A stretch of DNA of 64,000 nt, from NCBI GenBank assembly GCA_947499125.1, contig CANMMP010000002.1, forward strand, positions 310,001-374,000, written 5' to 3'. Source of the DNA: an uncultured Pontibacter sp. (GTDB taxonomy: Bacteria > Bacteroidota > Bacteroidia > Cytophagales > Hymenobacteraceae). Position numbers and translations under genes: made by a program. This document shows, piece after piece, positions 1 through 64,000 of this stretch. Under the pieces are notes generated by a model. The model was not told where the DNA came from. It made no database searches and was given only the letters and a program-made list of their open reading frames with translations. The stretch's first letter is position 1, and each line of letters starts with the position of its first letter.

Positions 1-1167
1 CTGTAGCTGCTTCAGATCTGCTTTTGTGCGGTTTAAACTATAGCTCAGGTCATTTGCCTGCAACTTCACATCTGTAAAGTATAAGTGGTTGTAATCCATG
101 CCGCGCGGCTGTGCAGGCATATTAAAGTTATCGAACTTAATGTTTACCCCGGAAATATCTGTTTCCCCTAAGGTCACTACCCAATCCACCGGCTGGCCCT
201 GCGCTTTCTCCACCGATTCGTCCAGGTCGCGCACTATCTTAGCCGGGTTCACAGCCAGCGAATCAGATGGTTTATACTTTTCCTGGGCATAAACTATAGC
301 AGTATTGTGCAGCTCCAGGTTGCTGAGGTCTACGCGGGCATTAGGCAGGTCTATGTTGTCAGATGTTACATTGGCTCTCCCCAGGTCTACTTCAATGCGC
401 TGTTCGGCCACACGGTTCTCATAGCGCAGGCGTATAGACTCCAGGTCTGCTTTGTTTAAGCCAAACTCAAAGGCAATAGGTTCCGGCTCTGATGGCGGTG
501 GCAGTTTGGTTTGTATAAAGTTTATCCAGGTGTTTTTAAGCTCGACGTTATCAACCAGGTATTTCTGTTCTTCCAGGTTCAGCTCGTCCATGGTTGTGTT
601 TAGCTGACCGATATGCGTTTCTATCAGGTTGCCGCCTGCTTCATCCCGGAAGCTTACTCTTACATTATCTAAATTAATTACTCCCAGGTTTATGGCCATC
701 GCGGTGGTGTCAGCAGGAGTAGTAGTTGCGGTGGTGTCGGTGGCGAAAGCCTCCATTATATGATCGAAGTTGGAACTGCTGTCGGGCCGGATGTGCAGGT
801 TTAACCGCGCTTTTTCAAGGTCTATTTTACTGATGTCTATTGTACCGCCGATCAATCCAAAAATGTCGAGGTCAACACCCAGGCGCTGGCTGTACCAAAG
901 GGTGTCCTGTTGCTGGTCTTCCAGGTATACGTCTTTCAGTACCAGTGCATTGCGCCAGTCAGTAGTAAATCCCCCTATCTCTACTTTTGTGCCAAACATG
1001 CCTTCCAGGTAATCAGCACCTTGTTTGGCAGTATAGTTCTGCACCCCCTGAAACTGCAGGGCTACAACTATAATAATTATTAAGGCAACTATAAATAATA
1101 ACAGGCCAAGGATGACTTTGGCGACTACTTTCCCGATATGTTTAGCTGATGCGATATCTCTTTTCCG
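1..1167 (-). CDS. TamB-like translocation/assembly module protein, N-terminal part (runs off left edge)
   Basis: The minus-strand frame is open from an in-frame TAA at 1168-1170 to base 1, about 389 codons of a protein that continues outside the window. It starts with a basic stretch and one hydrophobic segment (about 1060-1130). The motif KVEIGGFTTDWR follows, then repetitive beta-strand-rich sequence (ISKIDLEKARLNLHI, LDNVRVSFRDEAGG, DISGVNIKFDNFNMP). This pattern is typical of Bacteroidota TamB/AsmA-like proteins, which are anchored in the inner membrane and help move lipids or outer-membrane proteins across the periplasm. Between the upstream stop and the membrane segment there is no in-frame ATG, GTG or TTG, so the start is unresolved; the given end is only the open-frame limit. 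The family call is fairly firm; the exact role is inference. Confidence 0.72.
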
Positions 1168-1203
1168 TTAAGTGTGTGTACAGGCTTTACGGAATTATGC
1201 AAA

Positions 1204-1211
1204 CAAAGATA
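1204..1211 (-). promoter_or_regulatory. Candidate Bacteroidota -7 promoter box before the TamB-like gene
   Basis: The minus strand reads TATCTTTG here, matching the Bacteroidota sigma-A -7 consensus TAnnTTTG. It lies about 40 bases before the TamB open frame. No convincing -33 TTG was seen at the usual spacing, so this is a single-box match. Confidence 0.4.
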
Positions 1212-1356
1212 ACCGCCTATATAGCTGAATTGCTGATTTTTGACGAAAAGTACCCTAAATCGGAGAGGTGACTGATGAAAAAGTATAATTTGGGGTGCAA
1301 TTTGAAGCGAAGAATAAACTGTGAAGCTGTTTTGGATTTTAAGAATCTTTAACTAC

Positions 1357-1568
1357 GCCCTTGCTGCGTGTTTTTACCAGCAAGTAAATATCCCGGATAG
1401 TTAAACCGTCATACACCGAAATAGGGAGAAGTCGTTATACTTTTATAGTTGATGCTCATGTACTTAGATGTAGTTTGTAGTTTCTGAAGTATAAAAAGAG
1501 CCATTGGTGGTGTTCTTACTAACAATTCAACTCCTACATGCTTGCTGGTGAAAACACGCAGCAAGGGC
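1357..1568. repeat. 212-bp element bounded by 28-bp inverted repeats (MITE-like)
   Basis: Bases 1357-1384 and 1541-1568 are inverted copies of each other with 27 of 28 positions matching; the right arm begins CTTGCTGGTGAAAACACGCA and ends GCAAGGGC. The 156-base interior has no credible gene. A related copy of the arm (25 of 28 matches) occurs at 60013-60040 in this window. Terminal inverted repeats around a short non-coding core suggest a non-autonomous mobile element or a structured extragenic repeat. No target-site duplication was recognised. Confidence 0.6.
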
Positions 1569-1580
1569 ATTAGTATATAA

Positions 1581-1620
1581 AAAGAGAGCCGCAACTATAC
1601 ATTGCGGCTCTCTCTTTTTA
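1581..1620 (-). terminator. Rho-independent terminator after the acyl carrier protein gene
   Basis: A perfect 12-bp stem (AGAGAGCCGCAA with TTGCGGCTCTCT) encloses a 7-base loop and has A/T runs on both sides. It lies just past the stop of the minus-strand ACP gene and so probably ends the efflux/ACP transcript. Confidence 0.8.
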
Positions 1621-1634
1621 TACCATTTACCAAC

Positions 1635-1889
1635 TTAGCTGGCTTGTTTATGGGTATAAACATAGTTCACAAAATCATCAACCGTATACACGGGCACTTC
1701 GTCTGGTATGGTCAGGTGATAAGTTTTCTCCACTTTCAGGATAATATCTACCACATCCACTATATCCAACCCTAATTTGGTCAGATCCCGGACTTCGAGC
1801 AGGTTGTTCTTGTTGATCTTAGTAACAGAAGAGATGATCTTCACCACTTCTTTTTGAATTGCCTTGATGTCTGAAGTTACATGAGTCAT
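1635..1889 (-). CDS. Acyl carrier protein-like protein lacking the phosphopantetheine serine
   Basis: This 84-residue protein has the size and helical pattern of an acyl carrier protein (helix I IKAIQKEVVKIISSV, loop, helix II LDIVDVVDIILKVEKTYHLTIPD, helix III DDFVNYVYTHK). In ordinary ACPs the conserved DSL motif at the start of helix II carries 4'-phosphopantetheine on its serine. Here the matching residues are D-I-V, with codon ATA where serine is expected, so it should not be able to carry an acyl chain in the usual way. It lies 105 bases downstream of the RND pump gene on the same strand, before a strong terminator, and may be the last gene of that transcript. Its role is unknown; a regulatory or structural ACP paralogue, or a decaying gene, are both possible. 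Confidence 0.75.
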   Translation of the reverse strand: MTHVTSDIKAIQKEVVKIISSVTKINKNNLLEVRDLTKLGLDIVDVVDIILKVEKTYHLTIPDEVPVYTVDDFVNYVYTHKQAS

Positions 1890-1994
1890 GGCTTATAAGC
1901 GTAAAGGTAAGTCTGGTTCTGAGATTGCGGAAACTATAAGCCTCCACAATCTCCCCAGTAATCTATCTATATGAAAAAAGGAAATGCATGCTGA

Positions 1995-4900
1995 TTAATG
2001 CGCGAATTCGTGCGCCATTTTCTTTTCTTCCAGCATCTTGGTTTCGTGCTCCAGCTCTTCGAGTGTCTTCTCTTCCAGCTCGATCACGGTCTTCTTATCC
2101 ATACCAAGCTTCGCTAATATTCTGTCGAAGCCATAGTAGATGATTGGAACAACGATAAGCGTCAGGAACATAGACGAGCTCAGACCACCGATCAGCGCCC
2201 AGGCCAGACCATTCTTGGTTGCGGCTACTGAACCACCTGCCAACGCGATCGGCAACATACCAATCACCATTGCCAGCGTTGTCATCAGGATCGGGCGGAA
2301 ACGAATTCTTACTGCTTCTATCAATGCTTCCTTCACGGCCACACCTTCTGCTTTCAGCTTGTTGGTAAAGTCAACCACCATGATCGCGTTCTTCGCAACC
2401 AGACCGATCATCATAATGATACCCAGGATAGAGAAGATACTCAGCGACTGAGCAGCAAGCGCCAGCGCAAGCAAGGCACCAATGATCGCCAACGGAATAG
2501 AGAACAGAACCACCAGCGGGTAAATGTAAGAGTCGTACAGGGCCACCATGATCAGGTACACGAAGATGATGGAAGCAAGCAGGGCAATACCCAGCGTACC
2601 GAAACCTTCGCTCTGGTTTTTCATGTCGCCACCAAACTCGTAGCTTACACCTTTCGGCGCTTCTATTTCAGCAAGTTTAGCCTGTATATCTGCACCGATC
2701 GAACCAGACGGACGACCAATTACCTGCGAGTTCACGTTTACCGAAGTTACACGGTTGTAACGCTCCAGCTGCGACGGACCAGTAGACTGACGGATATCAG
2801 CGAACTGTGCCAAGCGAACGATCTGACCCCTGTTATTCACAAAAGACAGGCTTCCAATATCGTTCACGCTGCGGCGGTCAAACTCATCCAGGCGGATATT
2901 GATGTCGTAGTCTTCGGTACCGGAACGGAAAGTAACATCGGAGTTACCGCTAAAGGCCAGCTGCATACTTGCACCCACACTCTCCAGCGACAGGCCAACG
3001 TTTGCCATCTTATCGCGGTCCACTACAACTTCAATTTCCGGGTTACCACCTTCTACAGATGTTTCCACGTCGGCAGTACCATCTATACTTTCAGTAATGG
3101 CCATTACTTTCTGCGAGAAAGCCATCACACTATCTAGGTTCGAGCCTGAGATGATGATCTGAATTGGCGCCTGTGCGTTACCTACCAGACCTACCGGAAC
3201 AGGAGTTACTTCCACATCCGGTATTCTGCTTTCGATATCGGCTTTTGCCTGGCGGCTGAACTGGTTTGTACTGAATGCACGCTCCTTCACATCTACCAGC
3301 GTTACCGAAACATCTGACTTATATGCCGTGTTCTGGCCAGCCTGCGCCGAAGTGGTAGTACCTACGGTTGTAAATACCTGCTTCACTTCAGGAATCGACT
3401 GTAAATACTCTTCTACCTGGCGTGTTGCAAAGTTGGTTTGCTCTACGGTAGCGTTCTTTGGTAACTCCAGCTGTAAGCTTACTTCACCACGGTCGCCGGC
3501 AGGTATAAATTCAGAACCTATAAAGCCGAACGGTACCAGTGCAAACGAAGCAAACAACATGAGTATAGTTAAGCCCAGCGTGATAAATTTGTGGTTAAAT
3601 GCCCACTTCAACGCAGCTGTAAAACCATCAATAATTCTATCCAGGAAACGCTCGAAAGCAAGTATAAAGCGTCCGAAAAAGTTCTTGTCAGAGATATGCT
3701 CCAGGCGTGAGAAACGGCTGGCAAGTAACGGGATCAATGTAAAGGCAACGAACAACGAGATCATTGTGGATACAGCAACCACCACAGCAAACTGGCGCAG
3801 GATATCCGAAACTAAACCTGTTGAAAGCGCGATAGGAATAAACACCACCACAATTACCAGGGTAATAGATGTAACTGTCGACATGATCTCGCGGATACCA
3901 TCGTAAGCAGCCTGAGCCGGCTTTTTACCCATCTCCATGTGGCGGTGAATGTTCTCAATTACCACAATGGCATCATCCACCAGAATACCAACTACCAGCG
4001 AAAGCGCCAGTAACGACATAAGGTTAAGCGAGTAGCCAAACAGGTACATGAAAATAAAGGTCGCTACCAGGGATGCCGGAATCGAGATCATTACGATAAC
4101 TGCGTTACGCAGCGAGTGCAGGAACAGCAACATAACTATAGCCACCAGTATAACCGCTATAATCAAGTCATGTATAACTGAGTCGGCGGCTTCCAGGGTA
4201 AAGTCAGAAGAGTCGTTGGCAATGTTAAATTTCAGGCCTTCGGCAGCGTACGTTTTCTCTAAGTCAGCAAGCGCTTCTTTCGTTAAGCGGCTAACTTCTA
4301 CTGCGTTGGCATCAGACTGTTTCTGTATCGTTATACCTACCGATGGGTTACTGTTGATACGGTTCATTACTTCGATATCTTTCTGCGTATCCTGTACTTC
4401 GGCTACGTCTGAAAGGCGAACGATACCATTCTGGTCTTCACGAAGGATAAGGCTGTTCAGCTGCTCCAACGACTGAAATTTACCAGCCAATCGGATCTGT
4501 GTCTGGCCGCTTTCCTGCTTTATCTTACCAGTCGGGAAGTCAAGGTTTGAGTTACGGATCTTCTGCTGTACCTGAAGTATAGACAGGTTGTAAGCTTCCA
4601 GTTTGTTGGCGTCGATGTTTACTTTGATCTCACGTTCCTGGCCACCCAAAACTTTAATGGCCGCCATACCCTGAATTCTAGAAAGCTCCGGCTTGATCTT
4701 CTTATCGATCAGGTCATAGAACTCGGTTGCCGACATGTTAGCTGTGGCACCCATCTTGATGATCGGCAGGTCATCCAGGTCAAATTTGTTCAGCGTTGGC
4801 GCATCTGCATCTTCCGGCAGGTTAGCCAGAATTACGTTGATCTTACGTTGCGCTTCCTGCAAACTAAGGTCTACATCCGTACCCTGATTCAGGTTGATCA

Positions 4901-5174
4901 CGATCATGGAAAAGCTCTCCATAGAAGTACTTTTCATTTCCTTCACGTTCTCCAGGGAGGCAAGTGCGTCTTCAATTTCCTTTGTAACAGAGTTCTCCAC
5001 TTCGTTCGGCGAAGCACCCGGATAAATGGTCATGATGGTAAGCACCGGTGGGTTGAACTTCGGAAGAAGCTCGTAGTTAAGCGATTGGTAGCTGACAACC
5101 CCAAGCAGTGTGAGTACGGTAAATACCACCACTACTATAGTTGATCGCTGTATCGATAATTTGGTTATGTTCAT
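1995..5174 (-). CDS. RND efflux pump permease (AcrB/HAE1 family)
   Basis: The 1059-residue protein has the normal length for an RND exporter. It starts with a cytoplasmic helix (MNITKLSIQRSTIVVVVF) followed by porter-domain sequence. The transmembrane-4 motif GILVDDAIVVIENI keeps the paired aspartates used for proton relay, and the TM10 region GLVAKNAIMVVDF keeps the matching lysine. Such pumps form a trimer in the inner membrane and push drugs or other amphiphiles out through a fusion protein and a TolC-type channel, driven by protons. The charge-relay residues favour the multidrug (HAE1) branch over the metal (HME) branch. It is the distal pump gene of the operon with the fusion protein (gap 208 bases holding REP-like palindromes), TolC-like protein and regulator. 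Substrate unknown. Confidence 0.92.
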   Translation of the reverse strand: MNITKLSIQRSTIVVVVFTVLTLLGVVSYQSLNYELLPKFNPPVLTIMTIYPGASPNEVENSVTKEIEDALASLENVKEMKSTSMESFSMIVINLNQGTDVDLSLQEAQRKINVILANLPEDADAPTLNKFDLDDLPIIKMGATANMSATEFYDLIDKKIKPELSRIQGMAAIKVLGGQEREIKVNIDANKLEAYNLSILQVQQKIRNSNLDFPTGKIKQESGQTQIRLAGKFQSLEQLNSLILREDQNGIVRLSDVAEVQDTQKDIEVMNRINSNPSVGITIQKQSDANAVEVSRLTKEALADLEKTYAAEGLKFNIANDSSDFTLEAADSVIHDLIIAVILVAIVMLLFLHSLRNAVIVMISIPASLVATFIFMYLFGYSLNLMSLLALSLVVGILVDDAIVVIENIHRHMEMGKKPAQAAYDGIREIMSTVTSITLVIVVVFIPIALSTGLVSDILRQFAVVVAVSTMISLFVAFTLIPLLASRFSRLEHISDKNFFGRFILAFERFLDRIIDGFTAALKWAFNHKFITLGLTILMLFASFALVPFGFIGSEFIPAGDRGEVSLQLELPKNATVEQTNFATRQVEEYLQSIPEVKQVFTTVGTTTSAQAGQNTAYKSDVSVTLVDVKERAFSTNQFSRQAKADIESRIPDVEVTPVPVGLVGNAQAPIQIIISGSNLDSVMAFSQKVMAITESIDGTADVETSVEGGNPEIEVVVDRDKMANVGLSLESVGASMQLAFSGNSDVTFRSGTEDYDINIRLDEFDRRSVNDIGSLSFVNNRGQIVRLAQFADIRQSTGPSQLERYNRVTSVNVNSQVIGRPSGSIGADIQAKLAEIEAPKGVSYEFGGDMKNQSEGFGTLGIALLASIIFVYLIMVALYDSYIYPLVVLFSIPLAIIGALLALALAAQSLSIFSILGIIMMIGLVAKNAIMVVDFTNKLKAEGVAVKEALIEAVRIRFRPILMTTLAMVIGMLPIALAGGSVAATKNGLAWALIGGLSSSMFLTLIVVPIIYYGFDRILAKLGMDKKTVIELEEKTLEELEHETKMLEEKKMAHEFAH

Positions 5175-5224
5175 TTTATAGTTTCTTATTTAAAAGAAGT
5201 TATTGCTTTTACCAGTTTAACATT

Positions 5225-5323
5225 CCGCCAGTTTGAGCGTAGCGGTAACTGGTGGTTTAATATGGCAGCCAGTTTGTAACTGGCGAAAGTATGCTGGTTT
5301 GAATCACGCCAGTTACAAACTGG
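5225..5323. repeat. Cluster of REP-like palindromes between pump and fusion-protein genes
   Basis: Bases 5269-5285 (CCAGTTTGTAACTGGCG) are repeated as an exact reverse complement at 5307-5323, separated by 21 bases. Each arm is itself nearly palindromic. A third related unit with ends CCGCCAGTT and AACTGGTGG lies at 5225-5255. Such clusters resemble REP/BIME elements spread by RAYT-type (Y1) transposases. In the operon leader between two genes it could also form an RNA stem-loop that changes relative expression. Confidence 0.65.
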
Positions 5324-5382
5324 CCCCATACCCAGCCACAAGTTGCACTGACGCTAAACCTGCGGCATGTACTATGGTCTGA

Positions 5383-6438
5383 TTACTTCAGCAACGTCAC
5401 TTTAATGCCTTCGCGCAGGTTGATCTGGCCGCTTCGTACTACTTGCTCGCCCGGCTTCACACCATCCAGTATCTCTACTTTATCTTGTGTAACCACACCC
5501 ACTTTCACTTTGCGCATGTTGGCAACGCCGTTGTTTACCACATAAACACTTGGGTTCTGGATGCTGCCAACTATAGCTTCGCGTGGTAAAATCATCGCAT
5601 CGCGCTGGTCGTTTACCTCAAAGAAAGCGGTGCCGTACATACCGGCTCTCAGGTTGTTATTACCTGCATTTTTCACTTCCACTTCCACGTCAAACTTCAG
5701 GGTTGGGTCGGCTTGTGCAGCAACAGCAGTCACTATACCTTCGTATTCCTGGCCTGCGCCGGCATCAGCTTTCACCGTTACTTTATCCCCTTTGTTTATC
5801 AGGAGAACTTCGCTTTCAGAAGCTTTTACTTTCAGTTTCAGTTTGTCCACGTTCACGATGTCGTATAGTTTGGTACCCATGTTCAGGTAAGAGCCTACTT
5901 CTACATAAATCTCGTTTATCTCGCCGCCGATAGGAGCCGTGATTCTGGTTTTAGTTAAGCGCTGACGTGCAGCTACCAACTGTGCCTGCGTAGACTTTGC
6001 AGCCAAACGGGCATCTTCCAGTTGGCGCTGTGTGATCGCATCGCCGGCAGCCAGGTTCTCGAAACGCTCTAAGTCACGCTTTGCTTTCTCGGCGTTGGTT
6101 TGTGCCGTAGCCAAGTCAGCAGACATGGTGTTGCTTTCTACCTGGGCCAGCAGTTCGCCTGCTTTTACTTTATCGCCTTTGCGCTTCAGCACGCTCTTTA
6201 TTTGGCCGGTAGTTTCTGATAAAAGTGTCAGGCTCTGGATAGGAGCGAAGTTACCTTGTGCGGTAAAAGACTTGTCTAATTTCTCTGTTTTTACTTGTGT
6301 AACAGCTACCGGAATGGCATCACTTTTAATTTCTGCAACTGCTGCGTTCGCGGCCATCTGTTCTTTGTTGCTCATCAGTTTAAAACCAATAGCGGCCAAA
6401 ACAACCAGCACAAGTACGATATAAATTACCTTCTTCAT
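5383..6438 (-). CDS. RND efflux membrane fusion protein (periplasmic adaptor)
   Basis: The 351-residue protein has an N-terminal membrane anchor (VIYIVLVLVVLAAIGFKLM), a lipoyl-like segment (SETTGQIKSVLKRKGDKVKAGELLAQV), a short coiled-coil hairpin (about residues 105-145), the second lipoyl half (TRITAPIGGEINEIYVEVGSYL), and beta-barrel and membrane-proximal domains ending in LREGIKVTLLK. This is the layout of HlyD/AcrA-type adaptors that link an RND pump to an outer-membrane channel. It lies 20 bases downstream of the TolC-like gene and upstream of the RND gene on the same strand. There is no lipobox cysteine, so it is probably anchored by its N-terminal helix. Confidence 0.92.
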   Translation of the reverse strand: MKKVIYIVLVLVVLAAIGFKLMSNKEQMAANAAVAEIKSDAIPVAVTQVKTEKLDKSFTAQGNFAPIQSLTLLSETTGQIKSVLKRKGDKVKAGELLAQVESNTMSADLATAQTNAEKAKRDLERFENLAAGDAITQRQLEDARLAAKSTQAQLVAARQRLTKTRITAPIGGEINEIYVEVGSYLNMGTKLYDIVNVDKLKLKVKASESEVLLINKGDKVTVKADAGAGQEYEGIVTAVAAQADPTLKFDVEVEVKNAGNNNLRAGMYGTAFFEVNDQRDAMILPREAIVGSIQNPSVYVVNNGVANMRKVKVGVVTQDKVEILDGVKPGEQVVRSGQINLREGIKVTLLK

Positions 6439-6458
6439 TTTAGTATTTGGTGTATGTC

Positions 6459-7814
6459 TTATTTAGATAGTGATTCGAGGTTTCCTTTTGCTTTCAGATA
6501 GCTTAGCTGTGCAATCTGGTACTTCAGTCTTTCGTTGTTCAGGTTTGTCTGAGCTTCGCGCAGGGCAGTTTCTGCATTCAGCAGGTCGCTTAGGGGTGCC
6601 AGTGCTTCCTTGTATAGTTGGTTGGTGGTGTCGTACACTTCCTGGGCTAGCTTCACGTTGCGTTCCTGGGCAGCTATGTTGTTCTGGCTGTTGCCTAACT
6701 GGCTAAGCGCGTTGCTTAGCTCTACCTGTGTGTTCTTGTTGTATTGCTGTATGTCCAGGTCCATTTTCTTCAGCTCAATCTCGCGCTGCTGCACCTGGCT
6801 CTTCTTGCGCAAACCATCAAAAATCGGGATGTTCAACTGCAGACCTACCTGCGAGTTCGGGAACCACATGGCATCAGAATTACCGATCATGCGGCCGTCG
6901 TACTGCGACTGGTAGTTATAGTTACCAAAGGCAGCCAGCGACGGGTAGTACCCTGCTCTGATGTTCTCAATTTCTAATGCCTTTAGCTCTTTCTGCTTGT
7001 TCAGTATCTTGAACTCAGCACGCTCTGTAGCCACATCATTCACACCGGCTATAGTTGGCTGCTCGTCTAACAACACATCATCTGCAGACCCTGTTAAAGC
7101 GATCTGCTCTTCCAGCGGCATGCCCATAAAAAACTTGAGTACATTCAGTTGCTGCACGTAAGCGGCCTGCAGGTTTTCTTTCTGGTTCTCGAGGTTTATC
7201 TTGTTTACCTTAATGCGGTTCACGTCTACCTTCTTAACCAGGTCGTTCTTATACTGTAGTGTCAGGATCTTTTCAAGCTGAGTAAGCATGTTCAGGTTAG
7301 CGTTGATGCTATTGAACTGCTCTTTTGTTTGCAGCACCTGGTAATAAGCGCTACCCACGTTGTAGATCACATCTTCGGTAGCCATTTCTTTGCGGATGCG
7401 ATACAGGTCTTCAGCGCTCTTGGCAGCTTTTAAGCCTACAAAGTATGACTTACTAAACAGTAACTGTGTTACAGATAAACCAGCCTGAACGGTGTTATCA
7501 GAGCCTGCCGGTATAATTAATGGTCCAGTCCCTTCCTGGTTCATAGTAGCAGGGAGCACGAACATTGTTTTTTCTATAGTTCTTACTGCCGAGCCTTTTA
7601 CCTCTACCTGTGGCAAACCGGCACTACGAACCTCGTTGATCTGGTATTTCGAGCCAAGCTCATCGTAAGAGGCCTTTTTTATATTCTCGTTATTTTCGAG
7701 TGCATAGTTAACAGCCTGTTGCAGGGTTATTTCCTTCTCAGTTGCCTGGCTTTGTGCAAAGGCGGGCGTCATGCAGAAGAGCGCTAATCCTACTAGTAAG
7801 TGTTTGGTATTCAC
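6459..7814 (-). CDS. TolC-like outer-membrane efflux channel protein
   Basis: The 451-residue protein starts with a signal peptide (MNTKHLLVGLALFCMTPAFAQS) and shows the duplicated OEP repeat: long amphipathic alpha-helices with heptads, such as LQQAVNYALENNENIKKASY in the first half and LNAETALREAQTNLNNERLKY near the C terminus. TolC-family trimers form the outer-membrane exit duct for RND pumps. It is the first structural gene after the regulator (69-base gap containing an operator-like sequence) and is followed after 20 bases by the fusion protein, so the three pump parts are probably one operon. Confidence 0.92.
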   Translation of the reverse strand: MNTKHLLVGLALFCMTPAFAQSQATEKEITLQQAVNYALENNENIKKASYDELGSKYQINEVRSAGLPQVEVKGSAVRTIEKTMFVLPATMNQEGTGPLIIPAGSDNTVQAGLSVTQLLFSKSYFVGLKAAKSAEDLYRIRKEMATEDVIYNVGSAYYQVLQTKEQFNSINANLNMLTQLEKILTLQYKNDLVKKVDVNRIKVNKINLENQKENLQAAYVQQLNVLKFFMGMPLEEQIALTGSADDVLLDEQPTIAGVNDVATERAEFKILNKQKELKALEIENIRAGYYPSLAAFGNYNYQSQYDGRMIGNSDAMWFPNSQVGLQLNIPIFDGLRKKSQVQQREIELKKMDLDIQQYNKNTQVELSNALSQLGNSQNNIAAQERNVKLAQEVYDTTNQLYKEALAPLSDLLNAETALREAQTNLNNERLKYQIAQLSYLKAKGNLESLSK

Positions 7815-7846
7815 GTTTATAGTTCTTTTAGTTTTGATAAGTATAG

Positions 7847-7876
7847 TTGGTTCTGAAATTTGTGAACTAACGAAAC
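7847..7876. promoter_or_regulatory. Operator-like sequence before the TolC-like gene
   Basis: The 30 bases here match the reverse complement of 8403-8432 at 26 of 30 positions. The core is an interrupted palindrome, GTTC-N10-GAAC. One copy lies directly before the efflux genes and the other before the regulator gene, as expected for binding sites of the encoded MarR/GbsR-type protein. Confidence 0.55.
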
Positions 7877-7883
7877 AAAAAAA

Positions 7884-8357
7884 TTATGCTTTATGTTTCG
7901 CGTTTTCTATTTCCCATTGCTCGATTAGGTTCGGTAGCTGGGCTTTCAGGTAATCAAGGAAACTGATAAAGCTTAATAATTTCTGGTCGTAAGCAGGGTT
8001 TTCTCTTTTTCTTACATCCAGCACACGCTTCAGTATATTGTTCAGTTCACCCAGGTCTTCCATCTTCTTGTTAAACAGGTCGCGCCAGTTCGATGATTTT
8101 ATCCGAAAATAGCGTTTTCTGTCTCCTGAAAAAGTGGTGTACTCAATATGGCCGGTGTTAAGCAGCATGTTCAAGGCGTTGCTGGTAGCACTTTTGCTTA
8201 TATTCAAGGTTTCAGAGATCTCTTCGAACGTAAGCTCAGGCTTATCCGAAACCAACAGTATGCCCATAACGCGCGCTACAGCCGGCTGGAAACCATTGTT
8301 TTCCTGGTATACTCCAAATTCCTCGATCAGCTCCAGTTGTTTATCGCTTAGTGTCAT
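7884..8357 (-). CDS. GbsR/MarR-type winged-helix transcriptional regulator
   Basis: The 157-residue protein contains a MarR/GbsR winged helix: LTFEEISETLNISKSATSNALNMLLNTGHIEYTTFSGDRKRYFRI gives helix-turn-helix and wing (about residues 38-83), followed by a helical C-terminal dimerisation part. Similar Bacteroidota proteins are usually local repressors of transport operons. It lies directly upstream of the TolC/fusion/RND genes on the same strand. A near-identical 30-base sequence sits both before its own gene and before the TolC-like gene, supporting control of itself and of the pump. The ligand is unknown. Confidence 0.85.
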   Translation of the reverse strand: MTLSDKQLELIEEFGVYQENNGFQPAVARVMGILLVSDKPELTFEEISETLNISKSATSNALNMLLNTGHIEYTTFSGDRKRYFRIKSSNWRDLFNKKMEDLGELNNILKRVLDVRKRENPAYDQKLLSFISFLDYLKAQLPNLIEQWEIENAKHKA

Positions 8358-8387
8358 AATAATTATCAGTTACAGCTAGATAACGCA

Positions 8388-8395
8388 CAAAAGTA
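8388..8395 (-). promoter_or_regulatory. Candidate -7 promoter box for the regulator/efflux transcript
   Basis: The minus strand reads TACTTTTG, fitting TAnnTTTG, about 30 bases before the regulator start. The operator-like sequence at 8403-8432 would overlap or lie just upstream of the -33 region. A 12-bp perfect palindrome (AAACTATAGTTT, 8395-8406) is adjacent. Confidence 0.45.
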
Positions 8396-8402
8396 AACTA
8401 TA

Positions 8403-8432
8403 GTTTCTTTAGTTCATAATTTACAGAACCAA
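8403..8432. promoter_or_regulatory. Operator-like sequence before the MarR/GbsR-type regulator
   Basis: This is the partner of the site at 7847-7876 (26 of 30 identical in opposite orientation), with the same GTTC-N10-GAAC palindrome. Its place at the promoter of the regulator gene suggests autoregulation. Confidence 0.55.
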
Positions 8433-8483
8433 ACTTTCTAAATATTTAGTGGAGGTAGTAAAATAGCTTTTATTGAACTGTTG

Positions 8484-9146
8484 TTATACTTTGTCATTTG
8501 TATCGGTTCTGTCCTGGGACGGATTTATAGTAGTTAAAAGCGGCAGCTGAATATGAAACTTAACCGAAATTATCCTGATGACGATGACCGTGAGAGCAGC
8601 TATCGACTCTGACAAAGGCATTAGAAAATTGAACTTGTAACACGCAAAGTACACAATGCCACCGGCTATGCAGGCCAATGCATAAATATCCTTCCGGAAA
8701 AGGAGAGGTACCTCATTTATTATAATATCGCGGAGCACACCACCTAAGGTGCCGGTTATAGTTCCCATAATTATACATACCCAGAAGGGCAGGCCGGCAT
8801 CAAGGCTTTTACTTAAACCAACGATAGTGAACAGACCAAGGCCTATGGCATCGAACAAGAACAAGGTATTGCCCCACTTAAAAAGCTTTTCTTTAAACAA
8901 TATAGTAGAGAGCAGCGCAGCACCTGTTATAATAATGTAGATAGGATCCTGCATCCAGAAAGGCGTTACATCGAGCAACACGTCGCGGGTGGTGCCACCG
9001 CCAATAGCAGTTACCAGGCCTATAACATAAGCGCCAAACCAATCGATGTTTTTACCCGATGCCAGCCTGATACCGCTTATAGCAAATACGAAAGTACCCA
9101 CCAGATCGATAAGCGTGGTAAAACTCATGTCTGTAAGTATGGTCAT
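8484..9146 (-). CDS. TRIC/UPF0126 family membrane protein (YadS-like)
   Basis: The 220-residue protein has about seven membrane helices and two copies of the family's glycine-rich signature: GLVTAIGGGTTRDVLLD in the first half and GTITGTLGGVLRDIIINEVP in the second. This internal duplication is characteristic of UPF0126 proteins, bacterial relatives of trimeric intracellular cation channels that conduct monovalent cations. The C-terminal tail (after about residue 200) is polar and variable. A later ATG eight codons in is also possible. It stands alone, on the same strand as its neighbours, with about 125 bases to the regulator gene downstream. Physiological role unknown. Confidence 0.9.
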   Translation of the reverse strand: MTILTDMSFTTLIDLVGTFVFAISGIRLASGKNIDWFGAYVIGLVTAIGGGTTRDVLLDVTPFWMQDPIYIIITGAALLSTILFKEKLFKWGNTLFLFDAIGLGLFTIVGLSKSLDAGLPFWVCIIMGTITGTLGGVLRDIIINEVPLLFRKDIYALACIAGGIVYFACYKFNFLMPLSESIAALTVIVIRIISVKFHIQLPLLTTINPSQDRTDTNDKV

Positions 9147-9449
9147 CGGCTTATGTTTGCGTCGGGTTGATGTTCGGGTTAATGGCCTGCAATTTACTAA
9201 CTAACTTACGTTGCACAACAAAACGCGGAAAGTAACGCTTACGGAAAGTAAACCCACCCCTAACCCCTCCGGGGGGGAATATCTCCAAAGTATAAACTTT
9301 GTTTACTGGTGTGAGGACAAAAAAACAACTTTACTATAAATAGGCCAATCCGGACAAACTAACAGTCCTGTTCCTCGGAGGAGGAGAAGTATAAAATCGC
9401 TCTCAATTTACAAACTATAACCTGGGTGGCTGGTTTGTAAACTATAATT
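9147..9449. other. Intergenic stretch with GC-rich palindromic repeat fragments
   Basis: No gene is seen. It contains a C-run/G-run palindrome (about 9254-9281, core CCCCTCCGGGGGGG) and a second palindromic stretch (about 9372-9388, core CTCCTCGGAGGAG). Such strings resemble extragenic repeats common in Bacteroidota genomes. The rest is upstream DNA of the TRIC gene with several A(C/G)TATA hexamers. Confidence 0.4.
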
Positions 9450-10181
9450 CTACTCAACCCTATAGTTTAGTTTAACTGTAATAGAGGCTGTTTTCTCTTT
9501 GGAGGAGGTATTGAAGGTGCCTCCCCAGGAATATTCTTCGTTGGAGTTTTGGCCTGTTATCTGGAAAATGCCTAACTGGGCTGAAATAAGTTCACCGATA
9601 GTGCTGCCAGAATTCTCAGATATCTTTTCTGCACGTTCGCGGGCATCTTTTGTGGCTTCCGATATCAGTTCGATCTTAAGGTCGGATAGTTGGGTATAGT
9701 AATAGCGTGGTGGCTGCGAGTTTAGCTGTATGCCTTCGTTCAGCAGTTCGGTAATGCGGCGCGATATTTCCTCTATCTTTTCAATTTCTTTCGATGTGAT
9801 CTGGATGGACTGGGTAAGCCGGTAACCAACAAACTCATCGCCCATATACTGGCCGTTAGGGGAGTACTTTGCCCTGTTCTGTTCGGTCATCTCGATGGCA
9901 CTGAAAACTACCTCGCTTTTGTTAATGCCGTTTTTAGTTAAATAATCAGCAATGGTCTGCTTGTCCTGTGTTAGCTCTGCTGAGGCTGATCTCAAATCAC
10001 TATCCAGTTTATAGAAGCTGCCTTCCCATACGATCAGGTCGGAAGTGAAATCGCGTTTGCCCTGCCCGGTAACAGCAATTTCGCCTTCGGGTTTGCTGCG
10101 CTTAATATAGGCGTTGCCCAGTACGATAGCAGTAATTATAATAGCCACCGAAAACACAATAGCACTGATGTAATTTCTCAT
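9450..10181 (-). CDS. SIMPL (DUF541) domain protein
   Basis: The 243-residue protein has one N-terminal membrane anchor (YISAIVFSVAIIITAIVLGNAY) followed by a periplasmic SIMPL domain. Family marks include EIAVTGQGKRDFTSDLIVWEG at the domain start, the segment DLKIELISEATKDARERAEKI, and the C-terminal strand KTASITVKLNYRVE. SIMPL proteins (BP26/OMP28-like) form oligomeric periplasmic rings; their biochemical role is poorly known, with links to envelope stress. The gene stands alone, with a 142-base gap to the DoxX gene downstream-side boundary at 10324. Confidence 0.85.
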   Translation of the reverse strand: MRNYISAIVFSVAIIITAIVLGNAYIKRSKPEGEIAVTGQGKRDFTSDLIVWEGSFYKLDSDLRSASAELTQDKQTIADYLTKNGINKSEVVFSAIEMTEQNRAKYSPNGQYMGDEFVGYRLTQSIQITSKEIEKIEEISRRITELLNEGIQLNSQPPRYYYTQLSDLKIELISEATKDARERAEKISENSGSTIGELISAQLGIFQITGQNSNEEYSWGGTFNTSSKEKTASITVKLNYRVE

Positions 10182-10323
10182 AGTATAGGAAGGGTTTATA
10201 GTTGATAACGGTGTTTATACTCGTTTAACTGACTACGAATAAAAGTTAAGTATGCGCTTTATAGGTTATAAAATTTTGTACAGTGCTTTTGTGTTTTAAA
10301 GTACTGTATACCAGATTGTTTGT

Positions 10324-10734
10324 CTATAGTTTGTTAGGAGTGCGTTTTTGATCCTTGTTCCATAACATAATAGCGATAAGCACACAGATAAGTAGAAAGT
10401 TAAACTCCATTCCATTTCTACCTAAGCCAACCACAAACCAACCTTCTTTATAGTGAATCATAACAATGCCAGCTATCAGGATGACAATGGTGACAAGTGA
10501 TGCAACCATTACATACTTATTTATGACTAAAAGTATAGCGCTCACGACATGCGACAATTTTATGATCCAAGCCAGAGCGAGACCAAATGGGGCGAATCCG
10601 ACTTTGTTTAAATAAAGATTTCCAAAATCGTTCACTCCATTATTTAGCATTACCGGAATACTATGCGCTAGTAAGGTAATAGCTACTGCAATCCTCAATA
10701 TTAATGATGCTGTCATAGGTTCAGATAGTTGCAT
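10324..10734 (-). CDS. DoxX-like small membrane protein
   Basis: This 136-residue protein has four predicted membrane helices and the DoxX-like pattern near the N terminus (a helix with HS followed by P, then NDFGNLYLNKVGFAPFGLALAW and a KLSHVVSAILL helix). DoxX-family proteins are small quinone-pathway or redox-related membrane proteins of varied function. It is preceded by the lipoprotein gene at 10823 on the same strand, about 88 bases away. The assignment to the superfamily is reasonable; a specific role cannot be given. Confidence 0.65.
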   Translation of the reverse strand: MQLSEPMTASLILRIAVAITLLAHSIPVMLNNGVNDFGNLYLNKVGFAPFGLALAWIIKLSHVVSAILLVINKYVMVASLVTIVILIAGIVMIHYKEGWFVVGLGRNGMEFNFLLICVLIAIMLWNKDQKRTPNKL

Positions 10735-10822
10735 TACGTTATGGAATTGACCGATTTGTTTGTAGGACAGGTGACGTATCTTAAATGAGGAAAGTGAGCC
10801 GAATTTTGGCTCATGTACTAGG

Positions 10823-11803
10823 TTAGCTACTGTATTTCTCTAAATAACCACTCTTAAGAAGGAAATTTTCAGCGTCCGACATCATGATGATGTCTTCAAT
10901 AGCTTGTTTCTTATCATTGGAGTTATTGTAATAGGCTTCACAAATCTTGAACCCTATGAAATAAGCTAAATCGGCTGGACGATTTGTTCGATAGTCATAC
11001 ATCCAGTCCGTGTCCTCAATGGATTTCCCATTTTTGACATCTGAATAGAATTCACTCCATAGCTCCCTTTCGTGTTCCATACCATAATCATAGATGGCTT
11101 TGCTTTGCGTAATTCTGCCCAGCATTAGGGAGGCGATAAAATCAGCAGCTCCTTCCACTATGGTTTGCTTCAGCAGGGATTCATCAGCATTGTCTCCACC
11201 TGGCTGTTGTGTATGAACAGCTTCGTGGGCTACTACACCAATGATGTCACCTGTTTGGTTTCTTAGGACGAGCCTCATGAAATCATTCTTATCAAACTCT
11301 TTGAGGTTAACTGAGTTGTCGGCTGCTACAATCTCAGTACCTATCAGAATTAACCCCTCTGAAGTTGTACCACCTGTTCTCAAGGTTCCAATAGCAAAAC
11401 AAACGTCTGGCTGCTTAAAAGACGGGTAAAGTTCACGAAGCTTATCAAAAGCAGGCTGTAGTTCAGATTTCCTGTTCTGTACTTCTTCGGTTAAAGGTCT
11501 GATTGTTTTCCAGAACTCAGGCATAGTCCTCACCAACTGGACGTACTCTTTGGCTGTAAAATTTCTTAGCTGTAAGAACTCTTTGAAGTATGGACTTGCT
11601 TTATCCAGGTACAACTCCTGAAATGTTAAAGCACTATCCGTAGAGCTGCCCAACTGGTCATATGCCTTCCAGAAATTTTTTATGTCCTGCGTCTCAATCT
11701 TATAGCTAACAGCGCTTGATTTACTTGTTTCAAGGACTTTAGAATTGGTGCAGCTTAAGATGAGTAAGCCACAAAGTAAAATGCTATAGAAACTCCATTT
11801 CAT
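10823..11803 (-). CDS. Predicted zinc-dependent protease lipoprotein (DUF2268-like)
   Basis: The 326-residue protein begins with a lipoprotein signal (SILLCGLLILSC, lipid-modified Cys about residue 18). Near residue 192 it has VVAHEAVHTQQ, an HExxH zinc-binding motif, followed about 25 residues later by IVEGAADFIASLM, whose glutamate could be the third metal ligand as in gluzincin-type peptidases. This resembles DUF2268-type predicted Zn proteases of Bacteroidota. It should face the periplasm or cell surface as a lipoprotein. It lies in a stretch with almost none of the A(C/G)TATA hexamers that fill the rest of the window, a sign of possible recent acquisition. Peptidase activity is inferred from the motif only. 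Confidence 0.7.
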   Translation of the reverse strand: MKWSFYSILLCGLLILSCTNSKVLETSKSSAVSYKIETQDIKNFWKAYDQLGSSTDSALTFQELYLDKASPYFKEFLQLRNFTAKEYVQLVRTMPEFWKTIRPLTEEVQNRKSELQPAFDKLRELYPSFKQPDVCFAIGTLRTGGTTSEGLILIGTEIVAADNSVNLKEFDKNDFMRLVLRNQTGDIIGVVAHEAVHTQQPGGDNADESLLKQTIVEGAADFIASLMLGRITQSKAIYDYGMEHERELWSEFYSDVKNGKSIEDTDWMYDYRTNRPADLAYFIGFKICEAYYNNSNDKKQAIEDIIMMSDAENFLLKSGYLEKYSS

Positions 11804-11860
11804 AACTAATCATATATTGTAGCACAACGTACTGGGCTAAGGCACGCCATCAAGTGTGAT

Positions 11861-12340
11861 TTAGGCTTTGTTGTACACAGGCTTTTTTAACTTCTTTTTC
11901 AGCCATTCATATTCTTTATCCTCAAGAAGATGCCCATCAATGCTGAAAATTTTCTTTTCCCTGTTATACAATTTAAGCTGTTTTATTTTCTTAAACTTCT
12001 TATCCCAAAGGACTAACCACAATGGATTTTGAACGTGAGCAGTCGCAGGAAAATCTTTATGAATAGACTGCACTTTGGTAATATCCGCAAGTGATATTCT
12101 TTTTCTTGATAAACGCAGCAGGTCCGTTGCCTCTAAGTAATCATTGGTAAGGATAAATCTACTTTTCGTAAACAAACCTATACCTATAAATAAAAGTCCA
12201 GAGCAAAGCAGAAACAATATCCAGATTAGTTGACTTCTATTATCAAGGTTTGATGCTGCAAGTATAGAAGCTGCACAGAGAGACAAGCCAATGAATATGA
12301 CTGCCTTTAATTTTCTTTTATCTGTCTTCAGTTTCATCAT
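11861..12340 (-). CDS. Hypothetical two-helix membrane protein with PH-like C-terminal domain
   Basis: The protein (159 residues from the ATG chosen here; a TTG five codons upstream would also be in frame) has two adjacent membrane helices (about residues 13-33 and 39-59), then a short soluble domain with FILTNDYLEATDLLRLSRKRISLADI, a pattern seen in bacterial PH-like membrane domains, and a lysine-rich end. Function is unknown. It shares the motif-poor region with the protease-like lipoprotein next to it, from which it is separated by 57 bases on the same strand. Confidence 0.55.
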   Translation of the reverse strand: MMKLKTDKRKLKAVIFIGLSLCAASILAASNLDNRSQLIWILFLLCSGLLFIGIGLFTKSRFILTNDYLEATDLLRLSRKRISLADITKVQSIHKDFPATAHVQNPLWLVLWDKKFKKIKQLKLYNREKKIFSIDGHLLEDKEYEWLKKKLKKPVYNKA

Positions 12341-12459
12341 TGAGCTTATGTACAACTAAAATATAAACAAAAACATACACTTATCTGCGCTATACCTGTA
12401 ATGGTCTCAGTTGCTAATGTTTTTCTAAACTAAGTTATACTTTTTAATTTAAGTATAAA

Positions 12460-13206
12460 CTATAGTCTACCGGTTTCCTGCCAGCGCATGCGGTAGGCAT
12501 TTATGGCGGTGTCGCCGAGCTTGTTAATGAGCTTATAGTTTACCACCGCCCCGACGGGTGCGCCAATTATAGGTATAAGCTGCGCCATTTTTGCCAGGTC
12601 AATGTAGTCGCGGTATTCCTGCTGAAAGCTACGCCAGTTAAACTCATTTATATCGTCAGGTAGAAGCTGTTTGCGGGTTTCCCAATCTGTCATATGTTGG
12701 TATACATCGCGGCGGTGTTCGTGGCTGCTAAAGGCCAGCTGAAAGATGTAGAGCAGGTATAGCCTTTCTTTGTAATCATTCACATCGTAACCATATAAAG
12801 CCGCTATCTCGAAAAGCAATTTTATCTTAAACCCAAACAGTAACGGAAAATCGGCGAGGCCCAGCAATATGCCGCCAGCACCTGTTATACCTCCTTCGGC
12901 AGCGGCAGCATGCCTGTAAAACTTTATACGTCCCTCCACAAGCCCTTCCTGCAGCTGTAAGCTGGTAGCCTCAGCTGGGGTACGCGAAACATAGCCAGCC
13001 CCGAATAATGTAGCGCGCGTCATTTGTTTAATAGCTGTAGTTATGGCATTGTGTATCTTATCCGGTATGTAGCTGTTAATTTTTTGCTGTGCCTTGCGCG
13101 AGAGGTTATTTATAAAAGAGGGTTCCTGTAACATCTGGCGTTGCCAGTCGCGGAGTTGGTGTTGCGCACGTTGGTTGTAGTAGTGGTCGGAGAGAAGTAT
13201 GGCCAT
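12460..13206 (-). CDS. EcsC family protein
   Basis: The 248-residue protein shows EcsC-family features: an N-terminal helical part rich in Gln/Arg, a glycine-rich hydrophobic centre (AEGGITGAGGILLGLADFPLL, about residues 102-122), the motif FKIKLLFEIAALYGYDVND, and a C-terminal hydrophobic segment (LIPIIGAPVGAVVNY). EcsC proteins in Bacillus are encoded with an ABC transporter, but in Bacteroidota they often stand alone, as here, and their function is unknown. No partner gene is adjacent: the next gene on the same strand (YceI) is 150 bases away. Confidence 0.85.
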   Translation of the reverse strand: MAILLSDHYYNQRAQHQLRDWQRQMLQEPSFINNLSRKAQQKINSYIPDKIHNAITTAIKQMTRATLFGAGYVSRTPAEATSLQLQEGLVEGRIKFYRHAAAAEGGITGAGGILLGLADFPLLFGFKIKLLFEIAALYGYDVNDYKERLYLLYIFQLAFSSHEHRRDVYQHMTDWETRKQLLPDDINEFNWRSFQQEYRDYIDLAKMAQLIPIIGAPVGAVVNYKLINKLGDTAINAYRMRWQETGRL

Positions 13207-13305
13207 AGTTTGGGCGTTGCTACAGTTTAATACTCCAAACTACAATTTAATATGGTAGGTTTTATAGTTGCGCTACAAATAATGCGGGTAACCCCTATAA
13301 ACAGG

Positions 13306-13338
13306 GCAAGCCACCCTGGTAAGTACCGGGTGGCTTGC
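13306..13338 (-). terminator. Terminator after the YceI gene
   Basis: An 11-bp perfect stem (GCAAGCCACCC with GGGTGGCTTGC) closes an 11-base loop and lies just past the stop of the minus-strand YceI gene. The loop contains GGTAAGTA, as does the terminator at 14059-14086. Confidence 0.75.
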
Positions 13339-13359
13339 AAGTAAACAGGAAAAAAAGTA

Positions 13360-13893
13360 TTAAGCTTGCTTTACAAGCTGTATCTCGCAGTGTAGTTTAA
13401 TTTCGTTGCTAACCACTACCTGACCGGCTTCGGTTACGGCATCCCAGGTCAGGTTAAATTCTTTACGGTTTACTTTGCCATCTACCGTAAAGCCTGCTTT
13501 TGTCTGGCCATAAGGGTCAACTACAATACCGCCAAACTCTACATCAAGCGTAATTGGTTTTGTCACATCGCGTATGGTCAGGTCGCCGTGCAGTTTATAG
13601 TCGTCGCCGGAGCCTTCGTATTTTTTACCAACAAAGCGCAATTGCTTATACTGCTCTGCATTAAAGAAGTCATCCGATTTCAGGTGTGTGTCGCGCTGGT
13701 CGTTGTTTGTATTTATAGAGTCGATATCGGCTGTAAATTCGATGCGTGATGCGGTTGTAAAGTCATCACCATCAGTTTCTACCTCCAGATCAAAGTTCTT
13801 AAAATAGCCCGTTACCGTTGTGATCATCAGGTGTTTTACCTTGAACTGGATCTCACTGTGGGTTGGGTCAATTTTCCATTTCGTGCTTGCCAT
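13360..13893 (-). CDS. YceI family protein (lipocalin-like isoprenoid-binding domain)
   Basis: The 177-residue protein matches YceI from end to end: WKIDPTHSEIQFKVKHLMIT at the start, RIEFTADIDSINTNNDQRD, the segment HLKSDDFFNAEQY, GDLTIRDVTKPITLDVEFGG, and a C-terminal FNLTWDAVTEAG. The family folds as a lipocalin-like beta-barrel that binds polyisoprenoid lipids. There is no signal peptide, so this copy is probably cytoplasmic, as are many Bacteroidota YceI proteins. It is a single gene with its own terminator. Biological role of the cytoplasmic form is not established. Confidence 0.93.
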   Translation of the reverse strand: MASTKWKIDPTHSEIQFKVKHLMITTVTGYFKNFDLEVETDGDDFTTASRIEFTADIDSINTNNDQRDTHLKSDDFFNAEQYKQLRFVGKKYEGSGDDYKLHGDLTIRDVTKPITLDVEFGGIVVDPYGQTKAGFTVDGKVNRKEFNLTWDAVTEAGQVVVSNEIKLHCEIQLVKQA

Positions 13894-14058
13894 AGTTTCT
13901 GCTGTTAGTTTATAGTTTAAATAAAAATATTGTGTACGAAGCTTTAATTAAATGTATCAACAATTAATGTATATACATGCAATTTGGCAAAAATGTTTCC
14001 ATTACCAACCTATAATTTTCATGGATAAGCCTAACCTATAGTTTGCCACAAACGCAAA

Positions 14059-14086
14059 ACGCCGCCCCAGGTAAGTAGGGCGGCGT
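14059..14086 (-). terminator. Terminator after the coiled-coil protein gene
   Basis: A 9-bp perfect GC-rich stem (ACGCCGCCC with GGGCGGCGT) around a loop containing AGGTAAGTA follows the stop of the minus-strand gene ending at 14110. Confidence 0.75.
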
Positions 14087-14109
14087 ATTTATAGTTTAAA
14101 ATCAGTTGC

Positions 14110-14790
14110 TTAAGCGTGCTGCTTTTTTTGCAGCGAAGCCAGTTGCTGGCTAAGTTCTTCGGCACGGTTAAATTCTGTCTGCATTTCTCGCTTCAGCTTT
14201 AGTTCGCGTTCGCGGGCGTTCTTCTTATACTCGTTAAACTCACTGTCGATGTCGTCAAAAGCTTTCACTTTCTCAACTGATGTGCGCTTGCTGCTCTTAT
14301 ACTGCATCATCATAATGGCAAGCATAATAAGCAGGGCAACTATAATAACCGAATTCAGCACAACGTAAAACTGCTTCTGCATATCAATACCCAGAATAGA
14401 GATATTGTTTATCAGGTGCTGGCTTTTCTGAACTTCCTGCTCTTTGCGGGCAGTTTCCTCGGTCAGGGCTTTCAGTTGCTTTTCCTGGGCTGCTACGTTG
14501 GCTTTGGCTTCCAGCAATTCTTTGTCGGCACCGGCACGGGCATCAGCTAATTTTTTTCCTACTACCTGCAGGCTGTCACTTACGCTGTTGTAAAAAGAGT
14601 TCAGCGTTTTAACATTCACCACCTTATACTGCTGGCCCTTTTCCTGGTACGAGTTGGCATCCTCCTTCAGGTTATTGAACTGCTTTGATAAGGTGTTTTT
14701 AGATGGTTTTGTTGACTGTGCTACAGCGTTAAAAGGCTGCATAGCTGTAAACATTACAACTAAAACAAGAGATAAAAAGGTTGACTTCAT
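14110..14790 (-). CDS. Exported coiled-coil membrane protein of unknown function
   Basis: Starting at the ATG at 14790, the protein is 226 residues: a signal peptide (MKSTFLSLVLVVMFTAMQPF...VAQS), a long coiled coil rich in Ala, Glu, Lys and Gln (about residues 35-125), one membrane helix (about 140-162), and a second charged coiled coil (about 165-226). An upstream in-frame ATG exists, but the signal peptide fits the later start. The layout (exported coiled coil, single helix, cytoplasmic coiled coil) suggests a structural or scaffolding envelope protein. No family was recognised. Confidence 0.65.
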   Translation of the reverse strand: MKSTFLSLVLVVMFTAMQPFNAVAQSTKPSKNTLSKQFNNLKEDANSYQEKGQQYKVVNVKTLNSFYNSVSDSLQVVGKKLADARAGADKELLEAKANVAAQEKQLKALTEETARKEQEVQKSQHLINNISILGIDMQKQFYVVLNSVIIVALLIMLAIMMMQYKSSKRTSVEKVKAFDDIDSEFNEYKKNARERELKLKREMQTEFNRAEELSQQLASLQKKQHA

Positions 14791-15118
14791 GGTAAGATTA
14801 ATTAATATCCGATGCAATACCGGAGTAAACATAAAAGAAACTGCTATACCGCGCAATTAAAATTAAATATGGACGAAACTTATTTTACTGATTTCCCTAC
14901 TTAACTCCTGATATGGCATATTATTGCCTACTGGCTCCGAATAAACATCACTAAAGGTGTATATAGCCTTTAGTCCACTGATAATGAGTGGCTATTTGCT
15001 ATACATAAACACCATACAGGTTTTATAGTTCCTGAAACAAAATCGCCCTGTTGTTTAACAGGGCGATTTTGCATTTTGGCAGGCTTATAAGGTAAGTCTA
15101 AGCCATGTATAGTATAAA
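14791..15118. other. Intergenic stretch with two adjacent small hairpins and a terminator
   Basis: No gene is seen. Two neighbouring inverted repeats occur: ACTAAAGG/CCTTTAGT (14950-14974) and CCACT/AGTGG (14975-14991). The terminator at 15039-15070 follows. The paired hairpins are not explained by a gene end and could belong to a leader or small RNA. Confidence 0.3.
15039..15070 (-). terminator. Terminator after the nuclease lipoprotein gene
   Basis: A 14-bp perfect stem (AAAATCGCCCTGTT with AACAGGGCGATTTT) with a 4-base loop lies about 50 bases past the stop of the minus-strand nuclease gene. Confidence 0.8.
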
Positions 15119-16939
15119 TTACTGCACATCTACAGATGCTTCAATTACCTGTTCCACGCTGTTATCGATCAGGTTAAAGAAGTCGTAACCGGTTTTGGCT
15201 TCAATAGCATCTACGGTAGTGCGGTGGCTTCTCCAGTCGGTATTTATAGTCTGGCTGTTTGGCATGTCAACGGCAATTACGCGGGTATTAGTCGTAACGC
15301 GGGCTGCATCGTTAGTGCCATCAGGCAGTATAAGTATAACCTTCCAGGTGTTGGATGGCACCTGCACACGGCCATTATCAATAGTTGTAGCATAGCCGTT
15401 GCTTCCGTCTCCGCCAATACCATAGCCTCCGGATATAATGTATACTTCATAACCACCTGATAACATCGATCGGCAGTAGCCTTCCAGCGTTGCCCATGGG
15501 CCCTGGTTGTTACGTGGCGCCTGTGGTATCATGTTTGTCATCAGGAAAGTAGCTGAGTTGTCGGTAACACTTGCCGTTCTGTCCGCTGACGGTGACATGT
15601 GGCCTCTGTCGAAGCCGCTGCCGCTGTAGCTTGTAGAGCCCACACGGTACCAGCTAGAAGGCAGGGTGATATCGGAGCGGAAGTCGTCCTGGCGGGATGT
15701 GCTGCCTAACCACGACTCATCGAGGTGCCAGCTAACCCAGTTGGCAATACCCTTATCGCGGCTATACGACATTACAAACTGCGTTTTCTCGAGCAGGTAA
15801 TTGTTTGGCTGGTTTATATCGGTTACAGCCCCTGATGGGTTACCCAACGAAAGATGCACATTGTCGGAAGGGGTAGGGGTAGTGCCGCCACCACCTCCGC
15901 CACCATCGCCTGGTGCTTCGTCTGCAGTGCCGCCAATCGTAAAGTCATCTATGTTGAGTCGGTTGCCGCTCAGTTTTACTACCCTGAAACGAACTGCAGA
16001 AGTATAGCTTACCGGGAAAGTTGCCGTTTGCAGGCTGGTAGAAGTAGTGCTTACAGTGCTACCTACAACCGACCACGAAGTTCCGCCATTGGTTGATGCC
16101 TGTAATTGCCAGGTGCTGCTGGCGTCAGATCCGTAAAGGGCGTGTGCTATACTTACCGCATTTGCGCCGGTTACGTCAAATTCCATTTCCAGGGTGCCCA
16201 GGTCACGGATACGAACTGATTTGGTTCCTGTTTTACGGTCGCCGTCCAACGAGCCAAGCAAAGCCTCGTTCAGATACCAGCTGCCTGTGCTAAGCGCTAC
16301 AGAAGCAGCGGCATAACTGCCTTTCGAGCCACTTTCGTAATCTTCGGTTACATCAACAGTATTGGCTACCGGGTTTGGCTCCACTTGCACGTCGTCAATG
16401 TTTGCGCGGTTGCTGCTGCCGTCGGTCTTTCGTATCTCGAAGCGTACGTTGCCTGTCAGGTTCAAAGTATAAGATACTGTCTGCAGGGTGGTTTTGCTTA
16501 CTGTTATGGCACTGCCGGCGCTACTCCAGGTGCTGCCACCGTTAGTAGAGTAAAATACCTGCAGGGTAGAGTTCTTGTCGCTGCCAAACTTAGCATAGCG
16601 CATGGTAAAGCCTTTCGCGCCATCCGGCAAGTCGAACTGCATGGTCAGTTTACCACTGTTGCGCACTCTTGCTGCCTGCGCACCGGCTTTGCGGTCGGAG
16701 GTTGAGTTTCCGGTCAGGGCATCGTTAAACACCCAGGTGCCATCCGTAAAGTTTACTGAACCGGTAGCATAACTACCCTTGTAAGCGCTTTCAAATCCTT
16801 CGGAATAGTTGCCGGCAGCAATAACGCTTTCCTGTTCAATTATTTCCTGTGGTGCAATTTCCGGCTCTCTGTCGCAGGCCGTAAGCGTAAAGAAGGTGGT
16901 GAGGATAAAGACCCACCTGAATAGGTAACTGTGTTTCAT
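15119..16939 (-). CDS. DNA/RNA non-specific endonuclease lipoprotein with two jelly-roll-like modules
   Basis: From the ATG at 16939 the product is 606 residues. It opens with a lipoprotein signal (FILTTFFTLTAC). Two similar modules of about 140 residues follow (each starts with ..E.YES..KGSYA and ends with NIDD), then a GGGGGGG/TTPTP linker. The C-terminal 250 residues are a NUC-type nuclease with the DRGHM motif; the catalytic His is about residue 447, followed by SPSADRT and TNMIPQAPRNNQGPW. Such enzymes cut DNA and RNA with a bound Mg2+. The open frame extends another 105 codons upstream, but only the chosen start gives a signal peptide. As a surface or periplasmic lipoprotein it could scavenge extracellular nucleic acid. 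The modules probably bind carbohydrate or another polymer (inference). Confidence 0.88.
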   Translation of the reverse strand: MKHSYLFRWVFILTTFFTLTACDREPEIAPQEIIEQESVIAAGNYSEGFESAYKGSYATGSVNFTDGTWVFNDALTGNSTSDRKAGAQAARVRNSGKLTMQFDLPDGAKGFTMRYAKFGSDKNSTLQVFYSTNGGSTWSSAGSAITVSKTTLQTVSYTLNLTGNVRFEIRKTDGSSNRANIDDVQVEPNPVANTVDVTEDYESGSKGSYAAASVALSTGSWYLNEALLGSLDGDRKTGTKSVRIRDLGTLEMEFDVTGANAVSIAHALYGSDASSTWQLQASTNGGTSWSVVGSTVSTTSTSLQTATFPVSYTSAVRFRVVKLSGNRLNIDDFTIGGTADEAPGDGGGGGGGTTPTPSDNVHLSLGNPSGAVTDINQPNNYLLEKTQFVMSYSRDKGIANWVSWHLDESWLGSTSRQDDFRSDITLPSSWYRVGSTSYSGSGFDRGHMSPSADRTASVTDNSATFLMTNMIPQAPRNNQGPWATLEGYCRSMLSGGYEVYIISGGYGIGGDGSNGYATTIDNGRVQVPSNTWKVILILPDGTNDAARVTTNTRVIAVDMPNSQTINTDWRSHRTTVDAIEAKTGYDFFNLIDNSVEQVIEASVDVQ

Positions 16940-17265
16940 TTGTATGGTGTTAGAGTTGATAATACAAAGGTCGGGGAACAGCAAAAAAAGTAATACAGCT
17001 ATATTAAGATCCCCAAATATAGCGGAATAAAATATACGGAAGACTGTATTTAAGGATTTGATAATGTGAAAGTTAATGTTGGAACATGTAAAAATTAGAA
17101 TAATGCTAGCTGCTTGGCTTATAGTACCGAAGTATAAACGGGGGAAGTGAGATAAGCCGACAGGAAAACCCGAAGGCAGGTTTATAGTATAGGTATAGTT
17201 ACCATATACCTGTGCGGCAACTGTGTGGCAAATGTGCCGGCAATGCTGCTCCAAAACCGAAACCT
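16940..17265. other. Divergent intergenic region between nuclease and mqo genes
   Basis: No gene is seen. The stretch is AT-rich near the nuclease side and should hold the divergent promoters. The open frames extending from both genes into it look like upstream read-through rather than coding sequence. Confidence 0.4.
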
Positions 17266-18804
17266 ATGTTTAGTGATAAAACAAAATATCCTGAAAACCC
17301 TGATGTGGTATTGATCGGCGCCGGCATAATGAGCGCCACACTCGGCATGATGCTTAAAGAGTTACAGCCTGACCTGAAGATCGAAATATTTGAGCGACTG
17401 GATATTGCCGCAGCCGAAAGCTCGGATGCCTGGAACAATGCAGGCACCGGCCACTCGGCTTTCTGCGAGCTGAACTATACGCCCGAACGGCCGGATGGTA
17501 GCATTGATACGAGTAAAGCAGTACGAATTGCCGAAGCTTTTGAAGTGTCGAAACAGTTCTGGTCTTACCTGATAGAAAAGAACCAGGTTAAGCTGCCTGA
17601 CTTTTTTATCAATAGTATACCGCACATCAGTTTTGTGTGGGGCGATGCCAATGTCAGGTTTTTGCAGAAACGTTACGAAGCCCTTACGCAATGCCATCTG
17701 TTTAAAGGCATGCAATACTCCGAAGACCAGCAGCAGCTAAAAGAATGGATGCCATTGGTAATGGAAGGCCGCAAACCCGACGAAAAAGTGGCTGGTACCC
17801 GCATGGATATCGGAACTGACGTAAACTTCGGGGCACTAACCAGGCGATTGCTGATGCGCCTGAACGAAGCGGGCAACGTAACACAGCATTTTGGCCATGA
17901 GGTACGCAAACTGCGCAAAACAAGCAGCGGCTACTGGCAGATAAAAGTAAAAGACCTGCACACAGGTGAGAAGCGGAAGGTGTTCACAAAGTTTGTATTT
18001 ATTGGCGCCGGTGGCGGATCGCTGCCTTTACTTCTTAAGTCAGATATTCCGGAAGGGGATGGCTATGGCGGCTTCCCGGTAAGCGGGCAGTGGCTGCGCT
18101 GCACAAACCCCGATATAATTGAAAAGCATAAAGCCAAAGTATACGGAAAAGCTTCGGTAGGTTCGCCGCCTATGTCGGTGCCGCACCTGGACAGCCGCTT
18201 TATAAATGGTAAAAAAGAATTACTGTTCGGGCCTTACGCCGGTTTCTCTACCAAATTCCTTAAAAAAGGCTCTTTCCTCGACCTGGCGCTTTCTATTCGT
18301 CCGGACAACCTGCGGCCTATGATATCGGCAGGTATAAAGAACATTCCGCTTACCCAATACCTTATAAACCAGGTGCGCCAGGAACCCGAGGACCGTTTAG
18401 CTGCGCTGCGTAACTACTACCCGAATGCCCGTGACGAAGACTGGGAACTGGAAATTGCTGGACAGCGTGTGCAGGTGATCAAAAAAGGACCTAATGGCGG
18501 TGGTGTATTAGAGTTTGGTACCGAAATGGTGAGTGCATCCGATGGGTCGCTGGCAGCTTTACTTGGAGCTTCGCCGGGTGCTTCTACAGCCGTTTCGATC
18601 ATGGTGGAGTTGCTGGAACGTTGTTTCCCGGAACAGGTAAGTTCGGAGGAGTGGCAACGCAAACTTAAAAAGATGATTCCTTCGTATGGGGAGTCGCTGG
18701 CAGAGAACGAGGAGTTACTGTACAGCGTACGTGAATGGACAAGCGCCACACTTGGTTTGCCGCGTATCGGGCTTAACTATAAACAGCAGGCAGGGCAGGT
18801 GTAA
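17266..18804 (+). CDS. mqo: Malate:quinone oxidoreductase
   Basis: The product is 512 residues from the ATG at 17266, the usual Mqo length. It begins with an FAD-binding Rossmann motif (PDVVLIGAGIMSATLGMML) and continues with SSDAWNNAGTGHSAFCELNYTP, the family signature, and later FIGAGGGSLPLL and GPYAGFSTKFLKKGS. Mqo oxidises L-malate to oxaloacetate and passes electrons to the quinone pool at the inner membrane, serving the citric acid cycle in place of, or beside, malate dehydrogenase. The open frame continues 18 codons upstream, but that segment lacks family similarity. The gene stands alone, divergent from the nuclease gene. Confidence 0.95.
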   Translation: MFSDKTKYPENPDVVLIGAGIMSATLGMMLKELQPDLKIEIFERLDIAAAESSDAWNNAGTGHSAFCELNYTPERPDGSIDTSKAVRIAEAFEVSKQFWSYLIEKNQVKLPDFFINSIPHISFVWGDANVRFLQKRYEALTQCHLFKGMQYSEDQQQLKEWMPLVMEGRKPDEKVAGTRMDIGTDVNFGALTRRLLMRLNEAGNVTQHFGHEVRKLRKTSSGYWQIKVKDLHTGEKRKVFTKFVFIGAGGGSLPLLLKSDIPEGDGYGGFPVSGQWLRCTNPDIIEKHKAKVYGKASVGSPPMSVPHLDSRFINGKKELLFGPYAGFSTKFLKKGSFLDLALSIRPDNLRPMISAGIKNIPLTQYLINQVRQEPEDRLAALRNYYPNARDEDWELEIAGQRVQVIKKGPNGGGVLEFGTEMVSASDGSLAALLGASPGASTAVSIMVELLERCFPEQVSSEEWQRKLKKMIPSYGESLAENEELLYSVREWTSATLGLPRIGLNYKQQAGQV

Positions 18805-19049
18805 GGCAAGATTGAGCAAGGTTATACTGTAGAAGTTGTAATTGCTTTCAGGAAACAAAACAGAAAAAAAACTTTTGTTTATGATATCGTTAACAATTCG
18901 GGTATAGGTGTTGTTATACTTGCTTTTAAAATACCATTTAAGAGTATCTGACTGGGTTTAGTGATAACCTCAATATCCGGAAGGCAGGTTTATACTTTAT
19001 TTTGCATTATATTAGGCTTCGCATTATTTATTTTCTGTAATACAAATAC

Positions 19050-21170
19050 ATGTCTGAACTTTCAGAAATGACAACTATACCGGCAGGCTCACCTGACTTT
19101 TTGCAGGTTGAAGGCGAAATGGGTGCCTTGATGCGGGTTTACGATTGGGAGAACCACCCTCTCGGCAATCCGGAAAACTGGTCTGATAGCTTGAAGAACA
19201 TCATTCAGACAATGCTTAACTCTGCCTTCCCGATGTTTGTGTGGTGGACAGATGAGCTGTATATGTTCCATAACGATGCCTACTTGCCTGCACTTGGCAA
19301 CAAGCACCCGGATGCACTGGGCGCCAGCGCCCGCGACATGTGGAGCGAAATATGGGATGATGTTGGCGGTGTAGCAGAGGATATACTGAAGAACAGCAGT
19401 CGCTTTTATGCTGAAGACCTGAAGCTGATGCTGGAACGCAAAGGATTTCCTGAAGAAACATACTGGACTTTTTCCTATAGCCCTGCCTTTGAGTCGGGAA
19501 AGGTAAATGGTGTGTTCTGTGCCTGCTCCGAAGTTACCAAGACCGTATTAAGCCAGCGGCGCCTGCGTACGTTAAAAGAAATCTCGGATGCAACAGCCCT
19601 GATTCAAACTATAGAACAAGCCTGCCAGACAGTCAGCGACATATTAAACCATAACCCGAACGACATACCATTTAACCTGATCTACCTGTTTGATAAAAAT
19701 GGTTCAGAAGCGAAGTTAATGGGTCGGGCCGGTGATTTTGGAGGTATAAATGTGCCGGAGGTGCTTACTTCTACAAAGGCTGCCCCGAACTGGATGCTTG
19801 ACAAAATAATTGAGAACAGGCAACCGATAATGGTAGGGGAGTACAGCCTCGAAATAGCAGAGCAGGAAATTGCACCGGGTTTTACAGTTCCGAATAAATC
19901 CGTTATACTTCCTGTGTTCAGGCCGGGTGAGGACCAGATCATCGGGTTCTGTATTACGGGCATTAGTGCGCAACTTGAGTATGACACTGATTATATTGGT
20001 TTTCACCAGTTACTGATAGGCCAGTTTGCTACATCCATTACCAGTGTGCAGGCACGTGAGGAGGCCATGAGACATAGACAATACTTGCAGAATGTATTTG
20101 AACAGGCGCCTGTAGGTATAACTATACTGCAAGGGCCGGATTACATAATTGACCTTGCAAACCCGGGCATTTGCGAGCTATGGGGAAGAAAGAAGCAGGA
20201 TATTCTAGGGTTACCGGTTTTGGATGCTTTGCCTGAAGTGAAGGATCAGGGTATAAAAGAACTGCTGGATGGCGTTTATACTACCGGTGTTCCTTTTGTA
20301 GCAAACGAGCTTCCCGTAATGCTGGAGCGGAAGGGAACCATGGAAATGGTTTACCTGAACTTTGTGTATCACCCGATGCGCGATTCTTCCGGAAGTATAA
20401 ATGGAATAATTGCCGTAGCTATAGATATAAGTGAGCAGGTAGAAGCCCGTAAAAAGATAGAAGGTATGAACAGGGAACTGCTGTCTATCAACGCGGACCT
20501 TGATAACTTTGTATACTCTGCCTCGCACGACCTGAAAGCGCCTATCTCTAACATCGAGGGGTTAATGTTGGCTTTCCTGGATTATCTGCCGGAAGAAACA
20601 CTACAGGATGAGCAGGTACAACTTGTGTTGAAGCTGATACAAGGCTCTATAGACAGGTTTAAGCGCGCCATCAGCGATCTGACGGAAGTAGCCAAGGTAC
20701 AGCGCCAAAACACCGAAGACATTGCCAAACTCGACCTTGCCCAAGTAGTAGAAGATATCAAGCAGGACTTTGAAAGCGAAATAAAGAGAGCCGATGCGCA
20801 GGTTGATCTGCAATTAGCTGCTGATTCAGTTATTGAGTTCTCGTCTAAGAATGCGCGCAGTATCGTGTATAACCTGCTCAGTAATGCGCTCAAGTACAGG
20901 TCTCATGTCCGTAAGCCACACATCAGTATATCTACAGAGACTACAAAGGAGTTTGTTATACTTACTGTACAGGACAATGGACTTGGCTTTGACCCGGCCG
21001 ATGAAGATAAGATATTCTCGATGTTCAAGCGCCTGCACGACCACGTGGAGGGCACGGGAGTTGGTTTGTACATTGTAAAACGCATTGTAGAAAATGCCGG
21101 CGGCCGCATTGAACTGGACAGCGAAGAAGGAACGGGATCTACCTTTAAAGTATACTTCAGGCGCAGTTAG
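19050..21170 (+). CDS. Soluble PAS-GAF-PAS sensor histidine kinase
   Basis: The 706-residue protein has no membrane segment or signal peptide. Order of parts: an N-terminal PAS-like region (about 30-170, with MFVWWTDELYMFHNDAYLP), a GAF-like region (about 175-340), a PAS domain (about 350-465, FEQAPVGITILQGPDYIID), a HisKA domain with phospho-acceptor His493 in YSASHDLKAPISN, and a HATPase domain with NLLSNALKY (N box), VQDNGLGFD (G1) and GTGVGLYIVKRIV (G2). It should autophosphorylate in response to a cytoplasmic signal. No response regulator gene is next to it, so it is an orphan kinase. Signal unknown. Confidence 0.93.
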   Translation: MSELSEMTTIPAGSPDFLQVEGEMGALMRVYDWENHPLGNPENWSDSLKNIIQTMLNSAFPMFVWWTDELYMFHNDAYLPALGNKHPDALGASARDMWSEIWDDVGGVAEDILKNSSRFYAEDLKLMLERKGFPEETYWTFSYSPAFESGKVNGVFCACSEVTKTVLSQRRLRTLKEISDATALIQTIEQACQTVSDILNHNPNDIPFNLIYLFDKNGSEAKLMGRAGDFGGINVPEVLTSTKAAPNWMLDKIIENRQPIMVGEYSLEIAEQEIAPGFTVPNKSVILPVFRPGEDQIIGFCITGISAQLEYDTDYIGFHQLLIGQFATSITSVQAREEAMRHRQYLQNVFEQAPVGITILQGPDYIIDLANPGICELWGRKKQDILGLPVLDALPEVKDQGIKELLDGVYTTGVPFVANELPVMLERKGTMEMVYLNFVYHPMRDSSGSINGIIAVAIDISEQVEARKKIEGMNRELLSINADLDNFVYSASHDLKAPISNIEGLMLAFLDYLPEETLQDEQVQLVLKLIQGSIDRFKRAISDLTEVAKVQRQNTEDIAKLDLAQVVEDIKQDFESEIKRADAQVDLQLAADSVIEFSSKNARSIVYNLLSNALKYRSHVRKPHISISTETTKEFVILTVQDNGLGFDPADEDKIFSMFKRLHDHVEGTGVGLYIVKRIVENAGGRIELDSEEGTGSTFKVYFRRS

Positions 21171-21347
21171 TTTTTAAGTTCAGGTTTATACGTAGCATAA
21201 TTTTTCAGGCTCTTATACTTTGATAATCAGGTGTAAGCCTTTTCGGGATGTATAAATTTATAGTTGCCCGGAATTCTGGGCGCTTGCTTTGAGTTGTATT
21301 CCTGAGCTGCTTGATAAACAGCCTGAATTAGCCTTTCTTTGTACTAC

Positions 21348-22166
21348 ATGCAACTGCAGCTTACATCCTTAAACTCCGGCAGCAACGGAAACTGTTATTA
21401 TATCGGCAACGAGCACGAAGCTGTGCTGGTAGATGCCGGCCTGTCCTGCCTCGAAACCGAAAGGCGTATGATGCGCCTCGGCCTGTCGTTGCGTAAAGTT
21501 AAAGCCATATTTGTGTCGCATGAGCACTCTGACCACATTCGCGGAGTACCGGTTATTGCGCGCAAGTATAATATTCCGGTCTACATCACTCCCGATACCC
21601 ATTTCCGTGGCAGGCTCCATAACGAGCAGTTTACCGCGGTTCCGTTTAAAGCCTATGAGCCGGTGCAAATAGGTAATCTAACTATAACCGGTTTCCCTAA
21701 ATGGCATGATGCCTGCGACCCGCATAGTTTTATAGTTAGCAGCAAAGAGGTAACAGTTGGCGTTTTTACAGATATAGGCGAGCCCTGCGACCATGTCATC
21801 CATCATTTTAAGCTGTGCCATGCCGCCATACTGGAAGCCAATTACGACGATGGCCTGCTAGCTAAAGGCCGCTACCCGTACCACCTGAAGCAACGCATTA
21901 AAAGCAGGCACGGGCACTTGTCGAACGAGCAGGCGCTTAACCTTTTTACATCACATAAACCGGTTTTTATGAGCCACGTGTTGCTGGGGCACCTTTCTAA
22001 AGACAATAACTGCCCGAAACTGGTAAAACAGCTTTTCGACCTGAATGCAAATGGTACTGAGGTTGTAGTTGCCTCCCGTTTCCAGGAAACCCCGATCTAT
22101 ACTATAAACAGCACTTTTACGCCCATCAAACATTTTAAAGGCGAACAACTGCAGTTGGAGTGGTAG
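21348..22166 (+). CDS. MBL-fold metallo-hydrolase (WalJ/YycJ-like)
   Basis: The 272-residue protein starts LTSLNSGSNGNCYYIGN and contains HEHSDHIRGV, the HxHxDH metal motif of the beta-lactamase fold, plus later metal-binding His (SHVLLGHLS) near the C terminus. This matches the YycJ/WalJ branch of single-domain metallo-hydrolases, linked in Firmicutes to cell-wall or DNA-repair control and suggested to be exonucleases. The start is taken at the ATG at 21348; an in-frame ATG three codons earlier is also possible. It shares a bidirectional terminator with the convergent sugar-transporter gene. Confidence 0.9.
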   Translation: MQLQLTSLNSGSNGNCYYIGNEHEAVLVDAGLSCLETERRMMRLGLSLRKVKAIFVSHEHSDHIRGVPVIARKYNIPVYITPDTHFRGRLHNEQFTAVPFKAYEPVQIGNLTITGFPKWHDACDPHSFIVSSKEVTVGVFTDIGEPCDHVIHHFKLCHAAILEANYDDGLLAKGRYPYHLKQRIKSRHGHLSNEQALNLFTSHKPVFMSHVLLGHLSKDNNCPKLVKQLFDLNANGTEVVVASRFQETPIYTINSTFTPIKHFKGEQLQLEW

Positions 22167-22184
22167 GTTAATACTTTACAAACA

Positions 22185-22223
22185 AAAATCCCTGCCCGGA
22201 GCTATACTTCAGGCAGGGATTTT
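22185..22223. terminator. Bidirectional terminator between MBL hydrolase and sugar transporter
   Basis: A 12-bp perfect stem (AAAATCCCTGCC with GGCAGGGATTTT) lies between two convergent genes, with A and T runs on both flanks, so it can stop transcription from both sides. Confidence 0.85.
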
Positions 22224-22241
22224 TTTATAGTTCAGGTTGAG

Positions 22242-23492
22242 TTACGAACGTACTTTGTGTCCGCCTACAGCATAATACCAGATGAATAAGTAGCAAGGCA
22301 CCATGATCCAGTAAGCCTGTTGTGCATTAGCCATGTCGGTAACGTAGCCATACACCAGCGGGAGTATAGCGCCACCGGCAATACCCATGATCAGTAACGA
22401 GGAACCAATTTTTGTGAAACGGCCTAGTCCCGAAATAGCCAGCGGCCAGATGGCAGGCCACATCAGCGAGTTAGCCAGTCCGAGTAAGGCCACAAATAAA
22501 ACGGAAATGTAGCCTGAGGTAAGTATAGCGCCGATCGTAAACAGCACGCCCAGCACTGCCGATATCTTTAAAGCAACATCCTGTTTCAGGTATTTAGGTA
22601 TAGCAATTATACCGATCAGGTAACCAACCAGCATCGCACCCAGCGTAAACGAAGCAAAGAATTTGGCATCATCAAGCGTAAAGCCTTGTTCCTGGCCATA
22701 GCTGATAATAGTATCCACAGAGATAACCTCAACGCCCACATACAGGAAAATAGCCAGCACACCCAGCAGTAGGTGCGGAAACTGCATTATACTTGTTTTG
22801 CCGGTATTGGTAGTAGCTACCACTTCGTCTTCCTGGTCCGTATCGATCTCGGGCAGCGAGGAGCGCAGCACCATAAAAGCCAGCACTAACAGCGACACAG
22901 CCATCACAATATAAGGAGTTATAACCCTGTCGAGAGAGGCAGTTTCCTGGTTTTGGAGTGTATCGGTATCTAAAAATAATATAGTGCCCAGTACGAGCGG
23001 TGCAATAATACCACCTACTTTATTCGCGATGCCCATTACGCTGATGCGTTTGGCGGCACTTTCGGCAGGGCCAAGTATAGTTATATAGGGGTTAGATGCT
23101 GTCTGGAGCAAGGTTAGTCCGGCACCCTGTATAAAAAGGCCCACCAGGAAAATAACAAATGTACTTGACTGGGAAGCAGGTATAAATACCAGCGCGCCTG
23201 CCGCCATTACAGCCAGTCCGATAGCCATGCCTTTTTTAAAGCCGGTCTTTTTAAGTACCCACGCCGACGGCACTGCCATGGCCACATACGAGATGTAAAA
23301 GGCAAACGTAACAAAGTACGACTGGAAATTGCTGAGCTCAAATGCCTCCCGGAAGTAAGGTATAAGTATAGAGTTGATCCAGGTGACGGACCCGAAAATG
23401 AAGAATAGCGCTCCGATAATGATGATCGCGCGGGTGTCGTTGTTGCGCTTTGCAGATTCCTGAGAAGGCATAGGTTTCGTGTTAACAGACAT
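22242..23492 (-). CDS. FHS-family MFS sugar transporter (fucose/glucose/galactose:H+ type)
   Basis: The product is 416 residues from the ATG at 23492 (an alternative ATG lies eight codons upstream). It has twelve predicted helices and the FHS-family signature regions: FFIFGSVTWINSILIPYFREAFELS in helix 1 region, LTLLQTASNPYITILGP in the helix 4-5 loop, and LANSLMWPAIWPLAISGLGRFTKIGSSLLIMGIAGGAILP in helices 9-10. FHS proteins import L-fucose, galactose, glucose or similar sugars with protons. It stands apart from the carbohydrate cluster at 29-53 kb and shares a terminator with the MBL gene. Substrate cannot be set from sequence. Confidence 0.9.
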   Translation of the reverse strand: MSVNTKPMPSQESAKRNNDTRAIIIIGALFFIFGSVTWINSILIPYFREAFELSNFQSYFVTFAFYISYVAMAVPSAWVLKKTGFKKGMAIGLAVMAAGALVFIPASQSSTFVIFLVGLFIQGAGLTLLQTASNPYITILGPAESAAKRISVMGIANKVGGIIAPLVLGTILFLDTDTLQNQETASLDRVITPYIVMAVSLLVLAFMVLRSSLPEIDTDQEDEVVATTNTGKTSIMQFPHLLLGVLAIFLYVGVEVISVDTIISYGQEQGFTLDDAKFFASFTLGAMLVGYLIGIIAIPKYLKQDVALKISAVLGVLFTIGAILTSGYISVLFVALLGLANSLMWPAIWPLAISGLGRFTKIGSSLLIMGIAGGAILPLVYGYVTDMANAQQAYWIMVPCYLFIWYYAVGGHKVRS

Positions 23493-23582
23493 AAAAAGTT
23501 GGTTAAGGCTGTTCAAGATAACCTATTTTTTTAAAAACTCAGCGCAGCATATCAGCAGGAAGTATAAAAAGAGGTGTTGTAA

Positions 23583-24329
23583 CTATAAATTAAGAATGAG
23601 CTCACGGAGTTTTTTGCCATCGGTTACGGCGTGGCCCTGTATCGTATTGTTGAAAAATATCCATACTTGTTTACCATCTTCCAGCCACTCTTTTGCCATA
23701 TAAGCATAGCGTTCCAATTTATCGTTGGAGTAAGGGCTGCTATACATTCTTTCGTCGCCGTGCAGGCGCAGGTAGGCAATATCGGTGGTAGTTACTTCGG
23801 TGCCCGGAAAACGCTTGCCTGCACTGGCCATAACGGTTGTTATCTCATAATCGCGGAGCAGCTCCACCGACTCATCAGTAAACCACGACACATGGCGGGC
23901 CTCCAGGGCAAAAGGCTGTTGCGGGTATTTATCGCGTAATAAGCGGTAAAAAGTTTCGGCTGTTGGCTTATGGAACCGGAAACTGGCCGCGATCTGGACC
24001 AGCACCGGGCCCAGCCGGTCACCCATTAAACCATAGCTTGCCATAAACTTATCGAGCGGCGCTTCTGCTTCAGTAAATTTGCGCTTGTGGGTAATTTCCT
24101 GGTTCAGTTTTGGGGCAAACTTAAAATGATCTGGAGTGGTAGCAAGCCATTTCTCTACGGTTTTGGCCATCGTGAAATGGTAAAAGCTGCTGTTTATTTC
24201 GGTGGCGTTAAAGTGCTCGGCATAATAAGGCAGCCTGTCCGCCGATTTCAGTTCGACAGGGTAAAGTACTTCCGGCCATCTGTAGCTCCAGCCTGATGTG
24301 CCTATGTATAAATTCGGGATGTGTTCCAT
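23583..24329 (-). CDS. DUF72 family protein (YecE-like)
   Basis: The 248-residue protein carries the DUF72 pattern: LYIGTSGWSYRWPEVLYP at the N terminus, ATEINSSFYHFTMAKTVEKW, FKFAPKLNQEITHKRKF, and AYLRLHGDERMYSSPYS with WIFFNNTIQGHAVTDG near the end. DUF72 proteins adopt a TIM-barrel fold and their function is unknown. The gene lies 90 bases before the start of the sugar transporter gene on the same strand, so they could be co-transcribed, though A/T-rich DNA lies between. It is divergent from the riboswitch-controlled transporter. Confidence 0.92.
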   Translation of the reverse strand: MEHIPNLYIGTSGWSYRWPEVLYPVELKSADRLPYYAEHFNATEINSSFYHFTMAKTVEKWLATTPDHFKFAPKLNQEITHKRKFTEAEAPLDKFMASYGLMGDRLGPVLVQIAASFRFHKPTAETFYRLLRDKYPQQPFALEARHVSWFTDESVELLRDYEITTVMASAGKRFPGTEVTTTDIAYLRLHGDERMYSSPYSNDKLERYAYMAKEWLEDGKQVWIFFNNTIQGHAVTDGKKLRELILNL

Positions 24330-24469
24330 AGCTGATAAAGGTGTAGGATTTGCCTACGGTTTTAGCTGCGATCAGTTTATAGTGCCGGCAGCTGAAGTTA
24401 ATTTATAGTTGGCGGTGATTTTTAACCTGCTGTGTATTAGTAGTATGTGTCATTGTTTTGGGTTTATAC

Positions 24470-24501
24470 TTGCAAAGTTTATAGTTGCAGCCTTACCTTT
24501 G
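24470..24501 (+). promoter_or_regulatory. Bacteroidota-type promoter driving the SAM riboswitch leader
   Basis: TTG at 24470-24472 and TACCTTTG at 24494-24501 fit the -33 TTG and -7 TAnnTTTG boxes with a 21-base spacer. Transcription would start near 24507, ten bases before the riboswitch P1 helix, a tight positional fit. Confidence 0.65.
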
Positions 24502-24516
24502 CAGCATCTTTATCAC

Positions 24517-24620
24517 AATTTATAAAGAAGAGGGGAGAGAGCAGGCTCCGCGAACCTCTAGCAACCGGCAATCATATTGTATAGGTGCTAACTCCTGCCC
24601 AGTTTTGGGAACTATAAATT
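24517..24620 (+). ncRNA. SAM-I (S-box) riboswitch
   Basis: The closing P1 helix is exact: AATTTATA (24517-24524) with TATAAATT (24613-24620). Between them lie the S-box core elements in order: AGAGGGGAGAGAGCAGGC, CTCCGCGAACC, AGCAACCGG, and GGTGCTAACTCCTGCC. These match the conserved SAM-binding core of the SAM-I class, which binds S-adenosylmethionine and turns off methionine/SAM-related genes. There is no obvious intrinsic terminator right after P1. Instead a short leader ORF starts two bases downstream, so control of translation, or of that ORF, is likely. Confidence 0.88.
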
Positions 24621-24622
24621 AC

Positions 24623-24727
24623 ATGCACATGCTTATCCAATTACCTCACACAGCCCCGAATTACACAAGTTTATACGTCGTAGCAGTGCCTGCTGCGCAG
24701 CAAGGCTGTTGTTGCTGTTGTTATTAA
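24623..24727 (+). CDS. Short leader ORF ending in five consecutive cysteines
   Basis: An ATG two bases after the riboswitch P1 helix opens 34 codons; a second in-frame ATG is two codons later. The peptide runs MHMLIQLPHTAPNYTS... and ends QQGCCCCCY before TAA. The cysteine codons are TGT TGT TGC TGT TGT. Runs of one amino acid in a short ORF upstream of a biosynthesis or transport gene are the hallmark of ribosome-mediated attenuation (leader peptides). Here stalling would report charged tRNA-Cys. It sits between a SAM-I riboswitch and a probable methionine transporter, so dual sensing of SAM and cysteine is plausible (inference). The open frame continues upstream through the riboswitch, but those codons are RNA structure, not protein. 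Confidence 0.55.
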   Translation: MHMLIQLPHTAPNYTSLYVVAVPAAQQGCCCCCY

Positions 24728-24753
24728 TCCCCGCATGTTAATGCTTTAGCTTA

Positions 24754-24772
24754 CTGCGCCAGCCTGGTGCAG
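24754..24772 (+). promoter_or_regulatory. Small hairpin after the Cys-rich leader ORF
   Basis: CTGCGCCA and TGGTGCAG pair over 8 bp (one G-U) with a 3-base loop, 27 bases after the leader stop; a short T run follows at about 24781-24784. It could be an attenuator or anti-attenuator arm, but the T tract is weak. Confidence 0.35.
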
Positions 24773-24872
24773 CGGCAAGCTTTTATACTTCTAAATCAAT
24801 TCTTTACTGCTGTAGCTATGCCTCGGGGTGTTTACTCTCAGGTTTGCAGGCATCTTTTTACAATTTATACTT

Positions 24873-26219
24873 ATGGATCAGATTCAGAGAACCGGGGGCG
24901 TAGCGCTCGTTCCTTTCCTGGTGTTTGTGGCAACTTTTCTTGGTTCCGGCATAGTGCTGGACGATTTTTATGCGCTGCCCTCGCCGGTAGCCGTTGTGTG
25001 TGGCATTGTAGCCGCGTTTATACTTTTAAAAGGAAGTATAAATGCAAAAGTAGACGCCTTGATTCGGGGATGCGGCGATTCCCAGATCATGACCATGTGC
25101 CTGATCTACCTGCTGGCCGGCGCTTTTGCTGTTGTAGCCAAAGCAGCTGGCGGCGTTGATGCCACTGTAAACTTAGGGCTGTCTGCAATACCAGTGCAAT
25201 ACCTGGCGCTGGGCATCTTTGTGCTGGCTTCTTTTTTATCGACGGCTACAGGAACTTCGGTGGGGGCTGTAGTAGCGCTTGGCCCTATAGCAGTGGGGCT
25301 GGCAGAGCAAAGTGGCACATCTTTGCCTTTAATGCTGGGCGCTTTGCTGGGCGGAGCCATGTTTGGCGATAACCTCTCCTTTATTTCAGATACAACTATA
25401 GCTGCTACGCAAACCCAGGGCTGCAGCATGAAAGATAAGTTTAAGGTAAATATACTGATTGCCGGGCCTGCTGCTTTACTAACAATTGGGTTGCTGCTAT
25501 TTGCCGGATTTACCAACGGAGTTGCTCCTGATGTATTGCCAGCTGTGCAGGAGATCAGCTTCTGGAAAATTGTACCTTACCTGCTGGTGTTGTTCCTGGC
25601 AATTTATGGCGTTAACGTGTTTGTGGTGCTAATGCTTGGTATAGTTGCTTCGGGTGCTGTTGGCCTGGCAGGTGGCGAGCTTGATTTGCTGCTGTTCAGC
25701 AAAAAGATATACGAAGGCTTTACTGGCATGACAGAGATCTTCCTGCTCTCGATGCTGACTGGTGGCCTTGCCGAAATGGTGCGGCAAGCCGGCGGCATAC
25801 AGTTCCTGCTGGATAAAGCTAACAACCTGATACGTAGTTACCGTTCCTCGCAGGTAGGTATAGGCTTGCTGGTAAGTGGCGTGAACAGTGCTATCGCGAA
25901 CAACACCGTATCTATAGTAGTAACAGGGCCGGTAGCGAAAGATATAAGCCAGCGTTATAGTATAGATAACCGCAAAACAGCAGCTTTAATTGATATTTTT
26001 GCCTGTATTGTTCAGGGCTTGTTGCCTTATGGTGCCCAGATGCTGATACTGGTAAGTTTTACTGGTGGTAAAGTCTCGTTTTTAGACATATTACCCTATG
26101 CCTGGTATATTTACCTGTTACTGCTTTTTGCGCTGCTTGCCATCTACACACCTTTTGTAGACAGATTATTGGCTGATAAGCAAAGCTCTGAATTGCCTCG
26201 TAAAGTGATAGCTAATTAA
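24873..26219 (+). CDS. NhaC-family transporter, probable methionine transporter MetT
   Basis: The product is 448 residues from the ATG at 24873 (a GTG 15 codons upstream is also in frame), with about 11-12 membrane helices. Family marks include FLSTATGTSVGAVVALGPIAVGLAEQSG, LGALLGGAMFGDNLSFISDTTIAATQTQGC and GVNSAIANNTVSIVVTGPVAKDIS, typical of NhaC-type Na+/H+ antiporter homologues. Within that superfamily a branch named MetT imports methionine and is recognised by S-box or other methionine control. The SAM-I riboswitch directly upstream argues strongly for methionine transport rather than plain sodium export. A strong terminator follows, so it is monocistronic apart from the leader ORF. Confidence 0.85.
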   Translation: MDQIQRTGGVALVPFLVFVATFLGSGIVLDDFYALPSPVAVVCGIVAAFILLKGSINAKVDALIRGCGDSQIMTMCLIYLLAGAFAVVAKAAGGVDATVNLGLSAIPVQYLALGIFVLASFLSTATGTSVGAVVALGPIAVGLAEQSGTSLPLMLGALLGGAMFGDNLSFISDTTIAATQTQGCSMKDKFKVNILIAGPAALLTIGLLLFAGFTNGVAPDVLPAVQEISFWKIVPYLLVLFLAIYGVNVFVVLMLGIVASGAVGLAGGELDLLLFSKKIYEGFTGMTEIFLLSMLTGGLAEMVRQAGGIQFLLDKANNLIRSYRSSQVGIGLLVSGVNSAIANNTVSIVVTGPVAKDISQRYSIDNRKTAALIDIFACIVQGLLPYGAQMLILVSFTGGKVSFLDILPYAWYIYLLLLFALLAIYTPFVDRLLADKQSSELPRKVIAN

Positions 26220-26230
26220 TTAAAACAAAA

Positions 26231-26257
26231 AAAGCATTCAGGCTATCTGAATGCTTT
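26231..26257 (+). terminator. Terminator after the NhaC/MetT gene
   Basis: An 11-bp perfect stem (AAAGCATTCAG with CTGAATGCTTT) with a 5-base loop lies 11 bases past the stop and is followed by a T-rich run. Confidence 0.85.
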
Positions 26258-26323
26258 ATTTTTATAGACTGGTTTACAGGTTTGGCTATAAAGTATACCA
26301 TAGCAGCACAAAGCTACGAACCC

Positions 26324-26773
26324 TTATACTTCACTGAAAAGCCAGTGCAGTGCTTCGTTTTTATCGGTAAAAATCTCACACTTGGTACCATTCACAACGC
26401 CTTTTTCCTCTACAGCATCATACATGTGGTTTATATCCATCAGCGATATGCTTTCGAGAGAGCTTAAGCGGGCAAATTTTCGCACCTTGGTCAGGGGCAA
26501 TTGCGGGGCTATATTAGTGAGCACCCATTTCTGGTCAGCAAACTCGAGGTAATGTATAGCACGGGCATCACTGTACCATAACTCACTATTATACTCTATG
26601 CAGTAAGCTACAGCTGTATTAAACATCGACCTGAATATGTCGCTTTCAGGGTGCTTCAGCCAGGTTAACTGTATGTACTTCAGGTTATCGTCAAACTCGA
26701 TGGCAACATGCTCGTTCCGGAGCAGTGTGGTAAGTTGTAAGGTATAAGTTGCCTGCGTATTAAAAGATGTCAT
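26324..26773 (-). CDS. SpoIIAA/STAS-like domain protein, single-domain copy
   Basis: The product is 149 residues from the ATG at 26773. It has one domain with a pattern shared with the neighbouring larger protein: [hydrophobic]xLxW near the start, DQKWVLTNIAP in the middle, and EALHWL at the C terminus. This layout resembles the SpoIIAA-like/STAS proteins often found near signalling genes in Bacteroidota, but no catalytic motif was seen. It begins 14 bases after the stop of the upstream 346-residue gene on the same strand, so the two are probably one operon. An earlier in-frame start would overlap that gene. Function unknown. Confidence 0.6.
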   Translation of the reverse strand: MTSFNTQATYTLQLTTLLRNEHVAIEFDDNLKYIQLTWLKHPESDIFRSMFNTAVAYCIEYNSELWYSDARAIHYLEFADQKWVLTNIAPQLPLTKVRKFARLSSLESISLMDINHMYDAVEEKGVVNGTKCEIFTDKNEALHWLFSEV

Positions 26774-26787
26774 GTTTATGCTTACTG

Positions 26788-27828
26788 TTAATGTGTGTCG
26801 CGTACCCACTGCAAGGCATCGCTTTCACTAAAAAAATATTGTGTCTGATGGCGGCCTGTGTTCTGTTGCACACGGGTAAGTACAGACTCAAGTGCCATTT
26901 GCTGCATCATATCAGCCGATGTTATAAATGCTACACGCTCTACCTTACTTTTGCCAAACATGTAAGATGCGGTTCTGGTAAGCCAGGCCTGATCCTGCAA
27001 AGTTAGTGTTTGCAGGCGTTGGTTGTTGCTGATAAGGCCACGAACGCCACTATTTATTAGAGCCCGGCCTGCTTTTAAAACGCCATACCGATATTCGCGG
27101 CTGGTGACTTTCCGCAGCCAACGAACCACAATATAGCTATTTTCACGATCAACTATAACTTCTACAAAACTGGTCTGGCAACGGGTTACAGGGTGCTTTT
27201 TCGTTTCAGGGTTTTCTGTTATAGTTTCCGCGGGTACAACCACATCAGGCGAAACAGCTTCTGCTGTAGCAAACTTCTTTAGTTCTTTCAGGCTCGCGTT
27301 GTGCGGAATAACGACCGAACAATCCGGGGCATCTGATTTAGAAAAAGGATTTCGCAATAACCATTTTCTAGCTTCGTCGGCTTCGTGAAACGCTTTGGTT
27401 TCGTAAGGCAGAAATATGCCACTATTAATTACCGCTTCATACATGTTTTGCTGCAACCGGGAGCGGGCAATTACACGGGCAGAACGTACCAGGGTGGTAT
27501 GTTTAAGTGCTTTGCGTAAAAAGCTTTCGGTCAGGTGCTGGTCTTCTGGCGATGGGTTTCCCATTTTAGAGAAATCGACCAGTAGGTATTTAACACGGAG
27601 TATGGCAATGCACAAACCTATAAACCGCATGCATTCGCGGTATTCTTTGCTGGTAACAGGGCGCTGCCAGGTAAACTCCAGGGCTGAATAAGCCGGTTGG
27701 AAACTTATTAAAAGCGGAGTTTCTGTTATGGGTGGCGTAACCTGGTTAAAAGCATAGGGTTGCCCATGGTTAAGCGCTAACAGAGTATGTACCGGCAGTT
27801 GATTTACTTTGGCTAATCTTGTCTGCAT
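26788..27828 (-). CDS. Protein with two SpoIIAA/STAS-like domains
   Basis: The 346-residue protein contains two copies of one domain: about residues 35-155 (LEFTWQRPVTSKEYRECMRF ... EARKWLL) and about 220-345 (IVVRWLRKVTSREYRYGVLK ... DALQWV), joined by a polar linker. The two repeats share the TSxEYR motif, a central D/N-rich helix and a closing ALxW segment. The gene downstream encodes a third copy, so this is a local expansion. No membrane segment or signal peptide. The resemblance to SpoIIAA-like regulators is by pattern only and no partner kinase is adjacent. Confidence 0.6.
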   Translation of the reverse strand: MQTRLAKVNQLPVHTLLALNHGQPYAFNQVTPPITETPLLISFQPAYSALEFTWQRPVTSKEYRECMRFIGLCIAILRVKYLLVDFSKMGNPSPEDQHLTESFLRKALKHTTLVRSARVIARSRLQQNMYEAVINSGIFLPYETKAFHEADEARKWLLRNPFSKSDAPDCSVVIPHNASLKELKKFATAEAVSPDVVVPAETITENPETKKHPVTRCQTSFVEVIVDRENSYIVVRWLRKVTSREYRYGVLKAGRALINSGVRGLISNNQRLQTLTLQDQAWLTRTASYMFGKSKVERVAFITSADMMQQMALESVLTRVQQNTGRHQTQYFFSESDALQWVRDTH

Positions 27829-28144
27829 AGATGGTAACTACAACTAACTATACTATAGCAGTCAATTGCAGGAAATGCTCTAAAAGGTGAAAATTCTATA
27901 GCTTATTAACCAAATTTAGAGCTGCCAGGTTCTATACTTTTATTAATTCATATTATAGTTATATTTTAAGAAATAGCTGTACGTTACTATATATAGTTTG
28001 TATACTGTAAAGTATAGATTTTCAGTAAGTTCGATTCTTTTGTTTATATGGCCCTGAAGTATATAATTTGCTTGTTATCAGCATGTAAGGGACAAAAAAA
28101 TACCCGGCAGATCTACCGGGTATTTTTTTTAAGTATAAATTACA
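27829..28144. other. Intergenic stretch with a terminator and upstream promoter DNA
   Basis: No gene is seen. It is very AT-rich (about 27890-28080) and holds many A(C/G)TATA hexamers. The only clear structure is the terminator at 28095-28128. Confidence 0.4.
28095..28128 (-). terminator. Terminator after the alpha/beta hydrolase gene
   Basis: A 13-bp perfect stem (AAAAAATACCCGG with CCGGGTATTTTTT) with an 8-base loop follows the stop of the minus-strand hydrolase gene. Confidence 0.85.
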
Positions 28145-29056
28145 TTAGTCCAACTTAGCCAGGAACTTACGGATATACTTCTGGAATTTAGCGGGCTGCT
28201 CCTGGTATGGGCAGTGGCCGGTATCCATTACCCGGTACGTAGCCTCCGGAAACTGAAACGATTTGTAGTGCTCCGGCCCTACAGAGTAATCGTGAAGGCC
28301 GGTAAATATTAAAGACGGTGCCGTAATAGCTGCGGTTTTTAGCGTAAAGTCCTGTTCGTATTCGGGGTAGTTCCACACGTTGCTGCCAAAGTGCCAGTTC
28401 AGGGTAGTGTCCATCACCGCATTCATCTTATCGAACATGGCTTTGTCGCGGTACATCATTTTATAGCTTAGGTTCTCCTGGTTCAGGCGGTTCCAGACTG
28501 CCCCGAATGCCTGCGTTTTGCTTACGCCCGGTTTCAGAAACTCCGATTCCGGTACATTAAGTATGCTGGATGCCTGCGTAATAGCGTTTGATTTGGCATA
28601 ATCGAGGTTGAGGGTGGTGTTTACATAAATGGTGGCTAATACGCGGTCAGGGTGAGTATAAGCATATTCGGTGGCTATGATTCCGCCAAACGAATGCGGC
28701 ATCACGATCCATTTATCATAGCCAAGGTATTCACGTACTTCTTCCATGTCTTTTACCACGCGGGCCAGCGAATAATCAGTGCTGGCATCGCCTCCGGAGC
28801 GGCCACTTCCGCGCTGGTCCACATAGATCATGGTCATGTCCTGCTCGGTAATATCGCCGCCAAGAGCATAGTAGTATTTTGGCCACGAGCCGGGCCCGCC
28901 ATGTATAAACAGGCAGGGTTTCCCTTTGCCGGCCACCCGCACATACAGTTTTACCGAGTCGGAGGTGGTAATGTAATATTGCTTATTTTGAGAAACAGCG
29001 CTCTCCGAAGCAAGTATGCCAAGCAGCAGCAAGGCACCAATGATCCACTTTTTCAT
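28145..29056 (-). CDS. Exported alpha/beta hydrolase (proline iminopeptidase-like)
   Basis: The 303-residue protein has a signal peptide (IIGALLLLGILASESAVS) and the alpha/beta-hydrolase core: oxyanion-loop motif FIHGGPGSWPKYYY, YVDQRGSGRSGG, nucleophile Ser122 in MPHSFGG, an acid in GLHDYSVGPEHY, and the catalytic His in DTGHCPYQEQP. HGGPG and DQRGSGRS are typical of prolyl aminopeptidases (peptidase family S33). The nucleophile elbow is unusual: the first glycine of GxSxG is proline here. It is a single gene with its own terminator, divergent from the carbohydrate cluster. Substrate may be a peptide or ester. Confidence 0.88.
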   Translation of the reverse strand: MKKWIIGALLLLGILASESAVSQNKQYYITTSDSVKLYVRVAGKGKPCLFIHGGPGSWPKYYYALGGDITEQDMTMIYVDQRGSGRSGGDASTDYSLARVVKDMEEVREYLGYDKWIVMPHSFGGIIATEYAYTHPDRVLATIYVNTTLNLDYAKSNAITQASSILNVPESEFLKPGVSKTQAFGAVWNRLNQENLSYKMMYRDKAMFDKMNAVMDTTLNWHFGSNVWNYPEYEQDFTLKTAAITAPSLIFTGLHDYSVGPEHYKSFQFPEATYRVMDTGHCPYQEQPAKFQKYIRKFLAKLD

Positions 29057-29319
29057 AGTATAAAGGTTGGTTGAAAATGGTCTGAACTATAGACGCGGCA
29101 AAGCTACAAAAGACGCAACTATTTCAAATAAAAATCCTGACCAACTATAATCTGGCTTCTTATAAGGTATAGTTGCGAATTGGGTTGTATAATGCTGATA
29201 GGTTGGTGGTTATGAGCTGTTGTAACTATCAGAGAAGTATAGTGGGGGGATTAATCAGGATAATCTGAAAATTTTAGGCGGATTCTTTTTACCTTTATCA
29301 GGTTTATTTTCTTACTCAT

Positions 29320-32133
29320 ATGCGAAAAATTTACAGTCTTTTATCCTTCATATTTATACTGGTAAGTTACCTGCAGGCCTCGGCGCAGGTAGTAACTACA
29401 AAACCGGTATTACCCACCGGCGATCAGCCGGTTACGCTTATCTTTGATATCAACCAATCAACTGATTCGCGCGCGGCTACACTTAAAAATGCACCGAACG
29501 ATGTGTATCTATGGTCCGGAGCCGGCACTTCCGAAACCGGTGATGCTTTTGAATATCAGCCGACAGGCCAAACTACCTGGAGTGCGCCATATGAGCCGGG
29601 CAAAATGAACTACCTGGGAGAAAACCGCTGGTCGATCACGATCACGCCGCGTACCTACTTTAACGTTCCGACCGGCACCCCGATTCGGAAACTGGGCCTG
29701 CTGCTTAAGAACGGAGCCGGTACCGCCCAGACAGAAGACCTTTTTGTTTCGCTTTACCCATCAGAAGGAGTAGTTGCTGCCATCAAATTACCTACCCAGG
29801 AGTCGTTTTTTACAGATGCCAACACGGTTATACCTGTAAAAGCCTATACTTCGGCTAAAGCCACCCTTACCCTGAAAGTAGATGGAGTAACAGTGGTAAC
29901 TGAGCAGAACAAAGACTCTTTGGTTTATAACCTGAACACAGGCACCCAGACAGGTGTGCGCCACAAAGTAACGTTCGAAGCCACAGTAAATAACACTACC
30001 CAAACCGACGAATTTTATTTTACGAACCGACCGGTTTCGCCGGTAGCTGCTCTGCCGGCCAACGCTAAAGATGGAGTTGTATACACTGGTTCCGACAAAG
30101 CATTGTTGACACTGTTCGCGCCACATAAAAAGTTTGTTTATGTAATTGGCGAGTTCAGTAACTGGGAAGCGATGCCGGAATACCTCATGAACCAGACACC
30201 GGATGGTCAGCGATATTGGCTGGAAATTGATGGGCTGGAGCCGGGTAAAGAGATCGCTTACCAGTACCTGGTAGATGGTACTATAGCTGTTGCTGACCCT
30301 TATGCGCATAAAGTGCTGGATCCCTGGAACGACCCTTACCTGACCGAAGCCAATTATCCTGGACTGAAGCCTTACCCTGACGGAGCCGAAGGCATTGTAT
30401 CTGTACTTCAGACAAACCAGACAGCTTATAACTGGAAAGTAGAGAACTTTACACGCCCTGCCGCCGATACGCTTGTTATTTACGAACTGCTGCTGCGCGA
30501 CTTCCTTGCCACGCAAAACTATAGCACGCTAACTGATACACTGAGCTACCTGAAAACCTTAGGCGTAAATGCCATCGAGCTGATGCCTGTTATGGAGTTT
30601 TCGGGCAACATATCGTGGGGCTACAACCCTATATTTTACTTTGCTCCGGACAAAGCGTATGGCACAGCCGATCAGTTGAAGCGCTTTATTGATACCTGCC
30701 ACGAAATGGGCATTGCGGTTATACTTGATATGGTGCTGAACCAGGCCGATTACGAATTTCCGTATGTGAAAATGTACTGGGACAATAACCGTCCTTCTGC
30801 TGACAATCCGTTCTTTAACCAGCAAGCCACCCACCCGTTCAGCGTATTCTTTGATTTTAACCACGAAAGCGAAGTTACCAAAGCTTTTGTAGAACGTGTT
30901 AACCGCTACTGGCTCGAGGAGTTTAAATTCGACGGCTTCCGTTTCGACTTGTCGAAAGGCTTTACCCAGAAGAACTCAGGAGACAATGTAGGTGCCTGGA
31001 GCGCTTACGATGCCAGCCGTGTAGCCATCTGGAAAGATATTTACAACGACATCAGAAGCTACGACGAAACCGCACTGGTTATACTGGAGCACTTCGCTGA
31101 TAATGCCGAGGAAAAAGAACTGGCCGATTACGGAATGCTTTTCTGGGGCAACATCAACCACGAGTACCGCGACATGGTAAAAGGCTACGATGCTGACCTG
31201 AACGGTATATCGCACAAGAACCGCGGCTGGCAGCAACCGCACCTGATCGGCTACATGGAAAGCCACGATGAGGAGCGCCTGATCTATGACGTAATGAAAA
31301 ATGGCCGCGCCGAAGGTTCTTATAACACGAAGAAGCTGGAGACCGCCCTTAACCGCGCCAAGCTGGCTGCTGCCTTCTTTATACCGGTACCAGGTCCTAA
31401 AATGATCTGGCAATTCGGTGAGCTGGGCTACGATATATCTATAAACGACCCGGGCCGCACCGATCCGAAGCCAATTAAATGGGGCTACCGCGAAAATACC
31501 AACCGCATGAAATTGTACAAAGTATACAGCGAGCTTATCCACTTGAAAAAGAATTACCCGGTATTCAGCACCAACGACTTTAACCTGTCGTCGGAAGGGC
31601 TGGTGAAACGCCTGACCTTGATAGACGAAAGTATGACGGTATTTATAGTTGGTAACTACGACGTGAAAAGTGTGAGCCAAGATGCCGGTTTCCCGCTGGC
31701 GGGTACCTGGTATGATTACTTTACCGGAGAGGCAGTGCAGGTTACCAATCCTGCCGAAAAACTGATATTAAAGCCAGGTGAGTTCAGACTTTATACTTCG
31801 GTACAGTTGCCGGCACCGGAAGCTGGTTTATTGCCATGGCAGGGTGTTGTGCTGGATGTGGAAGATGAAATGCCACTGAATGCAAGTATAGAATTATACC
31901 CTAACCCAACACAGGAAAACGCTTTGCTGGAGTTTACTGATAACTACCGTGGCGATGTGCAGGTGCAGGTTACCGACATGACCGGCCACGTATTGCGTAC
32001 TGTAAAGTATAAAAAACATCAGCAACTGTTGCAGCAACCGCTTAACCTTAAAAATGTGGCTGCAGGCCTGTACCTGATACAGATAGAAGCCGGCAACCGC
32101 AAAACCGTTAAACGACTGGTGAAGCTGAACTAA
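29320..32133 (+). CDS. GH13 alpha-amylase family protein with T9SS sorting domain
   Basis: The 937-residue protein has a signal peptide, a beta-rich N-terminal half with a CBM48-like segment (TLFAPHKKFVYVIGEFSNW, about residues 265-330), a GH13 barrel (about 385-750), and a C-terminal T9SS sorting domain (ELYPNPTQENALLEF ... VKRLVKLN). The catalytic triad is visible: Asp543 in GFRFDLSKG, Glu590 in ILEHFAD, Asp650 in SHDEERL. The first conserved region reads VLNQADY; most GH13 enzymes have NH here. It should be exported and attached to, or released from, the cell surface to cut alpha-glucans. First gene of the carbohydrate cluster; a stem-loop follows it, so it may be its own transcript. Confidence 0.92.
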   Translation: MRKIYSLLSFIFILVSYLQASAQVVTTKPVLPTGDQPVTLIFDINQSTDSRAATLKNAPNDVYLWSGAGTSETGDAFEYQPTGQTTWSAPYEPGKMNYLGENRWSITITPRTYFNVPTGTPIRKLGLLLKNGAGTAQTEDLFVSLYPSEGVVAAIKLPTQESFFTDANTVIPVKAYTSAKATLTLKVDGVTVVTEQNKDSLVYNLNTGTQTGVRHKVTFEATVNNTTQTDEFYFTNRPVSPVAALPANAKDGVVYTGSDKALLTLFAPHKKFVYVIGEFSNWEAMPEYLMNQTPDGQRYWLEIDGLEPGKEIAYQYLVDGTIAVADPYAHKVLDPWNDPYLTEANYPGLKPYPDGAEGIVSVLQTNQTAYNWKVENFTRPAADTLVIYELLLRDFLATQNYSTLTDTLSYLKTLGVNAIELMPVMEFSGNISWGYNPIFYFAPDKAYGTADQLKRFIDTCHEMGIAVILDMVLNQADYEFPYVKMYWDNNRPSADNPFFNQQATHPFSVFFDFNHESEVTKAFVERVNRYWLEEFKFDGFRFDLSKGFTQKNSGDNVGAWSAYDASRVAIWKDIYNDIRSYDETALVILEHFADNAEEKELADYGMLFWGNINHEYRDMVKGYDADLNGISHKNRGWQQPHLIGYMESHDEERLIYDVMKNGRAEGSYNTKKLETALNRAKLAAAFFIPVPGPKMIWQFGELGYDISINDPGRTDPKPIKWGYRENTNRMKLYKVYSELIHLKKNYPVFSTNDFNLSSEGLVKRLTLIDESMTVFIVGNYDVKSVSQDAGFPLAGTWYDYFTGEAVQVTNPAEKLILKPGEFRLYTSVQLPAPEAGLLPWQGVVLDVEDEMPLNASIELYPNPTQENALLEFTDNYRGDVQVQVTDMTGHVLRTVKYKKHQQLLQQPLNLKNVAAGLYLIQIEAGNRKTVKRLVKLN

Positions 32134-32186
32134 GTATAAGTATAGTAGCCTGACGTTTAAAATTGACTATAAACTGCTAACTTGCC

Positions 32187-32237
32187 TGTGGCCCCTGAAC
32201 TTACCCGAAAATGGTAGGGCAGGGGCCACAGCTTTTT
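32187..32237 (+). terminator. Stem-loop/terminator between GH13 and GH5-like genes
   Basis: TGTGGCCCCTG (32187-32197) pairs exactly with CAGGGGCCACA (32220-32230), followed by GCTTTTT. The 22-base loop is long, but the stem is strong. It may end or attenuate transcription before the next gene. Confidence 0.6.
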
Positions 32238-32275
32238 AAAGCCACCTTATTTTCAGATCATCGTTTAACCGTACC

Positions 32276-34864
32276 ATGACCTATAAACTCCCCTCGCTTT
32301 TAGCTGCACTGTTTTTTATAAGTATACAGTTTGCAGCATTTGCCCAGCAGACCAAGGATAAGGAAGTAGCGCCTGTTTATGTAGACGAGCAAGGCGTGAT
32401 GCGCTGGAAGAAGGACAAGTCCGAAGCCAGTTTTTTTGGGGTGAACTATACCGTGCCCTTTGCCTACGGTTACCGCTCGCACAAAGCGTTGAATGTTGAT
32501 CTGGAGAAAGCCATTGACCAGGATGTGTACCACATGGCCAGGCTGGGGTTCAATGCGTTTCGGGTGCATGTCTGGGATACCGAAATATCCGACTCTGTAG
32601 GTAACCTTCTGGAGAATGAGCACCTGCGTTTATTCGATTACCTGATCTATAAACTGAAAGAGCGCAACATTAAGATACTGGTAACGCCCATTGCTTTCTG
32701 GGGCAACGGCTACCCCGAACCCGACGAGAAGACCATCGGTTTCTCAACGAAATATAACAAGCAGAAAGCTGTAACCGAGGAGGAGGCTTTTAAGGCGCAG
32801 GAACGTTACCTGGAGCAATTCTTTAAGCATGTGAATCCTTACACAAAACTTACTTACCAGAACGATCCTGATATTATAGCTGCCGAAATTAACAACGAAC
32901 CAAAGCATACCGGACCAAAAGCACGAGCCACTGAATATGTAAACCGCATGGTAGCATCCGTCCGGAAAACAGGCTGGACAAAACCGATCTTCTATAACAT
33001 AAGCGAATCGCCGACCTATGCCGATGCAGTTGCCAAAGCCAATATTGATGGCATAAGCTTCCAATGGTACCCGACAGGCCTGGTAGCAAACCATACCTTG
33101 CAAGGCAACTACCTGCCACACGTAGATCGCTACCAGATTCCTTTTGACACCATTCCGGAGTATGCGAATAAAGCCCGCATGGTATATGAGTTTGATGCCG
33201 GCGATATTCTAAACTCGACAATGTACCCGGCTATGGCGCGCAGTTTCCGGGGAGCTGGCTTCCAGTGGACTACCCAGTTTGCATACGACCCGCTGGCCAC
33301 CGCCTATGGCAACACCGAGTACCAAACGCATTATCTTAACCTGGCTTATACGCCTAAAAAAGCCATTGCTGCGCTTATTGCAGGCAAAGCGTTTCGTAAG
33401 CTCCCGAGGCTCAAAAACTACGGTACTTACCCCCAGGATAGCGTTTTTGATGTGTTTCGGGTGAGTTACAAAGAGAACCTGAGCGAGATGAACACGGCAG
33501 AGGAGTTTTATTACAGCAATAGCACAACTACCAAACCTGCCAACCTTAAAAAGTTGAAACATGTAGCTGGCGTTGGCAACTCGTCTGTTGCGCAGTACCG
33601 TGGACTTGGGGCTTATTTTATAGATAAACTCGAGAATGGGGTGTGGCGATTGGAGGTAATGCCCGATGCTATTCACATAAGAGACCCGTTTGCCAAGGCA
33701 TCTCCCGAAAAAGAAGTGAGCCGCATCGAATACCGGGATCATGCTATCCGGATCATGCTGCCAGACCTGGGGAATAACTATACGGTCAAAGGCCTGAATG
33801 CTGGCAATATGTTCAGCGAAGTAACTACCAAAGGCGCGTTTATGGTGAAGCCCGGCACTTACCTGCTCACGAAGAAAGGTAAAAAGGCTGGCCGCTGGAC
33901 CCCGGAAAGCATGGCCGGAGAACTAAAGTTAGCTGAGTTTGTAGCCCCGGAACCGGTTAAGTCAGAACCTTTTGTGGCACATGAGCCAGTAAAAGAAATA
34001 CCAGCGGAGCAACCTTATACTATAAGCGCAACTATTGTAGGCATTAAACCAGAAGCGAAAGTGACGTTGGCTATAAATAACCTGTCGGGAGTTTACAAAA
34101 CCATAGCGATGCCCCAGGAATATCCTTATATATATGAGGCCCCATTGCCGGCAGAACTGACCACACCGGGCATGCTGAGTTACCGCATTATAGTAGAGCA
34201 GCCCGATGGTAAATTCTATACTTTTCCGGGTGGGCACGAAGGTGATCCGTGGGCATGGGATAACTATAGAACTGATACCTGGACCAGCTTTGTAGCAGCA
34301 CCGGGCAGTAACCTGGAGCTCTTTAACGCCACCCACGACAGAAATATAAAAGTATACCCGAACCTATGGCGTCCCGATGAAAGGCAACTGCTGACAGATG
34401 TAAACCCGGGACAACTTATACTTCGCTTATCCACTAAAGAACTGCCGGAAGAAGGCGTAATGGGTTTCCAGTATTATATCGGAGACAAACTGAGGGATAG
34501 AAAACCGGAACTTGCCAACTATAAAAAACTGGTGGTAAGAGCCCGCACTACGAATCCAACTCCTGTAAAAGTAAGAATAGCCCTGATCTCGGACGATGCC
34601 ACGGCACATACGGCAACTGTAACTATAAACGGGCAATTTCAGGACATCGAAATACCGTTAAGCAGCCTGCAACCCGGCGAGTTTATACTTTTGCCGCGTC
34701 CTTACCCGGGCTTCCATCCGTTCTGGTTTAAGCCGGGCAAAGCAGAGGCTTTTAACCTGGCCGATGCAGAAAAGCTGGAAATTATACTTGGCAAAGATCT
34801 GCCTGCTTCCGAAAAAAATAAACCGTATAGTTTTGATATTGAACGTGTGTGGCTGAGCAAATAG
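32276..34864 (+). CDS. GH5-like (clan GH-A) glycoside hydrolase with C-terminal beta domains
   Basis: The 862-residue protein has a signal peptide and a TIM-barrel (about residues 45-390). The clan GH-A acid/base is Glu208 in EINNEPKHTG and the nucleophile Glu305 in RMVYEFDAGD. The C-terminal half has an unrelated beta domain and, from about residue 660 on, a carbohydrate-binding-like region with KIYSFDIERVW-type ending. This suits an endo-acting hydrolase of beta-linked mannan, glucan or galactan; the exact subfamily cannot be named from sequence. It is 24 bases upstream of the GH2 gene, so the two are probably co-transcribed. Confidence 0.78.
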   Translation: MTYKLPSLLAALFFISIQFAAFAQQTKDKEVAPVYVDEQGVMRWKKDKSEASFFGVNYTVPFAYGYRSHKALNVDLEKAIDQDVYHMARLGFNAFRVHVWDTEISDSVGNLLENEHLRLFDYLIYKLKERNIKILVTPIAFWGNGYPEPDEKTIGFSTKYNKQKAVTEEEAFKAQERYLEQFFKHVNPYTKLTYQNDPDIIAAEINNEPKHTGPKARATEYVNRMVASVRKTGWTKPIFYNISESPTYADAVAKANIDGISFQWYPTGLVANHTLQGNYLPHVDRYQIPFDTIPEYANKARMVYEFDAGDILNSTMYPAMARSFRGAGFQWTTQFAYDPLATAYGNTEYQTHYLNLAYTPKKAIAALIAGKAFRKLPRLKNYGTYPQDSVFDVFRVSYKENLSEMNTAEEFYYSNSTTTKPANLKKLKHVAGVGNSSVAQYRGLGAYFIDKLENGVWRLEVMPDAIHIRDPFAKASPEKEVSRIEYRDHAIRIMLPDLGNNYTVKGLNAGNMFSEVTTKGAFMVKPGTYLLTKKGKKAGRWTPESMAGELKLAEFVAPEPVKSEPFVAHEPVKEIPAEQPYTISATIVGIKPEAKVTLAINNLSGVYKTIAMPQEYPYIYEAPLPAELTTPGMLSYRIIVEQPDGKFYTFPGGHEGDPWAWDNYRTDTWTSFVAAPGSNLELFNATHDRNIKVYPNLWRPDERQLLTDVNPGQLILRLSTKELPEEGVMGFQYYIGDKLRDRKPELANYKKLVVRARTTNPTPVKVRIALISDDATAHTATVTINGQFQDIEIPLSSLQPGEFILLPRPYPGFHPFWFKPGKAEAFNLADAEKLEIILGKDLPASEKNKPYSFDIERVWLSK

Positions 34865-34888
34865 CCAGGCAGGTATAACCTATACTTT

Positions 34889-37330
34889 ATGCTGTTAAAA
34901 CGAGACCTTTACAGAAGTATAAGCATAGCCAAACTGCTGCTTTTTATACTTCCTTTTCTACTGCTGGCTTGTAACACATCCGGCAACCTAAGTACAACAG
35001 GCACATCACCTGCAACCGAAATACTTTTTAACGATGACTGGCAATTTGTACGCGATGTAGATACTGCCAATGCAGGTATAAACCTGTCCGATACATCGAA
35101 CCAAACTATAAAATGGGAAAAAGTAAGCTTGCCGCACACCGCCCGACTGGAGCCGATCGAGAAAAAAGAGCAACAATGGCAGGGAGACGCGTTTTATAGG
35201 AAGACTTTTACCATTCCAGCTTCTGATAAGGGCAGGCACATTGCTATTAAGTTCGAGGCCGCCATGCAGGTGGCAGATGTATACTTAAATGGGCAGCATA
35301 TTTTCCGGCATCTGGGCGGTTACATACCGTTTTACATCGATCTGTCGGATAAACTGAAGTATGGCGAAGAGAATACCTTGCTTGTAAAGCTCAATAACGA
35401 AGACAACCCTAAAGTAGCGCCTGGTAAACCTCTGGCCGATCTCGATTTTAATTACTATAGCGGCATTTACAGGAATGTATACCTCATCAAAAAAGACAAA
35501 CTATACATTTCGGATGCTGTGGCGGCAAACCAGGTAGCAGGCGGTGGGGTGTTGTTGCACTACGATACGGTAAGCCAGCAGTCTGCAACGCTACGAGTAA
35601 AAACAGAGCTCAAAAACGACCACGCAGAAAGCAGGAAAGCCCAGGTAAGAACGATACTCTCTGATAAAGCAGGCAACGTTGTAGCTGAAAGTATAACCGA
35701 AATACAGGAAATACAGCTGGGTGCTTTTGGCACTTTTACACAGGCACTAACTATAACTAACCCGCAACTCTGGTCGCCAGACAACCCATACCTGTACTCG
35801 CTTACAGTAGAGTTGCTGCAGAACGGAAAAGTGATGGACCAGCAAACGCTTCGGACTGGAGTAAAGACTTTCCGGTTTGAGGCTGGTGCGTTTTATCTGA
35901 ATGGCGAAAAGCTGTTTCTGCGTGGCACCAACCGCCACCAGGAATATCCTTATGTTGGTTATGCCCTTTCGGATAACGCTAATTACCGCGATGCTTATAA
36001 GATAAAAAAAGCCGGGTTTAATTTTGTGCGCCTGTCTCATTACCCGCATGCACCGGCTTTTATGGAGGCCTGCGATGAGCTCGGTTTACTTGTTATGGAT
36101 GCCATACCAGGCTGGCAGTTTTTCGGGAATGAAGAGTTTCAGAAAAATGTGCTGCAGGATGTGCGTGACATGGTGCGCCGCGACCGTAACTATACTTCGG
36201 TTATACTTTGGGAGGCTTCGCTTAACGAATCGGGGATGATGAAGGAGTTTATGCAGCAGGCGCATGAAGCGGTGCATGAGGAGCTTCCTTTTAAAGGAGT
36301 GTATACCTGTGGCTGGCTCGATGAAGTATACGATGTGTTTATACCTGCGCGCCAACACGGCAAAGCCCCCGACTACTGGAACAAGTATAGCAAACAGAAA
36401 CCACTGTTTATTGCCGAGTACGGCGATTGGGAATATTATGCACAGAATGCCGGCTTCAACCAGAAAGACTTTGCCGACTTGAAGGAGGATGAACGTACCT
36501 CGCGGCAGTTGCGCGGTTTTGGCCAGAAACGATTGCTGCAGCAGGCACTAAATTACCAGGAGGCACACAACAGCAACCTACAGGGCCCGGCAGTAGGCGA
36601 TGCTAACTGGCTCATGATCGACTACAAGCGCGGCTATGCCGACGATATTGAAGCTTCCGGAATAATGGATATTGTGCGACTGCCGAAGTTTGCCTACTAC
36701 TTCTATCAGAGCCAGGCTGATGCCAGAACAGGTAGCGAATTTGATAAGCTAATGATTTTTATCGCTAATTACTGGAACGACCCGGAACTTACGACAGTAA
36801 AGGTGTTTAGCAATGCAGATGAGGTAGAATTGCAACTGAATGGCAAAACCATCGTCCGCCAGAAACCGGATCAGGATAAATATTCGACGCACCTGCCACA
36901 CCCGCCTTTTACGTTTGAAGTACCCAAGTATGAGCCAGGTACCCTAACCGCTATAGGTTATACAAACGGTAAAAGATCAGTTGAAACAACGCGCCACACA
37001 CCGGGAATAGCAGCAACTTTAGAGTTAGAAACAGACCTGAGTGGGAGAGAAGCTACAGCAGGACAAAACGATGTGCTGTTTGTTTATGCGCATATAAAAG
37101 ACGACAAAGGAACTACAGTACCGGATGCCGCCAATGCAGTAACCTTTAAAGCCGAAGGCGATGCCGAGATAGTGTATGTCAGCACTGTAAACGCCGAAGC
37201 CGGAATTGCTGCTATACTTTTAAAGATCGGAAAAACAGCCGGACCAGTAACTATAACAGCTACTTCCGAAGGTTTGCAACCGGCAACTACAACTATAAAA
37301 GTGCAACCCGGTTCTCAGTCATCCAGGTAA
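34889..37330 (+). CDS. GH2 glycoside hydrolase lipoprotein (beta-galactosidase type)
   Basis: The 813-residue protein has a lipoprotein signal (LLLFILPFLLLAC). GH2 parts in order: sugar-binding domain (about 45-200, DVYLNGQHIFRHLGGYIPFYIDL), immunoglobulin-like domain (about 215-325), TIM barrel (about 330-620) and C-terminal Ig-like domains. The acid/base is Glu447 in WEASLNES and the nucleophile Glu510 in FIAEYGDWEYY. HYPHAPAFMEACDELGLLVMDAIPGW is a GH2 signature. Galactokinase and galT directly downstream (galK starts 36 bases after its stop) favour beta-galactosidase activity, which releases galactose in the periplasm or at the surface. The final domain resembles bacterial Ig-like invasin repeats seen in this GH2 subgroup. 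Confidence 0.9.
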   Translation: MLLKRDLYRSISIAKLLLFILPFLLLACNTSGNLSTTGTSPATEILFNDDWQFVRDVDTANAGINLSDTSNQTIKWEKVSLPHTARLEPIEKKEQQWQGDAFYRKTFTIPASDKGRHIAIKFEAAMQVADVYLNGQHIFRHLGGYIPFYIDLSDKLKYGEENTLLVKLNNEDNPKVAPGKPLADLDFNYYSGIYRNVYLIKKDKLYISDAVAANQVAGGGVLLHYDTVSQQSATLRVKTELKNDHAESRKAQVRTILSDKAGNVVAESITEIQEIQLGAFGTFTQALTITNPQLWSPDNPYLYSLTVELLQNGKVMDQQTLRTGVKTFRFEAGAFYLNGEKLFLRGTNRHQEYPYVGYALSDNANYRDAYKIKKAGFNFVRLSHYPHAPAFMEACDELGLLVMDAIPGWQFFGNEEFQKNVLQDVRDMVRRDRNYTSVILWEASLNESGMMKEFMQQAHEAVHEELPFKGVYTCGWLDEVYDVFIPARQHGKAPDYWNKYSKQKPLFIAEYGDWEYYAQNAGFNQKDFADLKEDERTSRQLRGFGQKRLLQQALNYQEAHNSNLQGPAVGDANWLMIDYKRGYADDIEASGIMDIVRLPKFAYYFYQSQADARTGSEFDKLMIFIANYWNDPELTTVKVFSNADEVELQLNGKTIVRQKPDQDKYSTHLPHPPFTFEVPKYEPGTLTAIGYTNGKRSVETTRHTPGIAATLELETDLSGREATAGQNDVLFVYAHIKDDKGTTVPDAANAVTFKAEGDAEIVYVSTVNAEAGIAAILLKIGKTAGPVTITATSEGLQPATTTIKVQPGSQSSR

Positions 37331-37366
37331 AAAAAAATACATTTTAGCCAGGTTTATACTTATCGC

Positions 37367-38512
37367 ATGCAACACGCTATCAGAACTAAATTTACAGAAC
37401 TATACAAGCAACAACCACAGCTATTCCGGTCGCCGGGCAGGGTAAACCTGATAGGGGAGCACACCGACTATAACAATGGCTTTGTGCTGCCGGCTGCTAT
37501 TAACAAAGAGATCGTATTTGCTATAGCGCTCAACAACACCCAAACTATAAACCTGTATTCGCTGGATATGCAGGAGCAGGCCAGTTTTGAACTGCAAAGT
37601 ATAGAACCGTCGGATATTGGCTGGGCAAATTACCTGCTGGGTGTAGTAGCACAGTTCCAGAAAGCAAACTATAAGATCGGTGGTTTCGACCTGGTTTTTG
37701 GAGGCAATATACCCATCGGGGCGGGTTTGTCGTCGTCAGCGGCAGTGGAGTGCGGGTTGGCTTTTGCGCTGAACGAGTTGCATGGTTTTGGGCTAAACCG
37801 AATGATACTGGCTGAAATGGCTCAGAAAGCCGAACACGAATTTGCAGGTGTACGCTGCGGCATTATGGACCAGTTTGCCAGTTTGTTTGGTAAAGATGGG
37901 CATGCGGTTAAACTCGATTGCCGTTCCCTGGAATACGAATATTTTCCTTTTGACATGAGCCATTACCGTATCGTGCTCTGCGACTCGCAGGTAAAACATT
38001 CGCTGGCATCATCCGAATACAACACCCGCCGGCAGGAATGCGAAACAGGCGTAGCTATACTTCAAAAACATTACCCCAAAGTTGGCAGCCTACGCGATGC
38101 AACTATAGAAATGCTCGAAAAGCATCAACCCGAATTTGACCCCGTAGTTTATAAGCGCTGCAGTTTTATAGTGCAGGAAAATAACCGTGTGCTGGATGCT
38201 TGCAAGGCTTTACAGGAAAATGACTTAGTGTTTTTTGGTCAGAAAATGTACGCATCGCATGCCGGCCTTCAACACGACTACGAAGTAAGTTGCCCCGAAC
38301 TCGACTTTTTGGTAGAACAGGCAAAACAGCAGTCTTCGGTTTTGGGCGCACGCATGATGGGCGGAGGCTTTGGCGGTTGCACCATTAATATTGTAAGTAT
38401 AAATGCTGTAGATGATTTTGTTGCAGCCATGAGCGCGGCTTACGAACAGCAGTTTAAGATACAACTACCGACTTACATCGCTGAAATAGTAGATGGTAGC
38501 AGCGAATTTTAA
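37367..38512 (+). CDS. galK: Galactokinase
   Basis: The 381-residue protein has the three GHMP-kinase motifs: the galactokinase signature RSPGRVNLIGEHTDYNNGFVLPAA near the N terminus, the ATP loop PIGAGLSSSAAVECG, and the C-terminal GARMMGGGFGGC. It phosphorylates alpha-D-galactose to galactose 1-phosphate in the cytoplasm, the first step of the Leloir pathway. It lies between the GH2 gene and galT, so galactose freed by the cluster's glycosidases can be used at once. Length matches the family. Confidence 0.97.
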   Translation: MQHAIRTKFTELYKQQPQLFRSPGRVNLIGEHTDYNNGFVLPAAINKEIVFAIALNNTQTINLYSLDMQEQASFELQSIEPSDIGWANYLLGVVAQFQKANYKIGGFDLVFGGNIPIGAGLSSSAAVECGLAFALNELHGFGLNRMILAEMAQKAEHEFAGVRCGIMDQFASLFGKDGHAVKLDCRSLEYEYFPFDMSHYRIVLCDSQVKHSLASSEYNTRRQECETGVAILQKHYPKVGSLRDATIEMLEKHQPEFDPVVYKRCSFIVQENNRVLDACKALQENDLVFFGQKMYASHAGLQHDYEVSCPELDFLVEQAKQQSSVLGARMMGGGFGGCTINIVSINAVDDFVAAMSAAYEQQFKIQLPTYIAEIVDGSSEF

Positions 38513-38580
38513 AGTATAAGCCCGGGGCAAAACACATTTAGAACTATAAACAGGAATCTCTCCTGAACTATAAATACCAC

Positions 38581-39606
38581 ATGAACTCATTTGATCTGAA
38601 AGAACATCCGCACCGCCGCTTCAATCCGCTTACCGGGGAATGGGTACTGGTTTCTCCACACAGGGCCAGGCGCCCATGGCAGGGGCAGGAGGAAAGTATA
38701 AACCGCGAAGTGCGACCCGAGTACGAACCCACTTGTTACCTGTGTCCGACCAACGTGCGTGCTAACGGCTCCCACAACCCCGACTATAAAAGCACTTTTG
38801 TGTTCGAGAACGACTTTGGCGCTCTGCAGGCCTCAACTCCCGAAGGAAAACATGAAATGGGCAGTCTGTTACGTGCTGAAAGTGAGAAGGGCATCAGTAA
38901 GGTTATCTGCTTTTCGCCGCGCCACGACCTGACCTTAGCCGATATGGAAGTTGCCGATATCAAAAAAGTGGTAGACCTGTGGCAGCACGAGTACGATGAA
39001 CTGGGCAAGATTGACTTTATAAACTATGTGCAGATTTTCGAGAACAAAGGCCAGGTAATGGGCTGTAGCAACCCACACCCGCACGGGCAGATATGGGCGC
39101 AAAGCACTATCCCTAACGAGCCGGCCAAAGAGACTGAACAGCAAACCAACTACTATAAGCAGCACAACCGCAGTCTGCTCCACGATTATGTAACTATAGA
39201 GTTAAAGGAAGAAAGTCGCATTGTTTTTCAAAATGACGGTTTTGTGGTGCTGGTACCTTTCTGGGCGGTGTGGCCATTCGAGACTATTATTATAAGCAAG
39301 CGCCATTTTCAGCATATCGGCCAGATGACTGAGCAGGAAAAAGCTGATTTTGCTGAAGCGATCAAAACTATAACCGCCATTTACGATAAAGTCTTTAATG
39401 TGTCGTTCCCTTACTCGGCTGGTATACACCAGCAACCTACCGATGGAAAGGCGTACCCAGGGTGGCACTTTCACATGCACTTCTTCCCGCCGCTGCTGCG
39501 CTCTGCCAGTGTTAAAAAATTTATGGTTGGCTACGAAATGCTGGGCAGCCCCCAACGCGACATAACCCCTGAAACCAGTGCCGAGAAATTAAAAAGCTTA
39601 CTGTAA
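38581..39606 (+). CDS. galT: Galactose-1-phosphate uridylyltransferase
   Basis: The 341-residue protein has the active-site motif SNPHPHGQIWA with the HPH nucleophile, zinc-site cysteines in PTCYLCPTN, RAGR-like RHDLTLADME, and the C-terminal GWHFHMHFFPPLLRS. It transfers UMP from UDP-glucose to galactose 1-phosphate, giving UDP-galactose and glucose 1-phosphate. It follows galK by 68 bases. The UDP-galactose 4-epimerase needed to complete the pathway is not in this window. Confidence 0.97.
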   Translation: MNSFDLKEHPHRRFNPLTGEWVLVSPHRARRPWQGQEESINREVRPEYEPTCYLCPTNVRANGSHNPDYKSTFVFENDFGALQASTPEGKHEMGSLLRAESEKGISKVICFSPRHDLTLADMEVADIKKVVDLWQHEYDELGKIDFINYVQIFENKGQVMGCSNPHPHGQIWAQSTIPNEPAKETEQQTNYYKQHNRSLLHDYVTIELKEESRIVFQNDGFVVLVPFWAVWPFETIIISKRHFQHIGQMTEQEKADFAEAIKTITAIYDKVFNVSFPYSAGIHQQPTDGKAYPGWHFHMHFFPPLLRSASVKKFMVGYEMLGSPQRDITPETSAEKLKSLL

Positions 39607-39733
39607 ACTATAAATTTTTGCCTCCTGATATCGGGAATTAATAATTTTATATTCATATTTAAAAATATTTCCACATTGGGGCAAACCGCCTTTTTGTAAC
39701 TAACCTGTAAACCAGAACTAACGCTTACATTAC

Positions 39734-41311
39734 ATGAATTTTTCTACGCTGGATTTTATAATCTTTTTCGGGTACTGTATCTTTATTATCGTATTCGGCC
39801 TCTGGATCTCTCGGGAGAGAAAGGGTCACACTAAAAACTCTACCGACTACTTCCTGGCCAGTAAATCGCTTCCGTGGTGGGCGATCGGTGCCTCACTTAT
39901 AGCCGCCAACATATCGGCCGAGCAGTTTATAGGTATGTCGGGTTCTGGTTTTGCTATTGGCTTAGGTATAGCTTCTTACGAGTTTATGGCGGCCGTTACC
40001 TTATTACTGGTAGCTAAGTATTTCCTGCCTATTTACTTAAAAGAGGGCATTTTTACGATGCCGCAGTTCCTAAAACTCCGCTACGACGACCGTATCCGTA
40101 CCAGCCTGGCCGTGTTCTGGATCATGCTCTACATTTTCGTGAACCTTACATCGGTTCTATACTTGTCGGCGCTGGCGCTTAGCGTGGTGCTGGATATCTC
40201 TACAACACAGGCTATCATTGGCCTGGCATTTATTGCAGTGGCTTACTCTACTTACGGTGGTCTTACGGCTGTTGCCTGGACGGACGTGGTGCAGGTGATC
40301 TTCCTGGTATTTGGTGGTTTGGTAACTACGTACCTTGCCCTCGATGCCGTTAGTGGCGGAAATGGCGCTTTAACCGGTCTGTCAACTTTATACGAGCAGG
40401 TTCCTCAGAAATTTGATATGATATTGTCGGAGGACAACCCGTTCTATAAAGACCTGCCGGGTATGACGGTATTATTTGGTGGTATGTGGATTGCGAACAT
40501 AAGCTACTGGGGCTTTAACCAGTACATTATTCAGCGTGCGCTTGCTGCCAAAAGCTTAAAAGAAGTACAGTGGGGCCTGGTGTTTGCCGCTTTCCTTAAA
40601 CTGCTAATTCCGTTGGTAGTAGTATTGCCTGGTATAGCCGCTTTTGCTCTTAATGCAGATATAGAACGTTACGACGAAGCTTACCCATGGCTGTTGAATA
40701 ACCTGGTGCCAACCGGTGTTAAAGGTCTTGCTTTTGCGGCGCTTATTGCGGCAGCATTATCATCGCTGAGCTCTATGATGAACTCTACGGCGACCATTTT
40801 TACCATGGATATTTACAAGGCGCACCTGAAGCCGACTGCCAGCGAAAAGCAACTGGTAACTATAGGCAGGCTGGTAAGTTTAGTATCTATTGTTATAGCC
40901 GCTTTTGTAGCCGAGCCTTTGCTGGGCGGTGAAGAACAGATCTTCCAGTTTATACAGAAGTATACCGGTTTTGTGAGCCCGGGCATAGTGGTGTTGTTCG
41001 TGTTTGGCCTGTTCTGGAAAAAGACTACTTCCAACGCAGCGCTTGCCACAGCCATCGCTTCCGTTCCGATCAGTATACTTATCGACCAGATATTCCCGGC
41101 AATGCCGTTCCTGGACCAGATGGGCCTAGTGTTCCTAATCCTTACTACGCTCATCATCCTGGTATCGCTGTTCGAGAACAAGGCACGCAACATTATACCT
41201 GAGAACTTTATTCGTATCGATAGCCAGCTGTTCAAAACAGACCCGATCTTTAATATATCAGCGCTGTTCATACTTTTTGCTACAGCAGCTATCTATATCG
41301 TGTTCTGGTAA
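39734..41311 (+). CDS. Sodium:sugar symporter (SSS family, vSGLT-like)
   Basis: The 525-residue protein has about 13-14 membrane helices and the SSS core: TDYFLASKSLPWWAIGASLIA, NISAEQFIGMSGSGFAIG, and NISYWGFNQYIIQRALAAK. These stretches closely resemble the well-studied galactose/Na+ symporter vSGLT of Vibrio, including the AEQFIGMSGSG helix. It should bring a monosaccharide, probably galactose or glucose, across the inner membrane driven by Na+. Its place right after galK and galT, with a terminator behind it, supports galactose import. Confidence 0.92.
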   Translation: MNFSTLDFIIFFGYCIFIIVFGLWISRERKGHTKNSTDYFLASKSLPWWAIGASLIAANISAEQFIGMSGSGFAIGLGIASYEFMAAVTLLLVAKYFLPIYLKEGIFTMPQFLKLRYDDRIRTSLAVFWIMLYIFVNLTSVLYLSALALSVVLDISTTQAIIGLAFIAVAYSTYGGLTAVAWTDVVQVIFLVFGGLVTTYLALDAVSGGNGALTGLSTLYEQVPQKFDMILSEDNPFYKDLPGMTVLFGGMWIANISYWGFNQYIIQRALAAKSLKEVQWGLVFAAFLKLLIPLVVVLPGIAAFALNADIERYDEAYPWLLNNLVPTGVKGLAFAALIAAALSSLSSMMNSTATIFTMDIYKAHLKPTASEKQLVTIGRLVSLVSIVIAAFVAEPLLGGEEQIFQFIQKYTGFVSPGIVVLFVFGLFWKKTTSNAALATAIASVPISILIDQIFPAMPFLDQMGLVFLILTTLIILVSLFENKARNIIPENFIRIDSQLFKTDPIFNISALFILFATAAIYIVFW

Positions 41312-41330
41312 GGGGTTAGCAAACTATAAG

Positions 41331-41370
41331 AAAAGCCTGCTTCGGTTATACATACCGGGGCAGGCTTTTT
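41331..41370 (+). terminator. Terminator after the sugar symporter gene
   Basis: AAAGCCTGC pairs with GCAGGCTTT (with an inner CGG/CCG step) and a T-run follows. It ends the galK-galT-symporter transcript and separates it from the SusC/D/E unit. Confidence 0.85.
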
Positions 41371-41799
41371 TTTGTGATTTAACAACAGGTGACTAAAAAC
41401 TTTAATCCAATTTTATAGTATAACTTTTTGCATCAATCTGCGACGTATTTATACTTATTGTAGTAAAATGTAATGGTATGGATGTCAGGTTTATGCAGTA
41501 TAGTTGTTGCGGATGTACATGATTTTTCTGACGATTACAATGACAAAAATCTATATATAAAACTTGCATTTTAAGGAATAAATTACGCAATTAGCACTGG
41601 TGAAAAAGGGCTTTATCAGGCCATTTTTATTTGAGTTTCAACTATAAAAACAAATAGTATACTTCACTTATTTATTTAACAACCCTATACCCGGCTGCAG
41701 ATGTGCTGCCCCCGGACTGTGACCTAAAACAGCACAGGCATTATTTAAAACAGCAATAGCTAAGAACGATATTGATTTAACTTTTACTCATTAACAACT
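41371..41799. other. Long leader/promoter region before the SusC gene
   Basis: No gene is seen; a 62-codon open frame on the minus strand (41402-41590) is AT-rich and not credible. The region should hold the promoter and a long untranslated leader for the susCDE-like transcript. No regulator binding site could be recognised. Confidence 0.4.
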
Positions 41800-44700
41800 A
41801 TGCAAGAAAAGTCTAAAAGACGGATGAGCTTTGGCTTAACGGTGGCATTATGTTGCCTGTACATGACAGGGAATGCAAATGCGAACAACGGAGCCGGCAC
41901 AGAAGCAGTTGCTACCTACAAGGCAGAAAGCAGCTACCTGGCTGCCGGAAAGCAACAGGCAGTAACCGTAACAGGTAGAGTAACCAACGAGAACGGTGAA
42001 GGTCTGCCAGGTGTAACTGTGGTCTTAAAAGGCACTACAACAGGTACTTCTTCCGATATCAATGGTAACTTCTCGTTAAATGTTCCGCAGACAGGGGGCA
42101 CGCTGGTGCTTTCGTTTATAGGTTATACAACACAGGAAGTAGCTATTAACGGACGTACTACTATTAATGTAAGCCTTCAGCCAGACACTAAAACACTGGA
42201 TGAGATTGTAGTAGTAGGTTATGGTACGCAAAAGAAAAGCGACGTAACAGGTTCTGTAACTACAGTGTCGTCGGATGATTTTGCAAAAGGCCAGGTAACT
42301 ACACCAGAGCAGCTGATACAAGGTAAAGTAGCCGGTGTGCAGATCACGTCAAATGGTGGTGCTCCTGGTTCAGGTTCACAGATCCGTATACGTGGTGGTG
42401 CTTCGCTTTTTGCTAACAACGACCCGCTTATCGTTATCGATGGCGTGCCGGTTTCAAGCTCAGGCGTTTCAGGTTCGGCTAATGCACTTAGCTTCATCAA
42501 CCCGGAAGATATTGCCAGCTTCAACATCCTGAAAGACGCATCGGCAACAGCCATCTATGGTTCACGCGCATCTAACGGTGTTATCATCATTACCACAAAA
42601 AGAGGCTCTGCTGATAAAAAACTAGGCGTAAACTTCACGACGCAACACTCGCTTTCGGTTGTGCCCAACACAATTGATGTGTTGAATGGCGATGAGTTCA
42701 GAGAACTTATCCTGGCAGATACGGAGCTTGCGCAAGGCCAGAAAGACCTGCTTGGTACAGAAAACACAAACTGGCAGGAGCTGATCTACCGCGAAGCTTA
42801 TACTACAGACAATAACCTGAGCCTGGATGGTACTATAAAAAATGTGCCTTACCGTGTATCTTTAGGTTACCTGAACCAGGATGGTGTTCTGAAGACATCA
42901 AACTTCGAAAGAGCATCGCTTGGTGTTAGCTTAAACCCATCTTTCCTGGATGACCACCTGACAGCGAATGTAAACTTTAAAGGTGCTCAGACGAACAGCG
43001 TATTTGCAAACGAAGGCGCTATAGGTTCAGCTATCATTTTCGACCCTACACAGCCTGTTTACAGCGGCGATGAGTCGATGTTTGGTGGCTACTTTCAGTG
43101 GCAGGATGCGGATGGCTGGAATACATTATCTCCGGTTAACCCGCTGAGCATGCTGGAACTTCGCGAAGATGTAAGTGAAGTAAACCGCTGGATAGGTAAC
43201 GTACAGTTAGACTATAAACTACACTTTTTGCCAGACCTAAGAGCTAACCTGAACTTCGGTACAGACCGCTCAGACAGCGAAGGCCATATTATTGAGGAAG
43301 CAGAGTTAGCGTCTAACCGTTATGGAGTAAGAACTATCTCGAGATACTCGCAGGAAAAAGAAAACAACCTGGTTGATTTCTACCTGAACTACCAGAAAGA
43401 ACTTGGTGCTAACCGTTTTGATGTAACAGCCGGCTACTCGTTCCAGCAATTCATCTCTGAATCTCCGGACTATGCTTTCAGCGAATTCGAAAGCGGTGAC
43501 CCGATCGGTACGTTGCCGGACTTTGTACCTTCATACTCTGAGGTAAGGCTTAAGTCTTATTTCGGTAGAGTAAATTACGCGCTGCTGGATCGTTACATCT
43601 TTACAGGTACAGTGCGTTACGATGGTTCTACCCGTTTTGCTGAAGACAACCGTTGGGGTGTGTTCCCGGCATTTGCTTTTGCCTGGAGAATGAACGAGGA
43701 AGCTTTCCTTCAGAACGTGAACTTCTTATCAGATCTTAAACTGCGCTTAGGTTACGGTATCACAGGTCAGCAGGACATTGGTGCTGAGTTTCCGTACCTG
43801 GCCCGCTATACAAGAGCTGATAACACTGCTCAGTACCAGTTTGGCGATACTTTCTACCCAACGTTCCGCTCAGAAGGATATGATGCAAACATTAAGTGGG
43901 AAGAAACAGCTACTTACAATGCTGGCTTAGACTTCGGTTTTGCAAATAACCGCGTAACCGGTAGTTTAGATTACTTCTTTAAAGATACAAAAGACCTGCT
44001 TGCACAAGTTACAGTTCCTGCTGGCTCTAACCTTACAAACCTACTCTGGACGAACGTAGGTAACATGGAGACCCACGGCTTTGAAGCTGCCCTGAACTTT
44101 GTAGCGATCAGCACCGAAAAAGTAAACTGGAACATTGGCATCAACGGTACTTGGATAGACCAGGAGATCACATCGCTAAGCAAAGTAGATGACCCTAACT
44201 TTGCCGGTTACCCACAAGGTGGCATAGAAGGTGGTACCGACAACACTGTGCAGCGTTACAAGGTTGGTTATGCACCATACTCATTTTATGTATACAAGCA
44301 GGTATATGACGAAAGCGGCCGTCCAATCGAAGGTCTTTATGCTGACCTGAACGGTGATGGTACTATCAGTGCTGATGACCGTTACTTATACAAAAAACCG
44401 GCTGGTACTTTCAGCATGGGCTTTAACACACAGCTGACGTATGGCAACTGGGACCTGAGCATGGTACTGCGTGGCAATTTTGGCAACTATGTGTATAACA
44501 ACGTATACTCTAACTTAGGCGCTCGCCAGTCTTACAGCTTTGCCGGTTACCTGAACAACGTATCGCGTAACATACTTGATACCGACTTCAGCAACTACCA
44601 GCTGCTATCTGATTATTATGTAGAAAATGCCTCGTTTGTTCGCATGGACAACATTAGCCTTGGCTATAACTTCGGTAAAGTAATTGGCGACAGAGTTGGG

Positions 44701-44841
44701 CTTAGAGCAACAGCCAGCGTACAGAATGCTTTCGTGATCAGCAACTATAACGGTATCGATCCGGAGCACTCTTCAGGTATAGACTACTCGCTGTACCCAC
44801 GTCCGCGTGTGTTCTCTGTAGGCTTAAACGTTAACTTGTAA
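41800..44841 (+). CDS. SusC/RagA-type TonB-linked outer-membrane transporter
   Basis: The 1013-residue protein has a signal region (FGLTVALCCLYMTGNANA), a carboxypeptidase-regulatory-like domain (about 50-125, VTGRVTNENGEGLPGVTVVL ... SFIGYTTQEV), a TonB box-like segment (LDEIVVVGYGTQ), a plug domain (KGQVTTPEQLIQGKVAGVQI, SATAIYGSRASNGVIIITTK) and a beta-barrel ending in FSVGLNVNL. SusC proteins import oligosaccharides across the outer membrane with a SusD lid. It is directly followed by SusD (19-base gap to its ATG) and SusE. The gene is poor in the ATA isoleucine codon, as expected for a highly expressed gene. Confidence 0.96.
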   Translation: MQEKSKRRMSFGLTVALCCLYMTGNANANNGAGTEAVATYKAESSYLAAGKQQAVTVTGRVTNENGEGLPGVTVVLKGTTTGTSSDINGNFSLNVPQTGGTLVLSFIGYTTQEVAINGRTTINVSLQPDTKTLDEIVVVGYGTQKKSDVTGSVTTVSSDDFAKGQVTTPEQLIQGKVAGVQITSNGGAPGSGSQIRIRGGASLFANNDPLIVIDGVPVSSSGVSGSANALSFINPEDIASFNILKDASATAIYGSRASNGVIIITTKRGSADKKLGVNFTTQHSLSVVPNTIDVLNGDEFRELILADTELAQGQKDLLGTENTNWQELIYREAYTTDNNLSLDGTIKNVPYRVSLGYLNQDGVLKTSNFERASLGVSLNPSFLDDHLTANVNFKGAQTNSVFANEGAIGSAIIFDPTQPVYSGDESMFGGYFQWQDADGWNTLSPVNPLSMLELREDVSEVNRWIGNVQLDYKLHFLPDLRANLNFGTDRSDSEGHIIEEAELASNRYGVRTISRYSQEKENNLVDFYLNYQKELGANRFDVTAGYSFQQFISESPDYAFSEFESGDPIGTLPDFVPSYSEVRLKSYFGRVNYALLDRYIFTGTVRYDGSTRFAEDNRWGVFPAFAFAWRMNEEAFLQNVNFLSDLKLRLGYGITGQQDIGAEFPYLARYTRADNTAQYQFGDTFYPTFRSEGYDANIKWEETATYNAGLDFGFANNRVTGSLDYFFKDTKDLLAQVTVPAGSNLTNLLWTNVGNMETHGFEAALNFVAISTEKVNWNIGINGTWIDQEITSLSKVDDPNFAGYPQGGIEGGTDNTVQRYKVGYAPYSFYVYKQVYDESGRPIEGLYADLNGDGTISADDRYLYKKPAGTFSMGFNTQLTYGNWDLSMVLRGNFGNYVYNNVYSNLGARQSYSFAGYLNNVSRNILDTDFSNYQLLSDYYVENASFVRMDNISLGYNFGKVIGDRVGLRATASVQNAFVISNYNGIDPEHSSGIDYSLYPRPRVFSVGLNVNL

Positions 44842-44860
44842 TTTTTAATTTTTGAGATCG

Positions 44861-46462
44861 ATGAATACCAGATTCATAAAAAATATAGCGCTGGCCGGTG
44901 TAATTACGCTTACTGCCGTAGCCTGCGACCATAGCCTGGATATTACGCCGAAGTACGATGTAGTGTCGTCGAAGGTGTACCAGGACTTTAACAACTATAA
45001 GCCTATCCTTGCCAAACTATACGCCGGTTACGCAGTAACAGGGCAGCAGGGCCCGGCAGGTCGTCCGGATATCGGCGGCATCGACGAGGGTTTCTCTAAC
45101 TACCTGCGTCAGTACTGGCAGGCACAGGAGCTAACCACTGACGAGGCTATTATCTCCTGGAACGACGGTAACCTGCGCGACCTCCACGACATGGACTGGA
45201 CCTCTACAAACGAGTTCCTGCGTGCACTTTACGACCGTATCTTTTACCAGGTATCACTTACAAACGAGTTTATTAGAGAAACTACTGACGGTAAGCTTGG
45301 AGAGCGTGGTATAACAGGGGCTGACCTGGAGCAGGCCAAGTACTTCCGTGCAGAGGCCCGTTTCCTGAGAGCGCTTAGCTACTGGCATGCCCTGGACCTG
45401 TATGGTAATGTACCTTTCGTAACAGAAGAAGACAAAGTAGGTTTCTTCCTGCCGGAGCAAACTAACCGCCAGGACCTGTTCAACTACATCGAAGCAGAAT
45501 TGCTGGACATTGAAGATGACCTGGTTGCTGCCCGCATGAACGAGTATGCCCGTGCTGACCAGGCTGCTGCCTGGACCCTGCTAACTAAGCTATACCTGAA
45601 TGCCGAAGTATACACCGGCCAGGCCAAGTATACCGAAGCCATTACCTACGCTCAGAAAGTAATTGATGCAGGTTATACATTAGAAGAGGATTACGATTAC
45701 CTGTTCCTTGCTGATAACCATGAGTCAACTGAGATCATCTTCCCGATAGCATTTGATGGTTTAAGAACTACTACCTGGGGTGGTATGACTTACCTGGTGC
45801 ACGCACCGGTTGGTGGCAACATGACGGCCTCTGAATTTGGTATAAACGGTGGCTGGGCTGGTTTACGCACTACCAAAAACATCGTAAACCTGTTTGATGA
45901 CCCAAGCGGTAACACCGACGATCGTGCTAACTTCCACTCATCAGGCCAGAACCTGGAAATTGACGACATCTTCACTTTTACAGAAGGATACGCCATTACC
46001 AAGTATAAGAACGTGACGAAAGAAGGCGTAAAAGGCTCTGACCCTGCAGGCGACCACCCGGATACCGACTTCCCGATGTTCCGTTTAGCTGACGTGTACC
46101 TGATGTATGCCGAAGCTGTGCTGCGTGGCGGCCAGGGTGGTAGCATTACAGATGCTGTTGGCTATATAAACGAGCTGCGTGAGCGTGCTTACAACGGTTC
46201 TTCTGAAGGCAACATTACACAGAGCCAGCTTACATTGCCATTCATTATTGATGAAAGAGCGCGCGAACTTGTTTGGGAAGGACACCGCAGAACAGACCTT
46301 ATCCGTTTTGACCGCTTTACAGGCAGCAACTATGTATGGCCATGGAAAGGTGGCGTGAAAGAAGGCACCGGCGTTGAGGATTTCAGAACACTGTTCCCGC
46401 TGCCAAACACCGACCTGACTGCTAACCCGAACCTGGAGCAGAACGACGGTTATACAAGATAA
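44861..46462 (+). CDS. SusD/RagB-type nutrient-binding lipoprotein
   Basis: From the ATG at 44861 the product is 533 residues (an in-frame TTG lies three codons upstream). It has a lipoprotein signal (AGVITLTAVAC), a SusD helical scaffold with the tetratricopeptide-like stretch AKYFRAEARFLRALSYWHALDLYGNVPFV, and the C-terminal motif LVWEGHRRTDLIRFDRF with FPLPNTDLTANPNLEQNDGY. SusD caps SusC on the cell surface and captures glycan. A stem-loop 10 bases after the stop may set the SusD/SusE ratio. Confidence 0.96.
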   Translation: MNTRFIKNIALAGVITLTAVACDHSLDITPKYDVVSSKVYQDFNNYKPILAKLYAGYAVTGQQGPAGRPDIGGIDEGFSNYLRQYWQAQELTTDEAIISWNDGNLRDLHDMDWTSTNEFLRALYDRIFYQVSLTNEFIRETTDGKLGERGITGADLEQAKYFRAEARFLRALSYWHALDLYGNVPFVTEEDKVGFFLPEQTNRQDLFNYIEAELLDIEDDLVAARMNEYARADQAAAWTLLTKLYLNAEVYTGQAKYTEAITYAQKVIDAGYTLEEDYDYLFLADNHESTEIIFPIAFDGLRTTTWGGMTYLVHAPVGGNMTASEFGINGGWAGLRTTKNIVNLFDDPSGNTDDRANFHSSGQNLEIDDIFTFTEGYAITKYKNVTKEGVKGSDPAGDHPDTDFPMFRLADVYLMYAEAVLRGGQGGSITDAVGYINELRERAYNGSSEGNITQSQLTLPFIIDERARELVWEGHRRTDLIRFDRFTGSNYVWPWKGGVKEGTGVEDFRTLFPLPNTDLTANPNLEQNDGYTR

Positions 46463-46472
46463 AAAAGGTATG

Positions 46473-46502
46473 ATGAGGCTGCAGTGAAAGCCGCAGCCTC
46501 AT
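46473..46502 (+). promoter_or_regulatory. Stem-loop between SusD and SusE genes
   Basis: ATGAGGCTGC and GCAGCCTCAT form a perfect 10-bp stem with a 10-base loop, 10 bases past the SusD stop. The following T run is short, so partial termination or protection of the susCD mRNA end is more likely than full termination. Confidence 0.55.
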
Positions 46503-46532
46503 TCTTATAAAACATCATAATTAATTTAGTTT

Positions 46533-47597
46533 ATGAAAAACTGGCTGAATAAATATTGTTTGTTCTTCGTCGCAACGCTGGCCCTGATGAGCTGCGAGAA
46601 AGATGAAGATATAATTACGGTGCGAACCGAGGGAAGTCCACAACTGGAAGCTTCCGCAGCATCGGTAGAACTGATGCAGGAAAATGGAGAAGAAGAAGCA
46701 CTGACACTAACCTGGTCACCGCTCTCTATGAACTGGAGCAACTCTGACGTTTCGTATGATGCTGTTCGTTATGTTATAGAATTTGCACCTGCCGATAGCG
46801 ACTTTGATCCAAAAGCTGAAGTGGCGGTAACAGGCGCAACTTCAAAAACTTTTACAGTAAAGGAGCTAAATGCCGTTCTTACAAGACTTGAGCTTCCTGC
46901 TGGAGTACCAACTGAGGTGGACTTTCGTGTAAGCGCTGTTTATGCTAATAACGTAGCCCCTGTTTACTCGGATGTGCTATCGCTTACAGCTACTACTTAT
47001 CTTGATATTCCTGTTTATCCATCGTTATGGGTACCTGGCCAATATCAGGGCTGGAGTCCTGATGTGGCTCCTCGTGTTTCTTCGCCGAAAGATGATGGCA
47101 AGTATGAGGGTTATGTTTTCATGAATGTTGCTGACGGGTTTAAGTTTACAAGCAACCCGGACTGGGATCATACAAACTATGGCGATGGCGGAACAGGCAA
47201 ACTTAGCAGTGATGGCGGTGCCGGTAACTTAACTGTTACTGAGCCGGGTTATTACCAGCTTAAAGCAAACACTAACGACATGACCTGGTCTGCGATTAAA
47301 ACAGAGTGGGGCGTTATAGGTGATGCTACCGGCAGCTGGGATAATGATACAGACCTGACATACGATGCAACCGAAGGAGTTTGGAAAGCAACTATGGAAT
47401 TAAGCACAGGAGCGATCAAATTCAGAGCTAACGATAAATGGGATATTAACCTGGGCGACGAAAAAGACGATAGACCAGTTGATGGTATTTTGGAATATGG
47501 TTCAGATGATATTCAGGTAACAGAAGCTGGAACTTATGAAATTATACTTGACTTGAGTAACCCAGCATTCTATATGTATAAGTTGATCAAGCAGTAG
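46533..47597 (+). CDS. SusE-like outer-membrane starch-binding lipoprotein
   Basis: The 354-residue protein has a lipoprotein signal (FFVATLALMSC), an immunoglobulin-like N-terminal domain (EEEALTLTWSPLSMNWSNSDVSYDAVRYVIEFA, typical of SusE), and two C-terminal starch-binding-like modules with the shared pattern VPGQYQGWSPDVAPRV and GVIGDATGSWDNDTDL. SusE/SusF proteins hold alpha-glucan at the cell surface. It is the third gene of the susCDE unit and is followed by a strong terminator. This module type is the best clue that the transporter set handles alpha-glucans. Confidence 0.88.
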   Translation: MKNWLNKYCLFFVATLALMSCEKDEDIITVRTEGSPQLEASAASVELMQENGEEEALTLTWSPLSMNWSNSDVSYDAVRYVIEFAPADSDFDPKAEVAVTGATSKTFTVKELNAVLTRLELPAGVPTEVDFRVSAVYANNVAPVYSDVLSLTATTYLDIPVYPSLWVPGQYQGWSPDVAPRVSSPKDDGKYEGYVFMNVADGFKFTSNPDWDHTNYGDGGTGKLSSDGGAGNLTVTEPGYYQLKANTNDMTWSAIKTEWGVIGDATGSWDNDTDLTYDATEGVWKATMELSTGAIKFRANDKWDINLGDEKDDRPVDGILEYGSDDIQVTEAGTYEIILDLSNPAFYMYKLIKQ

Positions 47598-47623
47598 AAA
47601 TTCTAACTGTTCAGAAATACGAA

Positions 47624-47663
47624 AAGAACCCGGCAATGCATATTTGCCGGGTTCTTTTTTTAT
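47624..47663 (+). terminator. Terminator after the SusE-like gene
   Basis: AAGAACCCGGCAA pairs exactly with TTGCCGGGTTCTT (13 bp) and is followed by a T-run. It ends the susCDE-like transcript; the GH13 gene at 47762 must have its own promoter. Confidence 0.9.
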
Positions 47664-47761
47664 ATTAGGATTTTAAAATGTAAACCAGCGATAAACGGTT
47701 TTAGCTGCAATAAGGTATAAAAAAGATGCAACTATAACCGTTTTTACAGAAGCATTCGTCT

Positions 47762-49336
47762 ATGAAAAAAAGCAACCTATACCGCCTGCTGCCAGCCATT
47801 GCGCTACTGGCGGCAAGCGCCTGCAGCACGCCCGAAAAGCTGGTCACGCAACCCGACGAAAAAGTTAGCCAGTGGCCACGTGGTGTATCTTACGAGATAT
47901 TTGTGCAGTCTTTCTGCGATTCGGATAACGATGGTATCGGCGATATAAAAGGCATGACCTCGAAACTGGATTACCTGGATGACCTGGGTATTGAAGCGGT
48001 CTGGTTAATGCCGATGAGTCCTTCGCCGTCGTACCACAAGTATGATGTGACGGACTATTACGGCATACACCCGGACTACGGCACCATGGAGGATTTTAAA
48101 GCGTTTGTGGATGAGGCACACAGTCGGGGCATAAAAGTAGTTATCGATTTGGTGCTGAACCATTCGGGCAAAGACCATCCCTGGTTTAAAGAAGCTGCTG
48201 CTAACCCCGAAAGCCCGTACCGCGACTATTACGTATGGGCCCACAAAGATGACCCGATGACCACAGGCGAAGGCAAAACCACCGGGGCCGACTCGTATAA
48301 CACCCGCCACTGGCACAGCGTGGAAGGCGACGACTATAAATATTTTGGCTACTTCTGGGGCGGCATGCCCGACCTTAATTTCGATAACCAGAAGCTGCGC
48401 GAAGAAACCTATAAGATTGGCCGCTACTGGCTGCAGGAAGTTGGTGTAGATGGTTTCAGGCTGGATGCGGCGCGTCATATTTTCCCGGATGACCGCGAAG
48501 CTGATAACCATGATTTCTGGAAGGAGTTTAAAGCAGAAATGCAGAAAGCGAAGCCTGATGTATACCTGGTAGGCGAAGTATGGGCCGAAGCCGACAAAGT
48601 AGCACCTTATACCAAAGGCTTACCAGCCTTGTTTAACTTCGAGATGAGCTGGGCTATACTTCGCGCCCTGAAAAATGGTAACGGAGATTCGCTGGCAACT
48701 ATACATGCCCAGGTTATGGATCTGTATGAAAAGCAAAACCCTGATTTTATAGATGCCACCATCCTGAGCAACCACGACCAGAACCGCATTATGAGCGAAG
48801 TTGGCAACGATATGCAAAAGGCAAAAATGGCTGCAGCGCTGTTGTTCACGCTTCCGGGCTCCCCTTACATTTATTACGGCGAAGAGATAGGTATGCGCGG
48901 TAAAAAACCTGACGAACAGATACGGGAGCCGTTTATCTGGAATGCACCGCACCAGGACAGCTGCCGCACTACCTGGCTACAGCCGCAATACAGCACCGAC
49001 CAGTCAATAATACCGATGGCTATGCAGGCCGAGGATGGCAACTCTATACTTAGCCACTATAAAAACCTGATCGGGCTTCGTAACAACAGCACCGCGCTAA
49101 CCTTTGGCGATATTGATCCTGTTACTTTTGATAACAGCTCAGTAAGTGGATTTGTACGTGCCCACGAAAGCGAAGAACTGCTGGTGCTGCATAACGTATC
49201 GGGTAATCTGGCAACTATAACCATACCGGAAGAACTGCAGCATTTTAGAAAAGTAAAGTACCAGCATAACAATAGCAGAGCGAATGGAAGGAATGTACAG
49301 TTGCCACCTTACAGCACACTTATACTTAGCAGGTAA
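47762..49336 (+). CDS. GH13 alpha-amylase-type lipoprotein
   Basis: The 524-residue protein has a lipoprotein signal (LLPAIALLAASAC) and a complete GH13 enzyme. Visible elements are a calcium-binding-like loop DSDNDGIGD, conserved region I DLVLNHSG, nucleophile Asp235 in GFRLDAARH, acid/base Glu272 in LVGEVWAE, and Asp339 in LSNHDQNR. The C-terminal beta-sandwich starts near residue 430. It should degrade starch- or maltooligosaccharide-like glucans in the periplasm or on the surface, the job done by SusG or SusA in Bacteroides. galM follows after 7 bases, so they are one transcript. Confidence 0.93.
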   Translation: MKKSNLYRLLPAIALLAASACSTPEKLVTQPDEKVSQWPRGVSYEIFVQSFCDSDNDGIGDIKGMTSKLDYLDDLGIEAVWLMPMSPSPSYHKYDVTDYYGIHPDYGTMEDFKAFVDEAHSRGIKVVIDLVLNHSGKDHPWFKEAAANPESPYRDYYVWAHKDDPMTTGEGKTTGADSYNTRHWHSVEGDDYKYFGYFWGGMPDLNFDNQKLREETYKIGRYWLQEVGVDGFRLDAARHIFPDDREADNHDFWKEFKAEMQKAKPDVYLVGEVWAEADKVAPYTKGLPALFNFEMSWAILRALKNGNGDSLATIHAQVMDLYEKQNPDFIDATILSNHDQNRIMSEVGNDMQKAKMAAALLFTLPGSPYIYYGEEIGMRGKKPDEQIREPFIWNAPHQDSCRTTWLQPQYSTDQSIIPMAMQAEDGNSILSHYKNLIGLRNNSTALTFGDIDPVTFDNSSVSGFVRAHESEELLVLHNVSGNLATITIPEELQHFRKVKYQHNNSRANGRNVQLPPYSTLILSR

Positions 49337-49343
49337 ATAGTAC

Positions 49344-50387
49344 ATGAATATAAAAAAAGAACTCTTCGGGAAATTGCCTGATGGCCGAGATGCCTGGCTT
49401 TATAGTTTAAGCAACCGGCAGGGCATGCAGGTTAGCATCACAGACTATGGGGCTATAGTTACGCGCATTGTTACCCCTGATAAAAATGGTGAAATGGGCG
49501 ATGTGGCACTCGGCTTTGATGATATAAGTGGCTACATACCGAACGAACCTCACTTTGGCGGCATTGTGGGTCGCTTTGCCAACCGCATTGCCAACGGAGA
49601 GTTTACTTTAAACGGACAAACCTATAAGCTGGCTCAGAATGATGCGCCCAACCACCTGCACGGCGGAAATACTGGCTTCGACAGGATGCTTTGGCAAGTT
49701 GAAATGTTGGAAGAGGAGAATGCGGTAAAACTCATTTACCTGAGCAAAGATGGGGAAGAAGGCTACCCGGGAAACCTGCAGGTAACCGTAGTTTATACTT
49801 TAACCGATGCCAACGAACTGAAGATAGACTATCACGCTACCACCGACAAAGCAACACCTATCAACCTGACCAACCATAGTTACTTTAACCTGAGTGCCGG
49901 AAAGCAACCGGATATTCTGGACCATTTGGTAACTATAAACGCTGACCGTTACACCGAAACAAACGAAACCCTGATACCTACGGGCAAACTTGTACCTGTT
50001 GCCGGCACACCTTACGATTTCAGGGAGCCACACAGAATTGGCGAACGTATCAACAACCTGGAGGGCTATGGTTACGACCTGAATTATGAGCTGAGAAAAG
50101 GGGAGGAGAAGCTTACTTTTGCCGCTTCTGCGCTGGAGCCGGAAAGTGGGCGCACCCTGGAAGTATATACTACCCAACCTGGCGTGCAGCTTTATACCGG
50201 CTATTGGCTAAAAGGCAACCTGACAGGCCGAAACAGCACAACCTATAAACGCTACGCCGGCTTTTGCCTCGAAACACAGCATTACCCCGATTCGCCTAAC
50301 CAACCTGCTTTCCCGGATGCTATACTTAGGCCAGGCGAGGAGTATAAACACACTACCATTTACAAATTCGGAACACAGCAAGTATAA
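49344..50387 (+). CDS. galM: Aldose 1-epimerase (mutarotase)
   Basis: The 347-residue protein has the galactose mutarotase motifs: GRFANRIANGEF, NHLHGGNTGFDRMLW, catalytic His in NLTNHSYFNLSAG, and the catalytic Glu in GFCLETQHYPDSPNQPAFPD. It interconverts alpha and beta anomers of galactose or glucose, making beta-galactose released by GH2 usable for galactokinase. No signal peptide, so it is cytoplasmic. It is translationally close to the GH13 gene. Confidence 0.95.
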   Translation: MNIKKELFGKLPDGRDAWLYSLSNRQGMQVSITDYGAIVTRIVTPDKNGEMGDVALGFDDISGYIPNEPHFGGIVGRFANRIANGEFTLNGQTYKLAQNDAPNHLHGGNTGFDRMLWQVEMLEEENAVKLIYLSKDGEEGYPGNLQVTVVYTLTDANELKIDYHATTDKATPINLTNHSYFNLSAGKQPDILDHLVTINADRYTETNETLIPTGKLVPVAGTPYDFREPHRIGERINNLEGYGYDLNYELRKGEEKLTFAASALEPESGRTLEVYTTQPGVQLYTGYWLKGNLTGRNSTTYKRYAGFCLETQHYPDSPNQPAFPDAILRPGEEYKHTTIYKFGTQQV

Positions 50388-50434
50388 AAATCTGATGCCT
50401 GCATAGGTTGTCAGTAACTATAAATTAACACCAC

Positions 50435-53161
50435 ATGAAGCATATTTCCCTTCGATCGGCTATACTTTTCTCGGTAATGGCGCTGGGCAGCTGCCAGTCT
50501 CAGAAGCCGGCTCCGGACACAGCTATAAACAGCAACCAAACTGCCGCTACGCCACTTTATCAATCCGAAACTTATAGCATTTATCCGGATAGTGTTGTGC
50601 AGGGCGAGTACACGGCACGCGTTATTTCTGCCACCGAGCTCACCTCTAACTATCAGAGCCCGGTAAACGAATTTATGAGCCCGGAGGTGATCTTTAAGTT
50701 CGCCATCAATGGCCGCGACAACGAAATGGAACCCGGCTCGGATCATATCTTTAAATGTATTCCTGCGGATGGGGCTTGCGTTACGCCTGTTATAACATTT
50801 GGTAAGCGCTATGTAGACGATAAAGAAGTTCCTGCAGATGTGTACCTGGCACCTAACACGCAAATGAAAGTACGCCTCGATATGCGGCCTGTACTGGAAG
50901 CGTTCGAAAAGCAGGGCCTCTACACAACCCCAACCGGAGATAAGATCTATAAAGAAGATTTTAAAGGAATTTACATTGCCGGCAGCACCGACCCGCTAAG
51001 CTGGGATTTTGATAACCTGGGCAGCAGAGATAACATGCAGTTGCAGGACCCGGATGGCGACGGCATCTACGAGATCACCTTGTTAATGAATGAGAACCGC
51101 GACGAGAAAGTAACGGCCCAGGAATGGAAAATGAGCCGCAATACCAGCGCTTTCCCGCAATACGAGTCTGATTATCGGGTTTTAAATGCGTTGTATAACC
51201 TGGCTTTGGAGGAGATGATAAATGCCGTGGAGCCGGACAGCACTTTCCGGACTGGCAAAGAGTGGGCTGGCGTCTGGACGCGCGATATCAGTTATAGTAT
51301 CATTCTGTCGATGGGGCAGTTGCAGCCGAAGGTGTCGAAGTATAGCTTGATGCGCAAAGTAAAAGATGGCCGCATTGTGCAGGATACCGGAACAGGCGGC
51401 GCTTACCCGGTTTCCACGGACCGCATGATCTGGGCGGTGGCTGCCTGGGAAGTATACAAAGCTACCGGCGACGAAGCATGGCTGCGCGAAACCTATCCTA
51501 TCATCAAAAAATCGCTGGAAGCCGACCAGAAAAATGCCTACAACCCGGAAACCGGTATGATGCGTGGCGAGTCGTCGTTCCTGGACTGGCGCGAACAAAC
51601 TTACCCGCGCTGGATGCAACCTGCCGATATTTATGAGTCGGAGAACCTGGGCACGAATGCCGCACATTACCAGGCCAACATGGTTGCCGCCCAAATGGCT
51701 GATGCCTTGAACGATAAAGCCGCTGCAGCTAACTTCAGGAAGATGGCTGAAAGTATAAAAGCAGGTATAAACAAGCAGCTTTGGCTGGAAGAGAAAGGCT
51801 ATTATGGTCAATACCTGTATGGCAGAAACTATAAAATATTATCACCGAAATCTGAAACGCTGGGAGAGGCTTTAAGCGTAATTTTTGGCGTGGCCGACGA
51901 AGCCCGTAGCAAAAAGATTGTCGAGAGTACTCCTGTAACTGCTTTCGGTATCCCGAACATATACCCGCAAATACCCGGCATTCCGCCTTATCATAATAAC
52001 GGCATCTGGCCTTTTGTGCAGTCGTACTGGAGTCTGGCCGCAGCCAAAGCTGGCAACGAAACAGCCCTTACCGAAAGTATAAGTGCCATTTACCGTCCGG
52101 CTGCCCTGTTCCTTACAAATAAGGAAAACTTTGTAGCCGCCACCGGCGATTATGCAGGCACCCAGGTAAACTCCAGCAACATGCTCTGGAGCCTGGCAGG
52201 CAGCTTAAGTATGGTGTACAAGGTATACTTCGGGATGGAGTTTAAAGCGAACGAGCTTGAGCTGAATCCCTTTGTACCTAAGGCCTTTGCCGGAAATCAT
52301 AAACTTACAAATTACCGCTACCGCAATGCCATGCTTAACATTGAGCTAAGCGGATACGGCAACGAGATAAAAAGTATAACCATGGATGGAAAACCCATGG
52401 AGCAGGCTGTAATTCCGGGGAGCTTAACAGGCAACCATACTATAAAAATAGAACTGGCAAATAACCAGGTTGGCGGAGAGCAAAACTATACCACAGACTA
52501 TACAACCACCGAAACACCACAGGTAAGCTATACTTCCGGCAAACTAAGCTGGCCGGCAATTAAAAATGCAGTGAGCTACCAGGTATACAAAAACGGCCAA
52601 CTGCAGGAGAATACTACGAGCACCAACTATACGGTGGCAAACGATAGCTATGCCGAGCTTATGGTGTTGGCCGTAGATCAGAATGGTGTAACCTCGTTTG
52701 GCAGCGAACCTATAGTTGTAGCCCCCGAAAAGTATAAACTGGTGTACGAACTGGAAAAATCACTGCCGAAAGCTACCCAACCATACCGCGATTTTTCCGG
52801 TAGCGGGTTTGTGGAGATAAGCAAAACAAAGAACAGGGAAGTGAAGCTAAGTATAACAGTGCCCGAAGATGGTGTGTATGCTGTCGATTTCAGGTATGCG
52901 AATGGCAACGGACCTATTAACACAAGCAACAAAGCAGCAATAAGAACACTGAAGGTAGGTGGCAATTTTGCAGGAACTATAGTTTTGCCGCAACGTGGCA
53001 GTGCCGAGTGGAGCAACTGGGGTTTTACCAATGCAGTAGAAGTTCCGCTTAAAAAAGGTAAACAAACTATAAGCCTTACTTTTGAGCCTCACAACGAGAA
53101 CATGCACGGCGAAGTGAACCAGGCCATGCTCGATTATATGCGCGTTATCAAAATAAAGTAA
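50435..53161 (+). CDS. (alpha/alpha)6-barrel glycoside hydrolase lipoprotein with FN3 and CBM-like domains
   Basis: The 908-residue protein has a lipoprotein signal (AILFSVMALGSC), an N-terminal beta domain (about 30-230), an (alpha/alpha)6 toroid (about 250-640) with motifs GKEWAGVWTRDISYSIIL, DWREQTYPRWM and NNGIWPFVQSYWSLAAAKAG, an FN3-like domain (about 695-765) and a C-terminal CBM6/35-like domain (about 775-905). The toroid places it among six-hairpin glycosidases (amylo-alpha-1,6-glucosidase, trehalase or MGH1-like families); the exact family cannot be fixed. In this cluster a debranching or exo-alpha-glucosidase role is plausible (inference). Terminator follows. Confidence 0.75.
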   Translation: MKHISLRSAILFSVMALGSCQSQKPAPDTAINSNQTAATPLYQSETYSIYPDSVVQGEYTARVISATELTSNYQSPVNEFMSPEVIFKFAINGRDNEMEPGSDHIFKCIPADGACVTPVITFGKRYVDDKEVPADVYLAPNTQMKVRLDMRPVLEAFEKQGLYTTPTGDKIYKEDFKGIYIAGSTDPLSWDFDNLGSRDNMQLQDPDGDGIYEITLLMNENRDEKVTAQEWKMSRNTSAFPQYESDYRVLNALYNLALEEMINAVEPDSTFRTGKEWAGVWTRDISYSIILSMGQLQPKVSKYSLMRKVKDGRIVQDTGTGGAYPVSTDRMIWAVAAWEVYKATGDEAWLRETYPIIKKSLEADQKNAYNPETGMMRGESSFLDWREQTYPRWMQPADIYESENLGTNAAHYQANMVAAQMADALNDKAAAANFRKMAESIKAGINKQLWLEEKGYYGQYLYGRNYKILSPKSETLGEALSVIFGVADEARSKKIVESTPVTAFGIPNIYPQIPGIPPYHNNGIWPFVQSYWSLAAAKAGNETALTESISAIYRPAALFLTNKENFVAATGDYAGTQVNSSNMLWSLAGSLSMVYKVYFGMEFKANELELNPFVPKAFAGNHKLTNYRYRNAMLNIELSGYGNEIKSITMDGKPMEQAVIPGSLTGNHTIKIELANNQVGGEQNYTTDYTTTETPQVSYTSGKLSWPAIKNAVSYQVYKNGQLQENTTSTNYTVANDSYAELMVLAVDQNGVTSFGSEPIVVAPEKYKLVYELEKSLPKATQPYRDFSGSGFVEISKTKNREVKLSITVPEDGVYAVDFRYANGNGPINTSNKAAIRTLKVGGNFAGTIVLPQRGSAEWSNWGFTNAVEVPLKKGKQTISLTFEPHNENMHGEVNQAMLDYMRVIKIK

Positions 53162-53182
53162 GTATAACTTTACCCGAACTAT

Positions 53183-53220
53183 AAACCCTCCTGCCGGTAT
53201 AAAAACTGGCAGGAGGGTTT
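53183..53220 (+). terminator. Terminator at the end of the carbohydrate cluster
   Basis: AAACCCTCCTGCC pairs exactly with GGCAGGAGGGTTT (13 bp), 22 bases past the stop of the glycosidase gene, with a T-rich tail. It marks the cluster's right boundary. Confidence 0.88.
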
Positions 53221-53313
53221 TGTTTTTAGGTGAGATTAATTGTGAGCTTTTATAGTTAGCGCAACGCCTGAGAGGCAGTTAGCGTAAGTCAATCTAACTA
53301 AACAACGCTCTAT

Positions 53314-53868
53314 ATGTTTTCCTATATATTTCAGGATTGGGAGGCCAACAAGCATAACATCAAAGGTCAGCTTGTAATGGTACTTTTCCGATTAGCTCAC
53401 CCGGCTTCAAAAAATAAGTTTTTCAGAATTCTGTGGCTGCCTTACCTCATTTTCTACAAGGTGGTTGTAGAATGGTTTATGTGTATCGAACTGCCGCACT
53501 GGACAAAAGTAGGCTCAGGTTTATACTTGGGTCATGGCCACTCGCTGGTGGTTAACGGCTGTTCGGTTATCGGTAAGAACTGTTTTATCAGGCATTGTAC
53601 TACACTGGGCAACGTGCGCTACCCCGACGGCACCTATTCCGATTCGCCTCACCTTGGCGATAATGTGGAACTGGGCGCGAGCGTGAGTATTATTGGCGGC
53701 GTAAAGATTGGCAATAACGTGAAGATAGGAGCCGGTGCTGTGGTAGTGAAAGACATACCCGACAACTGTGTGGCTGTTGGCAACCCTGCCCGCATTATTA
53801 AAAGGCTTGATCCTATAAATGAGCCTCAGGCAGCCATGCCAAACGAGGCTTTACTTACCGAAGTATAA
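53314..53868 (+). CDS. Hexapeptide-repeat acyltransferase (serine acetyltransferase-like)
   Basis: The 184-residue protein has an N-terminal helical part with a hydrophobic stretch (LWLPYLIFYKVVVEWF) and a left-handed beta-helix of hexapeptide repeats (about 65-165): GSGLYLGHGHSLVVNGCSVIG, LGDNVELGASVSIIGGVKIGNNVKIGAGAVVVKDIPDN, and the closing AVGNPARIIKR. This is the pattern of CysE-like O-acetyltransferases used in cysteine or polysaccharide biosynthesis. The membrane-like N terminus and the lack of cys genes nearby favour a sugar- or polysaccharide-modifying role. Confidence 0.82.
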   Translation: MFSYIFQDWEANKHNIKGQLVMVLFRLAHPASKNKFFRILWLPYLIFYKVVVEWFMCIELPHWTKVGSGLYLGHGHSLVVNGCSVIGKNCFIRHCTTLGNVRYPDGTYSDSPHLGDNVELGASVSIIGGVKIGNNVKIGAGAVVVKDIPDNCVAVGNPARIIKRLDPINEPQAAMPNEALLTEV

Positions 53869-53916
53869 TCAGGAAATAACACCGGAAGTACATCGCCTGT
53901 ACCTTAACTTTTACCT

Positions 53917-55428
53917 ATGAGATCCACCCTGATCATACTTTTATACTTTTGCGCAACTCCCTGGCTTTTTGCCACCGAGCTGCCAGACGCACCACTGCCG
54001 GAACATAAGCTGTCGCTTAGCTCGGGCCATACTATAAAAAGCTACTTTTCCGGAAAGTATAAACCGGAAGCACCGGCACTTTTCACCTCCTCCGAAGTAG
54101 TACGGAAGCAGGACGTCGATCAAGACAAAGCACCCCTCTGGAAACCCGCTGTGCAAGTTGTTGGGGTTAACCTCTTGTTTGTGGGGTATAACCGCTACAT
54201 CGCCAAAGCTGATTACGGCTACGTAGGGCCCGAAGACTGGAAGACGAACCTTACCTCGGCCCCGGAGTGGGATACTGACGATTTTGGTATCAACTTTATC
54301 GGCCATCCTTACCAGGGAACCTTATACTATAATGCAGCTCGTTCGCAGGGCTATACTTACTGGGAGTCGTTGCCTTTTGCGGTGGGTGGTAGTTTAATGT
54401 GGGAGTATTTTGGCGAGAGCACCCTTCCATCTTACAACGACATGATCTATACGCCAATAAACGGGGCAGCCCTTGGCGAGATTTTATACCGTGTGAGCTC
54501 GAATATACTGGACGACAACAGCACTGGCCGCGAAAGAACGATACGCGAAATACTGGCTGGTATTGTAAACCCTGTAAGAGGATTTAACCGGTTGCTGCAA
54601 GGCAAAACAAGACAGGTGTCTAACGAGCAGATAGACGATGTAGAGCCCATGAACATTACTTTTTCAGCGGGGATGCATCGTCTGAATAAGGAAGAGTACA
54701 AGATATTTGGCGAGAGCGGTAATAATGCCATGCTTAGCGTGCAGGTAGATTATGGCCGCCCTTTTGAAGAGATGAAGCGGAAGCCTTTTGACTTTTTCAG
54801 GTTGCGGGCAGATTTCAGTTTTGGGCCGGATACGCTGGGCAGCAGAATAAATAACGTAACAGGTTATGGCATACTGGCCGGCAGAAATATGCAGTTAGGT
54901 AAGTTATCGTTACTGACAGGTGTTTTTCAGTATTACGATTACTGGAATACGCGCAACTTCGAGCTTGGTGCACTGGGTTTTGGCGGGGGTATTTTCTCGA
55001 TGCTGGAGTTGGGGGAATTTACCAACCTGTATACTAACCTGCATGCCGGCATTATACCTTTGGCTGGTAACAGTACCCGCACCGCCCACAACGAAATTGG
55101 TTTACGCAACTACGTTTTTGCCCACGGTGCTCAGGGTAAAGCCGAAAGTACGTTAACAATTGGTAAGTATGGCTCGGCCTCATTGGTATACTATCACTTC
55201 TGGCTCGATACGTTTGAAGGCCTCTCCGGCACAAATTCCATCGGTATTATCAGGCCCCGTGTAACTGTAAACCTGTATAAGAACCTTAGCTTAGGCTACG
55301 AGCATTTTGGCTACACTACCAACCGCAGGCTCGACAATTATTCTGATTACCGCACAGGTATAACAGACCAGAAGATATTTCTGCAGCTTTTCCTGGAAGC
55401 GCCCCAGCGGAGCGGCAGGTATAACTAA
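53917..55428 (+). CDS. DUF3943 family outer-membrane-type protein
   Basis: The 503-residue protein has a signal peptide (LIILLYFCATPWLFA) and the DUF3943 pattern: NFIGHPYQGTLYYNAARSQGYTYWESL, EYFGESTLPSYNDMIYTPINGAALGEILYRVSS, then alternating beta-strand sequence up to the C-terminal aromatic residue, suggesting an outer-membrane beta-barrel. Function is unknown. It follows the acyltransferase by 48 bases on the same strand and may be co-transcribed. A bidirectional terminator separates it from the convergent TonB receptor. Confidence 0.85.
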   Translation: MRSTLIILLYFCATPWLFATELPDAPLPEHKLSLSSGHTIKSYFSGKYKPEAPALFTSSEVVRKQDVDQDKAPLWKPAVQVVGVNLLFVGYNRYIAKADYGYVGPEDWKTNLTSAPEWDTDDFGINFIGHPYQGTLYYNAARSQGYTYWESLPFAVGGSLMWEYFGESTLPSYNDMIYTPINGAALGEILYRVSSNILDDNSTGRERTIREILAGIVNPVRGFNRLLQGKTRQVSNEQIDDVEPMNITFSAGMHRLNKEEYKIFGESGNNAMLSVQVDYGRPFEEMKRKPFDFFRLRADFSFGPDTLGSRINNVTGYGILAGRNMQLGKLSLLTGVFQYYDYWNTRNFELGALGFGGGIFSMLELGEFTNLYTNLHAGIIPLAGNSTRTAHNEIGLRNYVFAHGAQGKAESTLTIGKYGSASLVYYHFWLDTFEGLSGTNSIGIIRPRVTVNLYKNLSLGYEHFGYTTNRRLDNYSDYRTGITDQKIFLQLFLEAPQRSGRYN

Positions 55429-55429
55429 A

Positions 55430-55472
55430 AACAAAAGGGCCGGCTATAAAACTATAGCCAGCCCTTTTGTTT
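55430..55472. terminator. Bidirectional terminator between DUF3943 and TonB-receptor genes
   Basis: AACAAAAGGGC..GGCTATA pairs with TATAGCC..GCCCTTTTGTT around a short AAAC loop, between convergent genes. Its right edge touches the receptor stop codon. Confidence 0.8.
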
Positions 55473-57501
55473 AAAATCCCATACTTAGCTGTACAAACAG
55501 GTTGCGTCCGGGCCTGGTAATCTGTCCCCAATCCAGGTGTTCGCGGTAGTTCACGTCAAATACGTTTTCTATACCTGCATTCAGTTGCCATACCTTCTTT
55601 TCGGTTTGTTTCTGGTAGCCGGCACGCAGGTGCCAAAGCATAAACCCATCGGTTGGCTGTTCCATAAAACGCTCGCTTGTCCGGTTTTGAGCGGCAGCTA
55701 TTTCGGTTTCGGCCTGCACCCACAGGTAGTCACCAAAATACTTTCTCAGGGAGGTTACATTGCGTAGTGGCGAGATCATAGGCAGTGGGTCTCCGTCGGA
55801 GCTTTGGGCGTAACTATACTTTAGCGTGCTAACCAGTTGGGTATAGGCTGTAATGTTGTAGATGACACTTGTTTCGGCACCGGTAAGCAGCGCATGGTCT
55901 GTGTTTTCGTATACTTTCACGCCTTTGGCGCCGATCGTCATAGCACTCAGGTCAGGGTTATAAGTGCCTGTAATATAGTTTTCTACCCTGGAAGTATAAG
56001 CCGTTGCCTGCACGCGCACCTTCGGTTGCTGCCACGATAAAGTAAACTCACTTTGAATACTTTTCTCCGGTTTAAGCTCCGGGTTTCCCAAATAATCATA
56101 CCCATCGAACTGGCTGAAAAGATAAAAGCCATAAAGCTCGCTGGCAGTTGGCGTGCGTCCGTTAAACCCAGCGGAAAGAGAAGCCTTTAGCTTTTTATAC
56201 ACCATACGGCTGGCTTGCAACGATACCGATGGAATAAAGAATTGCCGTTCTGTTTCAGTATATCCGAAAACCTGTAACTGGTCGCGCCCTTCAGCAGATG
56301 TTACCGAGAAATCAGAAATATTGGCGCGGCTGTTTATCTGTAGCTGTGTTTTAGCGCCTGCCTGCAAGGTATACTGCGCTGCCACACCAGATTGCAGTTG
56401 CCGGTTGTTTGGCCATGTAAGCATGTACATTGGTGTTTGTCCTTCCTGGTACATCGTCATGGAGGCTTCGAGATAAGAGGAGGAGGCATCGACACGCAAC
56501 GTAAGCTGATGGTTGGTAGCAGGCGAGGCGATGCCCTCCAGGTAAAAACCTGAAGTACGGCTCAGGCCGGGCATATCCATACGCACAGGCAGGTCGGGTC
56601 GGGCGCTGTCATCCATATAGTGGGCAATCCGGTTGGCGTAAATACGTGCTTCCACCCGTTTCCATATTCTATCTTCACTTTCTCTTAAGATGCTCACCGA
56701 CCCGATCCTGGCTTTGGCTTCACCCACATCCATTGGCAATGCCGGGAAACCGATATTCCAGCCATCATCTGCTATAAAGTCAGCTTTCAGCACCAGGTCA
56801 TCCTGCAATAAATACTTGCCACTAAGCGCAATGTTAGCCTTTTCGTATTGCGAATAAAGCACTTTTTCTCCGTTGCCGTTGTGGTAGTTCTGGCTTTTGC
56901 GGTAAGTGCCTGAAGCGCGCAATCCCCAGGTTGGTGTAGCATAGTTCAGCTTTAAACCACCCAGTATAGCATTCGCCGCCGACTGGTAACCACTGCTCAT
57001 CGACCCTGATAAAGTAGGCGCATCAGCCAGGTTTGCTTCTGCCAGTTTCATATCGAGGCTGCCACCAATGGCTGCGCCCTGCATCGATCCGGCACCCGCT
57101 GTCTGTACTTCTATACTTTGTAAATTCAATGGCTCTATGTAGATCGTGGCAGGATCCATTTTATCGGTGCAGGCGCCTTGTATGCGCATGCCGTTCAGGG
57201 TTAAGCTTACCTGGCCCGCACTATAAGCCCGTATGGTTGGCTCCATACCATAACTGCCCCGACGAATAAACGAAACCTCCGGCATACGCGCCATCAGTTC
57301 TTCGGTGGTGGCAACCTGGCTGGCATTATGAAACTCCTGCAGGTGCTGCTGGTGATTGTGTTGTTTCGTGGTTACGGCAACTTCCTGCAGCAAAATAGTA
57401 CGAATAGAGTCGGCAGGTATAGGTTTGTGTTGGGCCAGGGCAGGCAGCACAGCCAGCGCTAAGGCACCGATCAGGAGGGGCGTTTTCATATCCTTCACCA
57501 T
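55471..57501 (-). CDS. TonB-dependent outer-membrane receptor (probable metal/copper uptake)
   Basis: The 676-residue protein has a signal peptide (MKTPLLIGALALAVLPALA; this later ATG at 57489 may be the real start), a TonB-box-like ILLQEVAVTTKQ, a plug domain (EELMARMPEVSFIRRGSYGMEPTIRAYSAGQVSLTLNGMRI, GAAIGGSLDMKL) and a beta-barrel with the C-terminal RPGRNLFVQLSMGF. Its length and the neighbouring YtkA-like and CxGKC proteins resemble Bacteroidota loci thought to import copper. The extracellular loop TMYQEGQTPMYMLTW and the plug's GACTDKMD carry Met/Cys residues that could bind Cu+. The metal is inferred from context. Confidence 0.85.
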   Translation of the reverse strand: MVKDMKTPLLIGALALAVLPALAQHKPIPADSIRTILLQEVAVTTKQHNHQQHLQEFHNASQVATTEELMARMPEVSFIRRGSYGMEPTIRAYSAGQVSLTLNGMRIQGACTDKMDPATIYIEPLNLQSIEVQTAGAGSMQGAAIGGSLDMKLAEANLADAPTLSGSMSSGYQSAANAILGGLKLNYATPTWGLRASGTYRKSQNYHNGNGEKVLYSQYEKANIALSGKYLLQDDLVLKADFIADDGWNIGFPALPMDVGEAKARIGSVSILRESEDRIWKRVEARIYANRIAHYMDDSARPDLPVRMDMPGLSRTSGFYLEGIASPATNHQLTLRVDASSSYLEASMTMYQEGQTPMYMLTWPNNRQLQSGVAAQYTLQAGAKTQLQINSRANISDFSVTSAEGRDQLQVFGYTETERQFFIPSVSLQASRMVYKKLKASLSAGFNGRTPTASELYGFYLFSQFDGYDYLGNPELKPEKSIQSEFTLSWQQPKVRVQATAYTSRVENYITGTYNPDLSAMTIGAKGVKVYENTDHALLTGAETSVIYNITAYTQLVSTLKYSYAQSSDGDPLPMISPLRNVTSLRKYFGDYLWVQAETEIAAAQNRTSERFMEQPTDGFMLWHLRAGYQKQTEKKVWQLNAGIENVFDVNYREHLDWGQITRPGRNLFVQLSMGF

Positions 57502-57546
57502 TTATAGTTGTAGCATGCACCCTGCAACAGGGCGCTGCTGGTTTAT

Positions 57547-58356
57547 TTAGAAATTAACTTCAAAGTATAGCTTGCCGGCTTCGCCTGTACCATCATACAA
57601 GTAAAGGTGCAGGTACCACAAGCCGGTCATGGTAAAGTTAACTTTGCCCAGGTAGTGACCAGCGCCTGTATGTACCGGGTTCACGTTGTTAGGAGAGCCA
57701 TGCGACATGGTCGGCATTTCAGGGGCTACCGTTATGGCCAGGTTACTTACCGCCGGGAAGCTCATCATCGTTTCTGCTCTATAAACAGCTATTTCCAGGT
57801 CGTTAACGCCTACTTTTGGCTTGGCAGGCTGCAGTAACGCTACAAAGTATTTAGAGCCATCCGTTGCTGAAACAAACGATTTAAGTCGGCTGACAGCAGG
57901 TTCTTTTATAGTTAAAGGCAAGGTTATGCTGGCCTCTTTACCATTGGCTTGTATGTTTACTTTTAGCGACCAATTACCCATTTCGCCGGAAGGCATCGTG
58001 AATACAACAGCACCCTTATAATAGCCATCCACAGCTTGTCCGGATGTTGGGTTTTCTACAGGAGAAGCGTGCTTCTTATCGGCCATTTCCATCATCGGCA
58101 CCAGGTTTATACTTGCCTGGTTAATTTGCGTGCCCGCAGGATCATAAAGCTTAATATAAAGTGGGTTGTAACCAGTGGTCAGTTCTTCGGTGCTGTATAC
58201 TTCCACTTTAAGATCAGCTTCAAGGGTAGATCCTTCGGCTATTTTATGGTAAGTTATAGTTGGGGTTGGCGTTTCGTCATCAGAAGTGTCGCAGCCAGAG
58301 ATAAACAAGGTGATCAGGGATAGCGCCCACATGGTAGGCCAGGTATATTTTTTCAT
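57547..58356 (-). CDS. YtkA-like two-domain lipoprotein (metal-linked)
   Basis: The 269-residue protein has a lipoprotein signal (LSLITLFISGC) and two beta-sandwich domains of the FixH/YtkA type: residues about 40-150 (KVEVYSTEELTTGYNPLYIKLYD, VVFTMPSGEMGNWSLKVNI) and about 160-268 (LEIAVYRAETMMSFPAV, GAGHYLGKVNFTMTGLWYLHLYLYD). His and Met residues are clustered (VPMMEMADKKHASP and PEMPTMSHGSPNNVNPVHTG), suitable for Cu+/Cu2+ binding. It lies 45 bases upstream of the TonB receptor on the same strand, so it is probably an accessory periplasmic or surface metal-binding partner. Function is inferred. Confidence 0.75.
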   Translation of the reverse strand: MKKYTWPTMWALSLITLFISGCDTSDDETPTPTITYHKIAEGSTLEADLKVEVYSTEELTTGYNPLYIKLYDPAGTQINQASINLVPMMEMADKKHASPVENPTSGQAVDGYYKGAVVFTMPSGEMGNWSLKVNIQANGKEASITLPLTIKEPAVSRLKSFVSATDGSKYFVALLQPAKPKVGVNDLEIAVYRAETMMSFPAVSNLAITVAPEMPTMSHGSPNNVNPVHTGAGHYLGKVNFTMTGLWYLHLYLYDGTGEAGKLYFEVNF

Positions 58357-58433
58357 GATTGATAATGCTGTAAAGTATAATGATTGTATAGCCAGCTCTC
58401 CTGTTCAAGCCAGGGAGCTTAGGCATTTTGCTT

Positions 58434-58472
58434 GCCGGCAACAAGGTAAAAGCCTTACAAGCCGGCGTTTTT
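58434..58472. repeat. GC-rich hairpin before the YtkA-like gene
   Basis: GCCGGC at each end plus inner AAGG/CCTT steps give a nested hairpin in the leader between the CxGKC gene and the YtkA gene; a T-run follows on the plus strand. It could act in the minus-strand mRNA as a processing or attenuation structure. Confidence 0.4.
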
Positions 58473-58557
58473 TAAGGATTGTTGGGGATCAGACACAGTA
58501 GTGCAGCCGGGTTATACTTTAGTAATGAACACCGGTGGCAAGATGTCTGATGATGCG

Positions 58558-58932
58558 TTATACCTGTGGCGGGTGAAAGCAGGAGAGGTGGTGGTCGTGA
58601 GAATAGGCTTCTTCAGAAGAAGTAGTGTGCGTTATACTTTCCCGAGGAGCAAAAGCCGTAGCTTCCCAGGCAATGACTGGAGAAGTAAAAGGGCTGGTTT
58701 CGAGCTTTAGCGTAAGCCCGGAGGTGTTTGTGTCAGCAGGTGTGTCTGCTTTCTGGAGTTGCTTTTTAAGGTAACATTTGCCTTCGCAATCCAATTCAGG
58801 TTTATCCTGGTTCACGCAGAGCACGGCCGCGATATATTCCTTGTTTGCGTAATAAGACGAGAAGACAATTCCGCGGTACGATACCTGGAACGTCATCAGC
58901 GATAGCAGTATGGTGGCTACGATGGGTCTCAT
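58558..58932 (-). CDS. Small exported CxGKC protein of metal-uptake loci
   Basis: This 124-residue protein has an N-terminal hydrophobic signal (MRPIVATILLSLMTFQVSY) and the motif AVLCVNQDKPELDCEGKCYLKKQL, where C-N-Q-D...C-x-G-K-C forms a likely metal site; the tail carries SHDHHLSCFH. Proteins with this C-x-G-K-C signature are found next to TonB receptors and YtkA-like proteins in many Bacteroidota, but their function has not been established to my knowledge. It is the first gene of the copper-type set on the minus strand. A TGAT-N4-GTCA palindrome lies 37 bases upstream of its start. Confidence 0.75.
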   Translation of the reverse strand: MRPIVATILLSLMTFQVSYRGIVFSSYYANKEYIAAVLCVNQDKPELDCEGKCYLKKQLQKADTPADTNTSGLTLKLETSPFTSPVIAWEATAFAPRESITHTTSSEEAYSHDHHLSCFHPPQV

Positions 58933-58968
58933 TACAGAACAAAGGTATGCTGCCTCTGTAACTGAATA

Positions 58969-58984
58969 AATGACCTACATCATT
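58969..58984 (-). promoter_or_regulatory. CRP/FNR-like operator before the copper-uptake genes
   Basis: On the minus strand the site reads AATGATGTAGGTCATT, an imperfect palindrome with TGA-N6-TCA half-sites. It fits the same pattern (TGAT-N4-GTCA inside A-N-TGA..TCA-N-T) as the site before nirK at 61349-61364. It lies 37 bases before the start codon of the small CxGKC gene. Confidence 0.55.
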
Positions 58985-59057
58985 AGATTTAAAAGTAATT
59001 GTCAGCAACCTGGCTTTTATGGATAGCTGCTATACTGGGTTCTGCCATTGGCCTCTA

Positions 59058-59828
59058 CTATAAAGTAGGCGAAGGTACGATCGTATCAGTGGGCTTTGAG
59101 CTTCGAAGGCCAAGGTATAACCTGAAAATTACCAGTATACTTTCCAGGGCCAGCAATCCTCCGAATACGAGCGGCATACTTGCGTGCAGGTGCCCGAAAG
59201 TAACGCCAACCATCGCCAGGAAGGGAAGGAATAGCACCGCTTGCTCCAGTCTGCTTAGCAACCCGGTTTTGAATATTGTAGCGGTACAGGCTGCAAAAGT
59301 AAGTAACGCAAACACATTTGTAAGTATAAGGCTGTTAAAGGCGGCAAGCATAGTCGCTAACCCGAGACCAATAGCAAGCCAACTATACACATTCATACCT
59401 ATAGTATCTGAAAAGCCCGGGTTGTAAGTATAAGATTGTGTAGGACGGAAAAGGAAGCTGAATTTTTTATACTCCATACCTAACAGCAGCAGGTTAAGTG
59501 CTAAAAAGGCTGTATTTATATAAGGTGTGCCTACCCATTCCATCGAAACTGTGACTGCAAGTATGGCCACGTTCATGGGAACCAGCATAATAGCGCCCAG
59601 CACGGCAAAGCGCTGCGACAACAACAGCAACCCGCAAATAACCTGGCTTATAGCTACTACCTTTGCAAAAAGTCCAAGGCCATATTCTGCCAGGCCCTGC
59701 TCCAGCCACGGTGGCCCGATCAATTGCCCGAAATTGCCTCCGGTAAGTTTGCAAACTCCCGCAGAGAAAAAGATATAGCCTAAAAACAGGCGGATAAGTA
59801 ACAGCAGTAATGTATTGGTAGGTAACAT
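59058..59828 (-). CDS. DoxX/MauE-like membrane protein
   Basis: The 256-residue protein has about seven or eight membrane helices. The first half shows a DoxX-like pattern (LLIRLFLGYIFFSAGVCKLTGGNFGQ). The second half is a separate set of helices ending in a short charged tail. It lies 125 bases upstream of the CxGKC gene on the same strand. DoxX-like proteins often accompany redox or metal genes; a role in copper handling here is only a guess from position. Confidence 0.65.
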   Translation of the reverse strand: MLPTNTLLLLLIRLFLGYIFFSAGVCKLTGGNFGQLIGPPWLEQGLAEYGLGLFAKVVAISQVICGLLLLSQRFAVLGAIMLVPMNVAILAVTVSMEWVGTPYINTAFLALNLLLLGMEYKKFSFLFRPTQSYTYNPGFSDTIGMNVYSWLAIGLGLATMLAAFNSLILTNVFALLTFAACTATIFKTGLLSRLEQAVLFLPFLAMVGVTFGHLHASMPLVFGGLLALESILVIFRLYLGLRSSKPTDTIVPSPTL

Positions 59829-60309
59829 AGTTTTATAGGTTTTTAGCGCCGGATAGTGTTGGTTATTAATTACTTACTAAATAAAAACCTTTTAGCGAGA
59901 TCTTAAAATAAATTATACTAACAGCCTGATTTATACTATGAACTTGTTCAAAGTTCAGATTTGAACCATTGTTGTTGCTTTCACCAACAATCTGAATATC
60001 AGGCTGCTTCTACTTGCTAGTGAAAGCACACAGCAAGGGCATCTAACTGGTTTTTTATAAATATTATAATGCTTCTATTCTATAAAGCAGCGCTTTTTCT
60101 GCCAAGTCCCAGGCAGCAGTTTTACTCAGTTGCTAACTATACTTCAGCTATACTTAGTTTGATAGAAGTTTACTGCAGGTTGAGCTGTAATTTTGTATTA
60201 TTTTTATAGTGAATACGAGTTATAGAGTTTATTTTAAGCTAAATTTTGTTACTCCCGGAAAAGCTATAGTTTTGAGTGCGAATTGATAAAGGGAAGTTTG
60301 ATAGTAGGT
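59829..60309. other. Intergenic stretch with an imperfect inverted-repeat element
   Basis: No gene is seen. The stretch is AT-rich. Its one recognisable structure is the arm at 60013-60040 with a degenerate inverted partner at about 59967-59990, described separately. A T-rich promoter region for the lipoprotein at 60310 occupies the right half. Confidence 0.4.
59967..60040. repeat. Shorter copy of the inverted-repeat element
   Basis: Bases 60013-60040 match the arm at 1541-1568 at 25 of 28 positions. A degenerate inverted partner (core TTGCTTTCACCAACAA) lies at about 59967-59990, leaving only about 22 bases between arms. This looks like a shrunken relative of the 212-bp element at 1357-1568. 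Confidence 0.5.
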
Positions 60310-61176
60310 ATGCGGGTATATAGAAGTTGGCTGGCAGTTATAGTGAGTTGTTTAGTAAGTATAACTTTAAGTGGTTGCCAGGAGCAGGAAGAACCTTTGA
60401 ATGTGCAGTATGAGGTAAGTGAGCCCGTACTGAAGCAGGTAACACCGCTTATTGCCGAGAGTTCGGGCATAGCAGACAGTCGTCGCAACCCGGGCTACCT
60501 GTGGGTGCAGGAAGATGGCAGCAACCCGACACAGCTATACCTGTTAGGCCACGATGGCAAAACCGCTAAAACAGTATTTATAAAAGGCGCCCAGAACCGC
60601 GACTGGGAAGATATGGCGCTTGTGAACGGCAACTTATACATTGCTGATATCGGTGATAATAACGCAGCTTTTGAAGAGAATGTGATCTATACTTTTCCGG
60701 AGCCGGCCGCAACTACAGACACTATTTATACTTTTGATAAGATCCGGTACAAGTACCCGGATGGAGCCCACGATGCCGAAGCTTTTCTGGTAGACCCTGG
60801 TACGAACGATATTTACATTATTACCAAGCGCGACTCTGCTTCGCAGGTATACAAACTTAGCTACCCCTATAATCTGAATGCTACTAATGTAGTAAAGCTG
60901 GTGAGTTCTTTAAACTATAATAATGTGGTAAGTGCCGCTTTGTCGGAAGAAGCCGGTGGAATTATACTTAAAACTTATACCAGCCTGATTTACTATAAGC
61001 GTAACGGCAACCAACCTATAGAATCGGCTCTTAAAAATACTCCCGTTAAACTACCTTATGTACTTGAGCCGCAGGGCGAGGCCGTAACATTTACAGCAAA
61101 CGGAAAAGGCTACTTCACGCTCAGCGAAAAAGGTTTTGCCACCGACCAGCGACTTTATTATTACAAGCTTAACTAA
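60310..61176 (+). CDS. Lipoprotein with beta-propeller-like (SdiA-regulated-like) domain
   Basis: From the first ATG (60310) the product is 288 residues with a lipoprotein signal (LAVIVSCLVSITLSGC). The rest has repeating beta-strand units with IAESSGIADSRRNPGYLWVQED, GAQNRDWEDMALVNGNLYIADIGDNNA and AEAFLVDPGTNDIYIITKR, similar to secreted propeller-type proteins that bind or process a ligand. No catalytic motif was recognised. It is a single gene between the copper set and nirK and may not belong to either. Function unknown. Confidence 0.7.
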   Translation: MRVYRSWLAVIVSCLVSITLSGCQEQEEPLNVQYEVSEPVLKQVTPLIAESSGIADSRRNPGYLWVQEDGSNPTQLYLLGHDGKTAKTVFIKGAQNRDWEDMALVNGNLYIADIGDNNAAFEENVIYTFPEPAATTDTIYTFDKIRYKYPDGAHDAEAFLVDPGTNDIYIITKRDSASQVYKLSYPYNLNATNVVKLVSSLNYNNVVSAALSEEAGGIILKTYTSLIYYKRNGNQPIESALKNTPVKLPYVLEPQGEAVTFTANGKGYFTLSEKGFATDQRLYYYKLN

Positions 61177-61348
61177 GTTGTATTTCAAAATCTCTTCATT
61201 TATAAGACTCTAATTCCTGAATTGCGCTTATTTTAGATATTCCCGTCTGTTTATTTTGCTGCCGTATAGGAATTTATGCCTGTAAGATTCGACACAGGTA
61301 GCTCCCTGAGGCTTCAAAAATGTACTTTTTGGCCAAATATTATTATTT

Positions 61349-61364
61349 AGTGATATAAGTCACT
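61349..61364 (+). promoter_or_regulatory. CRP/FNR-like operator before nirK
   Basis: AGTGATATAAGTCACT is a palindrome with TGA-N6-TCA half-sites, about 84 bases before the nirK start. It matches the site at 58969-58984 in its TGAT-N4-GTCA core. CRP/FNR-family proteins that control denitrification use sites of this general form. Confidence 0.6.
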
Positions 61365-61447
61365 TAACATCATGATGCCTGTCATAAATTATCCTGTTTT
61401 TGTGCAGTTATTTAGCATCATCAAACACAAACAAAACAGATACTCTT

Positions 61448-62923
61448 ATGAAAAGGTCTACAATAAGCAGGGCGTTGCAGTATGCTGCGCTGGCTATTTA
61501 CAGTGCAGGTATCCTGAGCTCCTGCAGCTCACAGACCACCCAGGCGGAAATCGCTGAAAAGAACGCGGATGTTGCTCCCAAAGAACTTCCTGTAATTGAA
61601 GCTGAACTGACCGATGCGCCTAATGTTCCGGCTCCTATTACCCGTAAGCATGCTGCCAAAGTGGTGGTGAAGCTGGAGGTAACTGAAGTTGTTAAGAAAA
61701 TGGCTGATGGTGTGGATTACACTTTCTGGACATTTGGTGGCTCGGTGCCAGGTAAATTTATCCGTATCCGCCAGAACGATGAAGTGGAGTTTCACCTGAT
61801 GAACCACCCGGACAGCAAGAACCCACACAACATTGACCTGCACGCTGTGACAGGACCAGGCGGTGGCGCGGCTTCTACGTTCACAGCTCCCGGCCAGGAA
61901 ACAGTTTTCAACTTTAAAGCTCTTAACCCTGGTTTATATGTATACCATTGCGCTACTGCGCCGGTAGGTATGCACATTGCCAACGGTATGTACGGCCTTA
62001 TATTAGTAGAGCCTGAAGAAGGCCTTCCTAAAGTAGACAAAGAATTTTACGTGATGCAGGGCGACTTCTACACCAAAGGAGATTTCGGAACCCCGGGCCT
62101 GCAGCCTTTCGATATGCAGAAAGCATTGGATGAGAACCCGTCTTATGTTGTATTCAACGGTTCGGTTGGTGCCCTTACAGGCGATAACGCCCTGACTGCT
62201 AAAGTAGGTGACAACGTGCGTATGTTTGTTGGTAACGGTGGTCCTAACCTTATTTCTTCCTTCCACGTGATCGGTGAGATCTTCGACAAAGTATATGCTG
62301 AAGGCGGAACTACTGTAAACGAACATATCCAGACAACTTTAGTACCTGCCGGTGGCGCTGCTATCACAGAGTTTAAAGCGGATGTACCGGGTACGTATGT
62401 GCTGGTTGACCACTCTATCTTCAGAGCGTTTAACAAAGGTGCGTTAGGTATGCTGAAAGTAGAAGGCAACGAAGATAAAAATATCTACTCTGGCCAGTTA
62501 GTACAGAAAATTTACCAGCCTGAAGGCTCTACAGTACAGGAAATGCCTCAGTCTAAAGCGCCTGCTGCAGCCTTCGCATCTAACAAAGAAATGCGACTGG
62601 AATTAGGTAAAACACTTTATGCTCAAAACTGCCAGGCTTGTCACCAGGCCGAAGGTCAGGGTATCAAAGGAGCTTTCCCTCCGCTTGCGAAGTCTGATTA
62701 CCTGAATGCTGACGTGAACAGAGCCATTGGCGTGGTAGCCCATGGTTTGGAAGGACAGATAAAAGTGAACGGCGAGCTATACAACAGCACCATGCCTAAG
62801 CTGAAACTGACAGACGAGGAAATTGCGAACGTAATGACCTACGTGATGAACAACTGGAGTAACAAAGGCGGTGAAGTAACACCAGACCAGGTGAAGAAAG
62901 CCAAAACTACTTACAAACATTAA
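61448..62923 (+). CDS. nirK: Copper-containing nitrite reductase with C-terminal cytochrome c domain
   Basis: From the ATG at 61448 the product is 491 residues with a lipoprotein-like signal ([14 protein letters not shown]). The two cupredoxin domains carry all expected copper ligands: PHNIDLHA (type 1 and type 2 His), [18 protein letters not shown] (type 1 Cys, His, Met, and type 2 His), and VLVDHSIF (type 2 His); the active-site Asp of NID and the His of SSFHVIG are also present. The C-terminal 100 residues are a class I cytochrome c (CQACH, axial Met in STMPKL). It reduces nitrite to nitric oxide in the periplasm. FGE-like and SCO1-like genes follow. A CRP/FNR-like site lies upstream. Confidence 0.95.
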
Positions 62924-62940
62924 TTCTTAACCCCGAGGAG

Positions 62941-63723
62941 ATGCTTTACAGACTGATAGTTGTGATATTGTTGATGGGAATCAGCTTTAAAGTACAGGCA
63001 CAGAAGTCACTGCCAAAAGACATGGTGTTAGTGAAAGGCGGAACTTTTGTGCCCCTCTATGGGGGAGATTCAACAGCGGTAAAAGTAAACAGCTTTGCCC
63101 TGGATGTGTACCCGGTAACAAATGCCCAGTACCTGAAATTTGTAAAAGAAAACCCGAAGTGGCGTAAGTCTGAAGTTAAAAAGCTGTTTGCTGACCAGAA
63201 CTACCTCCGCAAATGGAACAGCGACCTGAGCTTTGGCTCTGAAGCTGATAAAATACAGAATAGCCCGGTGGTAAGTGTATCGTGGTTTTCTGCAAAGGCT
63301 TACTGCGAGTGCCAGGGCAAACGCCTGGCTACGGTAGAGGAGTGGGAGTACGCCGCCCTTGCCAGCGAAACAAAAGCCAATGCAGCCAACGACGAGAAGT
63401 TTTACCAGCGAAGTATAGAATGGTATAGTCAGCCAAACCCAACTTACCTGCCTCCTGTGCAGCAAAGCTTTAAAAACTACTATGGCCTGCATGGCATGAT
63501 CGGGTTGGTATGGGAATGGACACAAAACTTTAACTCCTCTATGGTGGTCGGCGAATCGAGAGCAGATGTAACCATAGACCGACAGTTGTTCTGTGGATCA
63601 GGATCTGACGGAGCGAAGGATGTAAAGAACTATGTAGCTTTTATGCGCTACGCTTTCCGCTCCAGCTTAAAGGCAAACTATACGGTATCTAACTTAGGTT
63701 TCCGTTGCGCTCAAAGCATTTAA
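62941..63723 (+). CDS. Formylglycine-generating-enzyme (SUMF1)-like protein
   Basis: The 260-residue protein has a signal peptide (LYRLIVVILLMGISFKVQAQ) and an FGE-sulfatase domain: MVLVKGGTFVPLYGG, DVYPVTNAQYLKFV, PVVSVSWFSAKAYCECQGKRLATVEEWEYAA, and GLVWEWTQNF with the C-terminal LGFRC. No sulfatase is nearby, and the paired active-site cysteines of true FGEs are not evident, so it probably does not make formylglycine. It starts 17 bases after nirK, and similar proteins accompany nirK in other Bacteroidota; a role in nitrite reductase maturation or electron transfer is inferred. A GAGGAG sequence abuts the ATG. Confidence 0.88.
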   Translation: MLYRLIVVILLMGISFKVQAQKSLPKDMVLVKGGTFVPLYGGDSTAVKVNSFALDVYPVTNAQYLKFVKENPKWRKSEVKKLFADQNYLRKWNSDLSFGSEADKIQNSPVVSVSWFSAKAYCECQGKRLATVEEWEYAALASETKANAANDEKFYQRSIEWYSQPNPTYLPPVQQSFKNYYGLHGMIGLVWEWTQNFNSSMVVGESRADVTIDRQLFCGSGSDGAKDVKNYVAFMRYAFRSSLKANYTVSNLGFRCAQSI

Positions 63724-63771
63724 TGCCATACTTATACTTAATAAAAACCGCACAACTATAACATTTTTGCC

Positions 63772-64000
63772 ATGAAACGCCTCCTTCCACTTTCGCTTAT
63801 ACTTGGCCTGGCGCTTAGCAGCAGCTGCAACCAAACCGAAACAGTAAACGCAAATGCCGCGCACGACGCTTCTGAAAAAACAGAACAGATGTCGGCAGCC
63901 ACTGAGCTCAGCGATATGTCGTTGTACCAATTGGAGTCGGAATGGGAGACTGAACAAGGCCAAACTATAGCACTGGCAGACCTGCAGGGCAAAGTGCAGC
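63772..64000 (+). CDS. SCO1/SenC-like copper chaperone lipoprotein, N-terminal part (runs off right edge)
   Basis: The ATG at 63772 opens a frame of 76 codons to the window edge. It starts with a lipoprotein signal (LLPLSLILGLALSSSC), a low-complexity linker, and SLYQLESEWETEQGQTIALADLQGKVQ, the entry to an SCO1/SenC thioredoxin-like fold in which a CxxxC motif (outside the window) binds copper. SCO proteins deliver copper to oxidases or copper enzymes. Following nirK and the FGE-like gene (48-base gap), it probably loads copper into NirK. The family call rests on the partial sequence. Confidence 0.75.
   Translation, partial: MKRLLPLSLILGLALSSSCNQTETVNANAAHDASEKTEQMSAATELSDMSLYQLESEWETEQGQTIALADLQGKVQ

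Follow-up and report, generated by a model that had tools for sequence, protein, structure and literature searches.

A SAM-I aptamer adjoining a cysteine-run leader ORF in Bacteroidota: a candidate two-input composite RNA regulator of sulfur genes

In Salmonella, the MgtL/mgtA leader holds an ion-responsive RNA and a codon-sensitive short ORF in one transcript; its inputs are Mg2+ and proline, and its layout differs from that of the leaders described here. Polycysteine leader ORFs are known from mycobacteria (Canestrari et al., 2020, as titled in a reference list) and were predicted earlier (PMC1262725). According to the parts of these sources available to us, they resemble the present leaders as short ORFs with a Cys run near the stop, upstream of cys genes and tied to cysteine-responsive attenuation; they are leaderless by the title, and those parts note no riboswitch and no conserved terminator. 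The leaders analyzed here are, in contrast, fused to SAM-I, belong to Bacteroidota and precede metY, cysH and MetT-like genes. In the accessible text on Mycobacterium tuberculosis B12/ppe2 (PMC11260477) and Mbox/pe20 (PMC12810186), an aptamer controls a uORF which in turn sets the downstream gene, as we propose here, but these excerpts mention no amino-acid regulatory codons, and the ligands and the phylum are others. For Clostridium acetobutylicum ubiG, a single sulfur operon responds at the RNA level to SAM as well as to the supply of cysteine; there, as far as the excerpt goes, cysteine acts via a T-box that is reportedly not fully functional, the S-box drives an antisense RNA and there is no leader peptide (PMC2940859). 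A Cys-codon leader ORF with a terminator and a proposed ribosome-mediated attenuation, uORFC-8-2, lies ahead of cysS in Rhodobacterales; in the part of the source at hand it has two Cys codons and no aptamer, and both gene and class differ (PMC8632094). Leader-peptide attenuation ahead of amino-acid operons has also been proposed in Flavobacterium, again by the portion available (PMC9723704). The components are thus already known: SAM-I, Cys leaders, riboswitch-controlled uORFs, and control of one operon by SAM and cysteine. The initial annotation of our locus had suggested that a SAM-I aptamer paired with a Cys leader was undescribed in Bacteroidota, and we recognized no such pairing in the literature searched, which was mostly open-access and cannot prove absence. 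An aptamer acting on the start region of an amino-acid-sensing leader would be the new element, no description of it having been found in that literature.

The window, that is, the whole stretch of DNA analyzed (64 kb of an uncultured Pontibacter sp.), contains one Rfam match over the cut-off, a SAM-I (S-box) aptamer (RF00162) at 24517..24620 (cmscan, 77.2 bits against a cut-off of 44.4, E 2.1e-16). All features given here lie on the plus strand. A Cys T-box in this leader was ruled out, as no T-box Rfam match exceeded the cut-off. Upstream, a putative promoter box, TACCTTTG (24494..24501), fits the Bacteroidota consensus TAnnTTTG, quoted for positions -12 to -5 in the part of PMC9723704 at hand, and the transcript start is inferred, not mapped, at about 24506; sequence comparison finds TTACCTTTG at the equivalent position in L005, L006, L008, L013 and L034. 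The P1 closing helix of the aptamer consists of A/U pairs only (AATTTATA / TATAAATT). Its 3' strand, CTATAAATT (24612..24620), adjoins the leader start codon on the 5' side, and we propose this region, whose role is inferred, as a SAM-controlled initiation region for the leader.

From the start shared with its homologs, the Cys leader ORF spans 24629..24727 and encodes MLIQLPHTAPNYTSLYVVAVPAAQQGCCCCCY (32 aa plus stop); counted from a further in-frame ATG, at 24623, the ORF is two codons longer, 34 in total. The peptide ends Gly-Cys5-Tyr (GCCCCCY) before a TAA stop at 24725-24727, and the Cys5 run (TGT TGT TGC TGT TGT, 24707..24721) is followed by a single Tyr codon. Five consecutive TGY codons occur once in the 64 kb window and in none of 100 dinucleotide shuffles, which together with the conservation in relatives excludes a chance run. 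Starting 15 nt past the leader stop, a terminator-like hairpin (24743..24780) precedes the T-rich TTTTATACT (24781-24789). The hairpin-plus-tail score exceeded those of all 30 shuffles (p=0.03); the leader region as a whole folds no more stably than shuffles (z +1.39). The downstream gene (24873..26219) encodes a 448-aa MetT-like transporter of the NhaC superfamily (PF03553); its ATG at 24873 is 145 nt from the leader stop, and 252 nt separate it from the aptamer. This protein does not attain the NhaC equivalog cut-off and has no relative of solved structure by sequence. For relatives behind S-boxes in Firmicutes, MetT is the name given to a probable methionine transporter, as far as the available text of PMC2940859 goes. 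The aptamer, the 34-codon ORF, its Gly-Cys5-Tyr ending, the 145-nt gap and the hairpin had all been placed correctly in the initial annotation.

A protein search of 59 genomes returned 17 intact transporter orthologs in the genus, the window included. In 16 of them a SAM-I aptamer lies no more than 1.5 kb upstream, and all 16 have a Cys-cluster leader; with the additional ortholog L034, which agrees, the pair is found in 17/18 Pontibacter orthologs, all 17 module loci scoring above the Rfam SAM-I cut-off. L010 has no Cys leader and no SAM-I aptamer, even at E up to 1. In the first 16 leaders, the ATG comes right after the aptamer, the ORF has 27-34 codons and 4-8 Cys stand near its end, in a cluster that Tyr, Gly, Met or Arg sometimes interrupts among Pontibacter leaders. 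The middle of the peptide, outside the Cys cluster, is diverged. Loss of the Cys run or of the start position among homologs had been named as the result that would refute the proposal; both are kept in 17/18 orthologs. The start had been assigned to the ATG 2 nt past P1, and this codon is present (24623), but the remaining 16 Pontibacter leaders keep a spacing of 6-8 nt from aptamer end to ATG. The second ATG of the window (24629) lies 8 nt from the aptamer end, so the homologous start is likely this one, giving a leader of 32 codons.

Each of the last five Cys positions is written as both TGT and TGC within Pontibacter, the synonymous change that had been suggested as a codon-level check, and all the runs examined contain 187 TGT and 88 TGC codons. 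This exchange indicates that selection apparently acts on cysteine and not on the nucleotides. Combined with the fixed frame and the fixed start, it rules out that the run is the T-rich tail of a terminator misread as codons. Two loci, L009 and L017, have long leader-to-transporter spacings (382 and 695 nt), and apparent SusD-type coding remnants were seen by eye, without a family scan, upstream of the transporter in L010 and L017.

The same layout is found at a distant transporter ortholog of another family (L053, also listed as L150; 41% identity). In this family, f22 (8 genomes, 19 SAM-I sites), a Cys leader occurs at 9 sites, ahead of metY of the O-acetylhomoserine sulfhydrylase type (7), cysH (1, with a cysD-like ORF beyond it) and a transporter (1). 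Downstream of the 10 f22 sites without one are metH (8; in L149 behind another ORF), a transsulfuration-type gene (1) and an unidentified gene (1). We then counted without selecting for leaders, in a class sample of 90 genomes at least 90% complete, 67 of which had a match; all 91 SAM-I sites listed were taken, including two (L294, L295) under the Rfam cut-off, and a Cys leader was scored at three or more Cys in five residues. Ten of these 91 sites have a Cys leader, distributed as 7/10 metY-labelled, 1/1 transporter (the window) and 2/8 unlabelled sites, against 0/61 metH, 0/10 transsulfuration-type and 0/1 metE-like sites. With the window left out, metY (7/10) differs from metH plus transsulfuration type (0/71) at p=3.5e-8. 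A looser criterion (a Cys-Cys doublet, start at -3 to +19) added only two sites, both metY, one starting with TTG. The two unlabelled sites precede a RimK-like ATP-grasp domain gene (L267) and a TonB receptor plug (L282), both in genome G059. The gaps between leader and gene measure 358 and 394 nt, and by eye L267 fits the usual aptamer distance only through an in-frame GTG start.

The reference genes behind these labels were checked against protein models after the counts had been made. L152 passes the OAH/OAS sulfhydrylase model TIGR01326 and L153 the cysH models; the best match of L137 identifies it as a metH fragment, and the name metE was given by eye. The reference first called CGS (L151) matches the cystathionine gamma-lyase, gamma-synthase and beta-lyase models, all below the cut-offs shown for them; it remains unresolved between synthase and lyase, hence the label "transsulfuration-type".

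The metY family was surveyed in 395 genomes of the class, using our own covariance model for the aptamers; 96 genomes had a match, giving 103 loci, of which 71 fit the N-terminal pattern set for canonical metY. L204, L383 and L417, metY-like loci with Cys-run matches, do not fit this pattern and stand outside the 71. A Cys leader is present in 37 of the 46 canonical metY loci with a SAM-I aptamer, and three of the remaining 9 have a Cys-Cys doublet. Among the 25 loci without an aptamer, 11 were scored with a Cys leader; L411 has no real run, which leaves 10, and it was removed before the start-distance, Met-codon, terminator and antiterminator counts of the metY set. The 37 SAM-linked leaders span 12 families, 13 with f22. 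Outside the class (198 genomes, 154 with a match), the best-scoring 30 metY loci contain no ATG-started Cys leader; a TTG-start match without the GGTGCY core (L336) was taken as chance. Among 30 class cysH loci read, four have a Cys leader directly upstream (L302 with SAM-I; L309, L311 and L312 without), and 26 do not. The search of Bacteroidota for Cys-run ORFs directly past SAM-I, called for in the initial annotation, therefore finds the arrangement again on metY and cysH and in other families. Judged from sequence, the module is general and not peculiar to the window locus or to the transporter gene.

Three architectures can be told apart. In the fused form, to which the window belongs, the leader start adjoins the aptamer end: the 37 SAM-linked metY leaders start at -1 to +21 nt from it, 36 of them at -1 to +15. 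Among the possible starts in the Cys frame, scoring took the one closest to the aptamer, a choice biased towards short distances. In the tandem form, L169 (metY) and L302 (cysH), the Cys leader lies 146 and 112 nt past the aptamer, respectively, and a GC-rich hairpin with a T run stands between the two by eye. These loci suggest that the SAM switch and then the Cys leader would be passed serially, in the same AND order. The leader-only form precedes cysH in L309, L311 and L312 and metY in L191, L195, L196 and L199, none of which has a SAM match at E up to 1. At three metY loci (L196, L199 and L409), two Cys/Met leader modules follow one another, each with its own significant terminator, and 4 of these 6 modules have a significant antiterminator partner. 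The loci of our first set, used for spacing, folding, U-tract, anti-P1 and codon analyses, had been chosen for their Cys leaders and give no frequencies, which come from the 91-site class sample and the metY survey alone. The folding-profile, U-tract, anti-P1/codon and Met-per-Cys analyses used only the first Cys ORF per SAM locus (the second in L017 was dropped).

We propose that the module is a composite RNA regulator with two inputs, which turns its gene on only if both SAM and Cys-tRNA are scarce; without expression, probing or ribosome data, we put the probability of this reading at roughly two in three (0.68). The transcript would open with the SAM-I aptamer, whose A/U-only P1 adjoins the start codon of the leader. 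With SAM bound, P1 is inferred to be stable and to prevent initiation on the leader; with SAM low, the leader would be translated. A ribosome supplied with ample Cys-tRNA would pass the terminal Cys run and complete the leader, and one short of Cys-tRNA would stall at the run, both steps being inferred. In the least certain step, the stalled ribosome would refold the RNA around and past the run, so that the hairpin no longer terminates transcription or masks the gene. Since the untranslated and the fully translated leader would both leave the gene off, it would be on only with SAM and Cys-tRNA both low. The interpretation given in the initial annotation largely holds.

On the SAM side, A/T makes up 89% of the final 8 aptamer nt at the 10 Cys-leader sites of the class sample vs 65% at the other 81; the A/T fraction was used here, and the motif patterns differed slightly between the groups. 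An A/U P1 was likewise seen by eye at 8/9 metY sites without a Cys run, so this feature goes with metY rather than with the run. If SAM acted on a terminator, the 3' strand of P1 should have a downstream pairing partner. Such an anti-P1 partner (p<=0.05) was found at none of 40 fused sites (2 at p<=0.1; mean z +0.17) against 20/78 SAM-only sites (mean z -0.86; L225, L234 and L281, metY-labelled and without a run, omitted), and the sole tandem site tested, L169, was not significant (z -0.67). Fused sites hence do not meet the anti-P1 antiterminator criterion of a classical S-box switch. This result weighs against the idea that SAM-I works through an ordinary terminator, with the leader as an independent or non-functional ORF. 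L169 and L302, where by eye a separate SAM terminator stands ahead of the leader, speak for it, but it leaves unaccounted for the fused leaders starting within ~15 nt of the aptamer and the conserved Cys cluster and start position, and we regard it as scarcely credible. For the fused loci, the simplest platform left is one in which P1 governs initiation on the leader, an inference made without SAM-binding or translation data. That SAM decides whether the leader is translated, as first suggested, is supported only indirectly, by the start distances, the A/U P1 and the lack of anti-P1 partners; SAM binding and translation themselves are inferred.

On the cysteine side, stable windows recur past the leader stop: for the 17 Pontibacter loci they fall at +14..+22, for the 24 further SAM-linked loci at +34..+38 and for the 9 leader-only modules at +26, with folding minima of mean z -0.9, -1.6 and -2.6, respectively. 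The folding profile also has unexplained peaks 5' of the Cys run (-38 to -58) and near +82 in Pontibacter; an alignment of 14 Pontibacter leaders was too diverged 3' of the run. Against shuffles, a hairpin with a T tail reached p<=0.05 in 13 of the 52 first-set modules; the corresponding counts for the metY set are 16/37 fused and 10/13 leader-only modules. In the leader-only metY loci, 6 of the 10 terminator modules have a significant antiterminator partner of the terminator 5' arm. Five of these partners are placed between the run and the leader stop, 20-40 nt past the first Cys, and the sixth (L398) lies around the run. The former placement, open under a stalled ribosome and covered by one that finishes, is that of a classical attenuator, the stalling itself being inferred.

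The fused modules do not repeat this picture. A significant antiterminator was found in 0/14 testable modules, two of the 16 with a terminator having too little upstream sequence for the test. For the window, the strongest pairing candidate of the terminator 5' arm (p=0.050) falls at -16..+9 around the first Cys. A stalled ribosome would cover this segment, the opposite of what a simple trp scheme requires. In 6/16 fused terminator modules (L198, L366, L374, L382, L395 and L401), the Cys run already contains the first bases of the hairpin, and a stalled ribosome is inferred to block such hairpins directly. The downstream hairpin had been proposed as a possible switch read by the stalled ribosome: the hairpin is there, but without a significant antiterminator in fused loci such a role is still conjectural. 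The direction of the cysteine response in these loci is deduced from gene logic and from the leader-only relatives, not from a demonstrated pairing.

These gaps leave room for a scheme with the same inputs whose output runs through Rho or access to the gene start, as in mycobacteria, instead of an intrinsic terminator. SAM would then halt leader translation and expose naked RNA to Rho, and a ribosome stalled near the leader end would open the gene start region. The U tracts 3' of the hairpin are weak in many fused loci, which fits this scheme as does the lack of antiterminators there. In the parts of the sources at hand, the M. tuberculosis Mbox is a translational platform on a uORF combined with Rho (PMC12810186), and a conserved terminator hairpin is absent from mycobacterial Cys leaders (PMC1262725), which another source cites as a case of translation attenuation (PMC13236596). 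We nevertheless judge this output unlikely, since terminator-like hairpins are over-represented past fused leaders, stable windows appear repeatedly at a fixed spacing from the leader stop, and most leader-only modules have intrinsic terminators.

Cysteine is perhaps not the only amino acid read by the proposed two-input leader, as Met is enriched just ahead of the run: 36/204 residues in the four codons before it vs 15/1011 elsewhere, and 22/168 vs 9/881 in aptamer-linked leaders only. This enrichment may make the leader sensitive to Met-tRNA as well, or may have some other origin. In the first set, the Met-per-Cys ratio is 0.82 in 6 aptamer-less leaders vs 0.16 in 42 (p=6e-5), and a wider set of 13 aptamer-less vs 37 leaders gives p=0.003. 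We do not claim that Met codons replace the SAM aptamer, because family means do not differ significantly (5 vs 12 families, p=0.49). Cys clusters are able to bind metal, and copper-responsive small ORFs offer a model in which the nascent Cys-rich peptide would sense a metal or the redox state rather than Cys-tRNA charging. The Met residues adjoining the clusters suit this model, but the target genes serve sulfur assimilation and methionine/cysteine supply, and the body of the peptide is not conserved, so that we hold it to be very improbable.

Sensing of SAM and Cys-tRNA, as we prefer, agrees with the genes concerned. Those under the composite leader bring in sulfur, by direct sulfhydrylation (metY), sulfate reduction (cysH) or a MetT-like transporter, whereas metH and the transsulfuration-type PLP genes have the SAM-I aptamer alone. 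If the transsulfuration-type genes encode cystathionine gamma-synthases, their sulfur donor is cysteine. The pattern fits sulfur being imported or fixed only when SAM and cysteine are both short. The window transporter has, by its predicted elements, the dual control seen elsewhere on metY and some cysH genes. Its genome has two further SAM-I sites, before a transsulfuration-type PLP gene and before metH, neither with a Cys leader. No metY match was found there at E 1e-100 and no cysH match at E 1e-25, and given this apparent lack the genome would depend on imported sulfur compounds.

We lean slightly towards a broader reading, in which an AND gate shared by at least 13 families of one class sets the sulfur source. 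With SAM low and cysteine ample, only metH and transsulfuration-type genes would be on; with both low, sulfate reduction, sulfhydrylation or import would be added. The leader start region would be the sole platform, and Met codons may give a third reading. If true, a metabolite riboswitch and codon-specific ribosome stalling would together form a two-input RNA logic gate that occurs naturally across a class, on genes at the junction of methionine and cysteine supply. The split between SAM-only control (metH, transsulfuration-type) and control by SAM plus Cys (metY, some cysH, the transporter) offers a testable rule of sulfur-source choice. The fused, tandem and leader-only forms of one gene's leader would be a natural series on the origin of composite regulators. 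A small ORF is also marked at many loci, and a substrate class is suggested for the NhaC/MetT-like transporter.

Some loci differ in ways worth recording. The more distant transporter orthologs of family f2 (L021, L035, L036, L037 and L052) have no Cys leader; Rfam calls SAM-I/IV in L035 and L036, and by eye a similar stretch, CGCCTTAG...GGTGGTTATCTGACTGC, lies ahead of the NhaC-like gene. SAM-I/IV (RF01725) also stands upstream of many NhaC/MetT-like genes of Flavobacteriia (L057-L066, L069, L070, L074, L075, L077 and others); no SAM-linked Cys leader was found in the loci examined, where the same gene goes with another SAM aptamer class. In most f37 loci among L154-L181, an ATGATG (MMYA.. 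or MMVC..) lies about 35 nt past the GGTGC core, just after the SAM-I aptamer, and could be a short ORF or merely part of the P1 region. Finally, three SAM-I-linked metY loci (L384, L394 and L410) have by eye a Cys-Met pair instead of a Cys run (MLYYQQCMPP.., MLYLQQCMSS.. and MPIHPDRRCMPP..), perhaps a reduced form of the same device.
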